From positions 1,736,001 through 1,800,000 of the forward strand of contig NZ_JACHNE010000001.1 of NCBI RefSeq assembly GCF_014205255.1: DNA of 64,000 nucleotides, given 5' to 3'. A program made the position numbers and the translations under genes. The notes beneath the pieces were generated by a model. That model made no database searches, had not been told where the DNA came from, and was given only the letters and a program-made list of their open reading frames with translations. The DNA is from Streptomyces caelestis (lineage in GTDB: Bacteria > Actinomycetota > Actinomycetes > Streptomycetales > Streptomycetaceae). Positions 1-64,000 of this stretch are shown here, piece by piece; positions within the stretch are counted from its first letter, which is position 1, and each line of letters starts with the position of its first letter.

Positions 1-204
1 GGCGACGTTTCCCGTGGTGCGGACAACGCTGCCCTCGGGAGCACCGATCAGTTCGTCGTGCGGGAAGGAACCCTTGTGGGTGTGGAAGTTCTTCCCGGCC
101 TCGAGCGTGAACGTGTAGTGGCGGCCCTTGGGGTCGGTCAGCTGTACCTGGTCCCCGACCTTGAAGGGCCCGCGCCTGCGGGCGGCACCGGTCGGTTCGG
201 ACAT
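1..204 (-). CDS. trmI: tRNA (adenine-58-N1)-methyltransferase, N-terminal part
   Basis: Only the first 68 codons are inside the window; the gene runs off the left edge. It starts at ATG 204 with MSEPTGAARRRGPFKVGDQV, followed by a small beta-rich segment (LTDPKGRHYTFTLEAG, then FHTHKGSFPHDELIG and GSVVRTTGN). This is the N-terminal domain typical of actinobacterial TrmI, which uses SAM to methylate N1 of A58 in the T-loop of tRNAs. The SAM-binding Rossmann domain lies outside. In Streptomyces, trmI normally sits between the proteasomal ATPase gene and an M50 peptidase gene, and the neighbour here is an M50 peptidase. Its upstream gap to that gene is only 38 bp, so the two may be cotranscribed. 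Confidence 0.85.
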   Translation of the reverse strand, partial: MSEPTGAARRRGPFKVGDQVQLTDPKGRHYTFTLEAGKNFHTHKGSFPHDELIGAPEGSVVRTTGNVA

Positions 205-242
205 GTGACCAGCCTACCGGCACCTGAGGGGGCCTCCGACCA

Positions 243-2414
243 CTAGGAGGGGCGGGCCATGGCCTTCACGAAGGCCCGCTCCACATCGGCCGCCGACAGG
301 ACGCCGTAGATCTCGCCGGTCTCCTCCACCACCAGGTACTCGGTCGCGGGGGTCGCCCGGAGGGCGTCCAGGAGCTCCTCGCCCGACAGTTCCGCCGAGA
401 CGCGCATGCCGTCGGTCAGATCCTGGGCGAGGCCGCTGACCGCGACCCAGGGGCGGCGGTGTTCGGGAACGCCGGCGATGGCGGCCTCGCGGACGAGGGA
501 GACGGGGTCGCCGTGGGCGTCGACCACGACCAGGGCTCGGGCGCCGGCGGCGTTGGCGCGGCGCAGGGCCTCCGAGAGCGGGGTGTGGGTCTCGACCGGG
601 ACGGCACGGCGGGTGAGCGCACGGGCGCGCAGATCGGGGAGGTGCTCGCGCAGACGGGCCATGCGCAGGCTGTTGCCCGCGCCGGTCCAGATGATCGCGG
701 CGAGGATGGCGGCGAGCAGGGCGTCCAGGACGGTGTCCATGCCGACGTTGTCCACGGCCTCGGTGCCGAGGGCGCCGGACTGGGTCAGCAGGGGCAGGCC
801 GATCAGGACCGAGACGGCGAGGGCGCGGCCGACCCAGGCGGCGGCGACGGTGCCGGTCATCGGCTTGCCGGTGATCTTCCAGACGACCGCGCGGAGCATG
901 CGGCCGCCGTCGAGGGGCAGGCCGGGCAGGAGGTTGAAGGCGGCCACGATGAGGTTGGAGATCATCAGGCCGGCCAGCAGGACGCCGGGGACGGTCCCGG
1001 GCTCCACGGTCTGCATGGCGGCGTAGAAGAGGCCGGCCAGGACGAGGGAGAGCAGCGGCCCGACGAAGGCGAGCACGAACTCCCGTCCGGGGGTCTCGGC
1101 CTCCTTCTCGATCTCGGAGACGCCGCCGAAGAACTGGAGCTGGATGCGGCGGACCGGGAGCTTGAAGCGGAGGGCGGCGACCGTGTGGGCCAGCTCGTGC
1201 ACCAGCACGGACGCGTAGAAGGCGACCGCGAAGAACAGGGAGACCAGGTAGCGGGCGGCGCCGAGTTCGGGCAGCACGCGCTCCAGCTGCCCGCCGAACA
1301 CCCAGGTGATCAACGCGGCGACGAGGAACCAGCTGGGCGCGACGTAGACGGGCACGCCGAACGGCCGCCCCATCAGCAGTCCGCCTCGCGGCTCCGGGGG
1401 GCGCTGGGGCGCGGGGCCCTTGCCGTCCGCGGAGTGCGCGAGGGGGCGGTCACCGATGCCGGGGGCGGTGTGCCGGCTGCTCGCCTCGGGCTCGCCCGCG
1501 GCAGAGGCCGCGTGCGGACCGGTGGCGTAGGCACGGTCGGGGTGCGCGTCGCCCTCCCCCGAACCGCTGCCGCCGTGCTCGCCGTGGGCTGGAGCCTTGT
1601 GCAGGGCATTCGACGCCGGGCGGCCGGGGTGCGCGTCGCCCTCCGGGCGGGCGCTGCTGTCGTACTCGCCGCCAGCCGGGGCCTTGTGCACGGCATCGGA
1701 CGCCGGGCCGTCGTCGGCGTGCGCGTCGCCCTCCGGGCGGGCGCTGCCGGCGTGCTCGTCCTCGGTGGGGGCCTTGCGCAGGGCATCGGACGCAGGGCGG
1801 TCGTCGGCGTGCGTGTCGCCCTCCGGGCGGGTGCTGCCGTCGTGCTCGTCCTCAGCCGGGGCCTTGTGCACGGCATCGGACGCAAGGCGGTCCGCCTGTG
1901 CGTCGCCCTCCGGCCGGCCGCTGCCGTCGTACTCGCCGCCGTCCGGGGCCTCCCGCACGGCATCCGACGCAGAGCGGTCCCCGTGCGCGTCGCCCTTCGG
2001 CCGGGTGCTGCCGTCGTACTCGCCGCCGTCCGGGGCCTCACGCAGGGCATGGGACGCGGGGCGGTCGGGGTGGTTCTGGGGTGAGGCTTGCGGGGGGCGG
2101 TTCGAGGAGCCGTCGGCGGGGGCGTGCGGGGACTGGCCGGGCGTCGGGTCTTCTGGTTGCACGGCCGGGTGGTCGGCATCGTTGGCCTGGTCGGGCTCCG
2201 GGGCGGGTGTCTGCGGGGCCGGGCTGTCGTCCGGCCGGGGCGGCGGCGTCGCGGCAGGGGCGTCGTCGTCGCTCGTGGGGGTGAACCGCCGTACGTCCGT
2301 GGACTGTTCGTCGGCGGAGGTGGGGTCGGTGGCCCGGGCCGCAGGCCCCGCGTGGCGCTCCGCCGACTCCTCGTTGCCGGACCGCGGCTGCCCGCGCCCG
2401 CCGCTCTCGTCCAC
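243..2414 (-). CDS. Site-2 protease-type M50 zinc metalloprotease with CBS domains and a repetitive N-terminal linker
   Basis: A membrane protease of the SpoIVFB/Rip3 type, expected to cleave substrates inside the membrane. With the GTG start at 2414 it has 723 residues. Residues 1-115 are polar and disordered, 117-297 hold tandem 29-30-residue repeats, and the membrane core starts near 347 (LLMGRPFGVPVYVAPSWFL). The zinc motif HELAH is at 406-410 and the third-ligand motif LPLDGG at about 499-504. Two CBS-like segments follow from about 600 to 717. GTG 2414 is chosen because GAGGGG lies 6 nt upstream; the frame stays open to an ATG at 2543 but without a better ribosome site. Family members usually have only a short leader before MGRPFG, so the roughly 340-residue extension is unusual. 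It is divergent from the RecB-like gene. Confidence 0.85.
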   Translation of the reverse strand: MDESGGRGQPRSGNEESAERHAGPAARATDPTSADEQSTDVRRFTPTSDDDAPAATPPPRPDDSPAPQTPAPEPDQANDADHPAVQPEDPTPGQSPHAPADGSSNRPPQASPQNHPDRPASHALREAPDGGEYDGSTRPKGDAHGDRSASDAVREAPDGGEYDGSGRPEGDAQADRLASDAVHKAPAEDEHDGSTRPEGDTHADDRPASDALRKAPTEDEHAGSARPEGDAHADDGPASDAVHKAPAGGEYDSSARPEGDAHPGRPASNALHKAPAHGEHGGSGSGEGDAHPDRAYATGPHAASAAGEPEASSRHTAPGIGDRPLAHSADGKGPAPQRPPEPRGGLLMGRPFGVPVYVAPSWFLVAALITWVFGGQLERVLPELGAARYLVSLFFAVAFYASVLVHELAHTVAALRFKLPVRRIQLQFFGGVSEIEKEAETPGREFVLAFVGPLLSLVLAGLFYAAMQTVEPGTVPGVLLAGLMISNLIVAAFNLLPGLPLDGGRMLRAVVWKITGKPMTGTVAAAWVGRALAVSVLIGLPLLTQSGALGTEAVDNVGMDTVLDALLAAILAAIIWTGAGNSLRMARLREHLPDLRARALTRRAVPVETHTPLSEALRRANAAGARALVVVDAHGDPVSLVREAAIAGVPEHRRPWVAVSGLAQDLTDGMRVSAELSGEELLDALRATPATEYLVVEETGEIYGVLSAADVERAFVKAMARPS
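1524..2066 (-). repeat. Coding tandem repeat (six copies plus a remnant, 87-90 bp each) in the M50 protease linker
   Basis: Six consecutive units with consensus DRPASDALHKAPAGGEYDGS followed by ARPEGDAH, 29 or 30 residues each, then a decayed seventh (DRAYATGPHAASAAGEPEAS). Units differ by substitutions and by one-residue length changes, always in frame. The composition (Asp, Glu, Gly, His, Pro, Ser) predicts disorder. It lies entirely between the start codon and the membrane core of the protease. Confidence 0.9.
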
Positions 2415-2600
2415 CGGTGTCCCCTCGTTCGAAGCGTCTCCCGCCTGCCGGACGGGAGGGTCTCGAGTCGATGGTATGCGTCCGTCGAGGCGCGTTCCGC
2501 CCCGGCACCCCTGAGTTTCCCTCCACCCCGCCTCCTCACTCACGCCCGCCGCGTGACCGCGGCTGGGTCACTGTCAGTGGCGGGCCGTATGGTCTGGGGC

Positions 2601-3560
2601 ATGGAGACGAGCACCGAGGGCGCGGCGCAGCCCGACAGCAACCCTGCCGCGGCGGTGGATCCGCCGGTACCGGCCGGGTCCGTGGAGGCGGTCATCGAGA
2701 CGGCGGTGGAGACGGCGGCCGAGACCGCGCCCACCGCCATAGCGCCCGCCTCGCTGTCCCCCTCGCGTGCCAGTGACTTCATGCAGTGCCCGCTGCTCTA
2801 CCGCTTCCGGGTCATCGACCGGCTGCCGGAGAAGCCGAGCGAGGCCGCGACCAGGGGCACGCTGGTGCACGCGGTCCTGGAACGCCTCTTCGACGCCCCG
2901 GCGGCCGAGCGCACGGCGCCCCGGGCGAAGTCGCTGATCCCGGGCCAGTGGGACCGGCTGCGGGAGACGCGGCCGGAGGTCGTGGAGCTGTTCGCCGACG
3001 ATCCGCAGGGCGAGCGGCTGGCGCGCTGGCTGGGCGAGGCCGAGCAGCTCGTCGAGCGCTGGTTCAGCCTGGAGGACCCCAGCCGGCTGGAGCCGGCCGA
3101 GCGGGAGCTGTTCGTCGAGGCCGAGCTGGAGTCCGGGCTGCGGCTGCGCGGCATCATCGACCGGGTCGATGTCGCGCCCACGGGTGAGGTGCGGATCGTC
3201 GACTACAAGACGGGGAAGGCCCCCAGGCCCGAGTACTCCGAGGGCGCCCTGTTCCAGATGAAGTTCTACGCCCTCGTCGTCTGGCGGTTGAAGAACGTGG
3301 TCCCGAGGCGGCTCCAGCTGGTCTACCTCGGCAGCGGCGAGGTGCTGACGTACGACCCCGTCCTCGCCGACCTGCAGCGGGTCGAGCGCAAGCTGCTCGC
3401 GCTGTGGGAGGCGATCCGGCTGGCGACCGAGACGGGCGACTGGCGGCCGCGCCCCACGAAGCTGTGCGGCTGGTGCGACCACCAGGCCCACTGCCCGGAG
3501 TTCGGCGGCACTCCCCCGCCGTACCCGCTGCCGTTGAGGGTGACCGGTCAGGGCGGCTGA
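2601..3560 (+). CDS. RecB-family PD-(D/E)XK nuclease with probable 4Fe-4S cluster
   Basis: A 319-residue Cas4/AddB-like exonuclease domain protein. Visible motifs are a first cysteine at MQCP (C63), the TRGTLVHAVLERLF helix with H90, the acidic motif IDRVD (D187), the catalytic DYK (D201, K203) within IVDYKTGKAP, QMKFYAL (Q219) and three closing cysteines in LCGWCDHQAHC (C289, C292, C298). The 1+3 cysteine pattern is that of the iron-sulfur nucleases. The first 50 residues are acidic, low complexity and probably disordered. ATG 2601 is preferred because the frame upstream runs antisense into the M50 gene. The family is tied to DNA repair; the specific role in Streptomyces is unknown to me. 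Confidence 0.85.
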   Translation: METSTEGAAQPDSNPAAAVDPPVPAGSVEAVIETAVETAAETAPTAIAPASLSPSRASDFMQCPLLYRFRVIDRLPEKPSEAATRGTLVHAVLERLFDAPAAERTAPRAKSLIPGQWDRLRETRPEVVELFADDPQGERLARWLGEAEQLVERWFSLEDPSRLEPAERELFVEAELESGLRLRGIIDRVDVAPTGEVRIVDYKTGKAPRPEYSEGALFQMKFYALVVWRLKNVVPRRLQLVYLGSGEVLTYDPVLADLQRVERKLLALWEAIRLATETGDWRPRPTKLCGWCDHQAHCPEFGGTPPPYPLPLRVTGQGG

Positions 3561-3614
3561 GTCCGGCGGCCTCGCGCAGGGCAGAATGGGGCCGGACTAG
3601 CGAAGGAGACTTAC

Positions 3615-4286
3615 GTGGCCATCCGCGTCCTACTGGTCGACGACCAGCCCCTGCTCCGTACGGGCTTCCGGATGATCCTGGAGGCCGAGCAGGACCTCGC
3701 GGTCGTCGGCGAGGCCGGAGACGGCCTCCAGGCGCTCGACCAGGTGCGGGCGCTCCAGCCCGACGTGGTCCTGATGGACATCCGCATGCCGCGGATGGAC
3801 GGTGTGGAGGCGACCCGGCAGATCACCGGCCCCGGGCGGGACGGTCCGGCGAAGGTCCTGGTGCTGACCACCTTCGACCTCGACGAGTACGTGGTGGAGG
3901 CCCTGCGGGCCGGTGCCAGCGGTTTCCTGCTGAAGGACGCCCCGGCCAACGAGCTGGTGCAGGCGATCCGGGTCGTGGCCGCGGGCGAGGCGATGCTCGC
4001 GCCGAGCATCACCAGGCGGCTGCTCGACAAGTACGCCACGCATCTGCCGTCGGGCGAGGAACCCGTGCCGGACGCGCTGCACACGCTCACCGACCGCGAG
4101 GTCGAGGTGCTGAAGCTGGTGGCGCGCGGGTTGTCCAACGCCGAGATCGCCGCCGATCTGTTCGTCAGCGAGACCACCGTCAAGACGCACGTCGGGCACG
4201 TGCTCACCAAGCTGGGCCTGCGCGACCGCGTGCAGGCCGCGGTGTACGCCTACGAGAGCGGGCTGGTGCGCCCCGGCGCGCAGTAG
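3615..4286 (+). CDS. NarL/LuxR-type two-component response regulator
   Basis: A 223-residue regulator. The receiver domain (1-120) has the acidic pair D9-D10, phospho-acceptor D55 in VVLMDIRMP, a Thr near 85 and K107 in FLLKDA. The LuxR-type helix-turn-helix is at about 150-210 (LTDREVEVLKLVARGLSNAE, then VSETTVKTHVGHVLTKLGL). GTG 3615 is preceded by AAGGAG 6 nt away (3603-3608). No histidine kinase is adjacent, so it is either an orphan or has a kinase elsewhere. It ends 20 bp before a strong hairpin shared with the converging lipoprotein gene. Confidence 0.9.
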   Translation: MAIRVLLVDDQPLLRTGFRMILEAEQDLAVVGEAGDGLQALDQVRALQPDVVLMDIRMPRMDGVEATRQITGPGRDGPAKVLVLTTFDLDEYVVEALRAGASGFLLKDAPANELVQAIRVVAAGEAMLAPSITRRLLDKYATHLPSGEEPVPDALHTLTDREVEVLKLVARGLSNAEIAADLFVSETTVKTHVGHVLTKLGLRDRVQAAVYAYESGLVRPGAQ

Positions 4287-4306
4287 ACCCGCCCACCCGG
4301 AACACG

Positions 4307-4343
4307 AAGAGGGTGCCCCCTGCCGAGCAGGGGGCACCCTCTT
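4307..4343. terminator. Bidirectional hairpin terminator
   Basis: Arms AAGAGGGTGCCCCCTGC and GCAGGGGGCACCCTCTT around a short loop, perfectly complementary over about 16 bp. It lies between the convergent response regulator and solute-binding protein genes and can serve both. Confidence 0.85.
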
Positions 4344-4355
4344 CACACGTGTGCG

Positions 4356-5939
4356 TCAGGAGTCCTTGCTCAGCTCCCAGAAGCGGAACACGGTGGACGC
4401 GTCGAGGCAGTACTCCAGGCCGTAGACGCCGTCGCGGACGACCGCGTACTGCTTGGCCTGCCACACCGGCAGGACGGGCAGTTCGTCGGCGACGATGTCC
4501 TGCAGCTCCCCGAATTCCTTGTCGGTGGAGGCACGGTTGGTCAGGGCGGCGGTGCGCGGGATGAGCGAGCCGGTGATCGTGCTGTTGTCGTAGTTGTTGC
4601 CCAGCACGTTGCCCTTGCCGAAGAAGGGGGCCGTGAAGTTGTCGGCGTCCGGGTAGTCCGGCACCCAGCCCTTCACGTAGACGCCGTACTTGCCGGCCGC
4701 GATGTCCTTCTCGTACTGCCCGAAGGGGACGGACTTGACGTCGGCGTCGAACAGGCCGCTGGCGTTGAGCTGGCCGGCGATGGCCGTCAACTCCTGGTCG
4801 GTGGCGGGGCCGTAGCGGGACGGCGTCGACCACAGGGTCAGCTTCACCTTGCCGTTGATGCCGTCCTCGCGCAGCGCGGCCTGGGCCTTGGCCTTGGAGG
4901 GGCGGGCTCCGTAGGTGTCGAAGAAGGCCGTGTTGTGGCCGGCGATACCGGCCGGGACGATCGAGTACAGCGGGGTCGCCGTGCCCTGGTAGATGTCCCT
5001 GATGAGGGCTTCGCGGTCGAGCAGATGGGCGATGGCCTTGCGGACGCCGAGCTTTCCGGCGACCGGGTCGTCCATGTTGAACACCAGGTGCTGGACCTCG
5101 GCGCTGCTGCCCTCGACGACCTCGACGCCGGTGCCGTCGTCGGCCTTCTCCATGTCGGCGATGTCACCGGCGGTCAGGCCGCGGTAGGCGATGTCGACTT
5201 CCTCGTTCTGGATGGCCTGCTTCAGGGCCGTCTGGTCGCCGTCGAAGAACTTGAGCGTCACGCCGGTGTTCTTCACCTCGGCGGTGCCCTTGTAGTTCTC
5301 GTTGACGGAGAAGACGGCCTGCTCGTCGTCGATCGAGTCGAGTTGGTAAGGGCCGGAGCCGACGGCCTTGCCGTCCTTGCGCAGCCCGTCCGCGTCGTAC
5401 TGGCGGTGGTCGACGATGGAACCGGCACCCGAGGCGATCTTGCTCGGGAAGGTGGCGTCGGCCGTGTTGAGCCGGAAGACGACCGTCTTCTCGTCCGGTG
5501 TCTCGACCTTCTCCAGCGTGGGGAACATGATCGCGGGCCCGTCGGGGTCGTTGATCTTCAGCATGCGGTCGAAGGAAAACTTGACGTCCTCCGAGGTGAG
5601 CGGGTCACCGTTGCTGAACTTGAGGCCGTCCTTGAGCGTGCACTTGTAGACCGTGGTCTGCGTGTCGCTGAAGGAGCAGCTCTCGGCGGCCTCCGGCTGG
5701 GGTTCCGTGGCGCCCTTGGGGAAGCTGAGCAGCGACTGGAAGACGTTGTTGAACAACAGCCAGGAGCCGGGATCGTAGCCGGAGGCCGGGTCCGTGGCCA
5801 GGACGTCGTCGGACATCCCCACCACCACGTTGGAGCCGTCCCCCGCGGAGTCTCCGGTCTCCGTGCCACAGCCGGTCAGCAGGCCGGAGGCGAGCCCCGC
5901 CACGATGGGCAGGACCGGCCACTGGTTGCGCATGTTCAC
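4356..5939 (-). CDS. ABC transporter family-5 (peptide/nickel type) substrate-binding lipoprotein
   Basis: A solute-binding lipoprotein of the SBP_bac_5 (OppA/DppA) family, about 527 residues. It has a signal peptide with lipobox LLTGC, so it should be anchored to the outer face of the membrane. Family landmarks include FKFSNGDPLTSEDV-like KFSNGDPLTSEDVKFSFDR, VGSGPYQL, FNMDDPVAGKLGVRKAI and a C-terminal LPVLPVWQAKQYAVVRDGV. GTG 5939 lies 7 nt after AAGG; ATG 5933 is the in-frame alternative. It follows a paralogous lipoprotein gene on the same strand with 107 bp between. No permease or ATPase gene is nearby, so the pair must rely on transporter parts encoded elsewhere or act as sensors. Confidence 0.88.
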   Translation of the reverse strand: MNMRNQWPVLPIVAGLASGLLTGCGTETGDSAGDGSNVVVGMSDDVLATDPASGYDPGSWLLFNNVFQSLLSFPKGATEPQPEAAESCSFSDTQTTVYKCTLKDGLKFSNGDPLTSEDVKFSFDRMLKINDPDGPAIMFPTLEKVETPDEKTVVFRLNTADATFPSKIASGAGSIVDHRQYDADGLRKDGKAVGSGPYQLDSIDDEQAVFSVNENYKGTAEVKNTGVTLKFFDGDQTALKQAIQNEEVDIAYRGLTAGDIADMEKADDGTGVEVVEGSSAEVQHLVFNMDDPVAGKLGVRKAIAHLLDREALIRDIYQGTATPLYSIVPAGIAGHNTAFFDTYGARPSKAKAQAALREDGINGKVKLTLWSTPSRYGPATDQELTAIAGQLNASGLFDADVKSVPFGQYEKDIAAGKYGVYVKGWVPDYPDADNFTAPFFGKGNVLGNNYDNSTITGSLIPRTAALTNRASTDKEFGELQDIVADELPVLPVWQAKQYAVVRDGVYGLEYCLDASTVFRFWELSKDS

Positions 5940-6046
5940 GTGTGTGCCTTGTCGTCGGTTCTCGAGAACACCCGGAGCACGTCCCTGGCTCCGGGGCACG
6001 GTTTCCCGGGGGCAGCGATCACCGCCCCGGGGTCCCAGCGGGTCCG

Positions 6047-7651
6047 TCAGCCACTCACGCCCCGGCCGAGCTCCCACAGCTGGAGCGTCGACGAGGAGTT
6101 GAGCGCGTACGCGGTACCCGTGATGTCGTCGCGCGCGGCGACGTACTGCTTGCCCTGCCACAGCGGCAGCATCGGCACGTCGGAGGCGACGATGTCCTGA
6201 ATGTCCGTCAGGCTGGTGGTGGCGGACAGCCGGTCCGCCTCACGGCGGGACTCCGGGATCAGGGTGTTGCGGATCCTGCTGTTGTCGTACGGCGAGCCGA
6301 GGGTGTTGTCGGCGTCGAGGAACGGCGCGAGGAAGTTGTCGGCGTCCGGGAAGTCCGGGAACCAGCCCATGCCGTAGACGTCGTACTCGCCCTTCTTCTC
6401 TGCCGGGCGGAACGTGTTCCACGGGGTGCCCTTGATGCTGACGTCGAACAGGCCGCTGGAGTTCAGCTGGTCGCGGAGGACCGCGAACTCCTGCTTGGTG
6501 GCGGGACCGTAGTGGTCGGTCGTGTAGTGCAGCGTCAGCTTCACCGGGGTGGTCACGCCGGCTCGGTCGAGCAGGGAGCGGGCCTTGGTGACGTTCGGGT
6601 CGCCGTACTTGTTGAAGAACGAGTTGGAGTGGCCGGTGACGGTGGCCGGGACGAGCGAGTACAGCGGCTCGGCCTGGGAGCCGTAGACCTTGGAGACCAG
6701 TTCGCTGCGGTTGACGACCTGGGCCATCGCCTGGCGTACGGCCTTGGACTTCACGGTCGGGGCGTCGGTGTTGAAGCCCAGGTAGCGGATCTCCAGGCCG
6801 GGCATCTCGACGAGGTCGATGTCGGTGTCCGCGTCGCCCGAGAGCTTGCGGATCTGCTCCGGCGACATGGTGCGGGTCATCAGGTCGATGTCCCCCTTGT
6901 CCAGCGCCGTGCCCATGGCGTCGGCGTCCTTGAAGGAGACCATGTCGATCTTGCTGTTGTTCACCTTCAGACTCCCCTTGTAGTCGGGGTTCCGGGTGAA
7001 CTGGGCCTTGACCATCTCGTTGTTCTCGACCTCGGCCTTGAGGGTGTACGGGCCGGAGCCCTGGAGGTCGAAGCCGTCGCGCAGCTTGTTCTTCGGGTAC
7101 TCGTCGGGGTCGACGATGCCGGCGACCGGTGTCGACAGCTTGTACGGGAAGGTCGCGTCGGCGGTCTTGAGGTGGAAGATGACCTCGTGGTCGCCCTGCG
7201 TCTCGACGGTGTCGATGGTGGACAGCAGCGCGAACACGCCGCTGTCGGCCTTGAGGGAACGGGCCCGGTCGATGGAGTACTTGACGTCGGCCGCCGTGAC
7301 GGCGTCGCCGTTCGCGAACTTCAGGCCGTCGCGCAGGGTGCAGGCGTAGCGCTCGTTGCCGGTGTCGGTGAAGCCGCAGCGCTCGGCGGCCTCCGGTACC
7401 GGCTCGCCCTCGCCGCGCGGCTGGATCATCAGGGTCTGCACGGTCTGGCGCAGGATGTTCCAGGTGCCGACGTCATAGGCGTACGCCGGGTCCAGGGGCG
7501 CGGGGGCGTCCTTCGAGGCGGTGAACCGGTCCGTGGTGCCGACGACGATCGCGTCGCCGCTGTCACTCCCGCTGTCGGACCCGCCGCAGGCGGCGAGCAC
7601 CGGCGCGAGCAGGCCGATCACGGCCGGCAGCACCAAAGTCTTGCGGTTCAT
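6047..7651 (-). CDS. ABC transporter family-5 substrate-binding lipoprotein (paralogue of the next gene)
   Basis: A 534-residue solute-binding lipoprotein starting at ATG 7651 (GGAG about 10 nt upstream). The signal peptide MNRKTLVLPAVIGLLAPVLA ends in lipobox LAAC. It aligns along its whole length with the gene at 4356-5939: KFANGDAVTAADVKYSIDR, LQGSGPYTL, KSKAVRQAMAQVVNRSELV, DVYGMGWFPDFPDADNFLAP, VPMLPLWQGKQYVAARDDI. This looks like an ancient tandem duplication. It is first in the transcript; a GC-rich hairpin (about 6007-6032) in the 107-bp gap could reduce transcription of the second copy. The ligand cannot be read from sequence; family members bind peptides, nickel or opines. Confidence 0.88.
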   Translation of the reverse strand: MNRKTLVLPAVIGLLAPVLAACGGSDSGSDSGDAIVVGTTDRFTASKDAPAPLDPAYAYDVGTWNILRQTVQTLMIQPRGEGEPVPEAAERCGFTDTGNERYACTLRDGLKFANGDAVTAADVKYSIDRARSLKADSGVFALLSTIDTVETQGDHEVIFHLKTADATFPYKLSTPVAGIVDPDEYPKNKLRDGFDLQGSGPYTLKAEVENNEMVKAQFTRNPDYKGSLKVNNSKIDMVSFKDADAMGTALDKGDIDLMTRTMSPEQIRKLSGDADTDIDLVEMPGLEIRYLGFNTDAPTVKSKAVRQAMAQVVNRSELVSKVYGSQAEPLYSLVPATVTGHSNSFFNKYGDPNVTKARSLLDRAGVTTPVKLTLHYTTDHYGPATKQEFAVLRDQLNSSGLFDVSIKGTPWNTFRPAEKKGEYDVYGMGWFPDFPDADNFLAPFLDADNTLGSPYDNSRIRNTLIPESRREADRLSATTSLTDIQDIVASDVPMLPLWQGKQYVAARDDITGTAYALNSSSTLQLWELGRGVSG

Positions 7652-8060
7652 GCTCGAGTTTCTCCAGAGCTGTCGACTCCGTGTACCCGGCATGCAGGGG
7701 TGGCGCAGCGGATCACGGGGGTGGGGCGATGTTCTCGCGACGAGATTAGTCGCGGTCGGCAGCAGGGTTCGCAGACACCGGAGTTGAGCACCCATCACGC
7801 TGCGAAACCGGGCGTGGACACACCGAAAAACCGACAGCGGAAGCTTTGGTGCAGCGCTTGACCAATCGGGACACAAGGGCACGTCGGCGGCCCCTCAAAG
7901 GGGGTGTGCAGCACACGCCGACCCTGCTGTCGAATCCGGATCACGTGGGGAACGTCACACCCGTAAACGGGTTCGAGGGTCCGGGAATTCGGCCGTCCGG
8001 AAGAGTTCGAATTCACCTTCCGAATTACCGCCCTAACGCCGCTGCACGCTGGGTGAACAC
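7652..8060. other. 409-bp gene-free region with several inverted repeats
   Basis: I see no convincing gene. It should hold the promoter of the minus-strand lipoprotein genes and the terminator of the minus-strand HAD gene. Visible structure: CGCGAC at 7736-7741 mirrored by GTCGCG at 7749-7754, about 85-100 bp upstream of the lipoprotein start. Near the HAD stop there is a cluster of AT-rich palindromes: GAATTC at 7985-7990 and 8009-8014, TTCGAA at 8006-8011, and AATTCGG at 7986-7992 mirrored by CCGAATT at 8020-8026. Confidence 0.5.
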
Positions 8061-8762
8061 CTAGCGCATTTCCGTCATCAGGCCGTGCAGAAATGTCAGG
8101 TCGACCTCTTCGAGAGAGGTGACGACCGTACGCCTCAGGGCCGGGGCGATGGGGGCCACGGAGGGCACCGCCACGACCCGGCAGCCCGCGGCCTCGGCTG
8201 CGGCGACTCCGGTCGCGGTGTCCTCGATGACGGCGCACCGGGCGGGGTCGGCGCCGAGTCCGGCGGCGGCCGCCAGGTACGGGTCGGGGTGGGGCTTGGT
8301 GCGCGGCACCTCGTCACCGGCCACCGTCAGGGCGAAGTGGTGTGCGCCCAGGGAGGTCAGCACCCGGTCGATGATGCGCCGGTGCGAGGCGGAGACCAGG
8401 GCCGTGGGGATCTCGTACTCGTACAGTTCGGCCAGCAGCCGTCCGGCGCCGGGCATCAGCGGCAGGGCGCGGCCGATACGGTCCTCGAAGCCGTCGTTCA
8501 GGAGCACCGTGAGCTCGTCGAGGGTGATGTCCGCGCCGGTGACCTCGATCAGGAACCCCGCGCTGCGGGTCATGGGGCCGCCGACCACGACATGGCGCCA
8601 GGACTCGTCGAGCATGTGGCCGAGGGAGGCGAAGACCTCGACCTCGACGTCCCACCAGAAGCCCTCCGTGTCCACCAGGGTGCCGTCCATGTCGAGGAGC
8701 ACGGCCTGCAGCGCCGAGCCTTCGGCCGTACGTGTACCGAGCGCGGGAACCGTACTGGTCAT
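8061..8762 (-). CDS. HAD-family hydrolase (phosphatase, beta-phosphoglucomutase-like)
   Basis: A 233-residue haloacid dehalogenase-fold enzyme. Motif I is LLDMDGTLVD (nucleophile and acid/base aspartates), motif II is TALVSAS, motif III uses the lysine in RTKPHPDPY, and motif IV is CAVIEDTATG. The helical cap between motifs I and II is that of subfamily IA sugar-phosphate phosphatases and mutases. ATG 8762 is strongly supported by AAGGAGGT 6 nt upstream. It is downstream of metH on the same strand, separated by two hairpins, so it may rely on its own promoter. The substrate is unknown. Confidence 0.88.
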   Translation of the reverse strand: MTSTVPALGTRTAEGSALQAVLLDMDGTLVDTEGFWWDVEVEVFASLGHMLDESWRHVVVGGPMTRSAGFLIEVTGADITLDELTVLLNDGFEDRIGRALPLMPGAGRLLAELYEYEIPTALVSASHRRIIDRVLTSLGAHHFALTVAGDEVPRTKPHPDPYLAAAAGLGADPARCAVIEDTATGVAAAEAAGCRVVAVPSVAPIAPALRRTVVTSLEEVDLTFLHGLMTEMR

Positions 8763-8786
8763 CCACCTACCTCCTTGAGGGACGAT

Positions 8787-8816
8787 CAGGCCGGTTCCCA
8801 CATGGGAACCGGCCTG
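8787..8816. terminator. Perfect 14-bp hairpin between metH and the HAD gene
   Basis: Arms CAGGCCGGTTCCCA and TGGGAACCGGCCTG with a 2-nt centre, lying 25 bp upstream of the HAD start. It has no T tail, as is common in Streptomyces. It may end metH transcripts or act as a processing or attenuation site. Confidence 0.6.
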
Positions 8817-8871
8817 CAGTGGACCGACCAGTCTACGTCGTGCGCGGAGGAAGTGCTCGTTTAACCGCTGT

Positions 8872-8902
8872 GCCCCCGGGCACACCGTGTGTACGCCGGG
8901 GG
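8872..8902. terminator. metH terminator hairpin
   Basis: Arms GCCCCCGG and CCGGGGGC extended by CACAC/GTGTG-type pairing, 30 bp after the metH stop on the minus strand. Confidence 0.65.
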
Positions 8903-8931
8903 CCGTTGTGGCGTGTGCCCGGTGGGGCGGC

Positions 8932-11900
8932 TCAGCGGGCGTTGAAGTACTTCGCCTCCGGGTGGTGGATCACGATGGCGTCCGTGGACTGCTCGGGGTG
9001 CAGCTGGAACTCCTCGGACAGGTGGACGCCGATGCGCTCCGGCTGGAGCAGGTCGGCGATCTTCGCGCGGTCCTCCAGGTTGGGGCAGGCGCCGTAGCCG
9101 AGGGAGAAGCGGGCGCCCCGGTACTTCAGTTCGAACATGCCCTGCATCTCGTCCGGGTCCTCGCCGGCGAAGCCGAGTTCGGAGCGCACGCGCGCGTGCC
9201 AGTACTCGGCGAGCGCCTCGGCCAACTGCACGGACAGGCCGTGCAGTTCCAGGTAGTCGCGATAGGCGTTGGACTCGAACAGACGCGCGGTCTCCTCGCC
9301 GATGCGCGAGCCGACGGTGACGACCTGGAGGCCCACGACGTCCGTCTCGCCGGACTCCTCCGGGCGGAAGAAGTCGGCCAGGCACAGACGCCGGCCGCGG
9401 CGCTGGCGCGGGAAGGTGAAGCGGGTGCGCTCGTTGCCCTGCTCGTCCAGGATGATCAGGTCGTCGTCCTTGGAGACGCACGGGAAGTAGCCGTAGACCA
9501 CGGCCGCCTCCAGCAGGTTCTCCGTCTGGAGCTTGTCCAGCAGCCCGCGCAGCCGGGGCCGGCCCTCGGTCTCGACGAGTTCCTCGTACGACGGGCCCTC
9601 GCCGGTGCGGGCCTGCTTCAGGCCCCACTGCCCCTTGAACAGGGCGCCCTCGTCGAGCCAGCTCGCGTACTCCTTGAGCTGGATGCCCTTGATCACGCGA
9701 GTGCCGCGGAAGGGCGGCTCGGGGACGGGGTTGTCGGTGGCGACGTCGGAGCGGACGTGCCCCTCCCCGGGTCGCTCCTCGACGGCGGCCGGGGCAGTGG
9801 CCCGCACGCGGCGCTGCTTCAGCTCGGGCAGCTTCGCGCCGGGCACGCCCCGCTTGACGCCGATCAGGGCGTCCATGAGGCGCAGGCCCTCGAAGGCGTC
9901 GCGGGCGTAGCGGACCTCGCCCTGGTAGATCTCGTGCAGGTCCTGCTCGACGTAGGCGCGAGTCAGGGCGGCGCCGCCGAGGATCACCGGGAAGCGGGCG
10001 GCAAGTCCCCGGCTGTTCAGCTCCTCCAGGTTCTCCTTCATGATCACGGTGGACTTGACCAGGAGGCCGGACATGCCGATGACGTCGGCCTTGTGCTCCT
10101 CGGCGGCGTCCAGGATCGCGGAGACGGGCTGCTTGATGCCCAGGTTGACGACGTTGTAGCCGTTGTTGGTCAGGATGATGTCGACGAGGTTCTTGCCGAT
10201 GTCGTGCACATCGCCGCGCACGGTGGCCAGCACGATGGTGCCCTTGCCCGCCTCGTCGCCCTCGACCTTCTCCATGTGCGGTTCGAGGTGGGCGACGGCC
10301 GTCTTCATCACCTCGGCGGACTGCAGGACGAACGGCAGCTGCATCTGGCCGGAGCCGAACAGCTCGCCGACGACCTTCATGCCCTCCAGCAGGGTGTCGT
10401 TGACGATGTCCAGCGCCGGGCGGGACTGCAGGGCCTCGTCGAGGTCGGCTTCCAGGCCGTTCTTCTCGCCGTCGATGATGCGCCGCTTCAGGCGCTCGTC
10501 CAGCGGCAGCGCGGCCAGTTCCTCGGCCTTGCCGGCCTTGAGGGACTTGGCGGTGGCGCCCTCGAAGAGCTGCATGAGCTTCTGGAGCGGGTCGTAGCCC
10601 TCGGCGCGGCGGTCGTAGATGAGGTCCAGAGCCGTCCGGACCTCTTCCTCGGAGAAGCGGGCGATCGGCAGGATCTTGCTCGCGTGCACGATCGCCGAGT
10701 CCAGGCCCGCCTTGACGCACTCGTCGAGGAAGACGGAGTTCAGCAGGATGCGGGCGGCCGGGTTGAGGCCGAAGGAGATGTTGGACAGGCCCAGCGTCGT
10801 CTGCACCTTCGGGTGGCGCCGCTTCAGCTCGCGGATGCCCTCGATCGTGGCGATGCCGTCCTTGCGGGACTCCTCCTGGCCGGTGCAGATGGTGAAGGTC
10901 AGGCAGTCGACGAGGATGTCCTCCTCGTGGATGCCCCAGTTGCCGGTGAGGTCGTCGATGAGCCGTTCGGCGATCTCGACCTTCTTCTCGGCCGTGCGGG
11001 CCTGGCCCTCCTCGTCGATGGTCAGCGCGATGAGGGCGGCGCCGTGCTCCCTGGCGAGCTGGGTGACCTTGGCGAAGCGGGACTCGGGGCCGTCGCCGTC
11101 CTCGTAGTTCACCGAGTTGATCACCGCGCGGCCGCCGAGCTTCTCCAGGCCCGCCTTGATGACGTCGACCTCGGTGGAGTCCAGCACGATCGGCAGCGTG
11201 GAGGCGGTGGCGAAACGCCCGGCCAGCTCCTCCATGTCGGCCACACCGTCACGGCCGACGTAGTCCACGCACAGGTCGAGCATGTGCGCGCCCTCGCGGA
11301 TCTGCTCGCGGGCCATCTCGACGCAGTCGTCCCAGCGGCCCTCCAGCATGGCCTCGCGGAACTTCTTCGAGCCGTTGGCGTTCGTCCGCTCGCCGATCGC
11401 CAGGTAGGAGGTGTCCTGCCGGAACGGCACCGACTGGTACAGCGACGCCGCCCCCGGCTCGGGCTGCGGAGAGCGCTCGGTCGGGGTGACGTCCCGGACG
11501 CGCTCGACCAGCTGGCGCAGGTGCTCGGGGGTGGTGCCGCAGCAGCCGCCGACCAGGGACAGGCCGTAGTCCCGGACGAAGTTCTGCTGGGCGTCGGCCA
11601 GGCCCTCGGGGTCGAGCGGGAAGTGGGCGCCGTCCTTGGTGAGGATCGGCAGGCCGGCGTTCGGCATGCACAGCAGCGGGATGCGGGAGTGGCGCGTCAG
11701 GTAGCGCAGGTGCTCGCTCATCTCGGCCGGGCCGGTGGAGCAGTTCAGGCCGATCATGTCGATACCGAGGGGCTCCAGCGCGGTCAGGGCCGCGCCGATC
11801 TCGGAGCCGAGCAGCATGGTGCCGGTGGTCTCGAAGGCCATCGAGCACAGCAGGGGCACCTCGACGCCGGTGGCCTCCATGGCCCGGCGGGCGCCGAGGA

Positions 11901-12453
11901 CGGAGGCCTTCGTCTGGAGCAGGTCCTGCGTGGTCTCCACGAGCAGCGCGTCCGCGCCGCCCGCGAGCAGGCCCTCGGCGTTGGCCTGGTAGCCGTCGCG
12001 GATGGTGCCGTAGGTGACGTGGCCGAGCGTGGGCAGCTTGGTGCCGGGGCCGATCGAGCCGAGCACCCAGCGCGGCCGGCCGTCCCGGGCGGCGTACTCG
12101 TCGGCCACCTCGCGGGCGATCCGGGCACCCGCCTCGGACAGCTCGTGCACCCGGTCGGCGACCTCGTACTCCGCCGCGGCCGTGTGGTTGGCGCCGAAGG
12201 TGTTGGTCTCGACGCAGTCGACGCCGACCGCGAAGTACGCGTCGTGGACGGAACGGACGATGTCCGGCCGGGTCACGTTGAGGATCTCGTTGCAGCCTTC
12301 GAGATTCTCGAAGTCCTCGAGCGTCGGGTCCTGCGCCTGGAGCATGGTGCCCATGGCCCCGTCGGCCACGACCACACGGGCGGCCAGGGCCTCTCGGAGG
12401 GCGGACACACGGGTCCGGCTGTCTGCGGAAGGGGTCGGTGGCAACGAGGCCAT
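8932..12453 (-). CDS. metH: Cobalamin-dependent methionine synthase
   Basis: A 1173-residue enzyme that moves a methyl group from 5-methyltetrahydrofolate to homocysteine through cobalamin. All four modules are present: homocysteine-binding barrel (about 1-330, VVADGAMGTMLQAQDPTLED start and VGGCCGTTPEH zinc-site end), pterin barrel (about 345-610, AIGERTNANGSKKFREAML), cobalamin domain (about 650-900 with the lower-ligand motif DVHDIG) and reactivation domain (about 920-1173, with the FSLGYGACPNLEDRAKIADL SAM-binding segment). Length matches the family. ATG 12453 is preceded by GGGAG. The gylR gene is divergent across a 349-bp gap. I looked for a cobalamin or SAM riboswitch in the leader and did not recognise one. 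Confidence 0.97.
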   Translation of the reverse strand: MASLPPTPSADSRTRVSALREALAARVVVADGAMGTMLQAQDPTLEDFENLEGCNEILNVTRPDIVRSVHDAYFAVGVDCVETNTFGANHTAAAEYEVADRVHELSEAGARIAREVADEYAARDGRPRWVLGSIGPGTKLPTLGHVTYGTIRDGYQANAEGLLAGGADALLVETTQDLLQTKASVLGARRAMEATGVEVPLLCSMAFETTGTMLLGSEIGAALTALEPLGIDMIGLNCSTGPAEMSEHLRYLTRHSRIPLLCMPNAGLPILTKDGAHFPLDPEGLADAQQNFVRDYGLSLVGGCCGTTPEHLRQLVERVRDVTPTERSPQPEPGAASLYQSVPFRQDTSYLAIGERTNANGSKKFREAMLEGRWDDCVEMAREQIREGAHMLDLCVDYVGRDGVADMEELAGRFATASTLPIVLDSTEVDVIKAGLEKLGGRAVINSVNYEDGDGPESRFAKVTQLAREHGAALIALTIDEEGQARTAEKKVEIAERLIDDLTGNWGIHEEDILVDCLTFTICTGQEESRKDGIATIEGIRELKRRHPKVQTTLGLSNISFGLNPAARILLNSVFLDECVKAGLDSAIVHASKILPIARFSEEEVRTALDLIYDRRAEGYDPLQKLMQLFEGATAKSLKAGKAEELAALPLDERLKRRIIDGEKNGLEADLDEALQSRPALDIVNDTLLEGMKVVGELFGSGQMQLPFVLQSAEVMKTAVAHLEPHMEKVEGDEAGKGTIVLATVRGDVHDIGKNLVDIILTNNGYNVVNLGIKQPVSAILDAAEEHKADVIGMSGLLVKSTVIMKENLEELNSRGLAARFPVILGGAALTRAYVEQDLHEIYQGEVRYARDAFEGLRLMDALIGVKRGVPGAKLPELKQRRVRATAPAAVEERPGEGHVRSDVATDNPVPEPPFRGTRVIKGIQLKEYASWLDEGALFKGQWGLKQARTGEGPSYEELVETEGRPRLRGLLDKLQTENLLEAAVVYGYFPCVSKDDDLIILDEQGNERTRFTFPRQRRGRRLCLADFFRPEESGETDVVGLQVVTVGSRIGEETARLFESNAYRDYLELHGLSVQLAEALAEYWHARVRSELGFAGEDPDEMQGMFELKYRGARFSLGYGACPNLEDRAKIADLLQPERIGVHLSEEFQLHPEQSTDAIVIHHPEAKYFNAR

Positions 12454-12802
12454 ATAAGGGGCTCCCTCGAGTGCGACGGCTGTCGGCTATGCGGCTGCCC
12501 GGACACGCGGAGGGCATCCCGGGGAAAGGCGCACGGCGCCAGCGTAACCGGGAGGGCGCCCGGATGGGCAGGGCGTCCACGAGGCGGACGCGCATGGCGT
12601 CCCTGAGGCCTTGTGCCACTGATGAGCCGGAGGTGACGCACCGCGGCGCGGCGCCGCTGCGCCACTGGGCGACCCGCCGCCGCAACAAAATGGCACCCGC
12701 CATTAGCGAGAGGTCGGCAACGACCGGTAGTGTTCGGCATTGCCGAACAAGGGCTGCGGGCGCCGCGTGTCGGCGGCCGAAGGGGACGGAGGCAGGACGG
12801 CG
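12454..12802. promoter_or_regulatory. Divergent metH / gylR control region
   Basis: A 349-bp gap between divergent starts. The gylR side holds a 19-bp palindrome (listed separately) and a possible -10 TAGTGT at 12728-12733 overlapping it. The metH leader side is GC-rich with short hairpins but no riboswitch I can recognise, and no small reading frame I would defend. Confidence 0.5.
12731..12749. promoter_or_regulatory. Probable GylR operator upstream of gylR
   Basis: TGTTCGGCATTGCCGAACA is a perfect 9+1+9 palindrome, 53 bp before the gylR start and overlapping a TAGTGT -10-like hexamer. A 15/19-identical copy lies in front of glpF. GylR is known to repress both its own gene and the glycerol operon, so a shared operator is expected. 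Confidence 0.75.
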
Positions 12803-13576
12803 ATGGCACGGAACATCCAGTCGCTCGAACGGGCGGCCGCGATGCTGCGGCTGCTCGGGGGCGGCGAGCGGCGGCTCGGCCTGTCGGACATCGCCTCGTC
12901 GCTGGGTCTGGCCAAGGGCACCGCCCACGGCATACTGCGCACCCTCCAGCAGGAGGGCTTCGTGGAGCAGGACGACGCCTCCGGGCGCTACCAGCTCGGC
13001 GCGGAGCTGCTGCGCCTGGGCACCACCTACCTCGACGTCCACGAGCTGCGGGCGCGCGCCCTGGTGTGGACCGACGACCTGGCCCGGTCCAGCGGTGAGA
13101 GCGTCTACCTGGGCGTCCTGCACCAGCAGGGCGTGCTGATCGTGCACCACGTCTTCCGGCCCGACGACAGCCGGCAGGTCCTGGAGATCGGGGCCATGCA
13201 GCCGCTGCATTCCACAGCTCTGGGCAAGGTGCTCTGCGCGTACGACCCGGTGGCGCACAGCGAGGCCCTGGAGTCCGACCGCAAGCCGTTCACCGACCGG
13301 ACCGCGTGCGAGTCGGAGGCCTTCGAGCACATCCTCGACCTCACCCGCGCTCGCGGTTACGCGGCGGACGTCGAGGAGACCTGGGAGGGCGTCGCCTCCC
13401 TCGCCGCGCCCATCCACGACCGGCGGCGCATGCCGGTCGGCGCGGTCGGCATCACCGGCGCCGTGGAGCGGCTGTGCCGGTCCGACGAACAGGCAGCGCT
13501 GCGCCCCGAGCTGATCGCGGCGGTCCGGGACTGCGCCCGCGCGGTGTCGCGGGACCTGGGCGCCGGGCGGTTCTGA
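12803..13576 (+). CDS. gylR: Glycerol operon regulator GylR (IclR family)
   Basis: A 257-residue IclR-type repressor of glycerol use. The winged helix-turn-helix is at about 1-75 (MARNIQSLERAAAMLRLL, then LSDIASSLGLAKGTAHGILR). The effector-binding domain follows (about 80-250), with the IclR landmarks LHSTALGKVL and GYAADVEETWEGVASLAAPI. The sequence is very close to S. coelicolor GylR as I remember it. ATG 12803 gives the known N-terminus; the frame is open further upstream into the operator, which argues against a longer form. It sits immediately before glpFKD with 268 bp between, consistent with separate transcripts. Confidence 0.96.
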   Translation: MARNIQSLERAAAMLRLLGGGERRLGLSDIASSLGLAKGTAHGILRTLQQEGFVEQDDASGRYQLGAELLRLGTTYLDVHELRARALVWTDDLARSSGESVYLGVLHQQGVLIVHHVFRPDDSRQVLEIGAMQPLHSTALGKVLCAYDPVAHSEALESDRKPFTDRTACESEAFEHILDLTRARGYAADVEETWEGVASLAAPIHDRRRMPVGAVGITGAVERLCRSDEQAALRPELIAAVRDCARAVSRDLGAGRF

Positions 13577-13741
13577 CGGGACACGGGGAGACCGGGGCGC
13601 CGCAGCGGCGTTCCGGTCCTCGACATGCCCCTGCTCACCGGCCCTCGGAGATCCACGAGGCCGCGGCGATCAGTAACGATCGTGTTATCGGCGACACAGA
13701 CCTTGACGTGCTTGTAACGCCGAAGCAAGACTCCCGTCCAT

Positions 13742-13784
13742 CGGTCGACATTGTCGAACAGCTACCGGCAATACGCGCTAGAGT
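13742..13784 (+). promoter_or_regulatory. Glycerol operon promoter with GylR operator
   Basis: The 19-mer CGGTCGACATTGTCGAACA (13742-13760) matches the gylR-proximal palindrome at 15 of 19 positions with the same centre. It ends 18 bp before TAGAGT (13779-13784), a good -10 hexamer, so a bound repressor would cover the -35 region. The leader to the glpF start would be about 50 nt. Confidence 0.7.
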
Positions 13785-13844
13785 GTGACAACGCCAGGCC
13801 GGTATTAGAACTTCACCCCTGGACGAAGGACAAAGGAGTCGCGG

Positions 13845-14639
13845 GTGTCCAGCTCCGACATCTTCATCGGCGAGACCATCGGTACCGCCATACTCATCCT
13901 CCTCGGCGGCGGAGTCTGCGCCGCCGTCACACTGAAGGCTTCCAAGGCCCGCAACGCCGGCTGGCTCGCCATCACCTTCGGGTGGGGCTTCGCGGTGCTC
14001 ACGGCGGTCTACACCACGGCGCCGCTGTCCGGCGCCCATCTGAACCCCGCCGTGACCCTGGCGCTCGCGATCAAGGACGGCGACTGGAAGAACGTCCCGG
14101 TCTACTGGGCCGGACAGATCCTCGGCGCCATGATCGGTGCCGCCCTGGTCTGGATCGCCTACTACGGCCAGTTCCACGCCCACCTCACCGACCGGGAGAT
14201 CGTCGGCGGTCCGGGCGCGCAGGCCACCACGGCCAAGGCCGTCGAGGCCCAGGAGAAGGGCGCCGGCCCCGTGCTGGGCGTCTTCTCCACCGGGCCCGAG
14301 GTCCGGGTCGCCTGGCAGAACGTCGCCACGGAGATCATCGGCACCGTCGTGCTGGTGCTCGCCGTGCTCACCCAGGGCCTGAACGACAAGGGCAACGGCC
14401 TGGGCACCCTGGGCGCCCTGATCACCGCGCTCGTGGTGGTCTCCATCGGCCTGTCCCTCGGCGGCCCGACGGGCTACGCGATCAACCCGGCCCGTGACCT
14501 CGGTCCGCGCATCGTGCACGCCCTGCTGCCCCTGCCCAACAAGGGCGGCTCCGACTGGGGCTACGCCTGGGTCCCCGTGGTGGGTCCGCTGATCGGCGGC
14601 GCCATCGCGGCAGGCATCTACAACGTCGCGTTCGCCTAG
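13845..14639 (+). CDS. glpF: Glycerol facilitator (MIP/aquaporin family)
   Basis: A 264-residue membrane channel for glycerol uptake, the first gene of the gyl operon (gylC in older naming). Both pore motifs are intact: [14 protein letters not shown] in the first half and [13 protein letters not shown] in the second, the Arg being the selectivity-filter residue. The Asp after the second NPAR is the mark of aquaglyceroporins. Six membrane helices are readable, with a long polar loop in the middle ([18 protein letters not shown]). GTG 13845 follows AAAGGAG with 6-7 nt spacing. Expression should be glycerol-inducible through GylR. Confidence 0.95.
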
Positions 14640-14722
14640 GAGCGATCCTCGCGCCCTTTGCGAAACTCTCGGCACGCGCCGTACGTAAAGCCCCATAAAC
14701 ACGGAACTTCCAGGAGCACACA

Positions 14723-16261
<1,539 letters not shown>

Positions 16262-16269
16262 GAAACCGC

Positions 16270-17886
16270 ATGACCAGTCAGTCCACCCTGCAGTCCGTGC
16301 CTGCCCTGGGGACGCACCCGGCCTCCGGCTCGAACCCGAGCCGAGCCGAGACCAGGGAGCAGCTCGCCAAGGCGTCGTACGACCTTCTCGTGATCGGCGG
16401 CGGCATCCTGGGCATCTCCACCGCCTGGCACGCCGCGCAGTCCGGCCTCAGGGTGGCTCTGGTCGACGCCGGCGACTTCGCCGGTGCCACCTCCTCCGCC
16501 TCCTCCAAGCTGCTCCACGGCGGTCTGCGCTACCTCCAGACCGGGGCCGTGAAGCTGGTGGCGGAGAACCACTTCGAGCGCCGTGCGGTCTCCCGGCAGG
16601 TGGCCCCCCACCTGGCGAACCCGCTCACGTTCTACCTCCCCGTCTACAAGGGCGGGCCCCACGGCGCGGCGAAGCTCGGGGCGGGCGTCTTCGCCTACTC
16701 CGCGCTGTCGGCCTTCGGTGACGGCGTCGGGCACCTGCTCTCGCCGGCCAAGGCCGCGCAGGACGTGCCCGAGCTGCGCACCGAGAACCTCAAGGCCGTG
16801 GCCGTGTACGGCGACGACCAGATGAACGACGCGCGCATGGCGCTGATGACGGTCCGCGCGGCCGTGGAGGCGGGCGCGGTCGTCCTCAACCACGCCGAGG
16901 TGACGGGCCTGCGCTTCACCCAGGGCCGCGTCACGGGCGCCGAGCTGAAGGACCGCCTCTCCGGTGACGAGTTCGGCGTCAACGCCCGGCTGGTGCTGAA
17001 CGCGACCGGCCCGTGGGTCGACCATCTGCGGAAGATGGAGGACGCGAACTCCGCGCCGTCCATCCGCCTGTCGAAGGGTGCGCACCTGGTCCTGAAGCGC
17101 ACCTCCCCCTGGAAGGCCGCGCTCGCGACCCCGATCGACAAGTACCGCATCACCTTCGCCCTCCCCTGGGAGGACATGCTGCTGCTCGGCACCACCGACG
17201 AGGAGTTCGAGGGCGACCCGGCGGACGTCGCGGTCACCGAGAGGGACATATCCCAGATCCTCGACGAGGCCGCCTTCTCCGTCCGTGACCAGCAGCTGAA
17301 CCGCGACCTCATCACGTACGCCTTCGCCGGTCTGCGCGTGCTGCCGGGCGGCCCCGGCGACACCTCGAAGGCCAAGCGCGAGACGGTGGTGACCGAGGGC
17401 AAGGGCGGCATGCTGTCCGTCGCGGGCGGCAAGTGGACCACCTTCCGCCACATCGGCCGTACGATCATGAAGAAGCTGGAGTCGCTGCCGGGCCACCCCC
17501 TGGGCGACGACTTCGAGCCCATCAGCTCGCTGCCGAAGAGGCTGCCGCTGCCCGGCATCGCCAATCCGCGCGCGGTCGCCCACCGGCTGCTGACCGACCG
17601 CCCGGCGCCCGGCCCGCGCATGGGCGCCGACACCGCAAGGCACCTGGCCACGCACTACGGCTCCCTCGCCTTCGACATCGCCCGCCTGGCCAACGAGAGC
17701 CCCGAGCTCGCCGAGCGCGTCCACCCCGACGCCCCGGAGATCTGGGCGCAGGTCGTCTGGGCCCGGGACCACGAGTGGGCCGAGACGCAGGACGACGTGC
17801 TGCGCCGCCGCACGACGCTGACGATCCGCGGCCTGGCCACGGACGACATCCGCGCCAAGGTCCAGGACCTGCTCGACAAGAAGTAG
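16270..17886 (+). CDS. glpD: Glycerol-3-phosphate dehydrogenase (FAD, aerobic)
   Basis: A 538-residue flavoprotein that oxidises glycerol 3-phosphate to dihydroxyacetone phosphate and passes electrons to quinone. The FAD-binding motif is YDLLVIGGGILGISTAWHAA (about 37-56), followed by GATSSASSKLLHGGLRYLQ, which is diagnostic of GlpD. The C-terminal domain has GGKWTTFRHIGRT. It begins 8 bp after the glpK stop, whose last codons (GAGGAG) supply its ribosome site, so translation is probably coupled. A hairpin terminator follows. Confidence 0.96.
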   Translation: MTSQSTLQSVPALGTHPASGSNPSRAETREQLAKASYDLLVIGGGILGISTAWHAAQSGLRVALVDAGDFAGATSSASSKLLHGGLRYLQTGAVKLVAENHFERRAVSRQVAPHLANPLTFYLPVYKGGPHGAAKLGAGVFAYSALSAFGDGVGHLLSPAKAAQDVPELRTENLKAVAVYGDDQMNDARMALMTVRAAVEAGAVVLNHAEVTGLRFTQGRVTGAELKDRLSGDEFGVNARLVLNATGPWVDHLRKMEDANSAPSIRLSKGAHLVLKRTSPWKAALATPIDKYRITFALPWEDMLLLGTTDEEFEGDPADVAVTERDISQILDEAAFSVRDQQLNRDLITYAFAGLRVLPGGPGDTSKAKRETVVTEGKGGMLSVAGGKWTTFRHIGRTIMKKLESLPGHPLGDDFEPISSLPKRLPLPGIANPRAVAHRLLTDRPAPGPRMGADTARHLATHYGSLAFDIARLANESPELAERVHPDAPEIWAQVVWARDHEWAETQDDVLRRRTTLTIRGLATDDIRAKVQDLLDKK

Positions 17887-17907
17887 GCACCCCGGGGACC
17901 CGGTTGA

Positions 17908-17948
17908 CGGGAGGGGCGGTTCCACGCCGACGGAGCCGCCCCTCCCGC
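17908..17948. terminator. Glycerol operon terminator
   Basis: Arms CGGGAGGGGCGGTTCC and GGAGCCGCCCCTCCCG with a 9-nt loop, 21 bp after the glpD stop. Confidence 0.85.
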
Positions 17949-18037
17949 GTTCCCGACGCCTCCGCGTTCCCGACGCCGTTCGGGACCCCCATAATGACCT
18001 GATACGTCGGAGGTCTTGAGCGACAGGGAGGCCGACC

Positions 18038-18709
18038 ATGGCAGTCACCGACGAGGCGATCGTGAAGATCAAGGACATGATCGTCTCCGGCGCGCTGCGG
18101 CCGGGCGACCGGCTGCCCAAGGAGAGCGAACTCGCCGCCGACCTCGGCCTGTCCCGCAACTCCCTGCGGGAGGCCGTACGCGCCCTGTCCCTCATCCGGA
18201 TCCTGGACGTCCGGCAGGGCGACGGCACGTACGTCACCAGCCTCGATCCGCAACTCCTCCTGGAAGCCCTGAGCTTCGTCGTGGACTTCCACCGCGACGA
18301 CACGGTCCTGGAGTTCCTGGCCGTACGCCGCATCCTGGAGCCCGCCGCTACGGCCATGGCGGCCCTGCGGATCAGCGAGCAGCAACTGGACGCGCTGACG
18401 GCCCAGCTGGACAAGCTCGGCGAGGACCCGTCCGTGGAGGATCTCGTCGCCTGCGACCTGGAGTTCCACCGGGGCATCGTGCAGAGCTCGGGCAACTCCG
18501 TGTTGTGCTCGCTGCTCGACGGGTTGTCGGGCCCCACCACCCGCGCCCGGATCTGGCGCGGTCTGACCCAGGAGGACGCGGTCGGCCGCACCCTGCGCGA
18601 GCACCGGGCGATCGTCGCGGCCCTGCGGGACCGGGACGCCGAGGCGGCGCGTTCCTGGGCGACGGTGCACATCGCGAGCGTGGAGCAGTGGCTGCGTTCC
18701 ACGCTGTGA
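18038..18709 (+). CDS. FadR/GntR-family transcriptional regulator
   Basis: A 223-residue repressor-like protein. The winged helix is at 5-75 (IVSGALRPGDRLPKESELAA, DLGLSRNSLREAVRAL, RQGDGTYVTS) and an all-helical FCD ligand domain follows (about 90-215), with acidic and histidine positions (DLEFHRGIV, EHRAIVAAL) that usually bind a metal and a carboxylate ligand. ATG 18038 has GGGAGG upstream. It stands alone between the glycerol terminator and parJ. The ligand is likely a small acid but not identifiable here. Confidence 0.88.
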   Translation: MAVTDEAIVKIKDMIVSGALRPGDRLPKESELAADLGLSRNSLREAVRALSLIRILDVRQGDGTYVTSLDPQLLLEALSFVVDFHRDDTVLEFLAVRRILEPAATAMAALRISEQQLDALTAQLDKLGEDPSVEDLVACDLEFHRGIVQSSGNSVLCSLLDGLSGPTTRARIWRGLTQEDAVGRTLREHRAIVAALRDRDAEAARSWATVHIASVEQWLRSTL

Positions 18710-18866
18710 CCAGGGCCTCACGGACAGCTCGGATGAATCCGGTGTGTTCAGGGGTGGATCGCGGGGCAGTGATGGGGTCACTCCCCCTGCAAGGGGGCTG
18801 CGGGCGCCCCCTTGGCACGCCGTAAGGTTGGGGGGTACGCGAGGGCACGTCGGAAGGAGGCGCTGG

Positions 18867-19853
18867 GTGATCGAGCTCGAGGGGGTTCCCGAGCTGATCG
18901 ACCCGGTCATGGTGGCCGCGTTCGAAGGCTGGAACGATGCCGGCGACGCCGCCTCCACCGCGGTCGCGCATCTGGACAGGGAGTGGAAGGGCGAGGTCTT
19001 CGCGGCGCTGGACGCCGAGGACTACTACGACTTCCAGGTGAACCGCCCCACGGTGTTCATGGAAGCCGGCGTCCGCAAGATCACATGGCCGACGACAAGG
19101 TTGTCGGTGGTCCGGGTCGGCGGGGACAAGCCACGCGACCTGGTTCTCGTCCGGGGCATCGAACCGTCCATGCGGTGGCGGTCGTTCTGCAACGAACTGC
19201 TCGGCTTCGCCCACGAACTGGGCGTGGAACTGGTGGTCGTCCTGGGCGCCCTGCTCGGTGACACCCCGCACACCCGTCCTGTTCCGATCAGCGGGACGAC
19301 GTCCGACCCGGACCTGGCCCGCCGCATGGACTTGGAGGAGACCAAGTACGAGGGGCCCACGGGCATCGTCGGCGTCCTCCAGGAAGCGTGCACGCACGCG
19401 GGCGTGCCGGCCGTCTCGCTGTGGGCGGCGGTGCCGCACTACGTGTCGCAGCCGCCGAACCCGAAGGCCACGCTGGCCCTCCTGAACCGCCTGGAGGACC
19501 TGATCGACGTGCGCATCCCGCTGGGCGAGCTGCCCGAGGACGCGCGCGCCTGGCAGGTCGGCGTGGACCAGCTGGCCGCCGAGGACAGCGAGGTCGCCGA
19601 GTACGTCCAGTCGCTGGAGGAGGCCCGGGACACCGCGGAGCTGCCGGAGGCGTCGGGCGAGGCGATCGCCCGCGAGTTCGAGCGCTACCTGCGCCGCCAC
19701 GACGGCGGCGGACCGCCCGCCTCCGGCGGGCACGCCACGGCGGACGGCAGCGACAGCACGTCGTACCTGCGGGACAACCCCAGCGGCCGTACCCGCCCGC
19801 CGAAGCCACCCAAGCCGGGCACGGACGACGACGAGGAGTCGTCGGAGGACTGA
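18867..19853 (+). CDS. parJ: PAC2-family actinobacterial protein ParJ
   Basis: A 328-residue PAC2-fold protein (MIELEGVPELIDPVMVAAF, EGWNDAGDAAS, VLGALLGDTPHTRPVPISGT, LWAAVPHYV), the family of proteasome-assembly chaperone homologues. In S. coelicolor the protein encoded directly before mshC is ParJ, reported to bind ParA and limit its polymerisation during sporulation septation; this gene has the same position. The last 60 residues are Gly/Pro/Asp-rich and probably disordered. GTG 18867 follows GGAAGGAGG with 6 nt spacing. It converges on mshC across a bidirectional hairpin. The family call is firm; the parJ name rests on synteny and family. Confidence 0.8.
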   Translation: MIELEGVPELIDPVMVAAFEGWNDAGDAASTAVAHLDREWKGEVFAALDAEDYYDFQVNRPTVFMEAGVRKITWPTTRLSVVRVGGDKPRDLVLVRGIEPSMRWRSFCNELLGFAHELGVELVVVLGALLGDTPHTRPVPISGTTSDPDLARRMDLEETKYEGPTGIVGVLQEACTHAGVPAVSLWAAVPHYVSQPPNPKATLALLNRLEDLIDVRIPLGELPEDARAWQVGVDQLAAEDSEVAEYVQSLEEARDTAELPEASGEAIAREFERYLRRHDGGGPPASGGHATADGSDSTSYLRDNPSGRTRPPKPPKPGTDDDEESSED

Positions 19854-19871
19854 GCAGGGCCGAGCACAGCA

Positions 19872-19905
19872 GAAGGGGCGCCTCCCGGCCGGAAGGCGCC
19901 CCTTC
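19872..19905. terminator. Bidirectional terminator between parJ and mshC
   Basis: Arms GAAGGGGCGCC and GGCGCCCCTTC enclosing a GGCCGG-containing loop; suits both convergent genes. Confidence 0.85.
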
Positions 19906-19936
19906 GCGTGCTGTACGGCTCGCGTGCTGTACGGCT
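19905..19936. repeat. 16-bp perfect tandem duplication touching the mshC stop codon
   Basis: CGCGTGCTGTACGGCT occurs twice head to tail (19905-19920 and 19921-19936). The second copy runs into the mshC stop codon (19935-19937), so the first copy looks like a recent slippage product of the gene end. Confidence 0.85.
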
Positions 19937-21164
19937 ACAGCGCGACGCCCAGCAGCGCGTCCACGGCCCGGGAGACCACCCCTGGGGCGCCCTCGTCCGT
20001 GCCGCCGCTCTCCTGCTGCCGTGCGGCCCAGCGGTCGACCGCGGCGAGGGCGGCCGGGGCGTCCAGGTCGTTGGCGAGGGCCTCGCGGATCTGCTCCACG
20101 AGCGCCTCGGCCGGGGGCCCGTCGGGCCGGGAGACGGCGGCCCGCCAGCGGGCGAGCCGTGCGACGGCGTCCTGGAGAACCTGGTCGGTCCACTCCCAGT
20201 CGGCGCGGTAGTGGTGGGCGAGCAGGGCGAGCCGGATGGCGGCCGGGTCGACGCCGTCGCGCCGGAGCTTGGAGACGAAGACCAGGTTGCCCTTGGACTT
20301 GGACATCTTCTCGCCGTCGAGGGCGACCATGCCGGCGTGCACGTACACCTTGGCCATGGGGAACTCGCCGGTCAGGGCCTGGGCGTGCGAGGCGCCCATC
20401 TCGTGGTGCGGGAAGGCCAGGTCGGAGCCGCCGCCCTGGATGTCGAAGCCCATGCCGAGGTGGTCGAGGGCGATGGCCACGCACTCGATGTGCCAGCCGG
20501 GCCGCCCGCGTCCGAGCGATCCGCCGTCCCAGCTGGGCTCGCCCTCCCGGGCCGCCATCCACAGCATCGGGTCGAGCGGGTTCTTCTTGCCCGGCCGGTC
20601 CGGATCGCCGCCGCGCTCGGCGGACAGCAGCCGCATCGCCGCGGCGTCCAGCCCGGAGACCTTGCCGAAGTGCGGGTCGGACTCGACGGAGAAGTAGACG
20701 TCGCCTTCGAGTTCGTACGCCGCGCCCATGTCCCGCAGCCGCTCGACGAGCGGGACGATCCCGGGTATGGCCTCGACGGCGCCTATGTACTCGCGCGGCG
20801 GCAGCATCCGCAGGGCCGTCATGTCCTCGCGGAAGAGGGCCGTCTCCTGCTCGGCGAGCGCGGCCCAGTCGAGGCCGTCGCGCTGTGCGCGTTCCAGGAG
20901 CGGGTCGTCGACGTCGGTGACGTTCTGGACGTAGTGAACCTGCCGCTTGGTGTCGAGCCACACGCGCTGCACGAGGTCGAACGCGTTGTAGGTCGCCGCG
21001 TGTCCTATGTGCGTGGCGTCGTACGGGGTGATGCCACAGACGTAGATACGGGCGACGGGACCGGGGTCGAGGGTGACGAGACCGCCGGTGGCGGTGTCGT
21101 GGATCCTCAGGTCGCGGCCCTGACCAGGCAGGGCGGGGACCTCGGAAGCGGGCCAGGCATGCAT
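19935..21164 (-). CDS. mshC: L-cysteine:GlcN-Ins ligase (mycothiol biosynthesis)
   Basis: A 409-residue class I synthetase-fold enzyme that joins cysteine to 1D-myo-inosityl 2-amino-2-deoxy-alpha-D-glucopyranoside using ATP, the third enzymatic step of mycothiol synthesis. It has the zinc cysteine in YVCGITPYD (C43), the HIGH motif at 52-55, [17 protein letters not shown] and the KMSKS loop [10 protein letters not shown] (about 290). Unlike cysteinyl-tRNA synthetase, the anticodon-binding extension is missing and the N-terminus ([20 protein letters not shown]) is typical of MshC. On the same strand, upstream, is a conserved three-gene actinobacterial cassette. Confidence 0.95.
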
Positions 21165-21257
21165 GCCTTGAGCCTAACCGGACTGAAGTTCCATATACGA
21201 ATGGGAGCGGCCGGACGGCCGAGAAGGCGCTCTTGCGGTGAACCGGCGGCTGTGCTG

Positions 21258-22088
21258 CTACACGGGCGGCCAGGGAATCGCCGGCCACTCCCCGCTCGGC
21301 TCCGGATGCTTCCCCGAGGCGAGCAGCGCGCCGACCCGCGCGCGTGTGGCGTCGATCTCCGCACCGGTGATCAGCGGCCGGAGCCGGGCGGTGAGCGGAC
21401 CGTCCTCCGCCAGGTCCTTCCTGAGGCCGTCCAGGACGTCGACGGCCTCCCGCGTGAGGGGCTCCCCCGCCCAGCCCCACAGCAGGGTCCGCAGCTTGTT
21501 CTCGACGTTGAAGGTGACGCCGTGGTCGATCCCGTACAGGCGCCCCTCGCCGGTCGGCAGCAGGTGCCCGCCCTTGCGGTCGGCGTTGTTGACGACGGCG
21601 TCCAGCACCGCGAGCCGCCGCAGCCGCTCGTCGTCCGCGTGCACGAGGAGCGCGGTGCGGCCCTCGCCGACCTCGGCGAAGCCGATCGCCTTCCAGCCGG
21701 GCTCCGGTTCCTCGCCGTCGACCAGCGCGAGCAGCTCCGCCTCCGGTGCCGCCTCGACCCACAGCTGGCACATGCCCTCGCCGTAGGGGCCGCCCCGCAG
21801 CACGGTGGGCGGGACGAGGCTCCAGCCGGTGGCCTCGGACACTTCGTACGCGGCGACCTCGCGCTGGGCGAGCGTCCCGTCGGGGAAGTCCCACAGGGGC
21901 CTCTCCCCGGCGACCGGCTTGTAGATGCAGGCCGCGTCCCGGCCCTCGTGGGACACCGTGCAGTACAGGGCCGCGTTGGACGCCTCACGGATGCGTCCGC
22001 GCACGGTGAGTTCGCCCCGGGCGAGCAGTTCGGCGGCGTCCGGAGGAGGTGTCACGCTCCGCGGCGGTATCCGTTCTGGCGCGGACAT
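21258..22088 (-). CDS. SCO1664-family protein, PI3/4-kinase-like fold
   Basis: A 276-residue member of an actinobacterial family (SCO1664 type) noted for distant similarity to phosphatidylinositol 3/4-kinases. Kinase-like elements are visible: K57 in AACIYKPVAGERP, a catalytic-loop candidate VVNNADRKGGH (N168, D170, K172) and a DFG-like GIDHGVTFN (D188). The order and spacing resemble the HipA/PI4K group more than eukaryotic-type Ser/Thr kinases. ATG 22088 has GGAAGGAC upstream and lies inside the end of the DUF3090 gene (37-nt overlap), so the two are translationally linked. No substrate is known to me. Confidence 0.85.
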   Translation of the reverse strand: MSAPERIPPRSVTPPPDAAELLARGELTVRGRIREASNAALYCTVSHEGRDAACIYKPVAGERPLWDFPDGTLAQREVAAYEVSEATGWSLVPPTVLRGGPYGEGMCQLWVEAAPEAELLALVDGEEPEPGWKAIGFAEVGEGRTALLVHADDERLRRLAVLDAVVNNADRKGGHLLPTGEGRLYGIDHGVTFNVENKLRTLLWGWAGEPLTREAVDVLDGLRKDLAEDGPLTARLRPLITGAEIDATRARVGALLASGKHPEPSGEWPAIPWPPV

Positions 22089-22642
22089 ACGTGTCCTTCC
22101 GGGTCGAGCGGGAGGCTGCACAGCGGGCACGGCGGCCGCCCGGCGTTGACGATGTCGAGGGCGCGCTTGGCGAAGGCCCTCGCCTGCGCGCCGGTGAGCC
22201 GGACGCGCAGCATCGGGGGCCCGTTCTCCTCGTCCTGGAGCAGCCGTTCCTCGGCCTCGGCGAGGTCCTCCTCGGAGTCGGCGTCGAGCTCGACGAGCGC
22301 CTGCGCCTCGACGATCATCAGCTCCTCCTCGCCGTCCCAGGCGAGCGCCATGGTGCCGACCCGGAACTCCTCCTCGATGGGGGTGTCCAGCGGAGCGGTG
22401 TCGGTGATCTCGGACGGTGCGACGGCGGGGACGGCGGCGCTGCCCCCGCTACGGCGTACGACTTCGTCGAGCAGCTCGTCCATGCGTTCGGCGAGCGCGG
22501 CGACCTGGGTCTTCTCCAGGGCCACGCTGGTCACCCGGGAGCCGGCGGAGGCCTGGAGGAAGAACGAACGGCGCCCGGGCAGTCCGACCGTACCGGCCAC
22601 GAAGCGCTCCGGATGGTCGTAGAGGAACACCTGACGGGACAC
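22052..22642 (-). CDS. DUF3090-family protein with C-terminal zinc-ribbon-like motif
   Basis: A 196-residue protein of unknown function. The N-terminal two thirds start SRQVFLYDHPERFVAGTVGL, include a strongly acidic stretch (ELDADSEEDLAEAEERLLQDE) and RVRLTGAQARAFAKRALDIV. The C-terminus has CPLCSLPLDPEGHVCPR (C172, C175, H184, C186), a likely zinc site. GTG 22642 is the start (GGAGACAGGAC before it). It overlaps the kinase-like gene and follows the histidine phosphatase by 78 bp, all on one strand. The same three families cluster in other actinobacteria. Confidence 0.85.
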   Translation of the reverse strand: MSRQVFLYDHPERFVAGTVGLPGRRSFFLQASAGSRVTSVALEKTQVAALAERMDELLDEVVRRSGGSAAVPAVAPSEITDTAPLDTPIEEEFRVGTMALAWDGEEELMIVEAQALVELDADSEEDLAEAEERLLQDEENGPPMLRVRLTGAQARAFAKRALDIVNAGRPPCPLCSLPLDPEGHVCPRQNGYRRGA

Positions 22643-22720
22643 GTCCTGTCTCCATTGGAATCGTGGGAACCGTGTGACTACGGCACTGCTGCGACCGCTT
22701 CACCCTACTGCGGCCGACGA

Positions 22721-23407
22721 TCACGGTGCGCCCGCACCACCCCCGACGGGGGCCTCGTCGCCCGGCGGTTCCTCGCGCGGCACCAGGGACGTGAAGTCCC
22801 CCGTGTCGCCGAGGCGGACGAGAAACGGTCGTAGTCGTGTGTAGCGGATCGCCGTGATGGAACACGGTTCAACGGCAATCCGCTGGAAGAGGTCGAGATG
22901 AAGCCCGAGTGCGTCAGCGACGAGCGACTTGATGACGTCGCCGTGCGAGCACATGAGGTAGACGGCGTCGGCGCCGTGGTCGCGCTCCACGCGCGCGTTC
23001 CACTCGCGTACGGCCTCGGCGGCGCGTGTCTGCATGGCCCGCATGGACTCCCCGCCGGGGAACGCCGCCGCGGAGGGGTGCGCCTGCACCACCTCCATCA
23101 GGGGCTGGTCCTTCAGCTCGTCGAGCTTGCGCCCCGACCAGTCGCCGTAGTGGCACTCGCCGATGCGCTCGTCGGTGTGCGCGGTGAGCTCCGGCCGGGC
23201 CTGGAGGAGGGGCCGGATCGTCTCCTGGCAGCGCTGGAGCGGGCTGGTGACGATCTCGGCGAGGGGCAGCTCGGCGAGCCGCCCGGGCAGCGCGGCGGCC
23301 TGCGCCGCGCCGCGTTCGTCGAGGGCGACACCGGGCGTCCAGCCGGCGAGCAGTCCCTCGGTGTTGGCGGTGGAACGTCCGTGCCGGACCAGGATCAACG
23401 TGGGCAT
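22721..23407 (-). CDS. Histidine phosphatase (phosphoglycerate-mutase superfamily, MSMEG_4193 type)
   Basis: A 228-residue branch-1 histidine phosphatase. Catalytic residues are all present: RHG with H9 in LILVRHGRSTANTEG, R59 in SPLQRCQETI, E84 in RIGECHYGDW, and H155 in LMCSHGDVIKSLVADALGLH. The C-terminal 35 residues are Pro/Gly/Glu-rich. ATG 23407 fits the family start. It is the first gene of the phosphatase-DUF3090-kinase-like-mshC series on the minus strand and divergent from the CorA gene (61 bp). The substrate is unknown; a phosphatase next to a kinase-fold protein suggests antagonistic action. Confidence 0.88.
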   Translation of the reverse strand: MPTLILVRHGRSTANTEGLLAGWTPGVALDERGAAQAAALPGRLAELPLAEIVTSPLQRCQETIRPLLQARPELTAHTDERIGECHYGDWSGRKLDELKDQPLMEVVQAHPSAAAFPGGESMRAMQTRAAEAVREWNARVERDHGADAVYLMCSHGDVIKSLVADALGLHLDLFQRIAVEPCSITAIRYTRLRPFLVRLGDTGDFTSLVPREEPPGDEAPVGGGAGAP

Positions 23408-23468
23408 GCGGTCCAGCGTAGGCGCACGCGAGCGTACGGTGTCCTTCAAGTGACGGGAGACTCTCTTA

Positions 23469-24464
23469 GTGATCGTCGACTGTGCCATCTACCGCGACGG
23501 ACACCGGTCGGAAGGGCCGGAGGACTTCTCCGACGCCCTGAGTGAGGCCCGAGCGGCGGGCGGTTTCGTGTGGATCGGGCTGCACGAGCCGACAGAGCGT
23601 GAATTCGACCATGTGACCCAGGAGTTCGGGCTGCATCCCCTGGCCGTCGAGGACGCCCTCAAGGCCCATCAGCGGCCCAAGCTGGAGGTGTACGACGACT
23701 CGCTCTTCGTGGTGCTCAAGCCGGTGACGTACGAGCCGGAGAGCGACACCGTCTCGGCCGGCGAGATCATGATCTTCCTGGGTGACTCGTTCGTCGTGAC
23801 CGTCCGGCACGGCGAGGGCGGCCCGCTCAAGGCCGTACGGAACCGGCTGGAGCACGAGCCGGACCTGCTGGGCAACGGACCCACCTCCGTGCTGTACGCG
23901 GTCGCCGACGCCGCCGTCGACCACTACCTGGATGTCGCGACCGAGCTGCAGGCCGACCTGGAGGGGCTGGAGGCGGAGGTCTTCTCGCCGGACGACGGGG
24001 GTTCGCGGAACACGGCGTCCCGGATCTACAACTTCAAACGGCAGGTCCTGGAGTTCCGCCGGGCGACCGGGCCGCTGGCCCTGCCGATGAGCCGGCTGGC
24101 GGGCACGGCGCCGTCCGGCGTGGCGGTGCCGTTCGTGGACGACCGGGCGCGGCCGTTCTTCCGGGACGTGAGCGACCACCTCACGCGCGTGAACGAGTCC
24201 GTGGAGAACCTGGACCGGCTGGTGTCGGACATCCTCTCCGCGCATCTGGCGCAGATGAGCGTCCGGCAGAACGACGACATGCGGAAGATCTCCGCGTGGG
24301 CGGCCATGGCCGCGATCCCCACGATGGTCGCGGGGATCTACGGCATGAACTTCGAGCACATGCCCGAGCTGCGCTGGGAGTGGTCCTATCCGGTGCTGAT
24401 CGCGGTGATGGCCGTTCTCGAGGTGCTGGTGTTCCGGCTGTTCAAGCGCCGCGGCTGGTTGTAG
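23469..24464 (+). CDS. CorA-family magnesium/divalent cation transporter
   Basis: A 331-residue CorA-type channel. A large cytoplasmic N-domain is followed by two C-terminal membrane helices (about 272-292 and 305-322). The signature YGMN sits between them (IYGMNFEHMPEL), which in CorA forms the selectivity loop. The helix before TM1 (SAHLAQMSVRQNDDMRKISA) is also typical. GTG 23469 has GGGAG upstream. It converges with the ferritin-like gene, 10 bp apart. Confidence 0.92.
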   Translation: MIVDCAIYRDGHRSEGPEDFSDALSEARAAGGFVWIGLHEPTEREFDHVTQEFGLHPLAVEDALKAHQRPKLEVYDDSLFVVLKPVTYEPESDTVSAGEIMIFLGDSFVVTVRHGEGGPLKAVRNRLEHEPDLLGNGPTSVLYAVADAAVDHYLDVATELQADLEGLEAEVFSPDDGGSRNTASRIYNFKRQVLEFRRATGPLALPMSRLAGTAPSGVAVPFVDDRARPFFRDVSDHLTRVNESVENLDRLVSDILSAHLAQMSVRQNDDMRKISAWAAMAAIPTMVAGIYGMNFEHMPELRWEWSYPVLIAVMAVLEVLVFRLFKRRGWL

Positions 24465-24474
24465 ACCGGGCCTC

Positions 24475-25263
24475 TCAGGCGAACTCGGGTGCCGCGGACG
24501 CGGGTCCGCCGAGGGGGTCGCGGCGCTCGGGCATCCTCAGCGACACCATCCGGCGCCAGCCGCCCAGCCGTTCGTACGCGTACAGCGCGTGGATGCCCGC
24601 CGCGAGCACCGCCGACTTGGCCCTGGACCAGCCGAGGATGCGGCCCATGTGCGCCATGACCCCGAGGCTGACGTCCCGGTGGATCCGGATCTCGGCGAGC
24701 GCGCACGCGCGCAGGGTCCGCTGGATGGCCCGGCCGTGGCCCGCGTGGGCGAAGCGCAGCAGTTCCTCGTGGCAGTAGGCGAGGTGGTTGTCCTCGTCGT
24801 GGGAGATCTGCCTGACCGCGCGGCCGATGTCGGGGTCGTCGGCGAAGTGCTTGCGGAGGAGTTCCATCTGCTCGGAGGCGCGCTGTTCGGTGACCCTGCT
24901 GTGCGAGAGGTACGTGACGATGTCCTGGACCGTGAGCCGCTCGTCGCGCCCCAGCTGCTCGTGCGCGAGGCCGATGCCGTTCTTCTCCAGGAGCATGGTG
25001 TAGTCGGTCTCCGGCGGGACCGGGACGGGGTCGAGGCCGCGCTTCTTCATCAGGGCGTTGAAGATCCGGCCGTGCTTGTCCTCGTCGACGCCGTGCCGGG
25101 TGATCTTGGGAGCGAGTTCCCGCTCGCTTTCGGGGACGAGCGCGGCGATACGGGCGTTCTCCCAGCCGCCCTGGGACTCGCCGCTCGCGGCGATGGAGCA
25201 GAACAGGGCGAAGGACTCGTCGTTGGCGAGGATCTCCTGGAACACACTCTTGGCCGAAAGCAT
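24475..25263 (-). CDS. Ferritin-like di-iron domain protein
   Basis: A 262-residue all-helical protein of the ferritin-like superfamily. Candidate metal ligands come in two sets: the acidic/His helix GVDEDKHGRIFNAL and the later HDEDNHLAYCHEELLRF, with ENARIAALV and VTEQRASEQMELL supplying other carboxylates. ATG 25263 is 8 nt after GGGAGAGG; a GTG 9 nt upstream is in frame but too close to that site. The precise reaction (oxidase, hydroxylase or iron storage) cannot be told. Confidence 0.8.
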   Translation of the reverse strand: MLSAKSVFQEILANDESFALFCSIAASGESQGGWENARIAALVPESERELAPKITRHGVDEDKHGRIFNALMKKRGLDPVPVPPETDYTMLLEKNGIGLAHEQLGRDERLTVQDIVTYLSHSRVTEQRASEQMELLRKHFADDPDIGRAVRQISHDEDNHLAYCHEELLRFAHAGHGRAIQRTLRACALAEIRIHRDVSLGVMAHMGRILGWSRAKSAVLAAGIHALYAYERLGGWRRMVSLRMPERRDPLGGPASAAPEFA

Positions 25264-25314
25264 CGTGAGCACCTCTCCCGCGCGCGTGCGCGTGCCGCGC
25301 GATCCGCCCGGTTC

Positions 25315-25340
25315 CCGCAGGTATCCGCAGGTATCCGCAG
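25315..25340. repeat. Short tandem repeat upstream of the ferritin-like gene
   Basis: GTATCCGCAG occurs twice in tandem after a partial CCGCAG, about 50-77 bp before the ferritin-like start codon. It could be a slippage product or a repeated binding site. Confidence 0.6.
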
Positions 25341-25499
25341 AGAACGAGTCAAGTGCGGGGCGGCAGGTGCTGCAACAGTTGCGTCGGACAACTCGGCCGA
25401 ACGGAGGACACGGGAGACTGTGTTCGAACCGGCCCGGCCGGCATGTCCGGGAGGGGCCTGGCGTAACCGCCGGGGGGCACGCCGCGTTGTTCTGCGTGA

Positions 25500-25540
25500 C
25501 GGCCGTGGCGGGGAAGACCCCCGAGCCCCCACCACGGCCG
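25500..25540. terminator. Terminator of the luciferase-like oxidoreductase gene
   Basis: Arms CGGCCGTGG and CCACGGCCG with inner GGGG/CCCC pairing, 18 bp after the stop of the minus-strand gene at 25558. Confidence 0.75.
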
Positions 25541-25557
25541 CAGAAGACTCAAGCCCG

Positions 25558-26613
25558 TTACGCGAGCCCCGCACGCTCCAGGGCTTCCGTGCCGGCGCGG
25601 AGAGACGCGAGCCGCTCGTCGAGCGTGAAGCCCGCCGGGGCGAGGCTCAGGGTGGTGACACCGGCCTCCGCGTAGGCCTTCATCCGGTCCGCGATCCGGT
25701 CGACGGAACCCAGCAGCGCGGTCTTGTCGATCAGCTCGTGCGGTACGGCAGCCGCGGCGCCCTGCTTGTCGCCGGACAGGTACTTGCCCTGGATCTCGGC
25801 GGCCTCCTTCTCGTAGCCCATGCGCTGGGCGAGCTGGTTGTAGAAGTTCTGCTTGGGGCTGCCCATGCCGCCGACGTACAGCGCGGTGTAGGGGCGGAAG
25901 GTGTCGGCGAGCGCGGCGACGTCCTTGTCGTCGCCGACGGCGAGGGGCAGGGTCGGGCAGACGTCGAAGCCGTCGAGGGTCTTGCCGGCCTTCTCACGGC
26001 CGGCCCGCAGGTACTTGATCGTCGTGTCCTCGAGGTGCTCGGCGGAGGGGAAGATCAGCAGGGCGCCGTCGGCGATCTCGCCGGTCTGCTCCAGGTTCTT
26101 CGGGCCGATCGCGGCGATGTACAGCGGGATGTGCTCGCGCTGCGGGTGCACGGTCAGCTTGAGGGGCTTGCCCGGACCGCCGGGCAGCGGCAGCGTCCAG
26201 TGCTCGCCCTCGTAGGACAGACGCTCGCGCGTCATGGCCTTGCGGACGATCTCGACGTACTCACGCGTGCGTGCCAGCGGCTTGTCGAACTTGACGCCGT
26301 ACCAGCCTTCGGAGACCTGCGGGCCGGAGACGCCGAGTCCGAGGCGGAACCGGCCGCCGGAGAGGGAGTCGAGGGTGGCTGCCGTCATGGCGGTCATCGC
26401 GGGCTGGCGGGCCGGGATCTGGAAGATGGCGGAGCCGACGTCGATCCGCTCGGTCTGCGCGGCGACCCAGGTCAGTACGGTGGCGGCGTCGGAGCCGTAG
26501 GCCTCGGCGGCCCAGCAGACGGCGTATCCGAGCCGGTCGGCCTCCTGGGCGACGGCCAGATTGTCCGCGTCCATTCCGGCACCCCAGTAGCCGAGGTTGA
26601 TACCGAGCTGCAT
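25558..26613 (-). CDS. LLM-class F420-dependent oxidoreductase
   Basis: A 351-residue luciferase-like monooxygenase-fold protein of the F420-dependent group: MQLGINLGYWGAG start, EADRLGYAVCWAAEAYGSDA, VGSAIFQIPARQPAMTAMTA, GGRFRLGLGVSGPQVSEGWYG and VHPQREHIPLYIAAIGPKNL. F420-dependent enzymes of this class reduce or oxidise diverse substrates in actinobacteria. ATG 26613 has AAGGGGAT upstream. It is divergent from the aldo/keto reductase gene, 167 bp apart. The substrate is unknown. Confidence 0.9.
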   Translation of the reverse strand: MQLGINLGYWGAGMDADNLAVAQEADRLGYAVCWAAEAYGSDAATVLTWVAAQTERIDVGSAIFQIPARQPAMTAMTAATLDSLSGGRFRLGLGVSGPQVSEGWYGVKFDKPLARTREYVEIVRKAMTRERLSYEGEHWTLPLPGGPGKPLKLTVHPQREHIPLYIAAIGPKNLEQTGEIADGALLIFPSAEHLEDTTIKYLRAGREKAGKTLDGFDVCPTLPLAVGDDKDVAALADTFRPYTALYVGGMGSPKQNFYNQLAQRMGYEKEAAEIQGKYLSGDKQGAAAAVPHELIDKTALLGSVDRIADRMKAYAEAGVTTLSLAPAGFTLDERLASLRAGTEALERAGLA

Positions 26614-26780
26614 GCCGAATCCCCTTACCGATCAGTAACGTGCACGTGCGGAGACCTTAGCGTGCGGCTGTGCGGGAACCCAGCGGCGGGCAGTCGTGCT
26701 TGGCGACTCGCGCCCGGCCTCCGGAAATCGGCCGTCCACAGCCCCCACATGGAAGGTTCTGGCCAGTAATCTCGGCGTTC

Positions 26781-27767
26781 ATGGAGCAGAGGCATCTCGG
26801 CCGCACCGGCCTGCGTGTGTCCCGGATCGGGCTCGGCACCCTGACCTGGGGACGGGACACCGACGAGCACGACGCCGCGGACCTGATGAAGACGTTCTGG
26901 GAAGCGGGCGGGACCCTCGTCGACACCGCGGACGTGTACGGCGACGGAGAGGCCGAGTACCTGCTCGGCAGGCTCATGGACGGCCTGGTGCCCCGCCGGG
27001 ACCTGGTCGTGTCCACCAAGGCCGGCAGCGTGCCGGACCCCGACCGCCGCTTCGACACCTCCCGCGGCCATCTGCTCGCCGCGCTGGACGCCTCACTCTC
27101 CCGGCTCGGCACCGACTACGTCGACCTGTGGCACGTGCACGCCTTCGACCCGGACACCCCGCTGGAGGAGACGCTCCAGGCCCTCGACCTCGCGGTCGCC
27201 AGCGGCCGGGCCCGCTACGCCGCCGTGTCCAACTTCTGCGGCTGGCAGCTGGCCAAGGCCGCGACCTGGCAGCTGGCGGCCCCCGGCACCCGGACCCGGC
27301 TGGCGGCTACGCAGCTGGAGTACTCGCTGCTCCAGCGGGGCATCGAGCGCGAGGTGCTGCCGGCCGCGCTGGACCTGGGCATCGGGCTGCTGCCGTCCTC
27401 GCCGCTGGGGCGCGGGGTGCTCACGGGCAAGTACCGGGGCGCCACGACACCGCCGGACTCGCGCGGTGCCTCGGAGCACCTCGCGCCGTTCGTCGCGCCG
27501 TATCTGGACGACACGGCGGGGCGCATCGTGGACGCCGTGACGACCGCGGCCGACGGTCTCGCGGTGACGCCGCTCCAGGTGGCGCTGGCCTGGGTCCGCG
27601 ACCGGCCGGGAGTGGCCGCGCCCATCGTCGGCGCGCGCAACGCGCTGCAGCTCACGGCGGCATTGTCAGTGGAGACCCTTAGTCTTCCTGACGAGATCTG
27701 CCGGGCGCTCGACGACGTGTCGGCGCCGGTGCACCGCTATCCCGATCACGACTGGAGCACGCTGTGA
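26781..27767 (+). CDS. Aldo/keto reductase
   Basis: A 328-residue TIM-barrel NADPH oxidoreductase. The catalytic tetrad is visible: D in LVDTADVYGDGEAE with Tyr, K in VVSTKAG, H in YVDLWHVHAFDP. The C-terminal cofactor loop is PIVGARNALQLTAAL. The start at ATG 26781 begins MEQRHLGRTGLRVSRIGLGT, the usual family N-terminus. No ribosome site is obvious, so it may be leaderless or weakly translated. Its stop overlaps the start of the next gene by 4 nt (GTGA). Confidence 0.9.
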   Translation: MEQRHLGRTGLRVSRIGLGTLTWGRDTDEHDAADLMKTFWEAGGTLVDTADVYGDGEAEYLLGRLMDGLVPRRDLVVSTKAGSVPDPDRRFDTSRGHLLAALDASLSRLGTDYVDLWHVHAFDPDTPLEETLQALDLAVASGRARYAAVSNFCGWQLAKAATWQLAAPGTRTRLAATQLEYSLLQRGIEREVLPAALDLGIGLLPSSPLGRGVLTGKYRGATTPPDSRGASEHLAPFVAPYLDDTAGRIVDAVTTAADGLAVTPLQVALAWVRDRPGVAAPIVGARNALQLTAALSVETLSLPDEICRALDDVSAPVHRYPDHDWSTL

Positions 27768-30019
27768 GCACGGAGCCGGAGACCACGGAGGACGCCGAGC
27801 CGGGGACGCCGACCGGTGGTGCGGAGACCGAGGGGACCCAGGGGGACGCAGCCGGTTCCGGGGAGGTGCCCGAGGGCGGTGGGACCGAGGGGGACGCAGC
27901 CGGTTCCGGGGAGGTGCCCGCGGCCGAGGGGGCCGAAGGGGACGCAGCCGCTTCCGGTGAGGTGTCCGAGGCCGAGGCCGAGCTGCGGGCACAGCGGGCC
28001 GTGCGGGAGCGTATCGAGCAGCGCAAGGCCGAGAAGAAGGCGCCGATCGAGGCCGGCACCAAGCTGAGCGGCAAGGCCGCCGATCTGCTCGCGGCCGTAC
28101 GGGCCGTGGAGAGCGGCGAGAAGCCGGTCGCCACGGTGTTCCAGGACCCCGAGCCCGCCCCCCGGCGCTCCGCCCCGGAGCCGGTACGACGGCCGCAGCC
28201 CGTGTCGGCCGAGGCCGCCGCCGCGTCGACGGCTCCCGCGCCGGCGGCGGTGCAGGCCGTACGGCAGGTGCTCGGCGAGGGCGGCGCCCCCGAGGTGCTC
28301 GCGCCGCAGGTGGCCGCGGCACTCGGCGAGGGCGCGGACGAACAGCTGCGCGCGGATCCCTGGCAGTTGCTGCGGGTCGCCGGCGTGCGGCCCGAGCAGG
28401 CCGACGGGTTCGCGCGGGCCCTGCTCGGCGCCGAGTGCGGTCCGGACGACGAGCGGCGGGGCCGGGCCGTCACCGTCTGGCTCCTGGAGCAGGCCGCGCT
28501 GGCCGGGCATACCGCCCTGGAGATGCCGGCGCTCCTCGCGGCCCTGGCCCAGCGGGGCGTGCCGGACCCCGACAGCGCCGTGCAGGACGCGATCGCGGAG
28601 GGTGACGCGCTGGTCTTCCAGGACGCGCTGGAGGAGACCGGTGCCGCGCCGGCACCGGCCGGGGAAGAGGACACGGAGGAGGACGAGGAGCGTCCGGTCC
28701 GTGTCCTGGCCGGGCTTGAGCGGTACGCGCTCGCGGAGGAGAGCCTGGCCGACGGTCTGGCCCGGCTGGTGAACTCGGTGCCCAAGCAGGACGGTTCGGC
28801 CGAGGACTGGGAGCGGGTCGCCGCCGCGGCCCAGGGCTCGACGGGTGAGCTGCTCCGCGCGGTCGCCGCTCATGGCCTGGTCCTGCACACCGGGGGCGAG
28901 GCCTCCCTGACCGAGCCCGCGGCGCTGCTGACCGCCGCGCACACCCTCGGCCTGCGTGCCTGGGCCGCCACCCACGGCCCGATCGGCCGCACCCGCTTCG
29001 CGGCCCTGCTGGGCCGGCAGACAGCGCCCGGCACCCCGTCCACGGACGCCCACTCCCCCGTCGCCCACTCCCCCGTCACCACCGTCGCCGGACTGCTCTC
29101 CGGGGCCGAAGGACCTGGCCGGGATGCCGACGGGGCGCTCGACCTCGATCTGCTCGTCGTGCTCGACGCGCCGCAGCTGGATGTCGAGACGGCCGCGCTG
29201 CTGACGGAGTCGCTGCCGGACGGGGCGCGGCTGGTGCTGGCCGGGGACCCGGGGGTGCTGTGGTCCGTGGGTCCGGGCCGGGTGTTCGCGGATCTGCTCG
29301 CGGCGCGGATCTGCCCGCAGGTCGCCTCGCGGCAGCCGGATCCCGGGCCGCTGGGCGAGCTGGTCTCCGGTATCGGCATCGGCGAGCTGAACCAGGTCGA
29401 GGCCCCGGGCAAGGAGGTCGTGATCGTGCCCGTGCGGGACGCCGGCGAGGCCGTGCACCGGACGGTGCAGCTCGTCGTGGACTCGGTGCCGCGGGCGCTC
29501 GGCGTACCGGCCGAGGAGACGCGGGTGATCACACCGGGGCACGGCGGCGCCGTCGGCACGCGCGCGCTCAACGCGGCGTTGAAGGAGCGGCTCAATCCGG
29601 GCCCGGGCCGCTTCGGCGGCTTCGACCCCGGTGACCGGATCGTCTACTCCCCCGTGCCGGGCCGTGCGCTGCCGGGCCGCGTGGTGAAGGCGGATGCCGA
29701 GGGGCTGCACCTGTCGTGCGAGGGCGAGGCTGTCGTCGTCCCGAAGGAGCGGGTGGAGCAGTCCGTACGGCACGGCTGGGCGCTCACCGCGCACCAGGCG
29801 GTGGGGAGCCGGTGGCCCGCGGTGGTCGTGGTGCTGCCCGGCGATGCCGCGCAGGCCCTCAGCCGGCCGTGGGTGTACACGGCGTTCGGGCGGGCCGACC
29901 GCCATCTGTCCGTCGTGCACGGGGTGGAACAGGCGTTGGCCCGGGCCGTCGCCGAGGTTCCGGCGAAGCCCCGGACGACCCGGCTTCCGGTGCTGCTCGC
30001 CCCGCAGATCAGCGGCTGA
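27764..30019 (+). CDS. RecD2-like helix-hairpin-helix protein with degraded ATPase motifs
   Basis: A 751-residue protein laid out like the helicase RecD2 but apparently without a working ATPase. Residues 1-70 are three copies of a TEGDAAGSGEVP-like acidic repeat. Helix-hairpin-helix-like segments follow (about 160-290). The region that should hold Walker A reads GLVLHTGGEASLTEPAALLT (371-390) in place of a GxPGTGKT loop, and Walker B reads DLLVVLDAPQLD (462-473) instead of a DExx box. The SH3-like 2B insertion (NPGPGRFGGFDPGDRIVYSP) and the late motifs ALTAHQAVGSRWPAVVV and YTAFGRADRHLSV are recognisable but altered. The GTG start overlaps the aldo/keto reductase stop. It may be a structural DNA-binding partner rather than a helicase. 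Confidence 0.75.
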   Translation: MSTEPETTEDAEPGTPTGGAETEGTQGDAAGSGEVPEGGGTEGDAAGSGEVPAAEGAEGDAAASGEVSEAEAELRAQRAVRERIEQRKAEKKAPIEAGTKLSGKAADLLAAVRAVESGEKPVATVFQDPEPAPRRSAPEPVRRPQPVSAEAAAASTAPAPAAVQAVRQVLGEGGAPEVLAPQVAAALGEGADEQLRADPWQLLRVAGVRPEQADGFARALLGAECGPDDERRGRAVTVWLLEQAALAGHTALEMPALLAALAQRGVPDPDSAVQDAIAEGDALVFQDALEETGAAPAPAGEEDTEEDEERPVRVLAGLERYALAEESLADGLARLVNSVPKQDGSAEDWERVAAAAQGSTGELLRAVAAHGLVLHTGGEASLTEPAALLTAAHTLGLRAWAATHGPIGRTRFAALLGRQTAPGTPSTDAHSPVAHSPVTTVAGLLSGAEGPGRDADGALDLDLLVVLDAPQLDVETAALLTESLPDGARLVLAGDPGVLWSVGPGRVFADLLAARICPQVASRQPDPGPLGELVSGIGIGELNQVEAPGKEVVIVPVRDAGEAVHRTVQLVVDSVPRALGVPAEETRVITPGHGGAVGTRALNAALKERLNPGPGRFGGFDPGDRIVYSPVPGRALPGRVVKADAEGLHLSCEGEAVVVPKERVEQSVRHGWALTAHQAVGSRWPAVVVVLPGDAAQALSRPWVYTAFGRADRHLSVVHGVEQALARAVAEVPAKPRTTRLPVLLAPQISG

Positions 30020-30022
30020 CGA

Positions 30023-30065
30023 CGACGGCGGTGGTCGCGGGGCCTGCCCGTGACCACCGCCGTCG
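30023..30065. terminator. Bidirectional terminator
   Basis: Arms CGACGGCGGTGGTC and GACCACCGCCGTCG (14 bp) between the convergent RecD2-like gene and the acidic protein gene. Confidence 0.85.
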
Positions 30066-30087
30066 GGTGGCTGACTGACGCGTGCGC

Positions 30088-30801
30088 TCAGCGGCGGTCC
30101 GCGTCCAGCGGCTCCAGGTCCTCGTCCTCGTCCAGGTCGGTGTCGAGGTCCTCCTCCAGCTCCTCCGCGCCGTCGTCATCGTCATCGTCATCGACGCCGA
30201 TCTCGTCGTCGAACACGGCACTGACGTCGAAGCGGCAGACCACGCTCTGCGGATCGACCTGCTCGAACGGCGCCTCCAGCCACTCGCCGGGGTCGGCCGG
30301 TTCCTCCGCCGCCGTCACCCAGAGCGTGGAGTCGCCCTCCTCCAGCCCGAACTCCTTGTGCCGCGAGGCGATCTCGTCGGGTTCGAACTCGCCGAAGAGG
30401 AGGCCGAGCGCACCATGGATCGTCCCGGAGGCGGCCGGGCCGTCCTCACCCTCCGCGGCCTCGATCCGCTGCGCCTGCGCGAGCAGCCGCTGCGGCTCGG
30501 CCACCGCGTAGTCGCGGCGGATCAGTACGCTCAGCGCGTTCGGTTCCTCGGGCCCGGTGTACGGGGGCAGCGCGTCCTCCGTACCGGGGATCTCGAAGGG
30601 TGTGACCTCGTCGTAACGGTCGTAGAGCAGTTCGTCGTACACCTCTGCGGCCGCGGCCAGCTGGTTGAACGCCTCGTAGACGGCCGGGTCGTCCTCCCCC
30701 GACCTGCGTTCCACCGCGGCCAGGTGGCGGTCGAGCGCGGTCTTGACCGCCTCGGCGGCGGCACGTACCTCGGCAGCAGTGGGCTGCGCAGCATCAGACA
30801 T
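30088..30801 (-). CDS. Conserved hypothetical protein with polyacidic C-terminus
   Basis: A 237-residue protein I cannot assign. The N-terminal 170 residues are helical and predicted soluble (AEVRAAAEAVKTALDRHLAA, QLAAAAEVYDELLYDRYDEV). The last 40 are extremely acidic, including a run of seven aspartates, and resemble nucleic-acid-mimic or chaperone-like tails. ATG 30801 begins MSDAAQPTAAEV; there is no clear ribosome site directly upstream, suggesting a leaderless message. It is divergent from the DUF5703 gene (47 bp between starts). Confidence 0.75.
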   Translation of the reverse strand: MSDAAQPTAAEVRAAAEAVKTALDRHLAAVERRSGEDDPAVYEAFNQLAAAAEVYDELLYDRYDEVTPFEIPGTEDALPPYTGPEEPNALSVLIRRDYAVAEPQRLLAQAQRIEAAEGEDGPAASGTIHGALGLLFGEFEPDEIASRHKEFGLEEGDSTLWVTAAEEPADPGEWLEAPFEQVDPQSVVCRFDVSAVFDDEIGVDDDDDDDGAEELEEDLDTDLDEDEDLEPLDADRR

Positions 30802-30848
30802 AGTGCAGACGCTATCCGTACCAGGCCCCAGCCCGCACAATAGATGCG

Positions 30849-31037
30849 ATGCCGGAATACGAATTTGTCGACGTGTACGTACCGCGCGGGGTCTCCCGCA
30901 AGGAGACGGCACGTCTGCTGACGGACCATGCCGAGTACGGACACTGGGAGTTGTACCGTCTGAGCCTGCTGCGCGACGGCAGCCGCAAGGTGCGGTTGCG
31001 CCGGCGGATCATCCGTCAGGTGCGGGCCACGTGGTGA
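30849..31037 (+). CDS. DUF5703-family small basic protein
   Basis: A 62-residue protein, MPEYEFVDVYVPRGVSRKET to the C-terminal RLRRRIIRQVRATW. It matches the actinobacterial DUF5703 family as I remember it. The N-terminal half is a beta-strand/helix unit with acidic residues and the C-terminal half is strongly basic, which could contact nucleic acid or acidic partners. ATG 30849 lacks a classical ribosome site. Function unknown. Confidence 0.8.
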   Translation: MPEYEFVDVYVPRGVSRKETARLLTDHAEYGHWELYRLSLLRDGSRKVRLRRRIIRQVRATW

Positions 31038-31070
31038 GCTGAGACGGGGCACGGGGAGAAGGCACACACG

Positions 31071-31107
31071 GGAGCGGGCCCCGCATCGGCGGGGCCCGCT
31101 CCGTTTT
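31071..31107 (+). terminator. Hairpin terminator with T run
   Basis: Arms GGAGCGGGCCCCGC and GCGGGGCCCGCTCC around a short loop, followed by GTTTT; 33 bp after the DUF5703 stop and before the convergent chpC stop. Confidence 0.9.
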
Positions 31108-31133
31108 CCGGGGCTGTCAGGCCCATCGGGCTG

Positions 31134-31970
31134 TCAGGCCGAGGTGCGCGCCTTGCGGTAGAGGATCGAGCCCGCGAGCAGCGCGCCCGCGCCGGCCGGC
31201 AGGGCGAGGCCGAGCGGCAGGTCGCTGCCGGTGCTGGCGAGCTGGGCGTCGCCCTTGGGCTGGGTGACGAACTGGCTGCCCGGCTTGTTGCCGTGCGAGG
31301 AGCCGCCCGGCGTCTCGGTGTACGCACCGGGCGGCGTGCCCGGGGTGCCGGGGCCGCCCAGGTCACCCGGGCCGCCGGGGCTGCCCGGGTTCCCGGGATC
31401 GCCCGGATCACCGGGGTTGCCCGGGTTTCCGGGGTCACCCGGGTTGCCGGGGTTGCCCGGGTCACCCGGCTGTCCCGGGTTCTCGTTGCCGCCGCCGGGC
31501 GGGTTGGCGTGGTGCCCGCCGGAGCCGCCGTTCGCGCAGTCGTCGCCCGTGCTGGAGTTGCCGACGCCGACGACGTCGACGCTGTTGCCGCAGACGTTCA
31601 CCGGCACGTGGATCGGCGCCTGGACGTGGTTGCCCGAGCCGACGCCCGGCGAGTCGCCGGCGTGGCCGCCCGCGTGCGAGCCGTCGTGGCCGCCTGAATC
31701 GCCGTGTCCCTCCGACGACGATCCACCGTCCTGGTTGGCACACGAGTTGCCCACCGACGGGTTGAGGACACCGATCACGTTGACCGTGTTCCCGCACACG
31801 TTGACCGGCGCGTGCACCGGCGCCTGCACCGAGTTCCCGGACAGCACGCCGGGCGAGCCGGAACCGGAGCCCTGTGCGCCCGAGGCGGCGTGAGCGGAGC
31901 CGCCCGCGGCGGCGATCACGCCGGTCGCGGCCGCCACGGTCATCAGACCCTTGCGGGTGACCTGTCGCAT
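31134..31970 (-). CDS. chpC: Long chaplin ChpC with sortase signal and collagen-like linker
   Basis: A 278-residue cell-wall-anchored chaplin. A Sec signal ends near residue 28 (GGSAHA/AS). Two chaplin domains follow, about 37-79 (C59, C77) and 107-146 (C127, C145), each with the PGVxSGNxVQAPxHxPVNVCGN pattern. Residues about 164-212 are a Gly-X-Pro collagen-like linker ([20 protein letters not shown]). The C-terminus has the sortase motif LASTG (244-248), a hydrophobic helix and a basic tail RKARTSA. Long chaplins are attached to the wall by sortase E enzymes and recruit short chaplins to build the hydrophobic layer of aerial hyphae and spores. ATG 31970 was chosen for the signal peptide. 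chpH lies just upstream on the same strand. Confidence 0.95.
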
Positions 31971-32030
31971 TCCTGAATACCTGCCTTCGACCTGTCTCGA
32001 ATTCTTCTCGAATTCCTCGAAAGAAGCGTT

Positions 32031-32065
32031 CGGTCCCGGAGCGCATGGCATGCGCTCCGGGACCG
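32031..32065. terminator. chpH terminator, perfect 17-bp hairpin
   Basis: Arms CGGTCCCGGAGCGCATG and CATGCGCTCCGGGACCG around a single base, 35 bp after the chpH stop and 61 bp before the chpC start. It should separate the abundant chpH message from chpC. Confidence 0.8.
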
Positions 32066-32099
32066 ATGGCTTTGGACTCCCCTCAACGAGGGGGAAGCG

Positions 32100-32333
32100 T
32101 CACTTGTTGACGCAGGTGTTGCCGAAGGCGGGGTTCAGCAGCCCGATCACGGAGACCGTGTTGCCGCAGACGTTCACCGGGACGTGAACGGGGGCCTGAA
32201 TGACGTTGCCGGACACGACACCCGGGGAGTGCGCGGCGGCACCCTGGGCACCCGAGTCGGCGACGGCCAGACCCGCGCCCGCGAGAACCAGCCCACCGGT
32301 GGCAGCCGCAGCAGCGACGACCTTCTTGATCAT
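32100..32333 (-). CDS. chpH: Short chaplin ChpH
   Basis: A 77-residue secreted surface-active protein. Signal peptide MIKKVVAAAAATGGLVLAGA through LAVA, then the mature chaplin domain with [20 protein letters not shown] and cysteines near residues 55 and 74 that form a disulfide loop. Short chaplins assemble into amyloid-like fibrils at the air-water interface. It is nearly identical to S. coelicolor ChpH as I remember it. ATG 32333 has a strong AGGAGG 6-7 nt upstream. A candidate sigma-BldN promoter lies about 50 bp upstream of the start. Confidence 0.96.
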   Translation of the reverse strand: MIKKVVAAAAATGGLVLAGAGLAVADSGAQGAAAHSPGVVSGNVIQAPVHVPVNVCGNTVSVIGLLNPAFGNTCVNK

Positions 32334-32382
32334 TATTATCCTCCTAGTTGGCAAAGCGACCAATCTTGCGATCGCATTACCT

Positions 32383-32410
32383 GTAACGAGGAGGGAGTAA
32401 TGAGGCTACG
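32383..32410 (-). promoter_or_regulatory. Candidate sigma-BldN promoter of chpH
   Basis: On the minus strand CGTAGC (32410-32405) is followed by exactly 16 nt and CGTTAC (32388-32383). The sigma-BldN consensus I know is CGTAAC-N16-CGTTGA, so the match is 5/6 and 4/6. chpH is a known sigma-BldN target in other Streptomyces. It implies a leader of about 40 nt carrying the AGGAGG site. Confidence 0.6.
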
Positions 32411-32485
32411 AGCTTATGGTCGCATTCACCCTTCCCAGTCGATCTCGCACATCCGGCCGAATAGCGATGTTTCGCAGGGGCGGTT

Positions 32486-33811
32486 TCAGGATGCGTCGAT
32501 GAACCGGTCGAGCACCCGCACGCCGAACTTCAGGCCCTCCACCGGCACCCGCTCGTCCACGCCGTGGAACATGCCGGCGAAGTCCAGCTCCGGCGGCAGC
32601 TTCAGCGGCGCGAAGCCGAAGCCCCGGATGCCCAGGTCGTCGAAGGACTTCGCGTCCGTCCCGCCGGAGAGCATGTAGGGGATCGCCTTGGCGGTCGGGT
32701 CCTCGGCCAGCAGCGACGACTGCATCGCCTCCACGAGCGCCCCGTCGAAGGTGGTCTCGACGGCCTTGTCGGCGTGGACGTCCTCGCGCCGCACCTTGGG
32801 GCCGAGGATGCGGTCGAGGTCGGCGAGGAACTCGTCCTCGAACCCGGGCAGGAAGCGGCCGTCGACGTGGGCGGTCGCCTCGCCCGGGATGACGTTGACC
32901 TTGTAGCCGGCGCCGAGCTGCGTGGGATTGGCCGTGTTGCTCAGGGTCGCGCCGATGAGCTTGGCGATGCCCCCCAGCTTCGCGAGGGTCGACTCCATGT
33001 CCTCCGGGTCGAGTTCGGTGCCGAACGCGTCACCGAGCTCGTCGAGGAAGGCGCGGGTGGTCTTGGTGACCCGCACCGGGAACTTGTGCCGCCCCAGCCG
33101 CGCGACGGCCTCCGACAACTCGGTGATCGCGTTGTCCCGGTGGATCATCGATCCGTGCCCGGCCGTGCCGGCCACGGTGAGCTTCATCCAGTGCATGCCC
33201 TTCTCGGCCGTCTGGATCAGGTACAGCCGCCGCTCCTCGCTCACGGTGAACGAGAATCCGCCCACCTCACTGATCGCCTCGGTGACGCCCTCGAAGAGGT
33301 CCCGGTGGTTGTCGACGAGGTAGCGGGCCCCGTACGTGCCGCCCGCCTCCTCGTCCGCGAGGAACGCGAGGACGATGTCGCGCGGCGGCTTGCGCCCGCT
33401 GCGCAGCCGGTCCCGGACGACCGCGAGGGTCATCGCGTCCATGTCCTTCATGTCGACGGCACCGCGGCCCCACACGCAGCCGTCGGCGATCTCACCGGAG
33501 AAGGGGTGGTGGGTCCAGTCGTCGGCGTTGGCGGGTACGACGTCGGTGTGGCCGTGGATGAGGAGCGCCGGCCGGGAGCGGTCCTCGCCCTCGATCCGGG
33601 CCACCGTGGAGGCGCGGCCCGGGTGCGACTCGAAGATCTGCGGTTCGAGCCCCACCTCGGCGAGCTTCTCGGCGACGTACTCCGCCGCCTTGCGCTCGCC
33701 CGGACCCGAGTGGTCGCCGTAGTTGCTGGTGTCGATCTGGATCAGCTCGCGGCAGAGGTCCACGACCTCGTCCTCGCCGGTGACGTTCCTGGCCGTGTCC
33801 GTCTCGCTCAC
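32486..33811 (-). CDS. M20-family metallopeptidase (dipeptidase/deacylase type)
   Basis: A 441-residue zinc amidohydrolase of the M20/M25/M40 group. The metal motifs are LLIHGHTDVVPA (first His, bridging Asp), GRGAVDMKD (Asp), FLADEEAGG (general-base Glu and Glu ligand) and the C-terminal FHGVDE (His). The dimerisation domain includes GTAGHGSMIHRDNAI. GTG 33811 has GGGAGGAA 5 nt upstream. Members hydrolyse dipeptides, acyl-amino acids or carnosine-like amides; the substrate here is unknown. It is the next gene upstream of the chaplins on this strand but separated from chpH by the chpH promoter. Confidence 0.9.
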   Translation of the reverse strand: MSETDTARNVTGEDEVVDLCRELIQIDTSNYGDHSGPGERKAAEYVAEKLAEVGLEPQIFESHPGRASTVARIEGEDRSRPALLIHGHTDVVPANADDWTHHPFSGEIADGCVWGRGAVDMKDMDAMTLAVVRDRLRSGRKPPRDIVLAFLADEEAGGTYGARYLVDNHRDLFEGVTEAISEVGGFSFTVSEERRLYLIQTAEKGMHWMKLTVAGTAGHGSMIHRDNAITELSEAVARLGRHKFPVRVTKTTRAFLDELGDAFGTELDPEDMESTLAKLGGIAKLIGATLSNTANPTQLGAGYKVNVIPGEATAHVDGRFLPGFEDEFLADLDRILGPKVRREDVHADKAVETTFDGALVEAMQSSLLAEDPTAKAIPYMLSGGTDAKSFDDLGIRGFGFAPLKLPPELDFAGMFHGVDERVPVEGLKFGVRVLDRFIDAS

Positions 33812-34006
33812 GTGCTTCCTCCCGGTGTCACTGCTGGTGGGTCCCCCTCATCCTCCCTCTCCCCGGCCCGCACCCCAAGACCGGTCCCGGCCCGTCACAC
33901 GCCGTTCACGCCCGGCCGGGTGCGGGCGGGGGGTGATCGGCCACCCCCGAGAGCCTGGTAATGTTTACGTCGTCGCCACGGGGAGGACCCGCGCGACAGA
34001 CACCTT

Positions 34007-34091
34007 GTCCGGGTGGCGGAATGGCAGACGCGCTAGCTTGAGGTGCTAGTGCCCTTTATCGGGCGTGGGGGTTCAAGTCCCCCCTCGGACA
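34007..34091 (+). tRNA. tRNA-Leu (anticodon GAG)
   Basis: An 85-nt class II tRNA. The acceptor stem pairs GTCCGGG (34007-34013) with CTCGGAC (34084-34090), with one G-T pair, followed by discriminator A. The anticodon arm CTAGC-TTGAGGT-GCTAG places GAG at 34040-34042. The variable arm is long (TGCCCTTTATCGGGCG) as required for Leu, and the T arm contains GGTTCAAGTCC. CCA is not encoded. A terminator follows. Confidence 0.96.
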
Positions 34092-34098
34092 CAGATGG

Positions 34099-34125
34099 AA
34101 AAGCCCCTCTCGTCGAGGGGCTTTT
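34099..34125 (+). terminator. tRNA-Leu terminator
   Basis: Arms AAAAGCCCCTC and GAGGGGCTTTT around TCGTC, ending in a T run; a textbook intrinsic terminator 8 bp after the tRNA. Confidence 0.93.
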
Positions 34126-34261
34126 CGTCGTTTGCGGGGACGCTCTTCGAGGGTGGCCGGGGGAAATGTGGGCGACATCTCGCCAGGCCGGGAGAAGCAC
34201 AGGTGGGAGCCGGGGCTCCGGGCCTCCGGGCCGTCTCGCGTTTGCCTCCCAGTGGCGGACA

Positions 34262-34292
34262 TGACAGGGCGAAGTCACCCGACCACTAGAGT
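34262..34292 (+). promoter_or_regulatory. Possible promoter of the synthetase-peptidase pair
   Basis: TGACAG at 34262-34267 and TAGAGT at 34287-34292 with 19-bp spacing, about 90 bp upstream of the synthetase start. The rest of the 260-bp gap after the tRNA terminator shows no gene. Confidence 0.4.
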
Positions 34293-34385
34293 ATTGGGCT
34301 TGTTCGCACCGGAACGGAACATCCCCAGGCAGACCTGCGGGCCCACCGGCGCCCCGGATGACCGGGTTCGAGACTCGAGGATCCG

Positions 34386-37300
34386 ATGGCCGCCCTGCAC
34401 GAAAGCCCTGACCTCACCGTGCTGGACCAGGAGTCGGGCACAGCTCTGAACGACGTGGCCCGTTTCTCCGCCGGTCCCGCGGCCTCCCCCCGCACCCTGG
34501 TCGACATCTTCGAGGCGTCCGTACGTTCGTACCCGGACGAGCCCGCGCTCGACGACGGCCGCCGGCTGCTCACCTACCGCGCACTGGCGGTCGAGGTGGA
34601 GCACCTGCGGCGGCGGCTGGCCGCCGTGGACGTCGGGCTCGGGGACCGCGTCGGTGTCCGGGTCCCGTCGGGCACCAACGACCTGTACGTGGCGATCCTC
34701 GCGGTGCTGGCCGCCGGTGCCGCGTACGTGCCCGTGGACGCCGAGGACCCCGACGAGCGGGCCGGTCTGGTCTTCGGCGAGGCCGGGGTGCGGGTGGTCG
34801 TCGGGGCCGGTCACGAGCTGACTGTCGGCAATGCCCCCGGTCATGCCGCCGCCCGGCCCGGTGTCGGGCACGACGCGTGGATCATCTTCACCTCCGGCTC
34901 CACCGGGAAGCCCAAGGGCGTGGCCGTCAGCCACCGCAGCGCCGCGGCCTTCGTGGACGCGGAGGCCGCCCTGTTCCTGACCGACGAGCCGATCGGGCCC
35001 GGTGACCGGGTCATGGCGGGGTTGTCCGTCGCGTTCGACGCGTCCTGTGAGGAGATGTGGCTGGCGTGGCGGTACGGCGCCTGCCTGGTGCCGGTGCCGC
35101 GCTCGCAGGTCAGGAGCGGTGCCGATCTCGGGCTCTGGCTGGTCGAGCAGGAGATCACCGTCGTGTCCACCGTGCCGACGCTGGCGGCGCTGTGGGAGCC
35201 GGAGACACTCAACGACGTACGCCTGCTGATCTTCGGCGGGGAGGCGTGCCCTCCCGAGCTGGCGCAGCGTTTGGTGACCGAGGGGCGCGAGGTGTGGAAC
35301 ACCTACGGGCCGACCGAGGCCACCGTCGTGGCGTGCGCGTCGCTGATGAGCGGCGAGGAGCCGATCCGGATCGGGCTGCCGCTGGACGGCTGGGAGCTGG
35401 CCGTCGTGGACGAGGCCGGGGAGCCCGTGCCGATGGGCGGCAGTGGACAGCTGGTGATCGGCGGGGTCGGACTCGCCCGGTATCTCGACGCCGGGAAGGA
35501 CGCGGAGAAGTACGCACCGCTTCAGTCGCTGGGCTGGGAGCGGGCGTACCGCAGCGGTGACCTGGTGCGGGCCGAGCCGGAGGGGCTGGTCTTCCTGGGG
35601 CGGGCCGACGAGCAGATCAAGCTCGGCGGGCGCCGTATCGAGCTCGGCGAGGTGGACGCGGCGCTTCAGGCGCTGCCCGGGACGGCCGGCGCCGCCGCCG
35701 CGGTGCGGACGGCCCGCAGCGGCAACCAGCTCCTCGTCGGCTACGTCGTCACCCAGGACGGCTGGGACCACTCGGCGGCCGTCGAGCGACTGCGCGCCGA
35801 ACTGCCGGCGGCTCTGGTGCCGTTGCTCGCGCCGGTCGACGAGCTGCCGACCCGTACGTCGGGCAAGGTGGACCGGGACGCGCTGCCCTGGCCGCTGGAC
35901 GGACTGGAGACCAGCGGCCCGGCCGAGCGCCTGTACGGCACCGAGGCCTGGCTCGCCGAGCAGTGGACGGACGTCCTCGGCATTCCGGTGACGTCGGCCT
36001 CCGACGACTTCTTCGTGATCGGTGGGGGCAGTCTGGCCGCCGCCCAGCTGACGACGAGGCTGCGCACGCGCTATCCGAGCGCCGCCGTCCTCGACGTCTA
36101 CCAGCGGCCCGTCCTGCGGAAACTGGCCCGGCATCTGGAGGAGTCGGCGCAGGACGACGGGGTCCGGCGGGTCGTGGCGCCGGTACCGAGGCGTGCCCAG
36201 CTCGTCCAGCTCCTGGTGTTGGTTCCGCTCTTCACGCTGCTCGGGCTGCGCTGGACCGTGGTGCTCGCCGCGCTCGGGAACGTGCTGCCCGCCTACTCCT
36301 GGCTGCCGACGGCACCCTGGTGGCTCGTCGCGGCCGGCGCCGTGCTGCTGTTCAGCCCGCCCGGGCGCCTCGCGCTCGCCGCGGGCGGGGCGCGCTGGCT
36401 GCTGCGGGGGGTGCGGCCGGGCCGGTACCCGCGCGGCGGGAGCGTCCATCTGCGGCTGTGGACGGCCGAGCGGCTGGCCGAGTTCAGCGGGGCGACGTCG
36501 CTGACCGGGTCCTGGCTCGAACGGTACGCGCGAGCGCTGGGCGCCAAGGTGGGGCAGGACGTGGACCTGCACTCGCTGCCGCCGGTCACCGGCATGCTCA
36601 AGCTGGGCCGGGGCGCGGCCGTCGAGTCGGAGGTGGACCTGTCCGGGTACTGGCTGGACGGCGACCGGCTGGAGATCGGGCCGGTGAAGGTGGGCGCGCA
36701 CGCCGTCGTCGGCACACGCAGCATGCTCTTCCCGGGCGCGCGGGTGGGCAAGCGGGCCGAGGTGGCGCCCGGTTCGGCGGTCACGGGACAGATTCCCACC
36801 GGGCAGCGGTGGGCGGGCGCGCCCGCGGTCAAGCTGGGCCGGGCCAAGCGCAACTGGCCCAAGGAGCTGCCCGGGCGGGGCGCGTACTGGCGGGTGATGT
36901 ACGGCGTGACGGGTTTCGCGCTGACCGCGTTGCCGGTGGTCTCGGCTGCTGCCGCGCTGCTGGTGGCGGGGCTGTTCGTCGGTCCGCACGCCGGGTTCGG
37001 TGCGGCCCTGCGGAGTGCTGTCGTCGCGCTGGTGCCGGCGACGCTCGCGTTCGGGCTGGCGTACGCGCTGCTGCTCGTGGCCGCCGTACGGCTGCTGAGC
37101 CTGGGGCTGCGGGAGGGCACGCACGCCACGCACAGCCGGGTGGGCTGGCAGGCCTGGACCGTGACACAGCTGATGGACCGGTCGCGGGACATGCTGTTCC
37201 CGCTGTACGCGGGACTGGTCACGCCGGTGTGGCTGCGGCTGCTCGGGATGCGGATCGGGCGGCGGGCCGAGGTGTCCACCGTGCTGGCCCTGCCCAGCCT

Positions 37301-38252
37301 GACCACGGTCGGCGAGGGCGCGTTCCTGGCGGACGACACGCTGACCGCGCCGTACGAGCTCGGTGGCGGCTGGCTGCGGGTCGGGCGCGCGGAGATCGGT
37401 CGGCGGGCCTTTCTGGGCAACTCGGGGATGACCGCGCCGGGGCGGAGCGTGCCGGACGGTGGACTGGTGGGTGTGCTGTCGGCGACGCCGAAGAAGGCCA
37501 AGAAGGGCAGCTCGTATCTGGGACTGCCACCGGTGCGGCTGCCGCGTGCCGCGTCGGGCGGCGACCAGAGCCGGACCTACGACCCGCCCGCGCGGCTGCT
37601 GTGGGCGCGCGGACTGGTGGAGCTCTGCCGGATCGTGCCGGTGTTCTGCTCGGCGGCCCTGGCGGTGGGGACGGCGGCGGCCCTGTGCGCGCTCGGCGGG
37701 TGGGCTCCCCTTCTGTCCGGTCTGGTGCTGCTGGGGGCGGGCTGCGCGGCGGGGCTCGTCTCGATCGCGGCCAAGTGGCTGCTCGTGGGACGGCATCGCG
37801 CCGGCGAGCACCCTTTGTGGAGCTCCTTCGTGTGGCGCAACGAGCTGGCGGACACCTTCGTCGAGGTGCTGGCGGTGCCGTGGCTGGCCGGTGCGGTGCG
37901 GGGCACACCGCTGATGTCGGCGTGGCTGCGGGGGCTCGGTGCGCACATCGGCCGGGGTGTGTGGGTCGACAGCTACTGGCTGCCGGAGACGGACCTGGTG
38001 ACGCTCGGGGACGCGGCGACCGTGAACCGGGGCTGTGTGCTCCAGACCCACCTCTTCCACGACCGGATCTTGCGGACGGATACTGTGGTGCTCCGTGAGG
38101 GCGCCACTCTGGGCCCGGGCGGAATCGTCCTGCCCGGCAGCACCGTCGGGGCCCGCACCACGCTGGGTCCGGCGTCCCTGGTGATGGCCGCGGAGTCCGT
38201 GCCCGACGACACGCGCTGGCTGGGCAACCCGATCGAGGCATGGCGTCGCTAG
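34386..38252 (+). CDS. Pls/PosA-type nonribosomal synthetase (A-T-six TM-three C-like domains)
   Basis: A 1288-residue protein with the layout of Streptomyces epsilon-poly-lysine synthetase (Pls). The adenylation domain (40-505) has FTSGSTGKPKG (168-178), FDASCEE, NTYGPTE, YRSGDLV, GRADEQIKLGGRRIELGEV and RTSGKVDRD (K494). The carrier domain carries S549 in FFVIGGGSL. Then three units, each of two membrane helices plus a left-handed-beta-helix-like soluble domain: TM about 605-657 with domain 1 at 680-830, TM 838-905 with domain 2 at 920-1055, and TM 1075-1135 with domain 3 at 1150-1288. No classical condensation HHxxxDG motif is seen. By alignment with GrsA the pocket reads D218, A219, E222, T265, I282, G284, T306, V314, V315, K494; the acidic Glu suits a basic amino acid. 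ATG 34386 follows GAGG. The product is unknown. Confidence 0.88.
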   Translation: MAALHESPDLTVLDQESGTALNDVARFSAGPAASPRTLVDIFEASVRSYPDEPALDDGRRLLTYRALAVEVEHLRRRLAAVDVGLGDRVGVRVPSGTNDLYVAILAVLAAGAAYVPVDAEDPDERAGLVFGEAGVRVVVGAGHELTVGNAPGHAAARPGVGHDAWIIFTSGSTGKPKGVAVSHRSAAAFVDAEAALFLTDEPIGPGDRVMAGLSVAFDASCEEMWLAWRYGACLVPVPRSQVRSGADLGLWLVEQEITVVSTVPTLAALWEPETLNDVRLLIFGGEACPPELAQRLVTEGREVWNTYGPTEATVVACASLMSGEEPIRIGLPLDGWELAVVDEAGEPVPMGGSGQLVIGGVGLARYLDAGKDAEKYAPLQSLGWERAYRSGDLVRAEPEGLVFLGRADEQIKLGGRRIELGEVDAALQALPGTAGAAAAVRTARSGNQLLVGYVVTQDGWDHSAAVERLRAELPAALVPLLAPVDELPTRTSGKVDRDALPWPLDGLETSGPAERLYGTEAWLAEQWTDVLGIPVTSASDDFFVIGGGSLAAAQLTTRLRTRYPSAAVLDVYQRPVLRKLARHLEESAQDDGVRRVVAPVPRRAQLVQLLVLVPLFTLLGLRWTVVLAALGNVLPAYSWLPTAPWWLVAAGAVLLFSPPGRLALAAGGARWLLRGVRPGRYPRGGSVHLRLWTAERLAEFSGATSLTGSWLERYARALGAKVGQDVDLHSLPPVTGMLKLGRGAAVESEVDLSGYWLDGDRLEIGPVKVGAHAVVGTRSMLFPGARVGKRAEVAPGSAVTGQIPTGQRWAGAPAVKLGRAKRNWPKELPGRGAYWRVMYGVTGFALTALPVVSAAAALLVAGLFVGPHAGFGAALRSAVVALVPATLAFGLAYALLLVAAVRLLSLGLREGTHATHSRVGWQAWTVTQLMDRSRDMLFPLYAGLVTPVWLRLLGMRIGRRAEVSTVLALPSLTTVGEGAFLADDTLTAPYELGGGWLRVGRAEIGRRAFLGNSGMTAPGRSVPDGGLVGVLSATPKKAKKGSSYLGLPPVRLPRAASGGDQSRTYDPPARLLWARGLVELCRIVPVFCSAALAVGTAAALCALGGWAPLLSGLVLLGAGCAAGLVSIAAKWLLVGRHRAGEHPLWSSFVWRNELADTFVEVLAVPWLAGAVRGTPLMSAWLRGLGAHIGRGVWVDSYWLPETDLVTLGDAATVNRGCVLQTHLFHDRILRTDTVVLREGATLGPGGIVLPGSTVGARTTLGPASLVMAAESVPDDTRWLGNPIEAWRR

Positions 38253-38320
38253 GCGGGCCCTCCGCGGGGCCGGGGGCCGATGGACGTCATACGAGCGCAG
38301 TGCAGGGAGCGGACGCAACA

Positions 38321-39664
38321 GTGGCGGTTCAGCAGTCAGTGGGTCAGGACCCGTACTTCCCGGGCAACGGTGACATCCGGTACCGGGTGCATCGCTACGA
38401 GCTCACGCTGGACTACCGGCCCGCGCCGAACCGGCTGTCGGGAACAGCGCGGATCAACGCCATCGCGGGCCGTGGCCAGCTCACCGAGTTCCAGCTGAAC
38501 CTCGCGGATTTCCGGGTGGGCCGGGTGAGGGTCGACGGCCGTGCGGCGCACTACACGCACCGGGGCGGCAAGTTGCGCGTCCGCCCCGCGAAGCCGCTGC
38601 GCGCCGGTGCCGCGTTCACCGTCGAGGTGCACTGGTCGGGGAACCCCCGGCCGGTGAGCAGCCCCTGGGGCGGCCTCGGCTGGGAGGAGTTGGAGGACGG
38701 GGCGCTGGTGGCGAGCCAGCCGGTCGGGGCGCCGTCGTGGTACCCGTGCAACGACCGGCCCGCCGACAAGGCCTCGTACCAGATCTCGGTCACGACGCCG
38801 TCGGCCTACGCGGTGGTGGCCGGTGGACGCCTGCTCACCCGCACGACGAAGGCCTCGACGACCACCTGGGTGTACGAGCAGGCGGCGCCGACCTCCAGCT
38901 ATCTGGTGGGGCTGTCGATCGGGAAGTACGAGACCGTACTGCTGGGCGACCCCGGCCCGGGCGGGGTGCCGCAGCACGGGCACATTCCGGCGCACCTGCT
39001 CCCCCGGTTCTCCCGGGACTTCGCACGGCAGCCCGCGATGATGGACCTGTTTCAGGAATTGTTCGGGCCGTACCCGTTCGACGAGTACGCGGTCGTCGTG
39101 ACCGAGGAGGAGCTCGACGTCCCCGTCGAGGCGCAGGGGTTGTCGCTGTTCGGGTCCAACCACGTGGACGGGGCGCGGGGTTCGGAGCGGCTGGTCGCGC
39201 ACGAGCTGGCGCACCAGTGGTTCGGCAACAGCGTGTCCATCGCCGACTGGCGGCAGATCTGGCTGAACGAGGGGTTCGCGAAGTACGCCGAGTGGCTGTG
39301 GTCGGAGCGCTCGGGAGGCCGCGGCGCCCGGCAACTGGCCGCCGCCGCGCACCGGTCGCTGTCCGCGCTGCCGCAGGACCTCCGGCTCGCCGATCCGGGG
39401 CGGAAGTCGATGTTCGACGACCGTCTCTACCAGCGCGGCGGCCTCACCCTGCACGCGGTGCGGTGCGCCCTGGGCGACGACGCTTTCTTCCGCATGCTGC
39501 GCGGGTGGGCGGGGCTGTACCGGGGCGGGGCGGTGACGACGGCGGCCTTCACCGCGCACGTGGCGCGGTTCGCGGACGAGTCGCTGGACGAGCTGTTCGA
39601 CGCGTGGGTGTACGGGACGGCGCTGCCGCCACTGCCCTCGTCCGGGACGAGTGCGGCTGTCTAG
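38321..39664 (+). CDS. M1-family zinc aminopeptidase
   Basis: A 447-residue gluzincin of the short M1 (aminopeptidase N-like) type. Zinc site HELAHQ (H294, E295, H298) with the third ligand E317 in NEGFAKYAEW. The N-terminal beta domain runs VHRYELTLDYRPAPNRLSG through WYPCNDRPADKASY. The usual GxMEN exopeptidase motif is replaced by AQGLSLFG. No signal peptide is seen. GTG 38321 is chosen for GGGAG 11 nt upstream; an ATG at 38240 is also in frame and would overlap the synthetase stop by 13 nt. The epsilon-PL-degrading enzymes of S. albulus are also M1 aminopeptidases, so tight linkage to a Pls-like synthetase suggests polymer trimming or self-protection. Confidence 0.85.
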   Translation: MAVQQSVGQDPYFPGNGDIRYRVHRYELTLDYRPAPNRLSGTARINAIAGRGQLTEFQLNLADFRVGRVRVDGRAAHYTHRGGKLRVRPAKPLRAGAAFTVEVHWSGNPRPVSSPWGGLGWEELEDGALVASQPVGAPSWYPCNDRPADKASYQISVTTPSAYAVVAGGRLLTRTTKASTTTWVYEQAAPTSSYLVGLSIGKYETVLLGDPGPGGVPQHGHIPAHLLPRFSRDFARQPAMMDLFQELFGPYPFDEYAVVVTEEELDVPVEAQGLSLFGSNHVDGARGSERLVAHELAHQWFGNSVSIADWRQIWLNEGFAKYAEWLWSERSGGRGARQLAAAAHRSLSALPQDLRLADPGRKSMFDDRLYQRGGLTLHAVRCALGDDAFFRMLRGWAGLYRGGAVTTAAFTAHVARFADESLDELFDAWVYGTALPPLPSSGTSAAV

Positions 39665-39677
39665 GACAATGACCGGT

Positions 39678-40052
39678 ATGAGTACGCGTTCCTGCCCGTG
39701 CGGGCTGCCCCAGGCCTACGAGGCGTGCTGCGGCCGCTACCACTCCGGAACCGCCGCCACGCCGACCGCCGAGGCGCTGATGCGGTCGCGGTACAGCGCC
39801 TTCGTGAAGGGGGACGCCGGGTACCTGCTGCGGACGTGGCATCCGCGGACGCGGCCCGGGACGCTGGAGCTGGATCCGCGGACGCGGTGGGCCGGGCTGG
39901 AGATCCTGGACACGAGTGACGGGTCGGCGTTCCACTCCGGCGGGACCGTGGAGTTCCGGGCGTCGTACCGGGGCGGCTCGCTGCACGAGCGGAGCCGGTT
40001 CGAGCGGGTCGACGGGGCCTGGGTGTACGTCGACGGGGAGTTTCTGCCGTAG
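39678..40052 (+). CDS. YchJ-family SEC-C motif protein (UPF0225)
   Basis: A 124-residue protein with an N-terminal SEC-C zinc motif (CPCGLPQAYEACCGRYHSG) and a cystatin-like NTF2 fold domain (AEALMRSRYSAFVKGDAGYL, FRASYRGGSLHERSRF). This is the YchJ family, widespread and uncharacterised. ATG 39678 is about 10 nt after AGGA; an in-frame ATG at 39669 is the alternative. It ends 6 bp before the converging GntR gene. Confidence 0.85.
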   Translation: MSTRSCPCGLPQAYEACCGRYHSGTAATPTAEALMRSRYSAFVKGDAGYLLRTWHPRTRPGTLELDPRTRWAGLEILDTSDGSAFHSGGTVEFRASYRGGSLHERSRFERVDGAWVYVDGEFLP

Positions 40053-40058
40053 TTGCTG

Positions 40059-40760
40059 CTACGGCGCCAGGATGTCGAGTTCCTGGAGGGCGCCGACCGT
40101 GATCTCGCGGGTCAGTGCCTCCGCGCGGACCGCGTCGCCCGCGCGGACCGCCTCGGCGACCTGGACGTGCAGGGTGACGGCGGCCGGGTCGGGGTCCTCG
40201 AACATCACGTCATGGTGGGTGCGGCCGGCCAGGACCTCGGCGACGACGTCGCCGAGGCGGGCGAACATCTCGTTGCCGGAGGCGTCCAGGACGACGCGGT
40301 GGAAGGCCATGTCGTGGACGAGGTACTCCTCCAGCTTGTGACCGCGTGAGTTGGCGACCATGCCGAGGGCGCACTGGGTGAGTTCGGCGCACTGCTCGGA
40401 GGTGGCGTGGCGGGCGGCGAGGCCCGCGGCGACCGGTTCGATCGCCGAGCGCAGGACCGTGAGGGAGCGCAGTTGCCGGGCGCGGTCCTTGCCGGCCAGG
40501 CGCCAGCGGATGACCTGCGGATCGTAGACGTTCCACTCCGACGCCGGGCGGACCGTCACGCCCACGCGGCGGCGGGACTCGACCAGGTGCATGGACTCCA
40601 GGACGCGGACCGCCTCGCGCATCACCGAGCGTGACACGTCGAAGCGCTGGGCGAGCTCGTCCGTGCGCAGGACACTGCCCGGCGGGTATTCGCCGGCCGT
40701 GATCTCGGGGCCGAGGGTGTCCAGTACGCGGCCGTGCAGCCCCCGGCCCGGTGTGCTCAT
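40059..40760 (-). CDS. gntR: GntR/FadR-family gluconate operon repressor
   Basis: A 233-residue regulator with winged helix (5-72; ITAGEYPPGSVLRTDELAQR, FDVSRSVMREAVRVLESM) and helical FCD domain with metal-binding residues (EEYLVHDMAFHRVVL, ARLGDVVAEVLAG). It is divergent from gluconokinase, permease and two dehydrogenase genes. The S. coelicolor homologue in this position (SCO1678) has been reported as the gluconate operon regulator. It should repress the operon and itself and be released by gluconate or its phosphate. A palindrome suited to GntR proteins lies in the intergenic region. Confidence 0.88.
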   Translation of the reverse strand: MSTPGRGLHGRVLDTLGPEITAGEYPPGSVLRTDELAQRFDVSRSVMREAVRVLESMHLVESRRRVGVTVRPASEWNVYDPQVIRWRLAGKDRARQLRSLTVLRSAIEPVAAGLAARHATSEQCAELTQCALGMVANSRGHKLEEYLVHDMAFHRVVLDASGNEMFARLGDVVAEVLAGRTHHDVMFEDPDPAAVTLHVQVAEAVRAGDAVRAEALTREITVGALQELDILAP

Positions 40761-40794
40761 GCACTCAGCGTACGGGGTAGATCACGGAGACAAA

Positions 40795-40805
40795 AAGTCA
40801 GACTT
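40795..40805. promoter_or_regulatory. Probable GntR operator
   Basis: AAGTCAGACTT is a perfect 11-bp palindrome matching the FadR-subfamily core GTM-N-KAC (GTC-A-GAC). It lies 34 bp upstream of the gntR start and 93 bp upstream of gntK, well placed to control both directions. Confidence 0.7.
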
Positions 40806-40897
40806 ATTCATCACGGACCCTTGAATTCGTCGTACCTAATGGGTTTCAGTTGCGTCGACATCACGTGTCGACGGAGACAGCAGACAGTGAGGCAGCG

Positions 40898-41416
40898 ATG
40901 AACACCCCCCATGTCGTCGTGGTCATGGGCGTCGCCGGCACCGGCAAGACCACCATCGGTCCCCTGCTCGCGGCCCGGCTCGGCGTTCCGTACGCCGAGG
41001 GCGACGACTTCCACCCGCAGGCCAACATCGACAGGATGTCGGCCGGTACCCCGCTCACCGACGAGGACCGCCGGCCCTGGCTGGACGCCATCGGCGCGTG
41101 GGCGCACGGGCGGGCAGGGCTCGGCGGGGTGGTCAGCTGCTCGGCACTGAAGCGGTCGTACCGCGACCGGCTGCGGGCCGCCGCGCCCGGTGTGGTCTTC
41201 GTGCATCTCACGGGTGACCGCGCGCTCATCGAGGACCGGATGTCGCACCGGCAGGGGCACTTCATGCCCACGGCGCTGCTCGACTCCCAGTTCGCCACGC
41301 TCCAGCCCCTCCAGGCGGACGAGGCCGGGGTCGACGTGGACGTCTCGGGCGGTCCGGAGGAGATCACCGAGCGGGCGGCGCTCGCCCTGGTGGACCTCCC
41401 CGAGTCCGTCCGGTAA
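40898..41416 (+). CDS. gntK: Gluconokinase
   Basis: A 172-residue thermoresistant-type gluconokinase converting D-gluconate and ATP to 6-phosphogluconate for the pentose phosphate pathway. P-loop GVAGTGKTT (11-19), substrate loop YAEGDDFHPQANIDRMSAG, SCSALKRSYRDRLR and the lid RQGHFMPTALLDSQFATL. ATG 40898 has GAGG 6 nt upstream; an in-frame GTG at 40865 would add 11 residues. First gene of the operon. Confidence 0.95.
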   Translation: MNTPHVVVVMGVAGTGKTTIGPLLAARLGVPYAEGDDFHPQANIDRMSAGTPLTDEDRRPWLDAIGAWAHGRAGLGGVVSCSALKRSYRDRLRAAAPGVVFVHLTGDRALIEDRMSHRQGHFMPTALLDSQFATLQPLQADEAGVDVDVSGGPEEITERAALALVDLPESVR

Positions 41417-41475
41417 CACCTGACGGGCCCCCTTCCCTCTCCCCTCCTCCCCTCCTACGCAAGGGAACCCACCCC

Positions 41476-42873
41476 GTGACCAGACTCAGCGTCGAGATGC
41501 TGGCAGCGGACGCACCCGAGCCGATCACCTCGGCCGGCCACGCTCAGCTGGGCATCGCCGTCCTGGCGGGCATCGCCGTCATCGTCCTGCTCATCACCAA
41601 GTCCAAGTTGCACGCCTTCCTGGCGCTGACCATCGGGTCGCTGGCGCTCGGCGCGATCGCCGGGGCGCCGCTGGACAAGGTCCTCACCAGCTTCAGCACC
41701 GGCCTCGGCACCACGGTCGCCGGCGTCGGTGTGCTGATCGCCCTCGGCGCGATGCTCGGCAAGATGCTCGCCGACTCCGGGGGCGCCGACCAGATCGTCG
41801 ACACCATCCTGGCGAAGGCCGGCGGGCGGTCGATGCCGTGGGCGATGGTGCTCATCGCCTCGGTGATCGGGCTGCCGCTGTTCTTCGAGGTCGGCATCGT
41901 GCTGCTGATCCCGGTGGTGCTGATGGTCGCCAAGCGCGGCAACTACTCGCTGATGCGGATCGGCATCCCCGCGCTCGCAGGCCTGTCGGTGATGCACGGC
42001 CTGGTGCCGCCGCACCCCGGTCCGCTGGTCGCGATCGACGCGGTCCAGGCCGACCTCGGGGTGACACTCGCCCTCGGTGTCCTCGTCGCCATACCCACGG
42101 TGATCATCGCCGGTCCGCTGTTCTCGCGGTACGCGGCCCGCTGGGTGGACGTCCCCGCCCCGGACCGCATGATTCCGCAGCGCGCCTCGGAGGACCTGGA
42201 GAAGCGTCCCGGCTTCGGCGCCACGCTGTTCACGGTCCTGCTGCCGGTGATCCTGATGCTCGCCAAGGCGCTGGTCGACATCGTCGTGGACGACCCGGAG
42301 AACCTGGTCCAGCGCGTCTTCGACGTGATCGGCGCGCCGATGATCGCGCTGCTCGCCTCGGTGCTGGTCGGCATCTTCACGCTGCTGCGGCCCGCCGGGT
42401 TCTCCAAGGAGCGGATCTCACCGCTCGTCGAGAAGAGCCTCGCGCCGATCGCGGGCATCCTGCTGATCGTCGGCGCGGGCGGCGGCTTCAAGCAGACGCT
42501 GATCGACACCGGGGTGGGCCAGATGGTCCTGGACATCTCCAAGGACTGGTCGATTCCCGCGCTGCTGCTGGCCTGGCTGATCGCGGTGGCGATCCGGCTG
42601 GCGACCGGTTCGGCGACGGTGGCGACGGTCTCGGCCGCCGGTCTCGTCGCCCCGCTCGCGGCCGACATGTCGACCACGCACGCGGCCCTGCTGGTCCTCG
42701 CCATCGGCGCCGGCTCGCTGTTCTTCAGCCATGTCAACGACGCCGGGTTCTGGATGGTGAAGGAGTACTTCGGGCTGAGTGTCGGCCAGAACATCAAGAC
42801 CTGGTCGGTCATGGAGACGATCATCTCGGTGGTCGCCGGCGGCATCGTCCTGCTGTTGTCCCTCGTGATCTAG
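41476..42873 (+). CDS. gntP: Gluconate permease (GntP family)
   Basis: A 465-residue integral membrane proton symporter with about 12-14 hydrophobic segments. GntP-family marks are IGLPLFFEVGIVLLIPVVLM, HGLVPPHPGPLVAIDAVQAD, GAGGGFKQTLIDTGVG and SGATVAT-like TGSATVATVSAAGLVAPL. GTG 41476 lies 59 bp after gntK. Together with gntK it gives uptake and phosphorylation of gluconate. Confidence 0.95.
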   Translation: MTRLSVEMLAADAPEPITSAGHAQLGIAVLAGIAVIVLLITKSKLHAFLALTIGSLALGAIAGAPLDKVLTSFSTGLGTTVAGVGVLIALGAMLGKMLADSGGADQIVDTILAKAGGRSMPWAMVLIASVIGLPLFFEVGIVLLIPVVLMVAKRGNYSLMRIGIPALAGLSVMHGLVPPHPGPLVAIDAVQADLGVTLALGVLVAIPTVIIAGPLFSRYAARWVDVPAPDRMIPQRASEDLEKRPGFGATLFTVLLPVILMLAKALVDIVVDDPENLVQRVFDVIGAPMIALLASVLVGIFTLLRPAGFSKERISPLVEKSLAPIAGILLIVGAGGGFKQTLIDTGVGQMVLDISKDWSIPALLLAWLIAVAIRLATGSATVATVSAAGLVAPLAADMSTTHAALLVLAIGAGSLFFSHVNDAGFWMVKEYFGLSVGQNIKTWSVMETIISVVAGGIVLLLSLVI

Positions 42874-42886
42874 GAGTGCCACGGCC

Positions 42887-43651
42887 ATGACGGCTCACCC
42901 CCTCTTCGACATCAGCGGCCGTACGGCGCTGGTGACCGGCTCCAGCCGGGGCATCGGACTCGCCCTCGCCCGTGGTCTGGCGGAGGCCGGCTGCACGGTC
43001 GTCCTGAACGGACGCGACAAGGACCGGCTCGCCGAGGCCGCCGCGGGGTTGCCGGGCGACCGCGTGCACACGGCGGCGTTCGACGTGACCGACGGATCGT
43101 CCGTGGCGGACGGCATCGCGGGCGTCGAGGAGCGGATAGGCCCGCTCGACATCCTCGTCAACAACGCGGGCATGCAACTGCGCGCACCGCTGCTGGAGTT
43201 CACCGACTCCGACTGGCACCGGATCCTGGACACCAACCTGACCAGTGCGTTCCTGGTCGGCCGGGAAGCCGCGCGCCGGATGACGGAACGCGGCCACGGC
43301 AAGATCATCAACATCTGCTCGTTGCAGAGCGAGGTGGCACGGCCCGGGATCGCGCCGTACGCCGCGACCAAGGGCGCGCTGAAGATGCTCACCAAGGGCA
43401 TGTGCGCGGACTGGGGTCCGAGCGGGGTGCAGGTCAACGGGCTCGGCCCGGGCTACATCGAGACGGAGCTGACACGGCCGCTGGTCGAGGACGAGGAGTT
43501 CAGCGCCTGGGTGCGGCGGCGCACCCCGGCCGGCCGCTGGGGTCGCACCGAGGACCTGGTGGGCGGGGTGCTGTTCCTCGCCTCCCCGGCGGCCGACTTC
43601 GTCAGCGGGCAGGTGCTGTATGTCGACGGCGGTATGACGAGCGTGTTGTGA
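42887..43651 (+). CDS. SDR oxidoreductase, probable gluconate 5-dehydrogenase
   Basis: A 254-residue classical short-chain dehydrogenase. Cofactor motif TGSSRGIGLALARGLAEAG with NGRD, NNAG at about 90, catalytic Ser in NICSLQSE and YAATK (Tyr-x3-Lys). The C-terminus is GQVLYVDGGMTSVL. By context it should interconvert 5-keto-D-gluconate and D-gluconate (IdnO/Gno type). ATG 42887 has AGGAG upstream, 13 bp after the permease stop. Confidence 0.87.
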   Translation: MTAHPLFDISGRTALVTGSSRGIGLALARGLAEAGCTVVLNGRDKDRLAEAAAGLPGDRVHTAAFDVTDGSSVADGIAGVEERIGPLDILVNNAGMQLRAPLLEFTDSDWHRILDTNLTSAFLVGREAARRMTERGHGKIINICSLQSEVARPGIAPYAATKGALKMLTKGMCADWGPSGVQVNGLGPGYIETELTRPLVEDEEFSAWVRRRTPAGRWGRTEDLVGGVLFLASPAADFVSGQVLYVDGGMTSVL

Positions 43652-43671
43652 CCACCTGCCGGGAGGCTGTG

Positions 43672-44703
43672 ATGCTGGGTTGTGTGATCCACGGTCAGGG
43701 TGACCTGCGCGTGGCGCAGTTGCCGGTTCCCGAGCCCGGGCCGGGGCAGGCGCTGGTCGCCGTCCGCTACGGCGGGGTGTGCGGGTCCGATCTGCATTAC
43801 TGGCGGCACGGCGGGGTCGGGGACTTCCGGCTCCGGGAGCCGATGGTGCTCGGGCACGAGGTCGTCGGGACGGTGGTCGGGTACGGCGCCGGCGCGTCGG
43901 GGCCGGCTCCGGGTGCCGCTGTCGCCGTGCATCCGGCGACGCCGTGCGGGGTGTGTCCGGAGTGCGCGGACGGTCGGCGGAACGTCTGCCGGGACACGCG
44001 GTATCTGGGCAGCGCGGCGCGCTTTCCGCATGTGCAGGGAGGGTTCGCGGCGCAGGTGGTCGTGCCCTGCGACCAGGTGCGGGCGTTGCCGGACGGTCTG
44101 GGGCTGCGCCGGGCCGCGCTCGCCGAGCCGCTGTCCGTCGCCCTGCACGCGGTGGGGCGGGCCGGGGAGGTGGCCGGACGGCACGTCCTGGTGACCGGGG
44201 CCGGGCCCATCGGCTGTCTCGTGGTCGCGGCGGCGAAGGCGGCCGGGGCGGCGCGGGTGACTGTCACGGATCTGCTGCCCGAGGCGCTGGAGTATGCCCG
44301 GATCGCGGGTGCCGGGACTCTCGTACGGGCCGATGATCCTGACGCCCCGGGGTGGCCTTCCGAAGTGGACGTCGCGATCGAGGCGTCCGGAGTGGCTGCC
44401 GGGCTGGACACGTGTCTGCGGCGCGTGCGGCGGGGTGGGGTCGTCGTGCAGTTGGGGATGCTGCCGGCGGGGCACAGTGCGTTCGCGGGGAACCTGGTGG
44501 TGAGTCGGGAGATCGAGCTGCGGGGGGCGTTTCGGTTCGACGGTGAGTTCGATCAGGCGTTGGTGGTGCTGGCGGGAGAGGCTGCGTTCGACGGGCTGAT
44601 CAGTGCGGTGGTGTCTGTGAGGGAGGCCGAGTCCGCCTTTGCCCTGGCTGCTGATCGGAGTCGGTCCTGCAAGGTGCTGTTGGATTTCGCCCTGGCGCCG
44701 TAG
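43672..44703 (+). CDS. idnD: Zinc-dependent L-idonate 5-dehydrogenase-like enzyme
   Basis: A 343-residue medium-chain dehydrogenase. Catalytic zinc ligands are in GGVCGSDLHYW (Cys) and LGHEVVG (His, Glu); the structural zinc site is CGVCPECADGRRNVC. The cofactor motif is VTGAGPIGCLVVAAAKAAG. ATG 43672 has GGGAGG 5 nt upstream. A GTG at 43648 overlapping the SDR stop (GTGA) is an alternative that would add 8 residues. With the SDR and gluconokinase it gives L-idonate to 5-ketogluconate to gluconate to 6-phosphogluconate. It is the last gene of the operon. Confidence 0.85.
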   Translation: MLGCVIHGQGDLRVAQLPVPEPGPGQALVAVRYGGVCGSDLHYWRHGGVGDFRLREPMVLGHEVVGTVVGYGAGASGPAPGAAVAVHPATPCGVCPECADGRRNVCRDTRYLGSAARFPHVQGGFAAQVVVPCDQVRALPDGLGLRRAALAEPLSVALHAVGRAGEVAGRHVLVTGAGPIGCLVVAAAKAAGAARVTVTDLLPEALEYARIAGAGTLVRADDPDAPGWPSEVDVAIEASGVAAGLDTCLRRVRRGGVVVQLGMLPAGHSAFAGNLVVSREIELRGAFRFDGEFDQALVVLAGEAAFDGLISAVVSVREAESAFALAADRSRSCKVLLDFALAP

Positions 44704-44707
44704 GGGC

Positions 44708-44867
44708 TGTGGTGGCTGGGCGGGTGCGGGTGCGTTGGGGTTGATCGCGCAGTTCCCCGCGCCCCTGGGGCCTCAGCGTCGTAGGGGTGTCGTGGTCGGG
44801 CGGGTGCGGGTGCGTTGTGGCTTGTCGCGCAGTTCCCCGCGCCCCTGAAAGGGGCCTACTGGCGCCA
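44708..44867. repeat. Two tandem 80-bp copies of a Streptomyces intergenic repeat
   Basis: Two imperfect copies, period exactly 80 bp. Shared blocks are GGGCGGGTGCGGGTGCGTTG (44718 and 44798) and CGCGCAGTTCCCCGCGCCCC (starting near 44746 and 44826). The second copy ends in GCCCCTGAAAGGGGC, a small hairpin that may end transcription of the gluconate operon and of the converging cytochrome gene, whose stop lies inside it. A related copy in the opposite orientation occurs near 58.56 kb. Confidence 0.85.
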
Positions 44868-45470
44868 TAGAGGGTGCTGTTGGTCTGCCCAGTCTCTGCT
44901 CACCGAGCCCGTGCGCATGCCTCTCCTGGATTCCGGGTCCGCCAGTGCCATGCCGATGTGGCCTGCCAGGACTATGCCGATGGTCAGGGCCAGCCAGTCG
45001 TGGACGAACGTCGCGCTGGTGCGCCAGAGGAGGGGGGTGAGGTGGGTGAACCACATCATGAGGCCGGTGCCGAGCATGACGAGGGTGGCGGCGGCGATCC
45101 AGGACGCGTAGAGCTTCTGGCCGGCGTTGAACTTGCCCGCGGGGCGGGAGGCGTGGCGCTTGTCGCGGTGGAGGGCGGCGCGCAGCCAGGTTCGGTCGTG
45201 TGGGCCGAAGCGGTTGAGGTGGCCGAGGTCGGTGCGGAAGGCGCGGGAGGCGAGGCCCGCCAGGACCGGGACGGGCAGGGCGAGGCCGGTCCATTTGTGC
45301 AGGGTGACGACGAGGGCGCGGCGGCCTACGAGTTCGGCGAGCTGGGGAACGTAGAGGCAGGCCGCCGTCAGTACGCAGACGCCCATGAGCGCGGCCGTCG
45401 TGCGGTGCACCCAGCGCTCGGTCCGGCTGAAGCGCCTGACAGCGACCGCGGTGTCAGGTCGTGGGCTCAT
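44856..45470 (-). CDS. Cytochrome b561/YedZ-like membrane subunit
   Basis: A 204-residue membrane protein with four helices and haem-ligand-like histidines H22, H58, H157 and H171. KFNAGQK (113-119) is the loop motif of formate-dehydrogenase-type cytochrome b subunits. It should receive or deliver electrons between the quinone pool and the exported molybdoenzyme encoded just upstream. ATG 45470 overlaps the end of that gene by 17 nt, indicating translational coupling. Confidence 0.85.
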   Translation of the reverse strand: MSPRPDTAVAVRRFSRTERWVHRTTAALMGVCVLTAACLYVPQLAELVGRRALVVTLHKWTGLALPVPVLAGLASRAFRTDLGHLNRFGPHDRTWLRAALHRDKRHASRPAGKFNAGQKLYASWIAAATLVMLGTGLMMWFTHLTPLLWRTSATFVHDWLALTIGIVLAGHIGMALADPESRRGMRTGSVSRDWADQQHPLWRQ

Positions 45471-46203
45471 CGTCACGTCCGTTCGAGCGGCCCACCCAGG
45501 CGTCGACGTCGTAGCCGCGCTCCTCCCAGTAGCCCGGACGGACCTCGTCGGTGACGGTGATGCCGGAGAGCCACTTGGCGGACTTGTAGAAGTACATGGG
45601 TGCGACGTAGAGGCGGACGGGGCCGCCGTGGGAGTGGCTGAGATCCTTGTCCTGCATGCGCAGAGCGACCAGGACGTCGGCGCGGCGGGCCTGGGCGAGG
45701 GTGAGGCTCTCGGTGTAGGTGCCGTCGAAGCAGGTGAAGCGGATGGCCTTGGCCGTGGGGCGGACCCCGGCGGCGTCGAGCAGCCGGGACAGGCGTACAC
45801 CCTCGAAGGGGGTGTCGGGGACGCGCCAGCCGGTGACGCACTGGACGTCGCGGACCAGGCGGGTCTGCGGCAGGGCTTTGAGGTCGGTCAGGGTGTACGT
45901 CGTGGGGCGGTCGACCAGACCGTCGATCTTCAGGCGGTAGGTGTCGGCGTTCTTGTGCGGGACGGACGAGGCGACCGAGTAGTAGCGGAAGCCGCCGCCG
46001 TTCGGGAGCAGTCCGGTCAGGCCGGTGGGGTCCTTGTCGGCGGCGCCGCCGAGGAAGCCCTCCAGACCGCGTTGGAGCTGGGGCGCGGCGACCACGCCGA
46101 GGGCGCCCAGGCCGAGGGTGCCGAGGAAGACGCGGCGGCCGACCGGGGTGCCCCGCTGTTCGGGGTGTCCGTCGTTCATGCCCTCATGTACGTCCTCGTT
46201 CAC
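45454..46203 (-). CDS. Tat-exported molybdopterin oxidoreductase (sulfite oxidase/MsrP family)
   Basis: A 249-residue enzyme of the sulfite oxidase fold. A twin-arginine signal (GRRVFLGTLGLGALG, R23-R24) precedes the catalytic domain. The molybdenum-ligand cysteine is C122 in VRDVQCVTGWRVPDTPF, and KSAKWLSGITVTDE is the C-terminal family mark. It lacks the dimerisation domain of animal sulfite oxidase, as in YedY/MsrP. GTG 46203 is used; ATG 46179 is in frame. Paired with the cytochrome b gene. MsrP reduces oxidised methionines in envelope proteins; the substrate here is not proven. Confidence 0.88.
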   Translation of the reverse strand: MNEDVHEGMNDGHPEQRGTPVGRRVFLGTLGLGALGVVAAPQLQRGLEGFLGGAADKDPTGLTGLLPNGGGFRYYSVASSVPHKNADTYRLKIDGLVDRPTTYTLTDLKALPQTRLVRDVQCVTGWRVPDTPFEGVRLSRLLDAAGVRPTAKAIRFTCFDGTYTESLTLAQARRADVLVALRMQDKDLSHSHGGPVRLYVAPMYFYKSAKWLSGITVTDEVRPGYWEERGYDVDAWVGRSNGRDDEPTT

Positions 46204-46290
46204 GTTCTCATTCGAACACCCGCGGCCCCGTCAGGACAGGGATCGCGGGTGCTCGTCAGAGTTCCGTAACCACTTCTTACGCGGCCGGGG

Positions 46291-47826
46291 TCAGGAGGAC
46301 GCCGCCTTCTCCAGCTGGAACGCCTCGTTGCCGAGCCCGATCCGGGCGTGCTTCTCGGGGGCGCGGGCGCGCAGCACCAGGCCCAGGGCCAGGCCGGCGG
46401 CCAGGGCGAGCCCGATGACACCGGGCAGCACCCAGCTCAGCGAGGAGCCCGGGCCGGCGCCGACGAGGACCTCGAAGTCCTTCACCGTGTAGCCGGCGAT
46501 CACGAGCAGGGCGAGGCCCGCCAGCGCGGAGGTGACCAGCCGCCAGGCCTGGGCGCCCGCGGCACCCCGGCGGACGAAGAAGACGACGACCGACAGGGAG
46601 GCAGCCGCCATCAGGACGATCACGCCGAGGGCGCCGATGTTGCCGAACCAGGTGAACAGCTGCAGGACGGGCGCGGTCGGGTCGCCGGCCGGTTTGTCGT
46701 CGGCGACCGCGAAGGCGACCACGACCACCACGGCCACGGCGGTCTGGAGCAGCGAGCCGGTGCCGGGAGCGCCGCTGGTGCCGCTGGTGCGGCCGAAGGC
46801 GGCGGGCAGCAGACCCTCGCGGCCCATGGCGAAGGCGTAGCGGGCGACGACGTTGTGGAAGCTGAGCAGGGCGGCGAACATGCCGGTGACGAACAGGACG
46901 TGCAGGACGTCCGTGAACGTGCCGCCGAGGCGGGACTCGGTGAGGAAGAACAGCAGGCCGGCGCTCTGCTTCCGGGCCGTGCCGACGATCGCGGAGGGGC
47001 CGGTGGCGACGGTGAGGGCCCAGCTGCTCAGCGCGAAGAAGACGGCGACCCCGCCGACGGCGAGGAACATCACGCGCGGCACCAGGACCTGCGGCCGGCT
47101 GGTCTCCTCGGCGTACACGGGTGCCTGCTCGAAGCCGAGGAACGCGGCGACGCAGAAGCACAGCGCGGTGCCGACGCCCGCGCCGGTGAGGGTGTCCGGG
47201 TTGAAGGCGTGCAGTGAGAGGCCTTCCTTGCCGGGTTCGGCGAGGGCGGCGACGTCGAAGACGACGACGAGGAGCACCTCGATGACCAGCAGGACGCCGA
47301 GCACGCGCGCGTTGACGTCGATCTTCAGCCAGCCCAGCAGGCCGACGGCGAGCGCGGCCACGAGCGCGGGTATCCACCAGGCGATCTCCACCTCGGCGTA
47401 GGTGGCGAGGAGCCCGGAGACCTCGAAGCCGAAGATGCCGTAGATGCCGATCTGGAGCGCGTTGTAGGCGACGAGGGCGACCAGGGCGGCACCCGCGCCG
47501 GCGGTGCCGCCGAGGCCGCGGGAGATGTAGGCGTAGAAGGCGCCCGCGTTGTGGACGTGGCGGCTCATCTCGGCGTATCCGATGCTGAACAGGATCAGGA
47601 CGACGCCGAGGACGACGAAGAGCAGCGGCTGCCCGACGATGCCCATCACCGCGAATGTAGTGGGCATGACACCCGCGACCACCATGAGCGGGGCGGTCGC
47701 GGCGAGGACGGAGAGCAGCAGGCCCCCGGTGCCGAGCCGGTCGGCGCGCAGGGCGCGCTCCTGCCCCTTGAACGTATTGATGCCGCCGGCGGCGGCTGTG
47801 CTCGTGCTCGAACTGTCCGTGGTCAT
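46291..47826 (-). CDS. APC-family amino acid permease
   Basis: A 511-residue transporter with about 12 hydrophobic segments. Family marks are TAPLMVVAGVMPTTFAVMGI in the first helix, EMSRHVHNAGAFYAYISRGL and the FLGFEQAPVYAEETSRPQ loop. The N-terminal 30 residues are hydrophilic (KGQERALRADRLG). The substrate is not predictable. It begins 50 bp before the next minus-strand gene ends. Confidence 0.9.
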   Translation of the reverse strand: MTTDSSSTSTAAAGGINTFKGQERALRADRLGTGGLLLSVLAATAPLMVVAGVMPTTFAVMGIVGQPLLFVVLGVVLILFSIGYAEMSRHVHNAGAFYAYISRGLGGTAGAGAALVALVAYNALQIGIYGIFGFEVSGLLATYAEVEIAWWIPALVAALAVGLLGWLKIDVNARVLGVLLVIEVLLVVVFDVAALAEPGKEGLSLHAFNPDTLTGAGVGTALCFCVAAFLGFEQAPVYAEETSRPQVLVPRVMFLAVGGVAVFFALSSWALTVATGPSAIVGTARKQSAGLLFFLTESRLGGTFTDVLHVLFVTGMFAALLSFHNVVARYAFAMGREGLLPAAFGRTSGTSGAPGTGSLLQTAVAVVVVVAFAVADDKPAGDPTAPVLQLFTWFGNIGALGVIVLMAAASLSVVVFFVRRGAAGAQAWRLVTSALAGLALLVIAGYTVKDFEVLVGAGPGSSLSWVLPGVIGLALAAGLALGLVLRARAPEKHARIGLGNEAFQLEKAASS

Positions 47827-47863
47827 CGGGAGAGCGTCCTCACTTCTGGTTTCCGGGGGGGCG

Positions 47864-48814
47864 TCAGGCCGTGCCGAGCGCGGCGGCCCGGGCGGCGGCG
47901 AAGGCGGTGTGCGGGTCGCGGTCCGGGTACGACCAGGGCGCCGGGGTGGCGTGCCGGCCGATGCGGTGGAACAGGGCGGCGGCCTCGGCGCCCCGTCCCT
48001 CGCAGAACTTGGCGTGGGCGAGGAAGTTCAGGTCGATCAGCCGGCGCGGGTGGCCCTCCAGCTCCCACTCCAGCCACCAGTCGAAGGCGGCCTTCATCAC
48101 CTGCCGGGCACGGCGGCCGGTCCAGTGACCCGAGGCGGCCGGGTCGGCTGGTTCGTGTCCGGCGGCGGCCAGCGCGCGGTAGCGCTCGGCGTGCGCGATG
48201 ACGGGCAGGATCGCGAGCGGGGAGTCGGCGGGTGCCTGTTCGGCGGCCCAGTTGGCGAAGTCGTAGACCTCGTGCAGCGGGTCCGGGCCGGACTCCGTGC
48301 GGCGTCCGGCGAGCCGGGCGACCATCAGGTGGTGGGCGTGGTGGTGGTCCGCGTACCGGGCACGGACCTGCTCGAACGTGCGGACCACGTCCTGGTCGGT
48401 GCCGACCGCGCACTCCAGCAGGAGCAGGCCGAGCCAGGGGGTGGGGTCGGCGGGGAGGCGGGCGGCGGCGGTCATGCAGGCCTCGCGGGCGCGGACCGGC
48501 TTGCCCTTGCCGTGCAGCACGCGCCGGACCTGGGCGAGGGCGAGCAGGACGGAGGCGTCGGCGGACTCGGGTTCGGCGAGCAGCCACTCGCGGGCCCATG
48601 CGGCGCAGTAGGACTCGCGGGCGAGGACGGTGACGCGGTGGCCGCGCCGGTCCCAGTCGTCTCCGGTGCGGACCAGCAGGGAGCGGGCGTTCTGCCAGCG
48701 GCCCTGCGCCAGCGCGGCGCGCGCGGCGACGAGGTCGGCGTCGTCGAGGGCCTCGTCGAAGGCCTGCGCCGCACGTCTGCGGGCGCGGCCGAGGGGAGGC
48801 GGGGGTGGGGGCAC
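47864..48814 (-). CDS. TPR-like helical hypothetical protein
   Basis: A 316-residue soluble protein of unknown function, rich in paired helices suggestive of tetratricopeptide-type repeats (AARAALAQGRWQNARSLLVR, LAKFCEGRGAEAAALFHRI-like AHAKFCEGRGAEAAALFHRI). Conserved-looking aromatic and His clusters occur (YADHHHAHHLMVARL, FDWWLEWELEGHPRRLIDL). GTG 48814 with GGAAG upstream. It precedes the permease gene on the same strand with 37 bp between, so the two are probably cotranscribed. Confidence 0.75.
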   Translation of the reverse strand: MPPPPPPLGRARRRAAQAFDEALDDADLVAARAALAQGRWQNARSLLVRTGDDWDRRGHRVTVLARESYCAAWAREWLLAEPESADASVLLALAQVRRVLHGKGKPVRAREACMTAAARLPADPTPWLGLLLLECAVGTDQDVVRTFEQVRARYADHHHAHHLMVARLAGRRTESGPDPLHEVYDFANWAAEQAPADSPLAILPVIAHAERYRALAAAGHEPADPAASGHWTGRRARQVMKAAFDWWLEWELEGHPRRLIDLNFLAHAKFCEGRGAEAAALFHRIGRHATPAPWSYPDRDPHTAFAAARAAALGTA

Positions 48815-49179
48815 CGCGGAACTTCCTCACGCGCTCTTCTTGTGTTTCGGCTCACGGCGGTCGATGGAGCGCGTGTATGCGCTTCGCCATGGGCTGATCA
48901 CGCACAGCCAACCCCCAGCCAATGGTTGACGTCAAGGGCCGCAAGAGGGTTACACGCGTCAACTGCTGTTACTCGTGAGGATGTTGTGACCAGAGAGGCC
49001 TCAGAGAAAGAGGCGCCGGACGTCCCATTTATCCGTTTAGCCCTTTGTGGCGTGCGTCATAGTGCTGGGCGGCCGGCACCCCGCACGATGGGATGACGTA
49101 CGGGCGCGCCGGGCGGAGCCGGCCGGTAGAGTCGGCCCTTACGCCATCGTGACCCGACCTGATGATCGAGGTACATCGC
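48815..49179. promoter_or_regulatory. 365-bp divergent region, mainly regulatory
   Basis: It separates the minus-strand hypothetical from the plus-strand DMT transporter. It contains TTGACGTCAA (a 10-bp palindrome with a -35-like TTGACG) followed about 20 bp later by GGTTAC/TACACG. Downstream is a short candidate frame at 48986 (listed separately). Confidence 0.4.
48986..49096 (+). CDS. Possible 36-residue small protein
   Basis: GTG 48986 is preceded by TGAGGATGTT, a usable ribosome site, and by a TTGACG-containing promoter-like stretch. The product (VTREASEKEAPDVPFIRLAL, then CGVRHSAGRPAPRTMG) has one cysteine and no family I recognise. It could be chance in GC-rich DNA; third-position GC looks lower than in neighbouring genes. 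Confidence 0.25.
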   Translation: MTREASEKEAPDVPFIRLALCGVRHSAGRPAPRTMG

Positions 49180-50100
49180 GTGTCGTTTCTGGTTCTGGTG
49201 CTCGCCGTGGGTGCCGCCTGCTGTCTGGGCTTCGGTTTCGTCCTCCAGCAGAACGCGGCCCAGCGCGCCCCCCTCAACGACTTCCTCTCCTTCCGGCTGC
49301 TGCTCGACCTGGTGAAGGTGCCGCGCTGGCTCGGCGGTATCGCGCTGATGGTCGTCGGCATGGCGCTGGGCGCGGCAGCGCTGGGGCAGGGCGAGCTGTC
49401 GCTGGTGGAGCCGCTGCTCGCGACGAACCTGCTGTTCGCGCTCGCGCTGTCCCGCAGGCAGACCCGGCAGCCGCTCGGCCGCCAGGGCTGGGCGGGCCTT
49501 CTGCTGCTGGCGGGCGGAGTGAGCACGTTCATCGTGGCGGGCGAGCCGCAGGGCGGCGCCGCGACGGCCGATCCGATGCGGCAGTGGCTGATCATCGGGG
49601 CCATGCTCGGGCTCGCCCTGCTGCTCACGGCGCATGCGAAGCGCTCCCGCCTGGGCTCCGGGCCGGTACTGCTGGCCCTGGCGGCCGGGCTGTTGTACGG
49701 CGTGCAGGACGCGCTGACCCGGGTGAGCGGGGACAAGTTCGCCGAGGGCGGCTTCGCCGGGCTGCTGACCGGCTGGCAGCCGTACGCCGTGCTCGCGCTG
49801 GGCGTCACGGGGCTGGTCCTCGTGCAGAGCGCCTTCGAAACCGCGTCCCTGCGCAAGTCGCTGCCCGCCCTGACCGCGGCGCAGCCGATCGCCGGGATCA
49901 TCTGCGGCGTCGGCTTCCTGGGCGACCGGCTGCGGGCCGACGCGGTGGCGCTGAGCTGGGAGGCGGGCGGTCTCCTGGCCGTGATCGCCGGGATCGTGCT
50001 GCTGGGTCTGCATCCGGCCATGCCGACGGGGGCGGCGGAGCGGGCGGAGCGGGTACGCGTGGGGCAGCTCCAGCCGCAGCCGCAGCCGCAGCCGCAGTGA
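49180..50100 (+). CDS. DMT-superfamily transporter (EamA-like)
   Basis: A 306-residue membrane protein with about nine to ten helices in two related halves, each opening with a small-residue-rich helix (VLVLAVGAACCLGFGFVLQQ and VLLALAAGLLYGVQDALTRV). GTG 49180 has GAGG 8 nt upstream; the ATG at 49162 precedes that site. The C-terminus is a charged tail ending in QPQPQPQPQ, coded by a hexanucleotide repeat. The substrate is unknown. Confidence 0.85.
   Translation: MSFLVLVLAVGAACCLGFGFVLQQNAAQRAPLNDFLSFRLLLDLVKVPRWLGGIALMVVGMALGAAALGQGELSLVEPLLATNLLFALALSRRQTRQPLGRQGWAGLLLLAGGVSTFIVAGEPQGGAATADPMRQWLIIGAMLGLALLLTAHAKRSRLGSGPVLLALAAGLLYGVQDALTRVSGDKFAEGGFAGLLTGWQPYAVLALGVTGLVLVQSAFETASLRKSLPALTAAQPIAGIICGVGFLGDRLRADAVALSWEAGGLLAVIAGIVLLGLHPAMPTGAAERAERVRVGQLQPQPQPQPQ
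50071..50097 (+). repeat. Hexanucleotide microsatellite at the 3' end of the DMT gene
   Basis: Four tandem CAGCCG units plus CAG directly before the stop codon, giving the QPQPQPQPQ tail. Slippage would change tail length without a frameshift. Confidence 0.9.
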
Positions 50101-50127
50101 CGCCTGGTGCCCTGCTTGTATGAGGGC

Positions 50128-50682
50128 ATGAGTGCGGATGAGGGTGTGAGTGCTGGGGGCGAGGGCCTGAGTGCTGCTGACGAGATCCTCGACATCGTCG
50201 ACGAGAACGACCGGGTCATCGGGCAGTCACCCCGGGGGGAGGCCTACGCCAGGGGTCTGCGGCACCGCTGTGTGTTCATCCAGGCGCGGGACGCCGAGGG
50301 GCGGATCTTCGTGCACCGGCGGACCCCGACCAAGCTGGTTTTTCCCTCCCTGTACGACATGTTCGTCGGCGGGGTGGTCGGCGCGGGTGAGGCCTATGAC
50401 ACGGCGGCCCTGCGCGAGGCCGAGGAAGAACTGGGCGTGACGGGTCTGCCGCTCCCGCGGTATCTCTTCAAGTTCCTCTACGACAACGGCGCCGGCCGGA
50501 CCTGGTGGTCGGCGGTGTACGAGGTCCGCTGCGACCTTCCGGTACAGCCGCAGGCCGAGGAGGTGGCCTGGCACGACTTCCTGCCCGAGGACGAGGTGCG
50601 GCGGCGCCTGGGCGACTGGGAGTGGGTGCCGGACGGACTGGCGGCGTACGAGCGGCTCAGGGCGTTTCGGTCGATGGGCTGA
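50128..50682 (+). CDS. Nudix hydrolase (YfcD-like)
   Basis: A 184-residue protein with an intact Nudix box: G-x5-E in GVVGAGE, then x7 and REAEEELGV. N-terminal EILDIVDENDRVIGQSPRGE and the following RHRCVFIQARDAEGRIFVHR place it in the YfcD/IDI-like branch, which hydrolyses nucleoside or isoprenoid-like diphosphates. ATG 50128 begins MSADEGVSAGGEG; the first 25 residues are low complexity. Confidence 0.87.
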   Translation: MSADEGVSAGGEGLSAADEILDIVDENDRVIGQSPRGEAYARGLRHRCVFIQARDAEGRIFVHRRTPTKLVFPSLYDMFVGGVVGAGEAYDTAALREAEEELGVTGLPLPRYLFKFLYDNGAGRTWWSAVYEVRCDLPVQPQAEEVAWHDFLPEDEVRRRLGDWEWVPDGLAAYERLRAFRSMG

Positions 50683-50767
50683 GCGGGTTCCTTCCGAGGC
50701 CGCGGGGTCATCGAGGAGGCGGCACCGGAGACGCCCGGGCGTCCGCGTCCCCGGTAGGGTCGCGCAT

Positions 50768-51160
50768 GTGATCGAGTTCGTACGGAACGTCCGTTTGTGG
50801 TTCGCGCCCGCGCGGGTGCGGCAGGACGGCGAGACACCCGACTACCGGTTCTCGCTGGCGAACGAACGTACCTTCCTGGCCTGGCTGCGCACCGCGCTCG
50901 CGCTGATCGGCGGCGGCTTCGCCGTGGACCAGTTCCTGCCGGACCTGCGCTGGGGCTGGCGGGTGGGGCTGGCGCTCGCGCTGCTGGCCGCGGGCGTGCT
51001 GTGCTCGCTGCGGGCGGTCAACCACTGGGTGCGGTGCGAGCGGGCCATGCGCCGGGGCGAGGACCTGCCGGTGTCCCGGTTCCCGGCGGTGCTGAGCCTC
51101 GTCGTCGCGATCGTGGCCCTCGCCATGGTCGTGGTGGTGCTCGTGGGGTGGGAGGGGTGA
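50768..51160 (+). CDS. DUF202 membrane protein
   Basis: A 130-residue protein with the DUF202 signature FSLANERTFLAWLRTALALI followed by three hydrophobic helices and a basic loop (VRCERAMRRGEDLP). Homologues include E. coli YidH. GTG 50768. Its stop overlaps the start of a second DUF202 gene by 4 nt (GTGA). Confidence 0.87.
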   Translation: MIEFVRNVRLWFAPARVRQDGETPDYRFSLANERTFLAWLRTALALIGGGFAVDQFLPDLRWGWRVGLALALLAAGVLCSLRAVNHWVRCERAMRRGEDLPVSRFPAVLSLVVAIVALAMVVVVLVGWEG

Positions 51161-51492
51161 TCGCGCCGGCGGCCCGGCGGCAGGACCCCGACCGCGACCC
51201 CGGGCTGCAACCCGAGCGGACCCGGCTCGCGTGGCGGCGTACGACGCTGTCGGGCACGGTCTGCGCCGTACTCGCCGTGAAGACCGCGCTGCACGGCGGG
51301 GCGTCGCCGCTCGGGCTCGTCGCGTGCGCGCTGTGCTGCGTCCTGTGGCTGGGCTTCCTGACCATCGCCCACCGCCGTATCCGCACCCTCTCTGCCACCA
51401 CCAGCCCCGCCGCGTTCGCTCCCCGGCACGCCACGGCCGCGGTGCTGTGCACGCTGGCGATGGCGGTGTGCGGGGCGGGGCTCGTCTTCTAG
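51157..51492 (+). CDS. Second DUF202 membrane protein
   Basis: A 111-residue protein: QPERTRLAWRRTTLSGTVCA is the DUF202 motif, followed by three hydrophobic segments and a basic loop (HRRIRTLS). Coupled to the previous gene through GTGA. The paired, non-identical copies suggest a hetero-oligomer. Function unknown. Confidence 0.85.
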   Translation: MIAPAARRQDPDRDPGLQPERTRLAWRRTTLSGTVCAVLAVKTALHGGASPLGLVACALCCVLWLGFLTIAHRRIRTLSATTSPAAFAPRHATAAVLCTLAMAVCGAGLVF

Positions 51493-51666
51493 GGGTGACG
51501 CTGGCGGCCCGCCGCCGGGGCGGGACGCCGCGGACGCCGGCCTCCGGCACACCTCACACCAGAGACACCGCACGCCAGCCCATGGGGCGGGACGCCGCGG
51601 GCGTCAGCCGCCGGAACACGGCACGCCAGGACGGGACGCCCCAGGCCTCCGGCCCCCGGCCGGCGG
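51493..51666. repeat. Short direct repeats in a convergent gap
   Basis: GGGGCGGGACGCCGCGG occurs at 51517-51533 and again at 51584-51600, with a degraded third copy (GGACGGGACGCCCCAGG) near 51630. The gap separates the convergent DUF202 and quinone oxidoreductase genes and has no gene. Confidence 0.65.
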
Positions 51667-52611
51667 CTACGCCTCCCCCGGCTCCGAGGCCACCGTCACG
51701 ACGATCTTGCCGCGCGTCCGGCCCTCCTCGTTCAACCGGTGGGCGTCCGCCGCGCGCTCCAGTGGGAACGTCTCGGAGACGTGGACGCTCACCACGCCCT
51801 GTTCCGCCAGGTCGGACATCCGCTGGAGGTCCTCGGCGTCGGGGCGGACGAAGTAGTAGCGGCCGCCGTAGGTCACGACGCCGACGTCGGTGATCGACAC
51901 CAGGCGGCCCTCGGGGGCCAGCAGGTTGGCCGAGACCTTCAGCGCGTCCCCGCCGACCGTGTCGAACACCGCGTCCACACCCTCGGGCACCAGCCCGCGC
52001 ACCCGCTCGCCCAGACCCTCGCCGTACGCCACCGGCTCCCCGCCGAGGCCGCGCACGAAGTCGTGGTTGGACTCGCTCGCCGTGCCGATCACCCGGGCGC
52101 CGAGGTGGGCGGCGAGCTGTACGGCGATCGAGCCGACGCCGCCGGCCGCGGCGTGCACCAGCACGGTCTCGCCCCGCTTCACCTGGAGCACCTTGACCAG
52201 CACCTGGTAGGCGGTGAGCCCGACCAGCGGCAGTCCGGCCGCCTCCTCGAAGGAGAGGTTGCGCGGCTTGCGCGCGAGGGTGCGCAGGGGCGCGGCCACG
52301 TACTCGGCGAAGGTCCCGCGGGAGAGGAAGTCCTCGCGTACGTACCCGATGACCTCGTCGCCGACGTCGAACTCCGACACGGCCACACCGGGCCGTACGA
52401 CGACGCCCGAGACGTCCCAGCCGGGCACCACGGGGAAAGCGGCTTCGAAGAGCCCTTCGAGATGGCCCTCGCGGGCCTTCCAGTCGACGGGGTTCACGGA
52501 CGCCGCCCGCACCTTCACCAGCACCGAGTCCGGGCCGACCTTGGGATCGCGGACCTCCCCGAACGCCAGCACCTCGGGTCCGCCGTACCGTGAGTAGCTG
52601 ATCGCCTTCAT
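51667..52611 (-). CDS. NADP-dependent quinone oxidoreductase (zinc-free MDR)
   Basis: A 314-residue medium-chain reductase without zinc ligands. N-terminal GroES-like domain (MKAISYSRYGGPEVLAFGEV, VNPVDWKAREG, GWDVSGVV), cofactor motif VLVHAAAGGVGSIAVQLAAH and the VFDTVGGD strand. ATG 52611 has GGAAGG 8-9 nt upstream. It is divergent from the APH-type kinase gene (198 bp). Confidence 0.9.
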   Translation of the reverse strand: MKAISYSRYGGPEVLAFGEVRDPKVGPDSVLVKVRAASVNPVDWKAREGHLEGLFEAAFPVVPGWDVSGVVVRPGVAVSEFDVGDEVIGYVREDFLSRGTFAEYVAAPLRTLARKPRNLSFEEAAGLPLVGLTAYQVLVKVLQVKRGETVLVHAAAGGVGSIAVQLAAHLGARVIGTASESNHDFVRGLGGEPVAYGEGLGERVRGLVPEGVDAVFDTVGGDALKVSANLLAPEGRLVSITDVGVVTYGGRYYFVRPDAEDLQRMSDLAEQGVVSVHVSETFPLERAADAHRLNEEGRTRGKIVVTVASEPGEA

Positions 52612-52752
52612 GGCTTCGACCTTCCGCGCTCGCCGCGCGGCACGCAAGCCGGATGGCCTGAACGAACCGGCCGAGAGCTCCCTGGCGCCCCGCGGCGGGA
52701 GTCGTCGGCCTATCGTGGCTCCGATCACGTTTCGGCCCCACTCTGGACGACA

Positions 52753-52768
52753 TACCGACCGGTCGGCA
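52753..52768. promoter_or_regulatory. TetR-type operator before the kinase/acyl-CoA dehydrogenase operon
   Basis: TACCGACCGGTCGGCA, core palindrome CCGACCGGTCGG, 41 bp upstream of the kinase start. It fits the pseudopalindrome TACCGACCGNTNGGTN described for the fatty-acid-related TetR protein PfmR at all but one defined position. A second site occurs at 58519-58534. Confidence 0.75.
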
Positions 52769-52809
52769 TCATGAGTGGGAACTGTTCACCCCCCCCGTAG
52801 GAGCGACGC

Positions 52810-53832
52810 ATGAGCCCCGACCACCCGCCCGGACTCGACCTCGACCGGCTGCGCGGCCTGCTCGACCGCGAGCGGCCCGGCCTGGTGAGCGGTGCCCTGT
52901 CCGGCCGGCTGATCGAGGGCGGACGGTCGAACCTCACCTACGCCGTCTCCGACGGCACCTCCCGGTGGGTCGTACGCCGGCCCCCGCTCGGCCATGTCCT
53001 GGCCACCGCGCACGACATGAAACGCGAGCACCGGGTCATCAGCGCCCTGCACCCGACCGCCGTCCCGGTTCCGCGGCCGGTGCTGCTGTGCGAGGACGAG
53101 GAGGTGCTCGGCGCGCCGTTCTACGTCATGGAGTTCGTCGAGGGCATCCCGTACCGCACGGCCGACCAGCTCGCCCCGCTCGGTCCGGAGCGGACCCGGG
53201 GCGCGGTGCTGAACCTGGTGGACGCGCTGGTGGAGCTGCACGCCGTGGACCCGGGCGAGGTGGGGCTCGCCGACTTCGGCCGGCCCGAGGGCTTCCTGGA
53301 CCGGCAGCTGCGGCGCTGGGGCAAGCAGCTGGACGCCTCGCGCAACCGCGAGCTGGCCGGGATCGACGAGCTGCACGCGACCCTCGGACGGCGGCTGCCC
53401 TCCTCCCCCGCCCCGGCCGTGGTGCACGGCGACTACCGGCTGGACAACGTCCTGATCGGCGAGGACGACCGCATCAAGGCGATCCTCGACTGGGAGATGT
53501 CCACCCTGGGCGACCCGCTCACCGACCTGGGCCTGCTGGCGATGTACAGCATGCCGCTCGACGCGGCGGACTCCCCCGTCTCCACGACGGCCGAGGCGCC
53601 GGGACACCCGGACCCGGCCGAACTGATCGAGCGGTACGCCGCTCGCTCGGGGCGCGACGTCTCCGCGGTCTCCTGGTACACGGCGTTCGCCTGGTTCAAG
53701 CTCGCCGTGATCCTGGAGGGCATCCACTACCGCTACACCCTGGGCCAGACGGTCGGGCGCGGCTTCGACCGCATCGGAGACCTGGTCCCCGTCTTCATCG
53801 AGCACGGTCTCACCACTCTTCAGGAAGGCTGA
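52810..53832 (+). CDS. APH-type phosphotransferase (ACAD10/11- and LvaA-like kinase)
   Basis: A 340-residue aminoglycoside-phosphotransferase-fold kinase. ATP-binding Lys region VVRRPPLGHVLATAHDMKRE, hinge YVMEFVEG, catalytic loop VVHGDYRLDNVLIG (D208) and metal motif ILDWEMSTLGDPLTDLG (D227). This subfamily is the one fused to acyl-CoA dehydrogenase in mammalian ACAD10/11 and acting as LvaA in Pseudomonas, where it phosphorylates the 4-hydroxyl of 4-hydroxyacyl-CoA. Here the dehydrogenase is the next gene, 5 bp downstream. ATG 52810 has AGGAG 6-7 nt upstream. A TetR-type operator lies in the promoter. Confidence 0.87.
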   Translation: MSPDHPPGLDLDRLRGLLDRERPGLVSGALSGRLIEGGRSNLTYAVSDGTSRWVVRRPPLGHVLATAHDMKREHRVISALHPTAVPVPRPVLLCEDEEVLGAPFYVMEFVEGIPYRTADQLAPLGPERTRGAVLNLVDALVELHAVDPGEVGLADFGRPEGFLDRQLRRWGKQLDASRNRELAGIDELHATLGRRLPSSPAPAVVHGDYRLDNVLIGEDDRIKAILDWEMSTLGDPLTDLGLLAMYSMPLDAADSPVSTTAEAPGHPDPAELIERYAARSGRDVSAVSWYTAFAWFKLAVILEGIHYRYTLGQTVGRGFDRIGDLVPVFIEHGLTTLQEG

Positions 53833-53837
53833 CGGAC

Positions 53838-55052
53838 ATGGACTTCGCGTTCGACGCGCGCACGGAGGAGCTGCGCGGCAAGCTGCTGGCCTTCATGGAC
53901 GAGTACGTCTATCCGGCCGAGGCCGTCGCGCATGAGCAGCGGGCGCTGCTCGCCTCGCCCTGGGAGACCCCGGTGGTGGTCGAGGAGCTGAAGACCGAGG
54001 CACGCAGGCAGGGCCTGTGGAACCTGTTCCTGCCGGACTCCGAGTACGGCGCGGGGCTCACCAACCTCCAGTACGCGCCGCTCGCCGAGATCATGGGGCG
54101 CTCCCCGCAGCTCGCCCCGACGGTGACGAACTGCGCGGCGCCCGACACGGGCAACATGGAGGTCCTCACCCAGTTCGGCGACGAGCAGCAGCGCAAGCAG
54201 TGGCTGGAGCCGCTGCTGGCCGGTGAGATCCGCTCGGCGTTCGCGATGACCGAGCCCGACGTGGCCTCCTCGGACGCCACGAACATCACGACGCACATCG
54301 AGCGGGACGGTGACGAGTACGTCGTCACCGGCCGCAAGTGGTACATCTCCGGGGCGTTGCACCCGGACTGCAAGATCTTCATCGTGATGGGCAAGACGGA
54401 CCCGGAGGGCTCCGACATCCGCCGTCAGCAGTCGATGATCCTGGTCCCGCGTGACACGCCGGGTGTGACGATCAAGCGCGCGATGCAGGTTTTCGGCTAC
54501 GAGGACCACTACCACGGCGGCCATGCCGAGGTGATCTTCGACCACGCGCGCGTGCCGGCGTCGAACCTCATCGGTGAGGAGGGCGGCGGCTTCGCCATCG
54601 CGCAGGCGCGGCTGGGGCCCGGCCGGATCCACCACTGCATGCGGCTGATCGGGATGGCGGAGCGGGCGATCGAGCTGATGTGCCGGCGGGCCGTGTCCCG
54701 TACGGCCTTCGGGAAGGCGCTGGCCCAGCAGGGTGTGGTGCACAACTGGATCGCGGATGCGCGGGTGACGGTCGAGCAGTTGCGGCTGCTGGTACTGAAG
54801 ACGGCGTGGCTGATGGACACGGTCGGGAACAGGGGGGCGCACACCGAGATCCAGTCGATCAAGATCGCTACGCCTCGCGCGGTGGTGGACATCCTCGACC
54901 GGGCGATCCAGTTGCACGGTGCGGGGGGTGTGAGCCAGGACTTCCCGCTGGCGGAGCTGTACGCGGGGGCGCGGACGCTGATGATCGCCGACGGGCCGGA
55001 CGAGGTGCATCAGCGGTCGCTGGCGCGGCGGGAGCTGAAGCGGTACGTGTGA
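53838..55052 (+). CDS. Acyl-CoA dehydrogenase (ACAD11/LvaC-like)
   Basis: A 404-residue flavoenzyme of the acyl-CoA dehydrogenase fold: FAMTEPDVASSDATNI (FAD contact), GRKWYISGALHPDCKIFIVM, LGPGRIHHCMRLIGMAERAI, and the C-terminal QLHGAGGVSQDFPLAELYAG with DEVHQRSLARREL. Members of this branch, working after an APH-type kinase, eliminate phosphate from 4-phosphoacyl-CoA in the ACAD11 and Lva pathways. ATG 53838 follows AAGG about 10 nt away. It completes a two-gene operon and converges toward the TetR gene across a repeat-filled gap. Confidence 0.9.
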   Translation: MDFAFDARTEELRGKLLAFMDEYVYPAEAVAHEQRALLASPWETPVVVEELKTEARRQGLWNLFLPDSEYGAGLTNLQYAPLAEIMGRSPQLAPTVTNCAAPDTGNMEVLTQFGDEQQRKQWLEPLLAGEIRSAFAMTEPDVASSDATNITTHIERDGDEYVVTGRKWYISGALHPDCKIFIVMGKTDPEGSDIRRQQSMILVPRDTPGVTIKRAMQVFGYEDHYHGGHAEVIFDHARVPASNLIGEEGGGFAIAQARLGPGRIHHCMRLIGMAERAIELMCRRAVSRTAFGKALAQQGVVHNWIADARVTVEQLRLLVLKTAWLMDTVGNRGAHTEIQSIKIATPRAVVDILDRAIQLHGAGGVSQDFPLAELYAGARTLMIADGPDEVHQRSLARRELKRYV

Positions 55053-55427
55053 CGCGCGCGGGGCGGCGGGACGGTTTTTCGCCCCCGCTGCCCCTACCCT
55101 CCCCCAAGCTCTCGGCTTCGCTCGAGCAGGGGGGACCCCATCATCCCCAGGGGCTCCGCCCCTTCGACCCCGCCAGGGGGCTCCGCCCCCTGGACCCCCA
55201 TCGGTCTGAACGGCCTCGTCCTCAAACGCCGGACGGGCTGCGGAAGTGACTCAGCCCAGCGTTTCAAACCCGGCCACCCGGCAGCCTGGCCGCCTGGCCA
55301 ACCGATGCGCCGGACGGGCTGGGTGTGGCTCCGCTTGGCGTTTCGAGTCCGGCCTCCTGGCCGGCCGGTTCGGGTGGTGGGTGGGCATAGGCCGGGGGTC
55401 CAGGGGGGCGGAGCCCCCTGGACGCGG
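55053..55427. repeat. Mosaic of Streptomyces intergenic repeats and hairpins
   Basis: No gene seen. Contents: a hairpin around GCTCTCGGCTTCGCTCGAGC flanked by CCCCC and GGGGG (about 55101-55135); GGGGCTCCGCCCC hairpins at 55149-55164, 55174-55193 and, inverted, 55400-55421; and an approximately 80-bp imperfect duplication in which CGCCGGACGGGCTG recurs at 55227 and 55308 and CGTTTC at 55260 and 55339. Such modules recur between convergent Streptomyces genes and likely act as terminators. Confidence 0.75.
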
Positions 55428-56030
55428 TTACGGGCGCAGTGCGCGCAGCAGCAGGTCCGCCAGGTGGTCGGCCACCTGCTGGGGGCTCATCGGGCCCTCG
55501 GGGCGGTACCAGGTCGACAGGTGGTGGACCGAGCCGAAGTGGTAGTCGACCACCAGGTCCGCCGGGGTCGCCTTGGAGAAGACGCCCGACTCCTGGCCCT
55601 CCTCCACCAGCGCGCGGAAGCGCTCGTGGTAGCGGCGGCGCTCGGCGCGGACCTGCTTGTTCTTCTCGGGGCTCAGGTGGTGCATGGACCGCCAGAAGAT
55701 CATCGCGTCGTCGAGGTTGTCGATGGTCGTCACCACGACGTCCGCGGCCGCGGCCCGCAGCCGCTTCTCCACCGGCTCGTCGGCGTCCGCGACGGCGTCG
55801 AGTCTCTCCTGCTGAATGCGCAGCACACGCGCGTACACCTCGTGCAGGAGGTCGTCCTTGGAGCCGAAGTAGTGGTAGAGCGCGCCTTTGGTGACACCGG
55901 CCGCCTCGACGATCTCCTGCACCGAGGTGCGGTCGTAGCCCTGCTCGGCGAAGAGCCGGGTGGCGGCGGCCAGGAGCCGCTGAGGTACGGGGGTGCCGTC
56001 CGAGTCCGTCGTCCTGGGCACTGCCGCCAC
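55428..56030 (-). CDS. TetR-family regulator
   Basis: A 200-residue TetR protein. Helix-turn-helix at about 15-60 (AATRLFAEQGYDRTSVQEIV, EAAGVTKGALYHYFGSKDDL), then a helical ligand domain with conserved-looking HHLSPEKNKQVRAERRRYHE and DLVVDYHFGSVHHLSTWYRP. GTG 56030 follows GGAAAGG closely; GTG 56021 is an alternative. It is the last gene of the SDR-synthetase-TetR operon, so it is autoregulated if it binds the site upstream of the SDR. An acyl-CoA is the likely inducer. Confidence 0.9.
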   Translation of the reverse strand: MAAVPRTTDSDGTPVPQRLLAAATRLFAEQGYDRTSVQEIVEAAGVTKGALYHYFGSKDDLLHEVYARVLRIQQERLDAVADADEPVEKRLRAAAADVVVTTIDNLDDAMIFWRSMHHLSPEKNKQVRAERRRYHERFRALVEEGQESGVFSKATPADLVVDYHFGSVHHLSTWYRPEGPMSPQQVADHLADLLLRALRP

Positions 56031-56049
56031 CTGCCTTTCCGTACTGCTG

Positions 56050-57714
56050 TCAGTTGCCTTGCGTCCGGGAACGAAGCTCCCGACGGAGGATCTTCCCACT
56101 GGCCGTCTTCGGCAAGTCCGGCAGGATCTCCACCTGGCGGGGATATTTGTAGGCGGCCAGTCTCTCCTTGCAGTACACGGCGAGTGCATCCGGGTCCGTG
56201 TCGGCGTCCGGACGCAGGCTGATGTACGCCTTGACGGTCTCCCCTCGGTACCCGTCGGGCACCCCGACGACAGCGGCCTCACGCACCGCCGGGTGCGTGT
56301 AGAGCACGTCCTCGACCTCGCGCGGCCACACCTTGAAGCCGGACGCGTTGATCATGTCCTTCTTGCGGTCGACGACGTACAGCCAGCCGTGCTCGTCCAT
56401 GAAGCCGATGTCGCCGGTGCGCAGTTCGGCGCCGGGGAACGTCTCGGCGGTGGCGTCGGGGCGCCGCCAGTAGCCGGGCACGACCTGCGGGCCGCGGACG
56501 ACGATCTCGCCCTGCTCGCCGAAGGGGACCTCTTCGCCGTTGTCGTCGACGATCCGTACGACCGTGTCGGGGCCGGGCAGGCCGACCGCGAGGGTCCCGG
56601 AGACCGGGTCGACGGGCGCCTGAAGGCCGGGCGGCACGGAGGCGCAGGGCGCGGTGCACTCGGTCAGGCCGTAGCCGTTGCGGATGTACGGCCCGAAGCC
56701 CGCCCGGAACTTCTCCACCAGCGCGGGCGGCAGCGGGGCGCCGCCGGAGGAGATCACTCGGAAGGAGGAGAAGTGGTCGCGGGTGACGGACGGGTGGGCG
56801 GCCAGCGCCATGAAGGCCGTGGACGGGCCGACGGTGTAGTGCGGGCGGTGCTCGGCGAACGCGTCGAGCACCACGCCCGCCTCGAAGCGGTAGGCCAGCA
56901 CGAGCGTGCCCGCGCTGTTCAGGCAGGCGCCGAACTGGCAGACCATGCCGGTGATGTGGAACAGCGGCGCCAGCGCGAAGTAGACGGGCCGCTCGGGCAG
57001 CCCCAGGCCGGTCCGCTGCCGCTCGGCGTTGTACATGATGTTGCCGTGCGTGTTGGTGGCGCCTTTGGGTGTGCCGCTGGTGCCCGAGGTGTAGCTGATC
57101 AGCGCGATGTCGGAAGGGGCGGGGTCCCGGTCCCCGGGCGCCTTGTGCCCGGCCCGCGCCACGGCCACCAGGTCGTCGGCGTCCGTGGCCCGCGGCAGCC
57201 GCTCGAAGGTCAGCACGCGCGCGCCACCCCACGTCTGGAAGTCCAGTTCGCATCCGGTGAGCACGATCCGCACGGGCGAGTCCGCCGCCGTCGCGCGCAG
57301 ATACGACTCCCACGCCCGGTCCGAGCAGATCAGCGCGGCGACCTCGCCGTCCCGCAGGACGTGGGCCACCTCGCCCGCCTTGTACATCGGGTTGACGGGC
57401 ACGACGACCGCGCCCGCCTTCCAGGCGCCCAGCACGGCGAGCACGAAGTGCGGGGAGTTCTGCAGCAGTACCGCGACCCGGTCTCCGCGATTCAGTCCGC
57501 GCGCCGCGAGATGCCCGGCGACGGAGTCGCTGAGCTCGTCGACGTCCCGATAGGCCAGGCGGCCGTCGAAGTAGGCCAGGAAGTCACTGTCGGGCGTCTC
57601 GGCCACGGCCCGGCGCAGGGCGTGCACGAGGGAGCCGGCGGGGCTTATCGCGCCCTTCTGGGCGTCGCTCAGCAGATCCAGCCAGGGTTGGGCAGCGTAA
57701 CGTGAGTCGGTCAC
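56050..57714 (-). CDS. Acyl-CoA synthetase (AMP-binding)
   Basis: A 554-residue ANL-superfamily ligase that activates a carboxylic acid to its CoA thioester through an acyl-AMP. Motifs: YTSGTSGTPKGATNTHGNIM (phosphate loop), FHITGM, GYGLTECTAPCA, GDIGFMDEHGWLYVVDRKKD (hinge) and the catalytic Lys in LPKTASGKILRREL. GTG 57714 overlaps the SDR stop (GTGA), so an in-frame start at 57762 is less likely. The acid is unknown; context suggests a 4-hydroxy or 4-keto acid or other unusual fatty acid. Confidence 0.9.
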   Translation of the reverse strand: MTDSRYAAQPWLDLLSDAQKGAISPAGSLVHALRRAVAETPDSDFLAYFDGRLAYRDVDELSDSVAGHLAARGLNRGDRVAVLLQNSPHFVLAVLGAWKAGAVVVPVNPMYKAGEVAHVLRDGEVAALICSDRAWESYLRATAADSPVRIVLTGCELDFQTWGGARVLTFERLPRATDADDLVAVARAGHKAPGDRDPAPSDIALISYTSGTSGTPKGATNTHGNIMYNAERQRTGLGLPERPVYFALAPLFHITGMVCQFGACLNSAGTLVLAYRFEAGVVLDAFAEHRPHYTVGPSTAFMALAAHPSVTRDHFSSFRVISSGGAPLPPALVEKFRAGFGPYIRNGYGLTECTAPCASVPPGLQAPVDPVSGTLAVGLPGPDTVVRIVDDNGEEVPFGEQGEIVVRGPQVVPGYWRRPDATAETFPGAELRTGDIGFMDEHGWLYVVDRKKDMINASGFKVWPREVEDVLYTHPAVREAAVVGVPDGYRGETVKAYISLRPDADTDPDALAVYCKERLAAYKYPRQVEILPDLPKTASGKILRRELRSRTQGN

Positions 57715-58484
57715 CGGTTCTGCTCCCACTGCTGCTGGATGCGGTTCATACCGGTCAGCCACCGGTCGGAATCACCGGCCCGCGCCTGGTGGTAGGCGGC
57801 GACCTCGGGATGCGGCAGGATCAGGAACCGGTCCTCCTCGATGCCCTTCACCAGGGCGTCCGCCACGGCCTCCGGCTCGATCGCGGTCGGCTGGAGCACC
57901 AGGTCGCCCGCGCTGCCCGTGGCGGCCAGCATGTCGGTGCGTACGCCCTGCGGGCAGATGGCGTGGACCTTCACGCCCCGGTGCCGGTACGTCAGCGACA
58001 GCCATTCGGCGAAGGCGAGGGCGCCGTGCTTGGTGACGGCGTAGGGCGCGGCGCCGATCATGGTGAGCAGCCCGGCGGCGGAGACGGTGGAGACGAACCG
58101 GCCGCTGCCCCGCTCCAGCCAGGCGGGCAGCAGCTCATGAGCGGCCCGGACGTGCGCCATGACGTTCACGTCCCAGGAGGTCGCCCAGGCCTTCTCGTCC
58201 AAGGGCGCGTCCGCATGGCCGCCCTCGAAGGCGACACCGGCGTTGGCGCAGTACACGTCGACGGTCCCGTCGAGCGCTTCCCGGGCCTCGCCGACGATCG
58301 CCGAGGCATCACCGGGCACGGCGATCCCCCCGACCTCCGCCGCGACGTGCTTGGCCCGTTCGGCGTCCAGGTCATTGACGACGACCCGGGCTCCCTCGGC
58401 GGCGAAGCGCCGGGCGAGTGCGGCTCCGATCCCGCCGCCTGCCCCCGTGACAACCACTCCGGACCCCTGAAAGGCTCCCACCAT
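57711..58484 (-). CDS. SDR oxidoreductase
   Basis: A 257-residue classical short-chain dehydrogenase. Cofactor motif TGAGGGIGAALARRFAAEGA with NDLD (NAD preference suggested by the Asp), CANAGV, catalytic STVSAAG and YAVTK. ATG 58484 has AAGGAG 4-5 nt upstream. First gene of the SDR-synthetase-TetR operon. By analogy with LvaD it could reduce a 4-ketoacyl-CoA to 4-hydroxyacyl-CoA, or act as a beta-oxidation dehydrogenase. Confidence 0.87.
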   Translation of the reverse strand: MVGAFQGSGVVVTGAGGGIGAALARRFAAEGARVVVNDLDAERAKHVAAEVGGIAVPGDASAIVGEAREALDGTVDVYCANAGVAFEGGHADAPLDEKAWATSWDVNVMAHVRAAHELLPAWLERGSGRFVSTVSAAGLLTMIGAAPYAVTKHGALAFAEWLSLTYRHRGVKVHAICPQGVRTDMLAATGSAGDLVLQPTAIEPEAVADALVKGIEEDRFLILPHPEVAAYHQARAGDSDRWLTGMNRIQQQWEQNR

Positions 58485-58518
58485 CGGTCTCCTTAGACGC
58501 GGCTCTGCGATGGCGCCA

Positions 58519-58534
58519 GACTAACCGGTCGGTA
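58519..58534. promoter_or_regulatory. Second TetR-type operator, before the SDR/synthetase/TetR operon
   Basis: On the minus strand TACCGACCGGTTAGTC, sharing TACCGACCGGT with the site at 52753 and matching the PfmR-type consensus except at one position. It lies 35 bp upstream of the SDR start, inside the expected promoter. Confidence 0.75.
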
Positions 58535-58555
58535 TGTTTCAAGGAAGGGGATGGC

Positions 58556-58622
58556 GCAGCACTTAAGGGGCGCGGGGCTGTACCGATTTGCGGCTCCGCC
58601 GCGTGGGCGCGACCAGCCACAG
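58556..58622. repeat. Streptomyces intergenic repeat, third copy
   Basis: Begins GGGGCGCGGGGCTGTACC and ends CGCGACCAGCCACAGCG. The ends match the complement of the copies at 44.7-44.9 kb (GGGGCGCGGGG and CGCGACAAGCCACAACG); the middle carries an extra hairpin with arms GCGGCTCCGCCGC. It sits in the leader of the namZ-like gene. Confidence 0.75.
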
Positions 58623-58661
58623 CGAAAGCGGCACACAACGGATCACGGAGGCCACCCACCC

Positions 58662-59897
58662 ATGCGCCCTTCCAGACGAACCGTACTCACGGCGGCCACG
58701 ACGGCAGCCGTCTCAACCGCACCCACCGCCGCCGCTGCCCAGCCCCACCGACAACTCCGCACCGGCTTCGAACGACTCGCCCACGACGGCTACACCCTGC
58801 TCGACGGCCAGAAGGCCGGCATCGTCACCAACCCCACCGGCATCACCCGCGACGTCCGCCACGTCGTCGACGTCATGCACGCGGACACCCGAGTGGATCT
58901 GAGGGCCGTCTTCGGCCCTGAACACGGCTTCCGCGGCACCGCCCAGGCCGGCGGCTCCGAGGGCCGCTACGACGACCCGGCGACCGGTCTGCCCGTCTAC
59001 GACACGTACCTCAAGAGCGGACGGCCGCTCGCCGACATCTTCACCGCGTCCGGTGTGGACACGGTCGTGTTCGACATCCAGGACGTCGGCGCCCGCTTCT
59101 ACACGTACATCTGGACCCTGTACGACTGCATGGAGGCCGCGCGGCTCGCCGGCAAGCGGTTCGTGGTCCTGGACCGGCCCAACCCGGCGACCGGACGTGC
59201 GGCTCTGGGGCCGGTGCTGCACAAGGAGTTCGCCACGTTCGTCGGGCGGCAGCCCGTCTCCCAGGCCCACGGGATGACCGTCGCTGAGCTGGCCCGGCTG
59301 TTCAACAAGGAGTTCCTGACCGAGCCCGTACCGCTGGAGACCGTTCCGATGTCCGGCTGGAAGCGCTCGGACTTCTACGACGCCTCCGGGCTGCCCTGGG
59401 TGCCGCCGAGCCCGAACATGCCGACGCCCGAGACGGCCCTGGTGTACTCGGGGACGTGTCTGTTCGAGGGCACGAACCTGTCGGAGGGGCGCGGTACGAC
59501 CCGGCCGTTCGAGCTGCTCGGCGCGGAGGGCATCGACCGGCGCTGGGCCGCCACCGCGAACGAACTCGCCCTGCCCGGCGTCCGCTTCAGAGAGGCGTAC
59601 TTCGCGCCCACCTTCTCGAAGTTCCAGGGCAGGACGATCGGCGGCGTGCAGGTCCACGTGCACGACCGGGACGTCTTCGATCCCGTACGCACGGGGATCG
59701 CCCTGCTCGTGACCGCCAGGAAGGTGTGGAGCGGGTTCGCCTGGCGCCCCGACCACTGGATCGACAAACTCACCGGCTCCGCGCGCGTGCGCACGATGAT
59801 CGACGCGGGCGCGGACACCGGCGAGGTCGTGGCGGGGTGGCAGGAGGAGCTGGCGGCGTTCCGGAGGACACGGCGGAAGTACCTCCTCTACCGCTGA
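58662..59897 (+). CDS. namZ: DUF1343 / NamZ-type exo-beta-N-acetylmuramidase
   Basis: A 411-residue secreted protein. Tat-like signal RPSRRTVLTAATTAAV with a likely cleavage after AAAA near residue 28. The DUF1343 domain starts FERLAHDGYTLLDGQKAGIV and has GPEHGFRG, FDIQDVGARFYTYIWTLYDC, LDRPNPATG and YSGTCLFEGTNLSEGRGTTR, all hallmarks of the family shown in Bacillus to be NamZ, an exo-lytic muramidase that releases N-acetylmuramic acid from cell-wall fragments. ATG 58662 with GGAGG about 10 nt upstream matches the signal peptide. Confidence 0.88.
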   Translation: MRPSRRTVLTAATTAAVSTAPTAAAAQPHRQLRTGFERLAHDGYTLLDGQKAGIVTNPTGITRDVRHVVDVMHADTRVDLRAVFGPEHGFRGTAQAGGSEGRYDDPATGLPVYDTYLKSGRPLADIFTASGVDTVVFDIQDVGARFYTYIWTLYDCMEAARLAGKRFVVLDRPNPATGRAALGPVLHKEFATFVGRQPVSQAHGMTVAELARLFNKEFLTEPVPLETVPMSGWKRSDFYDASGLPWVPPSPNMPTPETALVYSGTCLFEGTNLSEGRGTTRPFELLGAEGIDRRWAATANELALPGVRFREAYFAPTFSKFQGRTIGGVQVHVHDRDVFDPVRTGIALLVTARKVWSGFAWRPDHWIDKLTGSARVRTMIDAGADTGEVVAGWQEELAAFRRTRRKYLLYR

Positions 59898-60002
59898 GCG
59901 CGGCGACGAGCGCCCTCATGCGCCGTGACGTATGGCCAAGCTCCCCCGTTGGCAGGACGATGCGCCACATCGCGTGCGTCACCGGGGAACAGGGGGCCTG
60001 TC

Positions 60003-61319
60003 ATGGCGGATCGGGCGATGAGTGTGACTCCCTACTGGGAGCTGACCTTCGACGCGGACGGGGACCCGGCGGGCCGCCAGCGCGACCGGCTGCTCGCCGG
60101 GGTGACCGAACGGCAGGTGCGCGACCTGGTCGTCTTCGCGCACGGCTGGAACAACGACCGCTCGGGTGCGACCCGGCTCTACGACCGGTTCCTGGCGCCC
60201 GTCCCGCGGCTGGCCCCGGCGGCCCGGGTCGGGTACGTCGGTGTGCTGTGGCCGGCGATGCGGTTCTCCGACGAACCGATCCCGGACTTCCCGCGGGCGG
60301 TGGCGGCCGAAGCCCCCAGGCGCCCGGTGCTCGACAAGGACACACGGCACGCGCTGCTTGAGTCCTTCCCGGGCCGGGCGATCCTGGTCGACCAGATCGC
60401 CCGGCTGCTGGAGCAGCAGCCGCCGGAGGAGGCCGAGCTGGAGGAGTTCGGGCGGCTGGTGCGGCTGCTGGTGGAAGTGGTGGCGCCCGGGCCGCAGGCG
60501 CTGTTCGGGGCGGACACGGTGGCGGAGGGCGTGCCGCAGAGCGAGCCGGAGATGTTCGCCGGGTCCTCGGCGGCGGCCTGCGAGGAGTTCGCGCGGGCGC
60601 TGGCGGGCCTCGAAGCGTCCGGCGCGCGGCAGGAGTTCGGCCTCCCCAACCCCTGGGAGGGAGCGCACGAGCTGCTGCGGCAGGCGACGTACTACGCGAT
60701 GAAGCGGCGTGCGGGAACGGTCGGTGAGCGCGGTCTCGGCCGGGTCGTCGGGCAGCTCGCGAAGGCGGCGCCCGGCGTGCGCGTGCACCTCGTCGGGCAC
60801 AGTTTCGGCGCGCGGCTGGTGTCGTTCGCGCTGCGCGGCCTGCCCGAGGGCGTGCGCACGGTGAAGTCGGTGACGCTGCTCCAAGGGGCCTTCTCCCACT
60901 ACGCGTTCGCGGCCCGGCTGCCGCACGACGCGCGCGCCGGAGGGGTGCTCCAGGGGCAGCAGAACCGCGTTGACGGTCCCCTGGTGTGCTGCCACTCCCG
61001 GCACGACTCGGCCCTGGGCACGATGTATCCGCTGGCCTCGCGCATGGCGGGCGACAGCCGGTCGGTCGCGGGCCTCGGCATGGGCCGGGCCCTGGGCGCC
61101 ACATGGGGGGCGATGGGCTACGGCGGGGTGCGGGCGGTGCCGGGCACGCGCGCGTGCACGCTCGCCGAGGCCCTGCGGGCGAAGCTGCCCGCCTCGGGGT
61201 GCGTGAACGTCGACGCGGCGGCGGTGGTCAGACGCGGTGGCCCGCCCGCCGGCGCGCACAGCGACATCCTGCACGAGGAACTGGCCCGGCTGGTCCTGGC
61301 GGCGGGCCGCATCCGCTGA
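60003..61319 (+). CDS. Alpha/beta-hydrolase fold protein
   Basis: A 438-residue predicted serine hydrolase. Oxyanion-hole strand VVFAHGWNND (about 43-52), nucleophile elbow HLVGHSFGARL (S267), candidate acid D335 in CCHSRHDSALG and candidate His near the C-terminus (AHSDILHEELARLV). A long insertion (about 100-255) between the first strands and the nucleophile has no recognised domain. ATG 60003 is used; ATG 60018 (MSVTPYWELTFD) is an equally plausible start. No signal peptide. Substrate unknown. Confidence 0.75.
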   Translation: MADRAMSVTPYWELTFDADGDPAGRQRDRLLAGVTERQVRDLVVFAHGWNNDRSGATRLYDRFLAPVPRLAPAARVGYVGVLWPAMRFSDEPIPDFPRAVAAEAPRRPVLDKDTRHALLESFPGRAILVDQIARLLEQQPPEEAELEEFGRLVRLLVEVVAPGPQALFGADTVAEGVPQSEPEMFAGSSAAACEEFARALAGLEASGARQEFGLPNPWEGAHELLRQATYYAMKRRAGTVGERGLGRVVGQLAKAAPGVRVHLVGHSFGARLVSFALRGLPEGVRTVKSVTLLQGAFSHYAFAARLPHDARAGGVLQGQQNRVDGPLVCCHSRHDSALGTMYPLASRMAGDSRSVAGLGMGRALGATWGAMGYGGVRAVPGTRACTLAEALRAKLPASGCVNVDAAAVVRRGGPPAGAHSDILHEELARLVLAAGRIR

Positions 61320-61339
61320 CCCGCCGCCTGCCCTTTGCG

Positions 61340-64000
61340 TCACCGGTGCGAGGTGAACTCCACGACCTGCTGGTAGGTCGGCCGGTTCTGCCAGCTGATC
61401 TTGCCGTGCTTGATGCCGCCGAGGGTGCGGTGGTTGATCGAGTCGGCGCACCACTGGTCGCCCGCCGAGCACACGTCGTCGCCCGGGTAGACCTGGGCCG
61501 CGGTCTTGCCGGCCGCCTCCTTCAGGGTGCTGACGAGGGTGTCACGGCAGGCGCCGAGGTCTCCGTCGCCGCAGTACTCGCGGGCCAGCGGCCCGCGCAC
61601 CTGCTCGCCGAGCACGGACCGGATGTCCTTGTCGACGTAGCTCCACCAGCCGTACTGGAAGGAGCTTCCGGCGTGCGACCCGGTCGGGCCGTGGGCGGCG
61701 GAGGGGGACTCGTCGACGGGGAGGTTGGCGGTCATCGCCGTGAACAGCTCGCTGCCGAGGCCCGGTTCGAACTCGGCCTTGACCAGCAGCGGCCACCAGG
61801 CGTCCAGGATGCGGATCGCGTCGGCGTCGGCGTACTTCTTGGAACCGGCCGAGGTCTCCGTGCGCTTGCCGCCCGCGGCGACCCACGCCTGGAGCTTGCC
61901 GACGGCGGCCGCGGCGGTGGGGTCGGTGACCGGCGAACTGTTGACCACCTTCAGCAGCTTGGGCAGGACGTCCTCCGCCCGCAGATCGGCGACCCCGGCA
62001 TCCGCCATCGCCTTCACCAGCGAGGCCCGGGTGACGCCGCCCTGCTGGACCAGCTTCTTCACCCGGTTCTCCAGGAGGTTGCCGCGGTGCACGGAGCCGT
62101 TGCCCCAGGGCGCGGTCGTGTAGTCCTTGGCCTGCTTGTTGTTCCAGGAGATGTAATAGTCCTGGTCGATGGAGTTGGGGTGGGCGGAGGGCGGGGTGTA
62201 GTCGGCCGTGTTGGTCGCCGGGTCCCAGCCCCGCCACTCGTACGCCGCCCGGGCCCACACCGGGAACTCGGCGTCGACGCCGTTCGCGCGCACGGGGTTG
62301 TCGCCGCTGTTGTAGTAGGCGGTGTGCTCGGAGTCGGCGTAGAACCAGTTGAAGGTGTAGTTGATGTGCTGCACCGCCTTCTGGAACGATTCCGGGCCCT
62401 TCACGTAGTCCGGGTCGTTCAGCATCTGGAAGCCGATGATGGAGTCGGCCTCGTGCAGGAAGGACGAGCGCAGGGTGGTGTAGGCGACCTTCTTGCCGCC
62501 GACCGTCGCGCGGTACTCGACGGGTCCGTACTTCGTGCGCCAGACGCGCATCGTGTACGAGCCGGCCGCGGTGCCGTCGGCGACCGTCGGCTTCCAGGCG
62601 TTCTTCCGCTCGACCTTCTCCATCGGCGTGCAGGTGCCGCGGTACAGGTAGTGGTAGTCGTCCTGGCACAGCTCGACGGCGTACGTGTCGATGATGTCCT
62701 GGCCGGAGGTCGTGGCGCTCCACGAGTAGTCCTGGCCGCGGCCGAGTTCGACGTACATGCTCAGACCCGCGAAGGAGGCGCCGCGGGCGCTGATGCCCGG
62801 CCCCTGGAGCTCCTGGAGCAGCAGCAACTGCGGCGCGAAGTAGCCGGTCTGCGGGCCGAACACGGCGACCGGGTGGCCGCTGGCGGTGTGCTCGCCGCTG
62901 ACCACGAGGGCGTTGGACATGCCGCGCTTGGCGGACGACAGGGCCTTCTTGGCGGCCTCGCTGGAGGCGCTGGTGGCGCTTGAGCCGGCCGCGCTGCCCG
63001 TACGGTCGTGGACCAGCGGTTCCTGGGTCACCGAGCCGGCGTCGGGCAGGGTCCGGCCCTGCGGGGCGTCCGGCCTGGTCGCGTACGGGAAGCTGCCGTC
63101 GTGCTGGGTGAGGACGGCCTCCGGGTCGTTGCGCTCGCGGAAGGACTCCCACACCTTGGTGCCCTCGGCCACGCCGTACTTCTCCTGGGCGGCCAGGAGC
63201 GAGAGGGCGTTGTTGACCTCGCCGCCTCCGCCGGAGCCGAACAGCGCGCCGATGACGGAGGCCAGCGCCACCATGTCGGTGATCTTGAAGTGCTCGATCT
63301 TCCCGGCGTTGGTGACCGAGTCCTTGTGCCCGGTGAGGACGTACTCGCCGGGGAAGTACCGGCCGCTGTCGGAGGCGTCGATGTAGGCGTTGATGCCGTC
63401 GAGGTACGCCTTGACGTCGGCGAGGGCCAGCTTCCCGCGCTCGCCGTTGGTGGCGACGGCGTTGTCGATCTGCGCCTGGAGCTCGGCCTCGGAGTACGGG
63501 GCGTGCCGCCAGAACTGCTGTTCCAGGCCCTGGTTGGAGGGCGCGCCGCCCGCGAAGGAGGTCAGCTGGCCGCGTCCGACGTGCCGGAAGACGTCCATCA
63601 GCCACAGCCGGTCCTGCGCGGCCGCGTAGCCGGCGCCGAACTCCGTGCCGTACCTGGTGGTACCGGTGATGTGCGGCACACCGGTCTTCTTGTCCCGGAC
63701 GATCGTCACGTCACCGCGCCCGGCGGGTTTGACGGTGGAGGCGACCTGGTCCGCCGGGACCCCGAAGGAGGCGTCGTTGAAGAAGTTGTTGATCTTGTCG
63801 TTGGTGAGGCCGGTGTACCCCTTGGCGAGGTTGGCGTACGGCCCGAGCTGGTCCTGGGCGTGCTCGGGCTGGGTGCCGAAGGCCTGGTTCGCGAGGATCT
63901 GGGCGAGGGTGGCGTTGCCGTTCTGGCCGGGCGGGAGGATGTCCGAACACTGGTTGCCGCAGTAGTCGTTCGCCGCCGCCGCGGCCTGCGCGGTCTCCGC
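61340..64000 (-). CDS. Penicillin acylase family protein (N-terminus beyond the window)
   Basis: At least 886 residues of an Ntn-hydrolase of the penicillin/acyl-homoserine-lactone acylase family; the start lies past 64000. The A-chain part includes VTIVRDKKTGVPHITGTTRY, AAAQDRLWLMDVFRHVGRGQ. The autocatalytic junction is GMSNALVVSGEHTASGHP; its Ser codon (62915-62917) should become the B-chain N-terminal nucleophile after self-cleavage. Downstream marks are GPQTGYFAPQLLLL, YADSEHTAYYNSGDNPVRA and ISWNNKQAKDY. Such enzymes are exported and cleave amides of acylated metabolites (penicillins, AHLs, lipopeptides). It converges on the alpha/beta-hydrolase gene with 20 bp between stops. Confidence 0.9.
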   Translation of the reverse strand, partial: AETAQAAAAANDYCGNQCSDILPPGQNGNATLAQILANQAFGTQPEHAQDQLGPYANLAKGYTGLTNDKINNFFNDASFGVPADQVASTVKPAGRGDVTIVRDKKTGVPHITGTTRYGTEFGAGYAAAQDRLWLMDVFRHVGRGQLTSFAGGAPSNQGLEQQFWRHAPYSEAELQAQIDNAVATNGERGKLALADVKAYLDGINAYIDASDSGRYFPGEYVLTGHKDSVTNAGKIEHFKITDMVALASVIGALFGSGGGGEVNNALSLLAAQEKYGVAEGTKVWESFRERNDPEAVLTQHDGSFPYATRPDAPQGRTLPDAGSVTQEPLVHDRTGSAAGSSATSASSEAAKKALSSAKRGMSNALVVSGEHTASGHPVAVFGPQTGYFAPQLLLLQELQGPGISARGASFAGLSMYVELGRGQDYSWSATTSGQDIIDTYAVELCQDDYHYLYRGTCTPMEKVERKNAWKPTVADGTAAGSYTMRVWRTKYGPVEYRATVGGKKVAYTTLRSSFLHEADSIIGFQMLNDPDYVKGPESFQKAVQHINYTFNWFYADSEHTAYYNSGDNPVRANGVDAEFPVWARAAYEWRGWDPATNTADYTPPSAHPNSIDQDYYISWNNKQAKDYTTAPWGNGSVHRGNLLENRVKKLVQQGGVTRASLVKAMADAGVADLRAEDVLPKLLKVVNSSPVTDPTAAAAVGKLQAWVAAGGKRTETSAGSKKYADADAIRILDAWWPLLVKAEFEPGLGSELFTAMTANLPVDESPSAAHGPTGSHAGSSFQYGWWSYVDKDIRSVLGEQVRGPLAREYCGDGDLGACRDTLVSTLKEAAGKTAAQVYPGDDVCSAGDQWCADSINHRTLGGIKHGKISWQNRPTYQQVVEFTSHR

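Follow-up and report, generated by a model that had tools for sequence, protein, structure and literature searches.

A predicted ACAD11-type 4-hydroxyacyl-CoA salvage module with a PfmR-like TetR regulator in Streptomyces

The enzymes that break down 4-hydroxy acids through a phosphorylated intermediate were assigned between 2017 and 2025 in Pseudomonas and in mammals (PMC12440821, PMC11342911, PMC6692424). Mammalian ACAD10 and ACAD11 consist of a kinase fused to a dehydrogenase. Each domain of ACAD10 can be replaced by a Burkholderia kinase or dehydrogenase (PMC11342911), and ACAD10/11 are described as having no activity on plain acyl-CoAs (PMC12440821). Loss of R626, H634 or R637 is the most disruptive to ACAD11, whose catalytic residue is D753 (PMC12440821). 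The lvaABCDEFG genes of Pseudomonas use the same enzyme classes as the locus described here, with the same predicted chemistry. Two regulators provide precedents for its control. An operator TACCGACCGNTNGGTN was predicted for Thermus thermophilus PfmR (PMC7022988), and PaaR of Burkholderia cenocepacia is a TetR repressor with an inverted repeat ACCGACCGGTCGGT between the -35 and -10 elements (PMC2770484).

The locus lies in a 64,000-nucleotide stretch of the Streptomyces caelestis genome (the window) and has the following features:

52751..52769, + strand: operator 1, CATACCGACCGGTCGGCAT, a near-palindrome upstream of the kinase gene with 0 mismatches to the operator pattern
52810..53832, + strand: APH-fold kinase, predicted 4-hydroxyacyl-CoA kinase (Pfam APH, 1.2e-57; ACAD11-type motifs)
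53838..55052, + strand: ACAD11-type acyl-CoA dehydrogenase, predicted to eliminate phosphate from 4-phosphoacyl-CoA (acyl-CoA dehydrogenase domains, ACAD11 match)
55428..56021, - strand: PfmR-like TetR regulator (PF17932, 111.8 bits)
56050..57714, - strand: AMP-forming acyl-CoA ligase (PF00501, 8.9e-90, and PF13193)
57711..58484, - strand: SDR oxidoreductase, at the head of the TetR operon (PF00106, 1.2e-36)
58518..58536, - strand: operator 2, CATACCGACCGGTTAGTCT, upstream of the SDR gene with 0 mismatches to the pattern

Domain profiles and reading frames confirm the five genes, positions and orientations given in a preliminary description of this DNA, with the kinase and dehydrogenase genes converging on those of the SDR, the AMP ligase and the TetR protein. 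The dehydrogenase ATG at 53838 is found 5 bases past the kinase stop codon, and the GTG start of the ligase overlaps the SDR stop (the Pfam and NCBIfam profile searches of the ligase used a longer start at 57762). The TetR start is a GTG at about 56021, with an alternative GTG possible at 56030. The two ends of the interval first outlined are each at most 2 bases from the two near-identical sites listed as operators.

The kinase is found at E <= 1e-60 in 86 of 90 genomes of the genus, a few of the matches being partial or about 51% identical. Gene order was compared in 20 Streptomyces and 20 other loci, a non-random set hand-picked from kinase matches. The kinase gene adjoins that of the dehydrogenase and faces the TetR and SDR genes in all 20 Streptomyces loci, several of which have some kilobases of extra DNA separating the two arms. 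A dehydrogenase at least 61% identical to that of the window directly follows the kinase in the same 20 loci and in 9 of the 20 other actinobacterial loci, one of which is cut by a contig end. The ligase is present in 17 Streptomyces loci and was not found in the other three. Because of the occurrence of the kinase in 86/90 genomes and of this arrangement in 20/20 loci, the module is not a chance association. One non-Streptomyces locus (L068) has the order SDR-SDR-kinase-dehydrogenase, all in one direction. The regulon might also have taken in, as a third divergent gene, a Zn-type oxidoreductase at 51667-52611. This was rejected: the oxidoreductase occurs in 13 of the 20 Streptomyces loci, including one 59-residue fragment, and is usually farther from the kinase than in the window.

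The dehydrogenase is 56.1% identical to mouse ACAD11. Its search against chains of known structure gives ACAD11 (8v3u) at 6.8e-138 and, overall, four ACAD11-type chains (three of ACAD11, and 4hr3) between 5e-134 and 7e-138, while the first chain of another type scores 4.1e-39. It carries all tested phospho-elimination residues: R258, R263, H266 (in the stretch H266-C-M-R269), R269 and D385 correspond to R626, R631, H634, R637 and catalytic D753 of mouse ACAD11, numbered as in the paper, one above the index of the PDB chain. The motif R....R..H.MR is present in this protein and in none of the other 21 dehydrogenase matches of the genome (E <= 1e-12). Phylogeny places it with mouse and human ACAD11 in a group of 23 rows (support 100/100), outside of which fall three conventional dehydrogenases and the LvaC rows. 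Note that the rows were those picked from 35 loci (L047, L068, L075, L077 and L078 are missing) and that some outside rows carry long-branch warnings. The ACAD11-like character proposed earlier for the dehydrogenase is thus upheld, and LvaC, the other relative named then, is not its closest.

ACAD11-type dehydrogenases are found in 145 of 149 Pseudomonas genomes. No kinase was seen beside them in five Pseudomonas loci that were read (L186, L187, L203-L205), so that an ACAD11-type dehydrogenase may work without a kinase partner; a kinase does adjoin it in two others (L189, L199). Loci L185 and L188 were outside the annotated set, and the annotation of L184 does not include its dehydrogenase. 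The Pseudomonas dehydrogenase that stands alone (about 60% identity) was a candidate LvaC, which its neighbour genes rule out.

The best solved relatives of the kinase are 9o56, 3dxp and the kinase domain of ACAD11, with identities of 33-40%. Its identity to LvaA rows (21-23%) is no closer than to unrelated kinases of the same genome (20-27%). The motifs HGDYRLDN and WEMSTLGDP and the arginine of RQ..W are common to this protein and ACAD11 kinases, unlike Pseudomonas LvaA. Alignment to the ACAD11 chain matches catalytic D220 and N225 and the CoA-side R176 in VHGDYRLDN and RQ..W. An R-E pair occupies the place described for R86 of ACAD11, R86 itself being unmatched by number. The preliminary description had made its reading depend on clustering of the kinase with LvaA or ACAD10/11. 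The tree recovers a separate actinobacterial group, which goes halfway towards refuting that reading, and the AU test rejects neither ACAD11 kinases (p 0.448) nor LvaA kinases (p 0.194) as its sister. The kinase trees used rows picked from 35 loci (L047, L067, L068, L074, L078 and L084 are missing) and, as outgroups, 6 of the 33 APH matches of the genome, three of which were dropped from the AU test for their long branches.

The nearest solved chain of the SDR is the (3R)-hydroxyacyl-CoA dehydrogenase 2et6 (1.2e-30), and its NAG, Y..K and nucleotide-site D are invariant across a 24-row alignment. The ligase scores below the cut-off of every NCBIfam model among the matches listed (25 of 107), and its predicted assignment is a generic one.

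The TetR protein matches 3vpr over residues 12-195 (96.8 bits) and is 33.7% identical over 178 residues to the TetR protein encoded in the pTT27 operon of Thermus, which we take from gene order to be PfmR (TTHB023). Its assignment as PfmR-type rests on this similarity over most of its length and on a PfmR-like predicted operator upstream of both operons. A pattern built from the two sites of the window and their relatives has two exact matches in the 8.9 Mb genome, both at this locus, and no other with fewer than 2 mismatches. In all 20 other Streptomyces loci a site with 0 or 1 mismatch lies at most 200 bp upstream of the kinase and one without mismatch lies upstream of the SDR gene; these are the sole sites within 2 mismatches there, palindrome partners aside. 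The two-operon regulon put forward earlier is supported by this arrangement, and regulation of both operons by one TetR protein is a well-supported prediction. Among the non-Streptomyces loci, four have a TetR orthologue of at least 59% identity, with a site within 2 mismatches at the operon start in three (L068, L070, L078) and one with 3 mismatches in L069; the other 16 have a site in one case (L077, with a 41% identical TetR nearby). An earlier, looser pattern gave 577 sites per strand and was uninformative.

Genomic sites with 2 mismatches, among them 1243038 before a conventional dehydrogenase and 1809164 before a transporter-like ORF, were inspected and left out of the regulon. A promoter scan found no sigma-70-like site; conserved hexamers resembling -35 and -10 elements are visible by eye around both operators.

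The Thermus PfmR operon carries the operator ACCGACCGGTCGGT, which resembles those of the window, just upstream of its TetR gene and also contains a phosphotransferase, a dehydrogenase, an SDR and a ligase. Its dehydrogenase is 40% identical to that of the window. Unlike the Streptomyces enzymes, its kinase, dehydrogenase, SDR, ligase piece and DUF6285 protein are of lva type (37-50% identical to Pseudomonas Lva proteins), and they belong to one long gene run with MaoC, thioesterase and histidine phosphatase genes. PaaR, compared by its operator, shares the repeat ACCGACCGGTCGGT and differs in governing phenylacetate genes. Since this core also serves PaaR, the operator alone does not point to 4-hydroxy acids (PMC2770484).

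A true Lva-type levulinate operon, in which ligase, SDR, kinase and dehydrogenase would be LvaE, LvaD, LvaA and LvaC, has an identical set of enzyme classes in its favour, as well as the HCMR motif and D, which LvaC shares; moreover, the lva cluster of P. citronellolis likewise lacks lvaB (PMC6692424). The levulinate route suggested at first is nevertheless improbable when the proteins are compared with those of one lva-type operon located in Pseudomonas (L216). Identities reach at most 36%: 35.6% to LvaC, 31.6% to LvaA over 212 residues, 33.3% to LvaE, a family-level similarity only, and 24.6% to LvaD over 179 residues (E 0.002), which indicates that the SDR is not the LvaD orthologue. The motifs GGRSNLTY and HGDYRLDN of the window kinase correspond to GGAIQENW and HRDYRTGN in LvaA. 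The L216 LvaB matches no pathway protein of the window. The genome gave 0 matches to DUF6285 (PF19802), which is probably LvaB to judge by gene order and a 118-residue ORF in L214-L217; the same search detected this family in 2 of the 14 control genomes. The lack of an LvaB homologue noted at the outset thus holds. The regulator is a TetR instead of LvaR, and no transporter gene was recognised among the listed neighbours.

The module could also degrade or tailor signalling lactones, gamma-butyrolactone and butenolide hormones being 4-hydroxy acids once hydrolysed. This would account for its near-universality in Streptomyces, and on a Streptomyces plasmid (L126) another such pair, its kinase 53% and its dehydrogenase 70% identical, lies amid genes of AfsA-like, ketosynthase and CoA-transferase type. 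The operator half-site presumably resembles the ArpA consensus. The TetR helix-turn-helix also matches gamma-butyrolactone receptors of known structure, but only at that end (within residues 13-83, 37-42 bits, against the nearly full-length match to 3vpr), and the NCBIfam ScbR model gives 71.4 bits for a cut-off of 150. Reading the operator as a gamma-butyrolactone receptor box was not retained: the test sequence in the CprB paper is another one, and a literature search for the motif led to work on PaaR, on Thermus TTHB023 and on phenylacetate. The PfmR and PaaR precedents explain the operator, and a domain search recognised no lactonase in the cluster, which leaves a lactone-dedicated role unlikely. 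Even less credible is an ordinary beta-oxidation dehydrogenase beside an unrelated small-molecule or antibiotic kinase. Pfam and NCBIfam alone yield generic family names, as this would have it, but the best antibiotic-kinase model reaches 35.8 bits for a cut-off of 205, the ACAD11-type residues are complete, their motif is missing from the other 21 matches of the genome, the pair is kept in every Streptomyces locus compared, and ACAD10/11 showed no activity on plain acyl-CoAs (PMC12440821).

The likely reading is a genus-wide Streptomyces module that salvages 4-hydroxyacyl-CoAs by the ACAD10/11 route and is encoded in a pair of converging operons controlled by a single PfmR-like TetR repressor. 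Enzymatic steps, substrates, TetR binding and TetR ligand are predicted as follows. The ligase would form the CoA ester and the kinase would phosphorylate its 4-hydroxyl. The dehydrogenase would then eliminate phosphate to give a 2-enoyl-CoA, with a redox-active FAD and no net oxidation, and this product would enter beta-oxidation. The SDR may act on the same chain, as reductase of a 4-keto precursor or as dehydrogenase of the 3-hydroxyacyl-CoA formed later. TetR would sit on the operator in both promoters and be released when one of the pathway's CoA esters accumulates. Levulinate, lactones and lipid-peroxidation products are guesses as substrates, with no specific support for levulinate. In nearly all Streptomyces checked, the pair probably removes the hydroxyl group of 4-hydroxy fatty acids, which can then be burned.

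The chemistry belongs to a known type, and the gene set and DNA switch look like a new version of it: two separate proteins replace the mammalian fusion, and SDR and ligase share a predicted regulon with its own predicted repressor and operators. A narrow search of the open-access literature found no link of ACAD11-type enzymes to Streptomyces or actinobacteria. The main text of PMC12440821 has neither "Streptomyces" nor "actinobacter-", and those of PMC6692424 and PMC11342911 lack the former and the latter term, respectively. The Streptomyces module connects its predicted chemistry with the PfmR operon of Thermus. It is conceivable, as a long shot, that PfmR-type TetRs with the ACCGACCGGTCGGT operator specialise in sensing 4-oxygenated acyl-CoAs and came to control two distinct sets of enzymes, of lva type in Thermus and of ACAD11 type in Streptomyces, and that Streptomyces keeps the module genus-wide to dispose of 4-hydroxy acids from its own gamma-lactones or butenolides. 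The compact Streptomyces version, with its own predicted repressor and two mapped operators, offers easy genetics for a search for the natural substrate.

The five genes reported in the preliminary description, with their orientations, are borne out by gene calls, domain matches and reading of the sequence. The window covers positions 1736001-1800000 of a single-contig genome of 8.94 Mb and has the following features in this region:

52751-52769, predicted operator upstream of the kinase gene
52810-53832, + strand, kinase
53838-55052, + strand, acyl-CoA dehydrogenase, 5 bases after the kinase gene
58518-58536, predicted operator upstream of the SDR gene
minus strand, in this order, SDR and AMP-forming ligase (genes overlapping by a few bases), then TetR
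61340-63709, - strand, large ORF that by eye resembles a penicillin-acylase-type hydrolase

Phospho-elimination-type chemistry is a well supported prediction for this module, backed by the residues of its dehydrogenase. Among all solved structures the dehydrogenase matches three chains of ACAD11, the mammalian fused kinase-dehydrogenase, and 4hr3 at ≤5e-134, the next chain being found at 4.1e-39. PMC12440821 describes that R626, H634 and R637 of mouse ACAD11 hold the 4-phosphate, that R631 aids substrate positioning and that D753 is the catalytic base. Alignment shows all of them in the window dehydrogenase, as R258, H266, R269, R263 and D385, respectively. The motif R....R..H.MR is absent from the 21 other dehydrogenase matches of the genome (22 at E ≤ 1e-12). 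In a maximum-likelihood tree of 33 rows, the dehydrogenase and the ACAD11 proteins of mouse and human fall in one group of 23 rows (support 100/100). LvaC proteins lie outside it and three conventional dehydrogenases still further away; long branches are flagged among these outside rows.

An ACAD11-type dehydrogenase is also found in 145 of 149 Pseudomonas genomes, mostly at ~60% identity, and no kinase lies near it in the five readable loci (L186, L187, L203, L204, L205). Mouse ACAD11 is 58% identical to the stand-alone dehydrogenase of L203 and 32-33% identical to the putative LvaC of the lva-type loci L214, L216 and L219, unlike the 62% and 56% that PMC11342911 reports for the ACAD10/11 dehydrogenase domains and LvaC.

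The kinase has the APH fold and scores far below the cut-offs of the antibiotic-kinase models that it matches (at best 35.8 versus 205 bits). Its closest solved chains are 9o56, 3dxp, named by its depositors a putative acyl-CoA dehydrogenase, and the ACAD11 kinase domain. The motifs SN.T(Y/F), HGD...DN, WE.ST.G.P and RQ..W are common to the ACAD11 and window kinases, whereas Pseudomonas LvaA lacks them. This likeness to ACAD11 holds at the motif level and not as established descent, since the trees place the window kinase in a separate actinobacterial group and give no firm order of branching between that group, ACAD11 kinases, kinases of the 9o56 type and LvaA.

Candidates for the lva operon of Pseudomonas, which codes for levulinate catabolism, were sought through DUF6285, found in 8 of 149 Pseudomonas genomes. 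Four of the seven loci then read (L214-L217) have the order expected for lva: a divergent large ORF, a candidate LvaR by position, followed by genes for a kinase, a 118-aa protein on which the DUF6285 match falls, a dehydrogenase, an SDR and a ligase. Gene order and size lead us to infer that these are lva operons with LvaB as their DUF6285 protein; if so, the "hypothetical" LvaB gains a family, DUF6285 (PF19802). The proteins of L216 show low identity to those of the window: LvaA 31.6% over 212 aa to the kinase, LvaC 35.6% to the dehydrogenase, LvaD 24.6% (E 0.002) to the SDR and LvaE 33.3% to the ligase, while LvaB has no match of weight among the window proteins. A genome search found no DUF6285, in agreement with the earlier statement that no LvaB homologue is visible. 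No LvaB is reported for the lva region of P. citronellolis either (PMC6692424). The low identities and the missing DUF6285 indicate that the window set is not an lva operon, though the same chemistry is predicted. Of the proposed designation "Lva/ACAD11-like", the ACAD11-type dehydrogenase stands; neither the Lva label nor a levulinate route finds support.

The operators conform to the 19-base pattern CATACCGACYGGTYRGYMT, which has exactly two mismatch-free sites genome-wide, those upstream of the kinase and SDR genes; it was derived from these sites and their relatives, so that the exact matches arise by construction while the scarcity elsewhere and the conservation do not. No other genome position has fewer than 2 mismatches, and allowing up to 3 mismatches gives 38 strand-wise matches, versus 21 for the reversed pattern. 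In each of 20 other Streptomyces loci (13 kb each, hand-picked among kinase matches) the kinase gene is preceded by a site with at most 1 mismatch and the SDR gene by a site with none. Palindrome partners aside, these loci have no third operator within 2 mismatches. The operator forms are promoter-specific, with GGTCGG or AGTCGG at the kinase site and GGTTAG at the SDR site. Outside Streptomyces the predicted operator tends to accompany the TetR: three of the four loci with a TetR orthologue of at least 59% have a site with ≤2 mismatches at an operon start (the fourth has one with 3 mismatches), compared with one of the other 16. Two conserved operators, their near-absence elsewhere and their co-occurrence with the TetR are good evidence, strongly supporting the prediction that it controls both operons. 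The view of the two operons as one regulon with its own repressor is upheld by predicted operators at both in 20/20 Streptomyces loci.

At 8-15 kb from the SDR, locus L117 (2562-9268; genome 1802562-1809268) codes for a MaoC-like protein, a TetR, a dehydrogenase (32-33%) and, beyond these, a transporter-like protein whose ORF is preceded by an operator with 2 mismatches. MaoC-like or TetR genes like those of L117 also lie near the SDR gene in L064-L066.

The SDR is a steadier partner than the ligase. It is present in all 20 Streptomyces loci, in the non-Streptomyces locus L068, where its gene immediately precedes the kinase-dehydrogenase pair and shares its orientation, and at 57-61% in two more of the 20 non-Streptomyces loci (L072, L075). 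The ligase was not found in three of the 20 Streptomyces loci (L061, L064, L065) and could be replaceable by other ligases. The closest solved chain to the SDR is a (3R)-hydroxyacyl-CoA dehydrogenase. Alignment shows a conserved D after its second strand, which in the SDR family suggests NAD(H). The SDR may reduce a 4-keto group or work later in the pathway.

The TetR carboxyl-terminal domain is PF17932, and its best solved relative, across residues 12-195, is 3vpr, taken here as the Thermus thermophilus regulator PfmR. The TetR heading the PfmR operon of plasmid pTT27 is 33.7% identical over 178 aa to that of the window, and ACCGACCGGTCGGT lies directly upstream of its gene; the published site prediction for this regulator is TACCGACCGNTNGGTN (PMC7022988). 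For TTHB023-TTHB014, a table in the same paper lists TetR, acyl-CoA dehydrogenase, hypothetical, 3-oxoacyl-ACP reductase, MaoC-related, hypothetical, medium-chain acyl-CoA ligase-related, gluconate 5-dehydrogenase, acyl-CoA dehydrogenase and phosphotransferase. The pTT27 record has the same ten genes in order, followed by DUF6285 and a histidine phosphatase. The operon kinase, its adjoining dehydrogenase, which carries HCMR, the SDR and a ligase piece are 39, 50, 41 and 43% identical to Lva proteins. These matches and the likeness of TetR and operator therefore point to one regulator-operator type that goes with lva-type genes in Thermus and with ACAD11-type genes in Streptomyces. In locus L221 (5044-13746, T. 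thermophilus HB8 pTT27) the PfmR operon includes every member of an lva-type set: kinase, DUF6285, HCMR dehydrogenase, SDR and ligase piece. Because PaaR of Burkholderia has the same operator core at phenylacetate genes (PMC2770484), the operator may signal CoA-ester catabolism generally, not specifically that of 4-hydroxy acids.

A plasmid of Streptomyces cathayae codes for a kinase and a dehydrogenase 89.7% and 90.3% identical to those of the window. At this locus (L123 7972-11709, NZ_CP121683.1) an SDR comes next with no ligase annotated between, the TetR match spans just 53% of the query and IS3-family genes lie on both sides. Plasmid NZ_CP107949.1 of Streptomyces sp. NBC_00388 (L126 1-15203) carries a kinase-dehydrogenase pair with HCMR (53% and 70% to the window proteins) amid AfsA-like, ketosynthase, CoA-transferase, MaoC and tautomerase genes, an arrangement that hints at a role for ACAD11-type chemistry within a butyrolactone-like biosynthetic cluster. 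The kinase is found at E ≤ 1e-60 in 86 of 90 genomes of the same genus and in 125 of 150 relatives overall, a few matches being partial or at 51% identity. Because it is so widespread, an internal or ubiquitous substrate would be favoured over levulinate.
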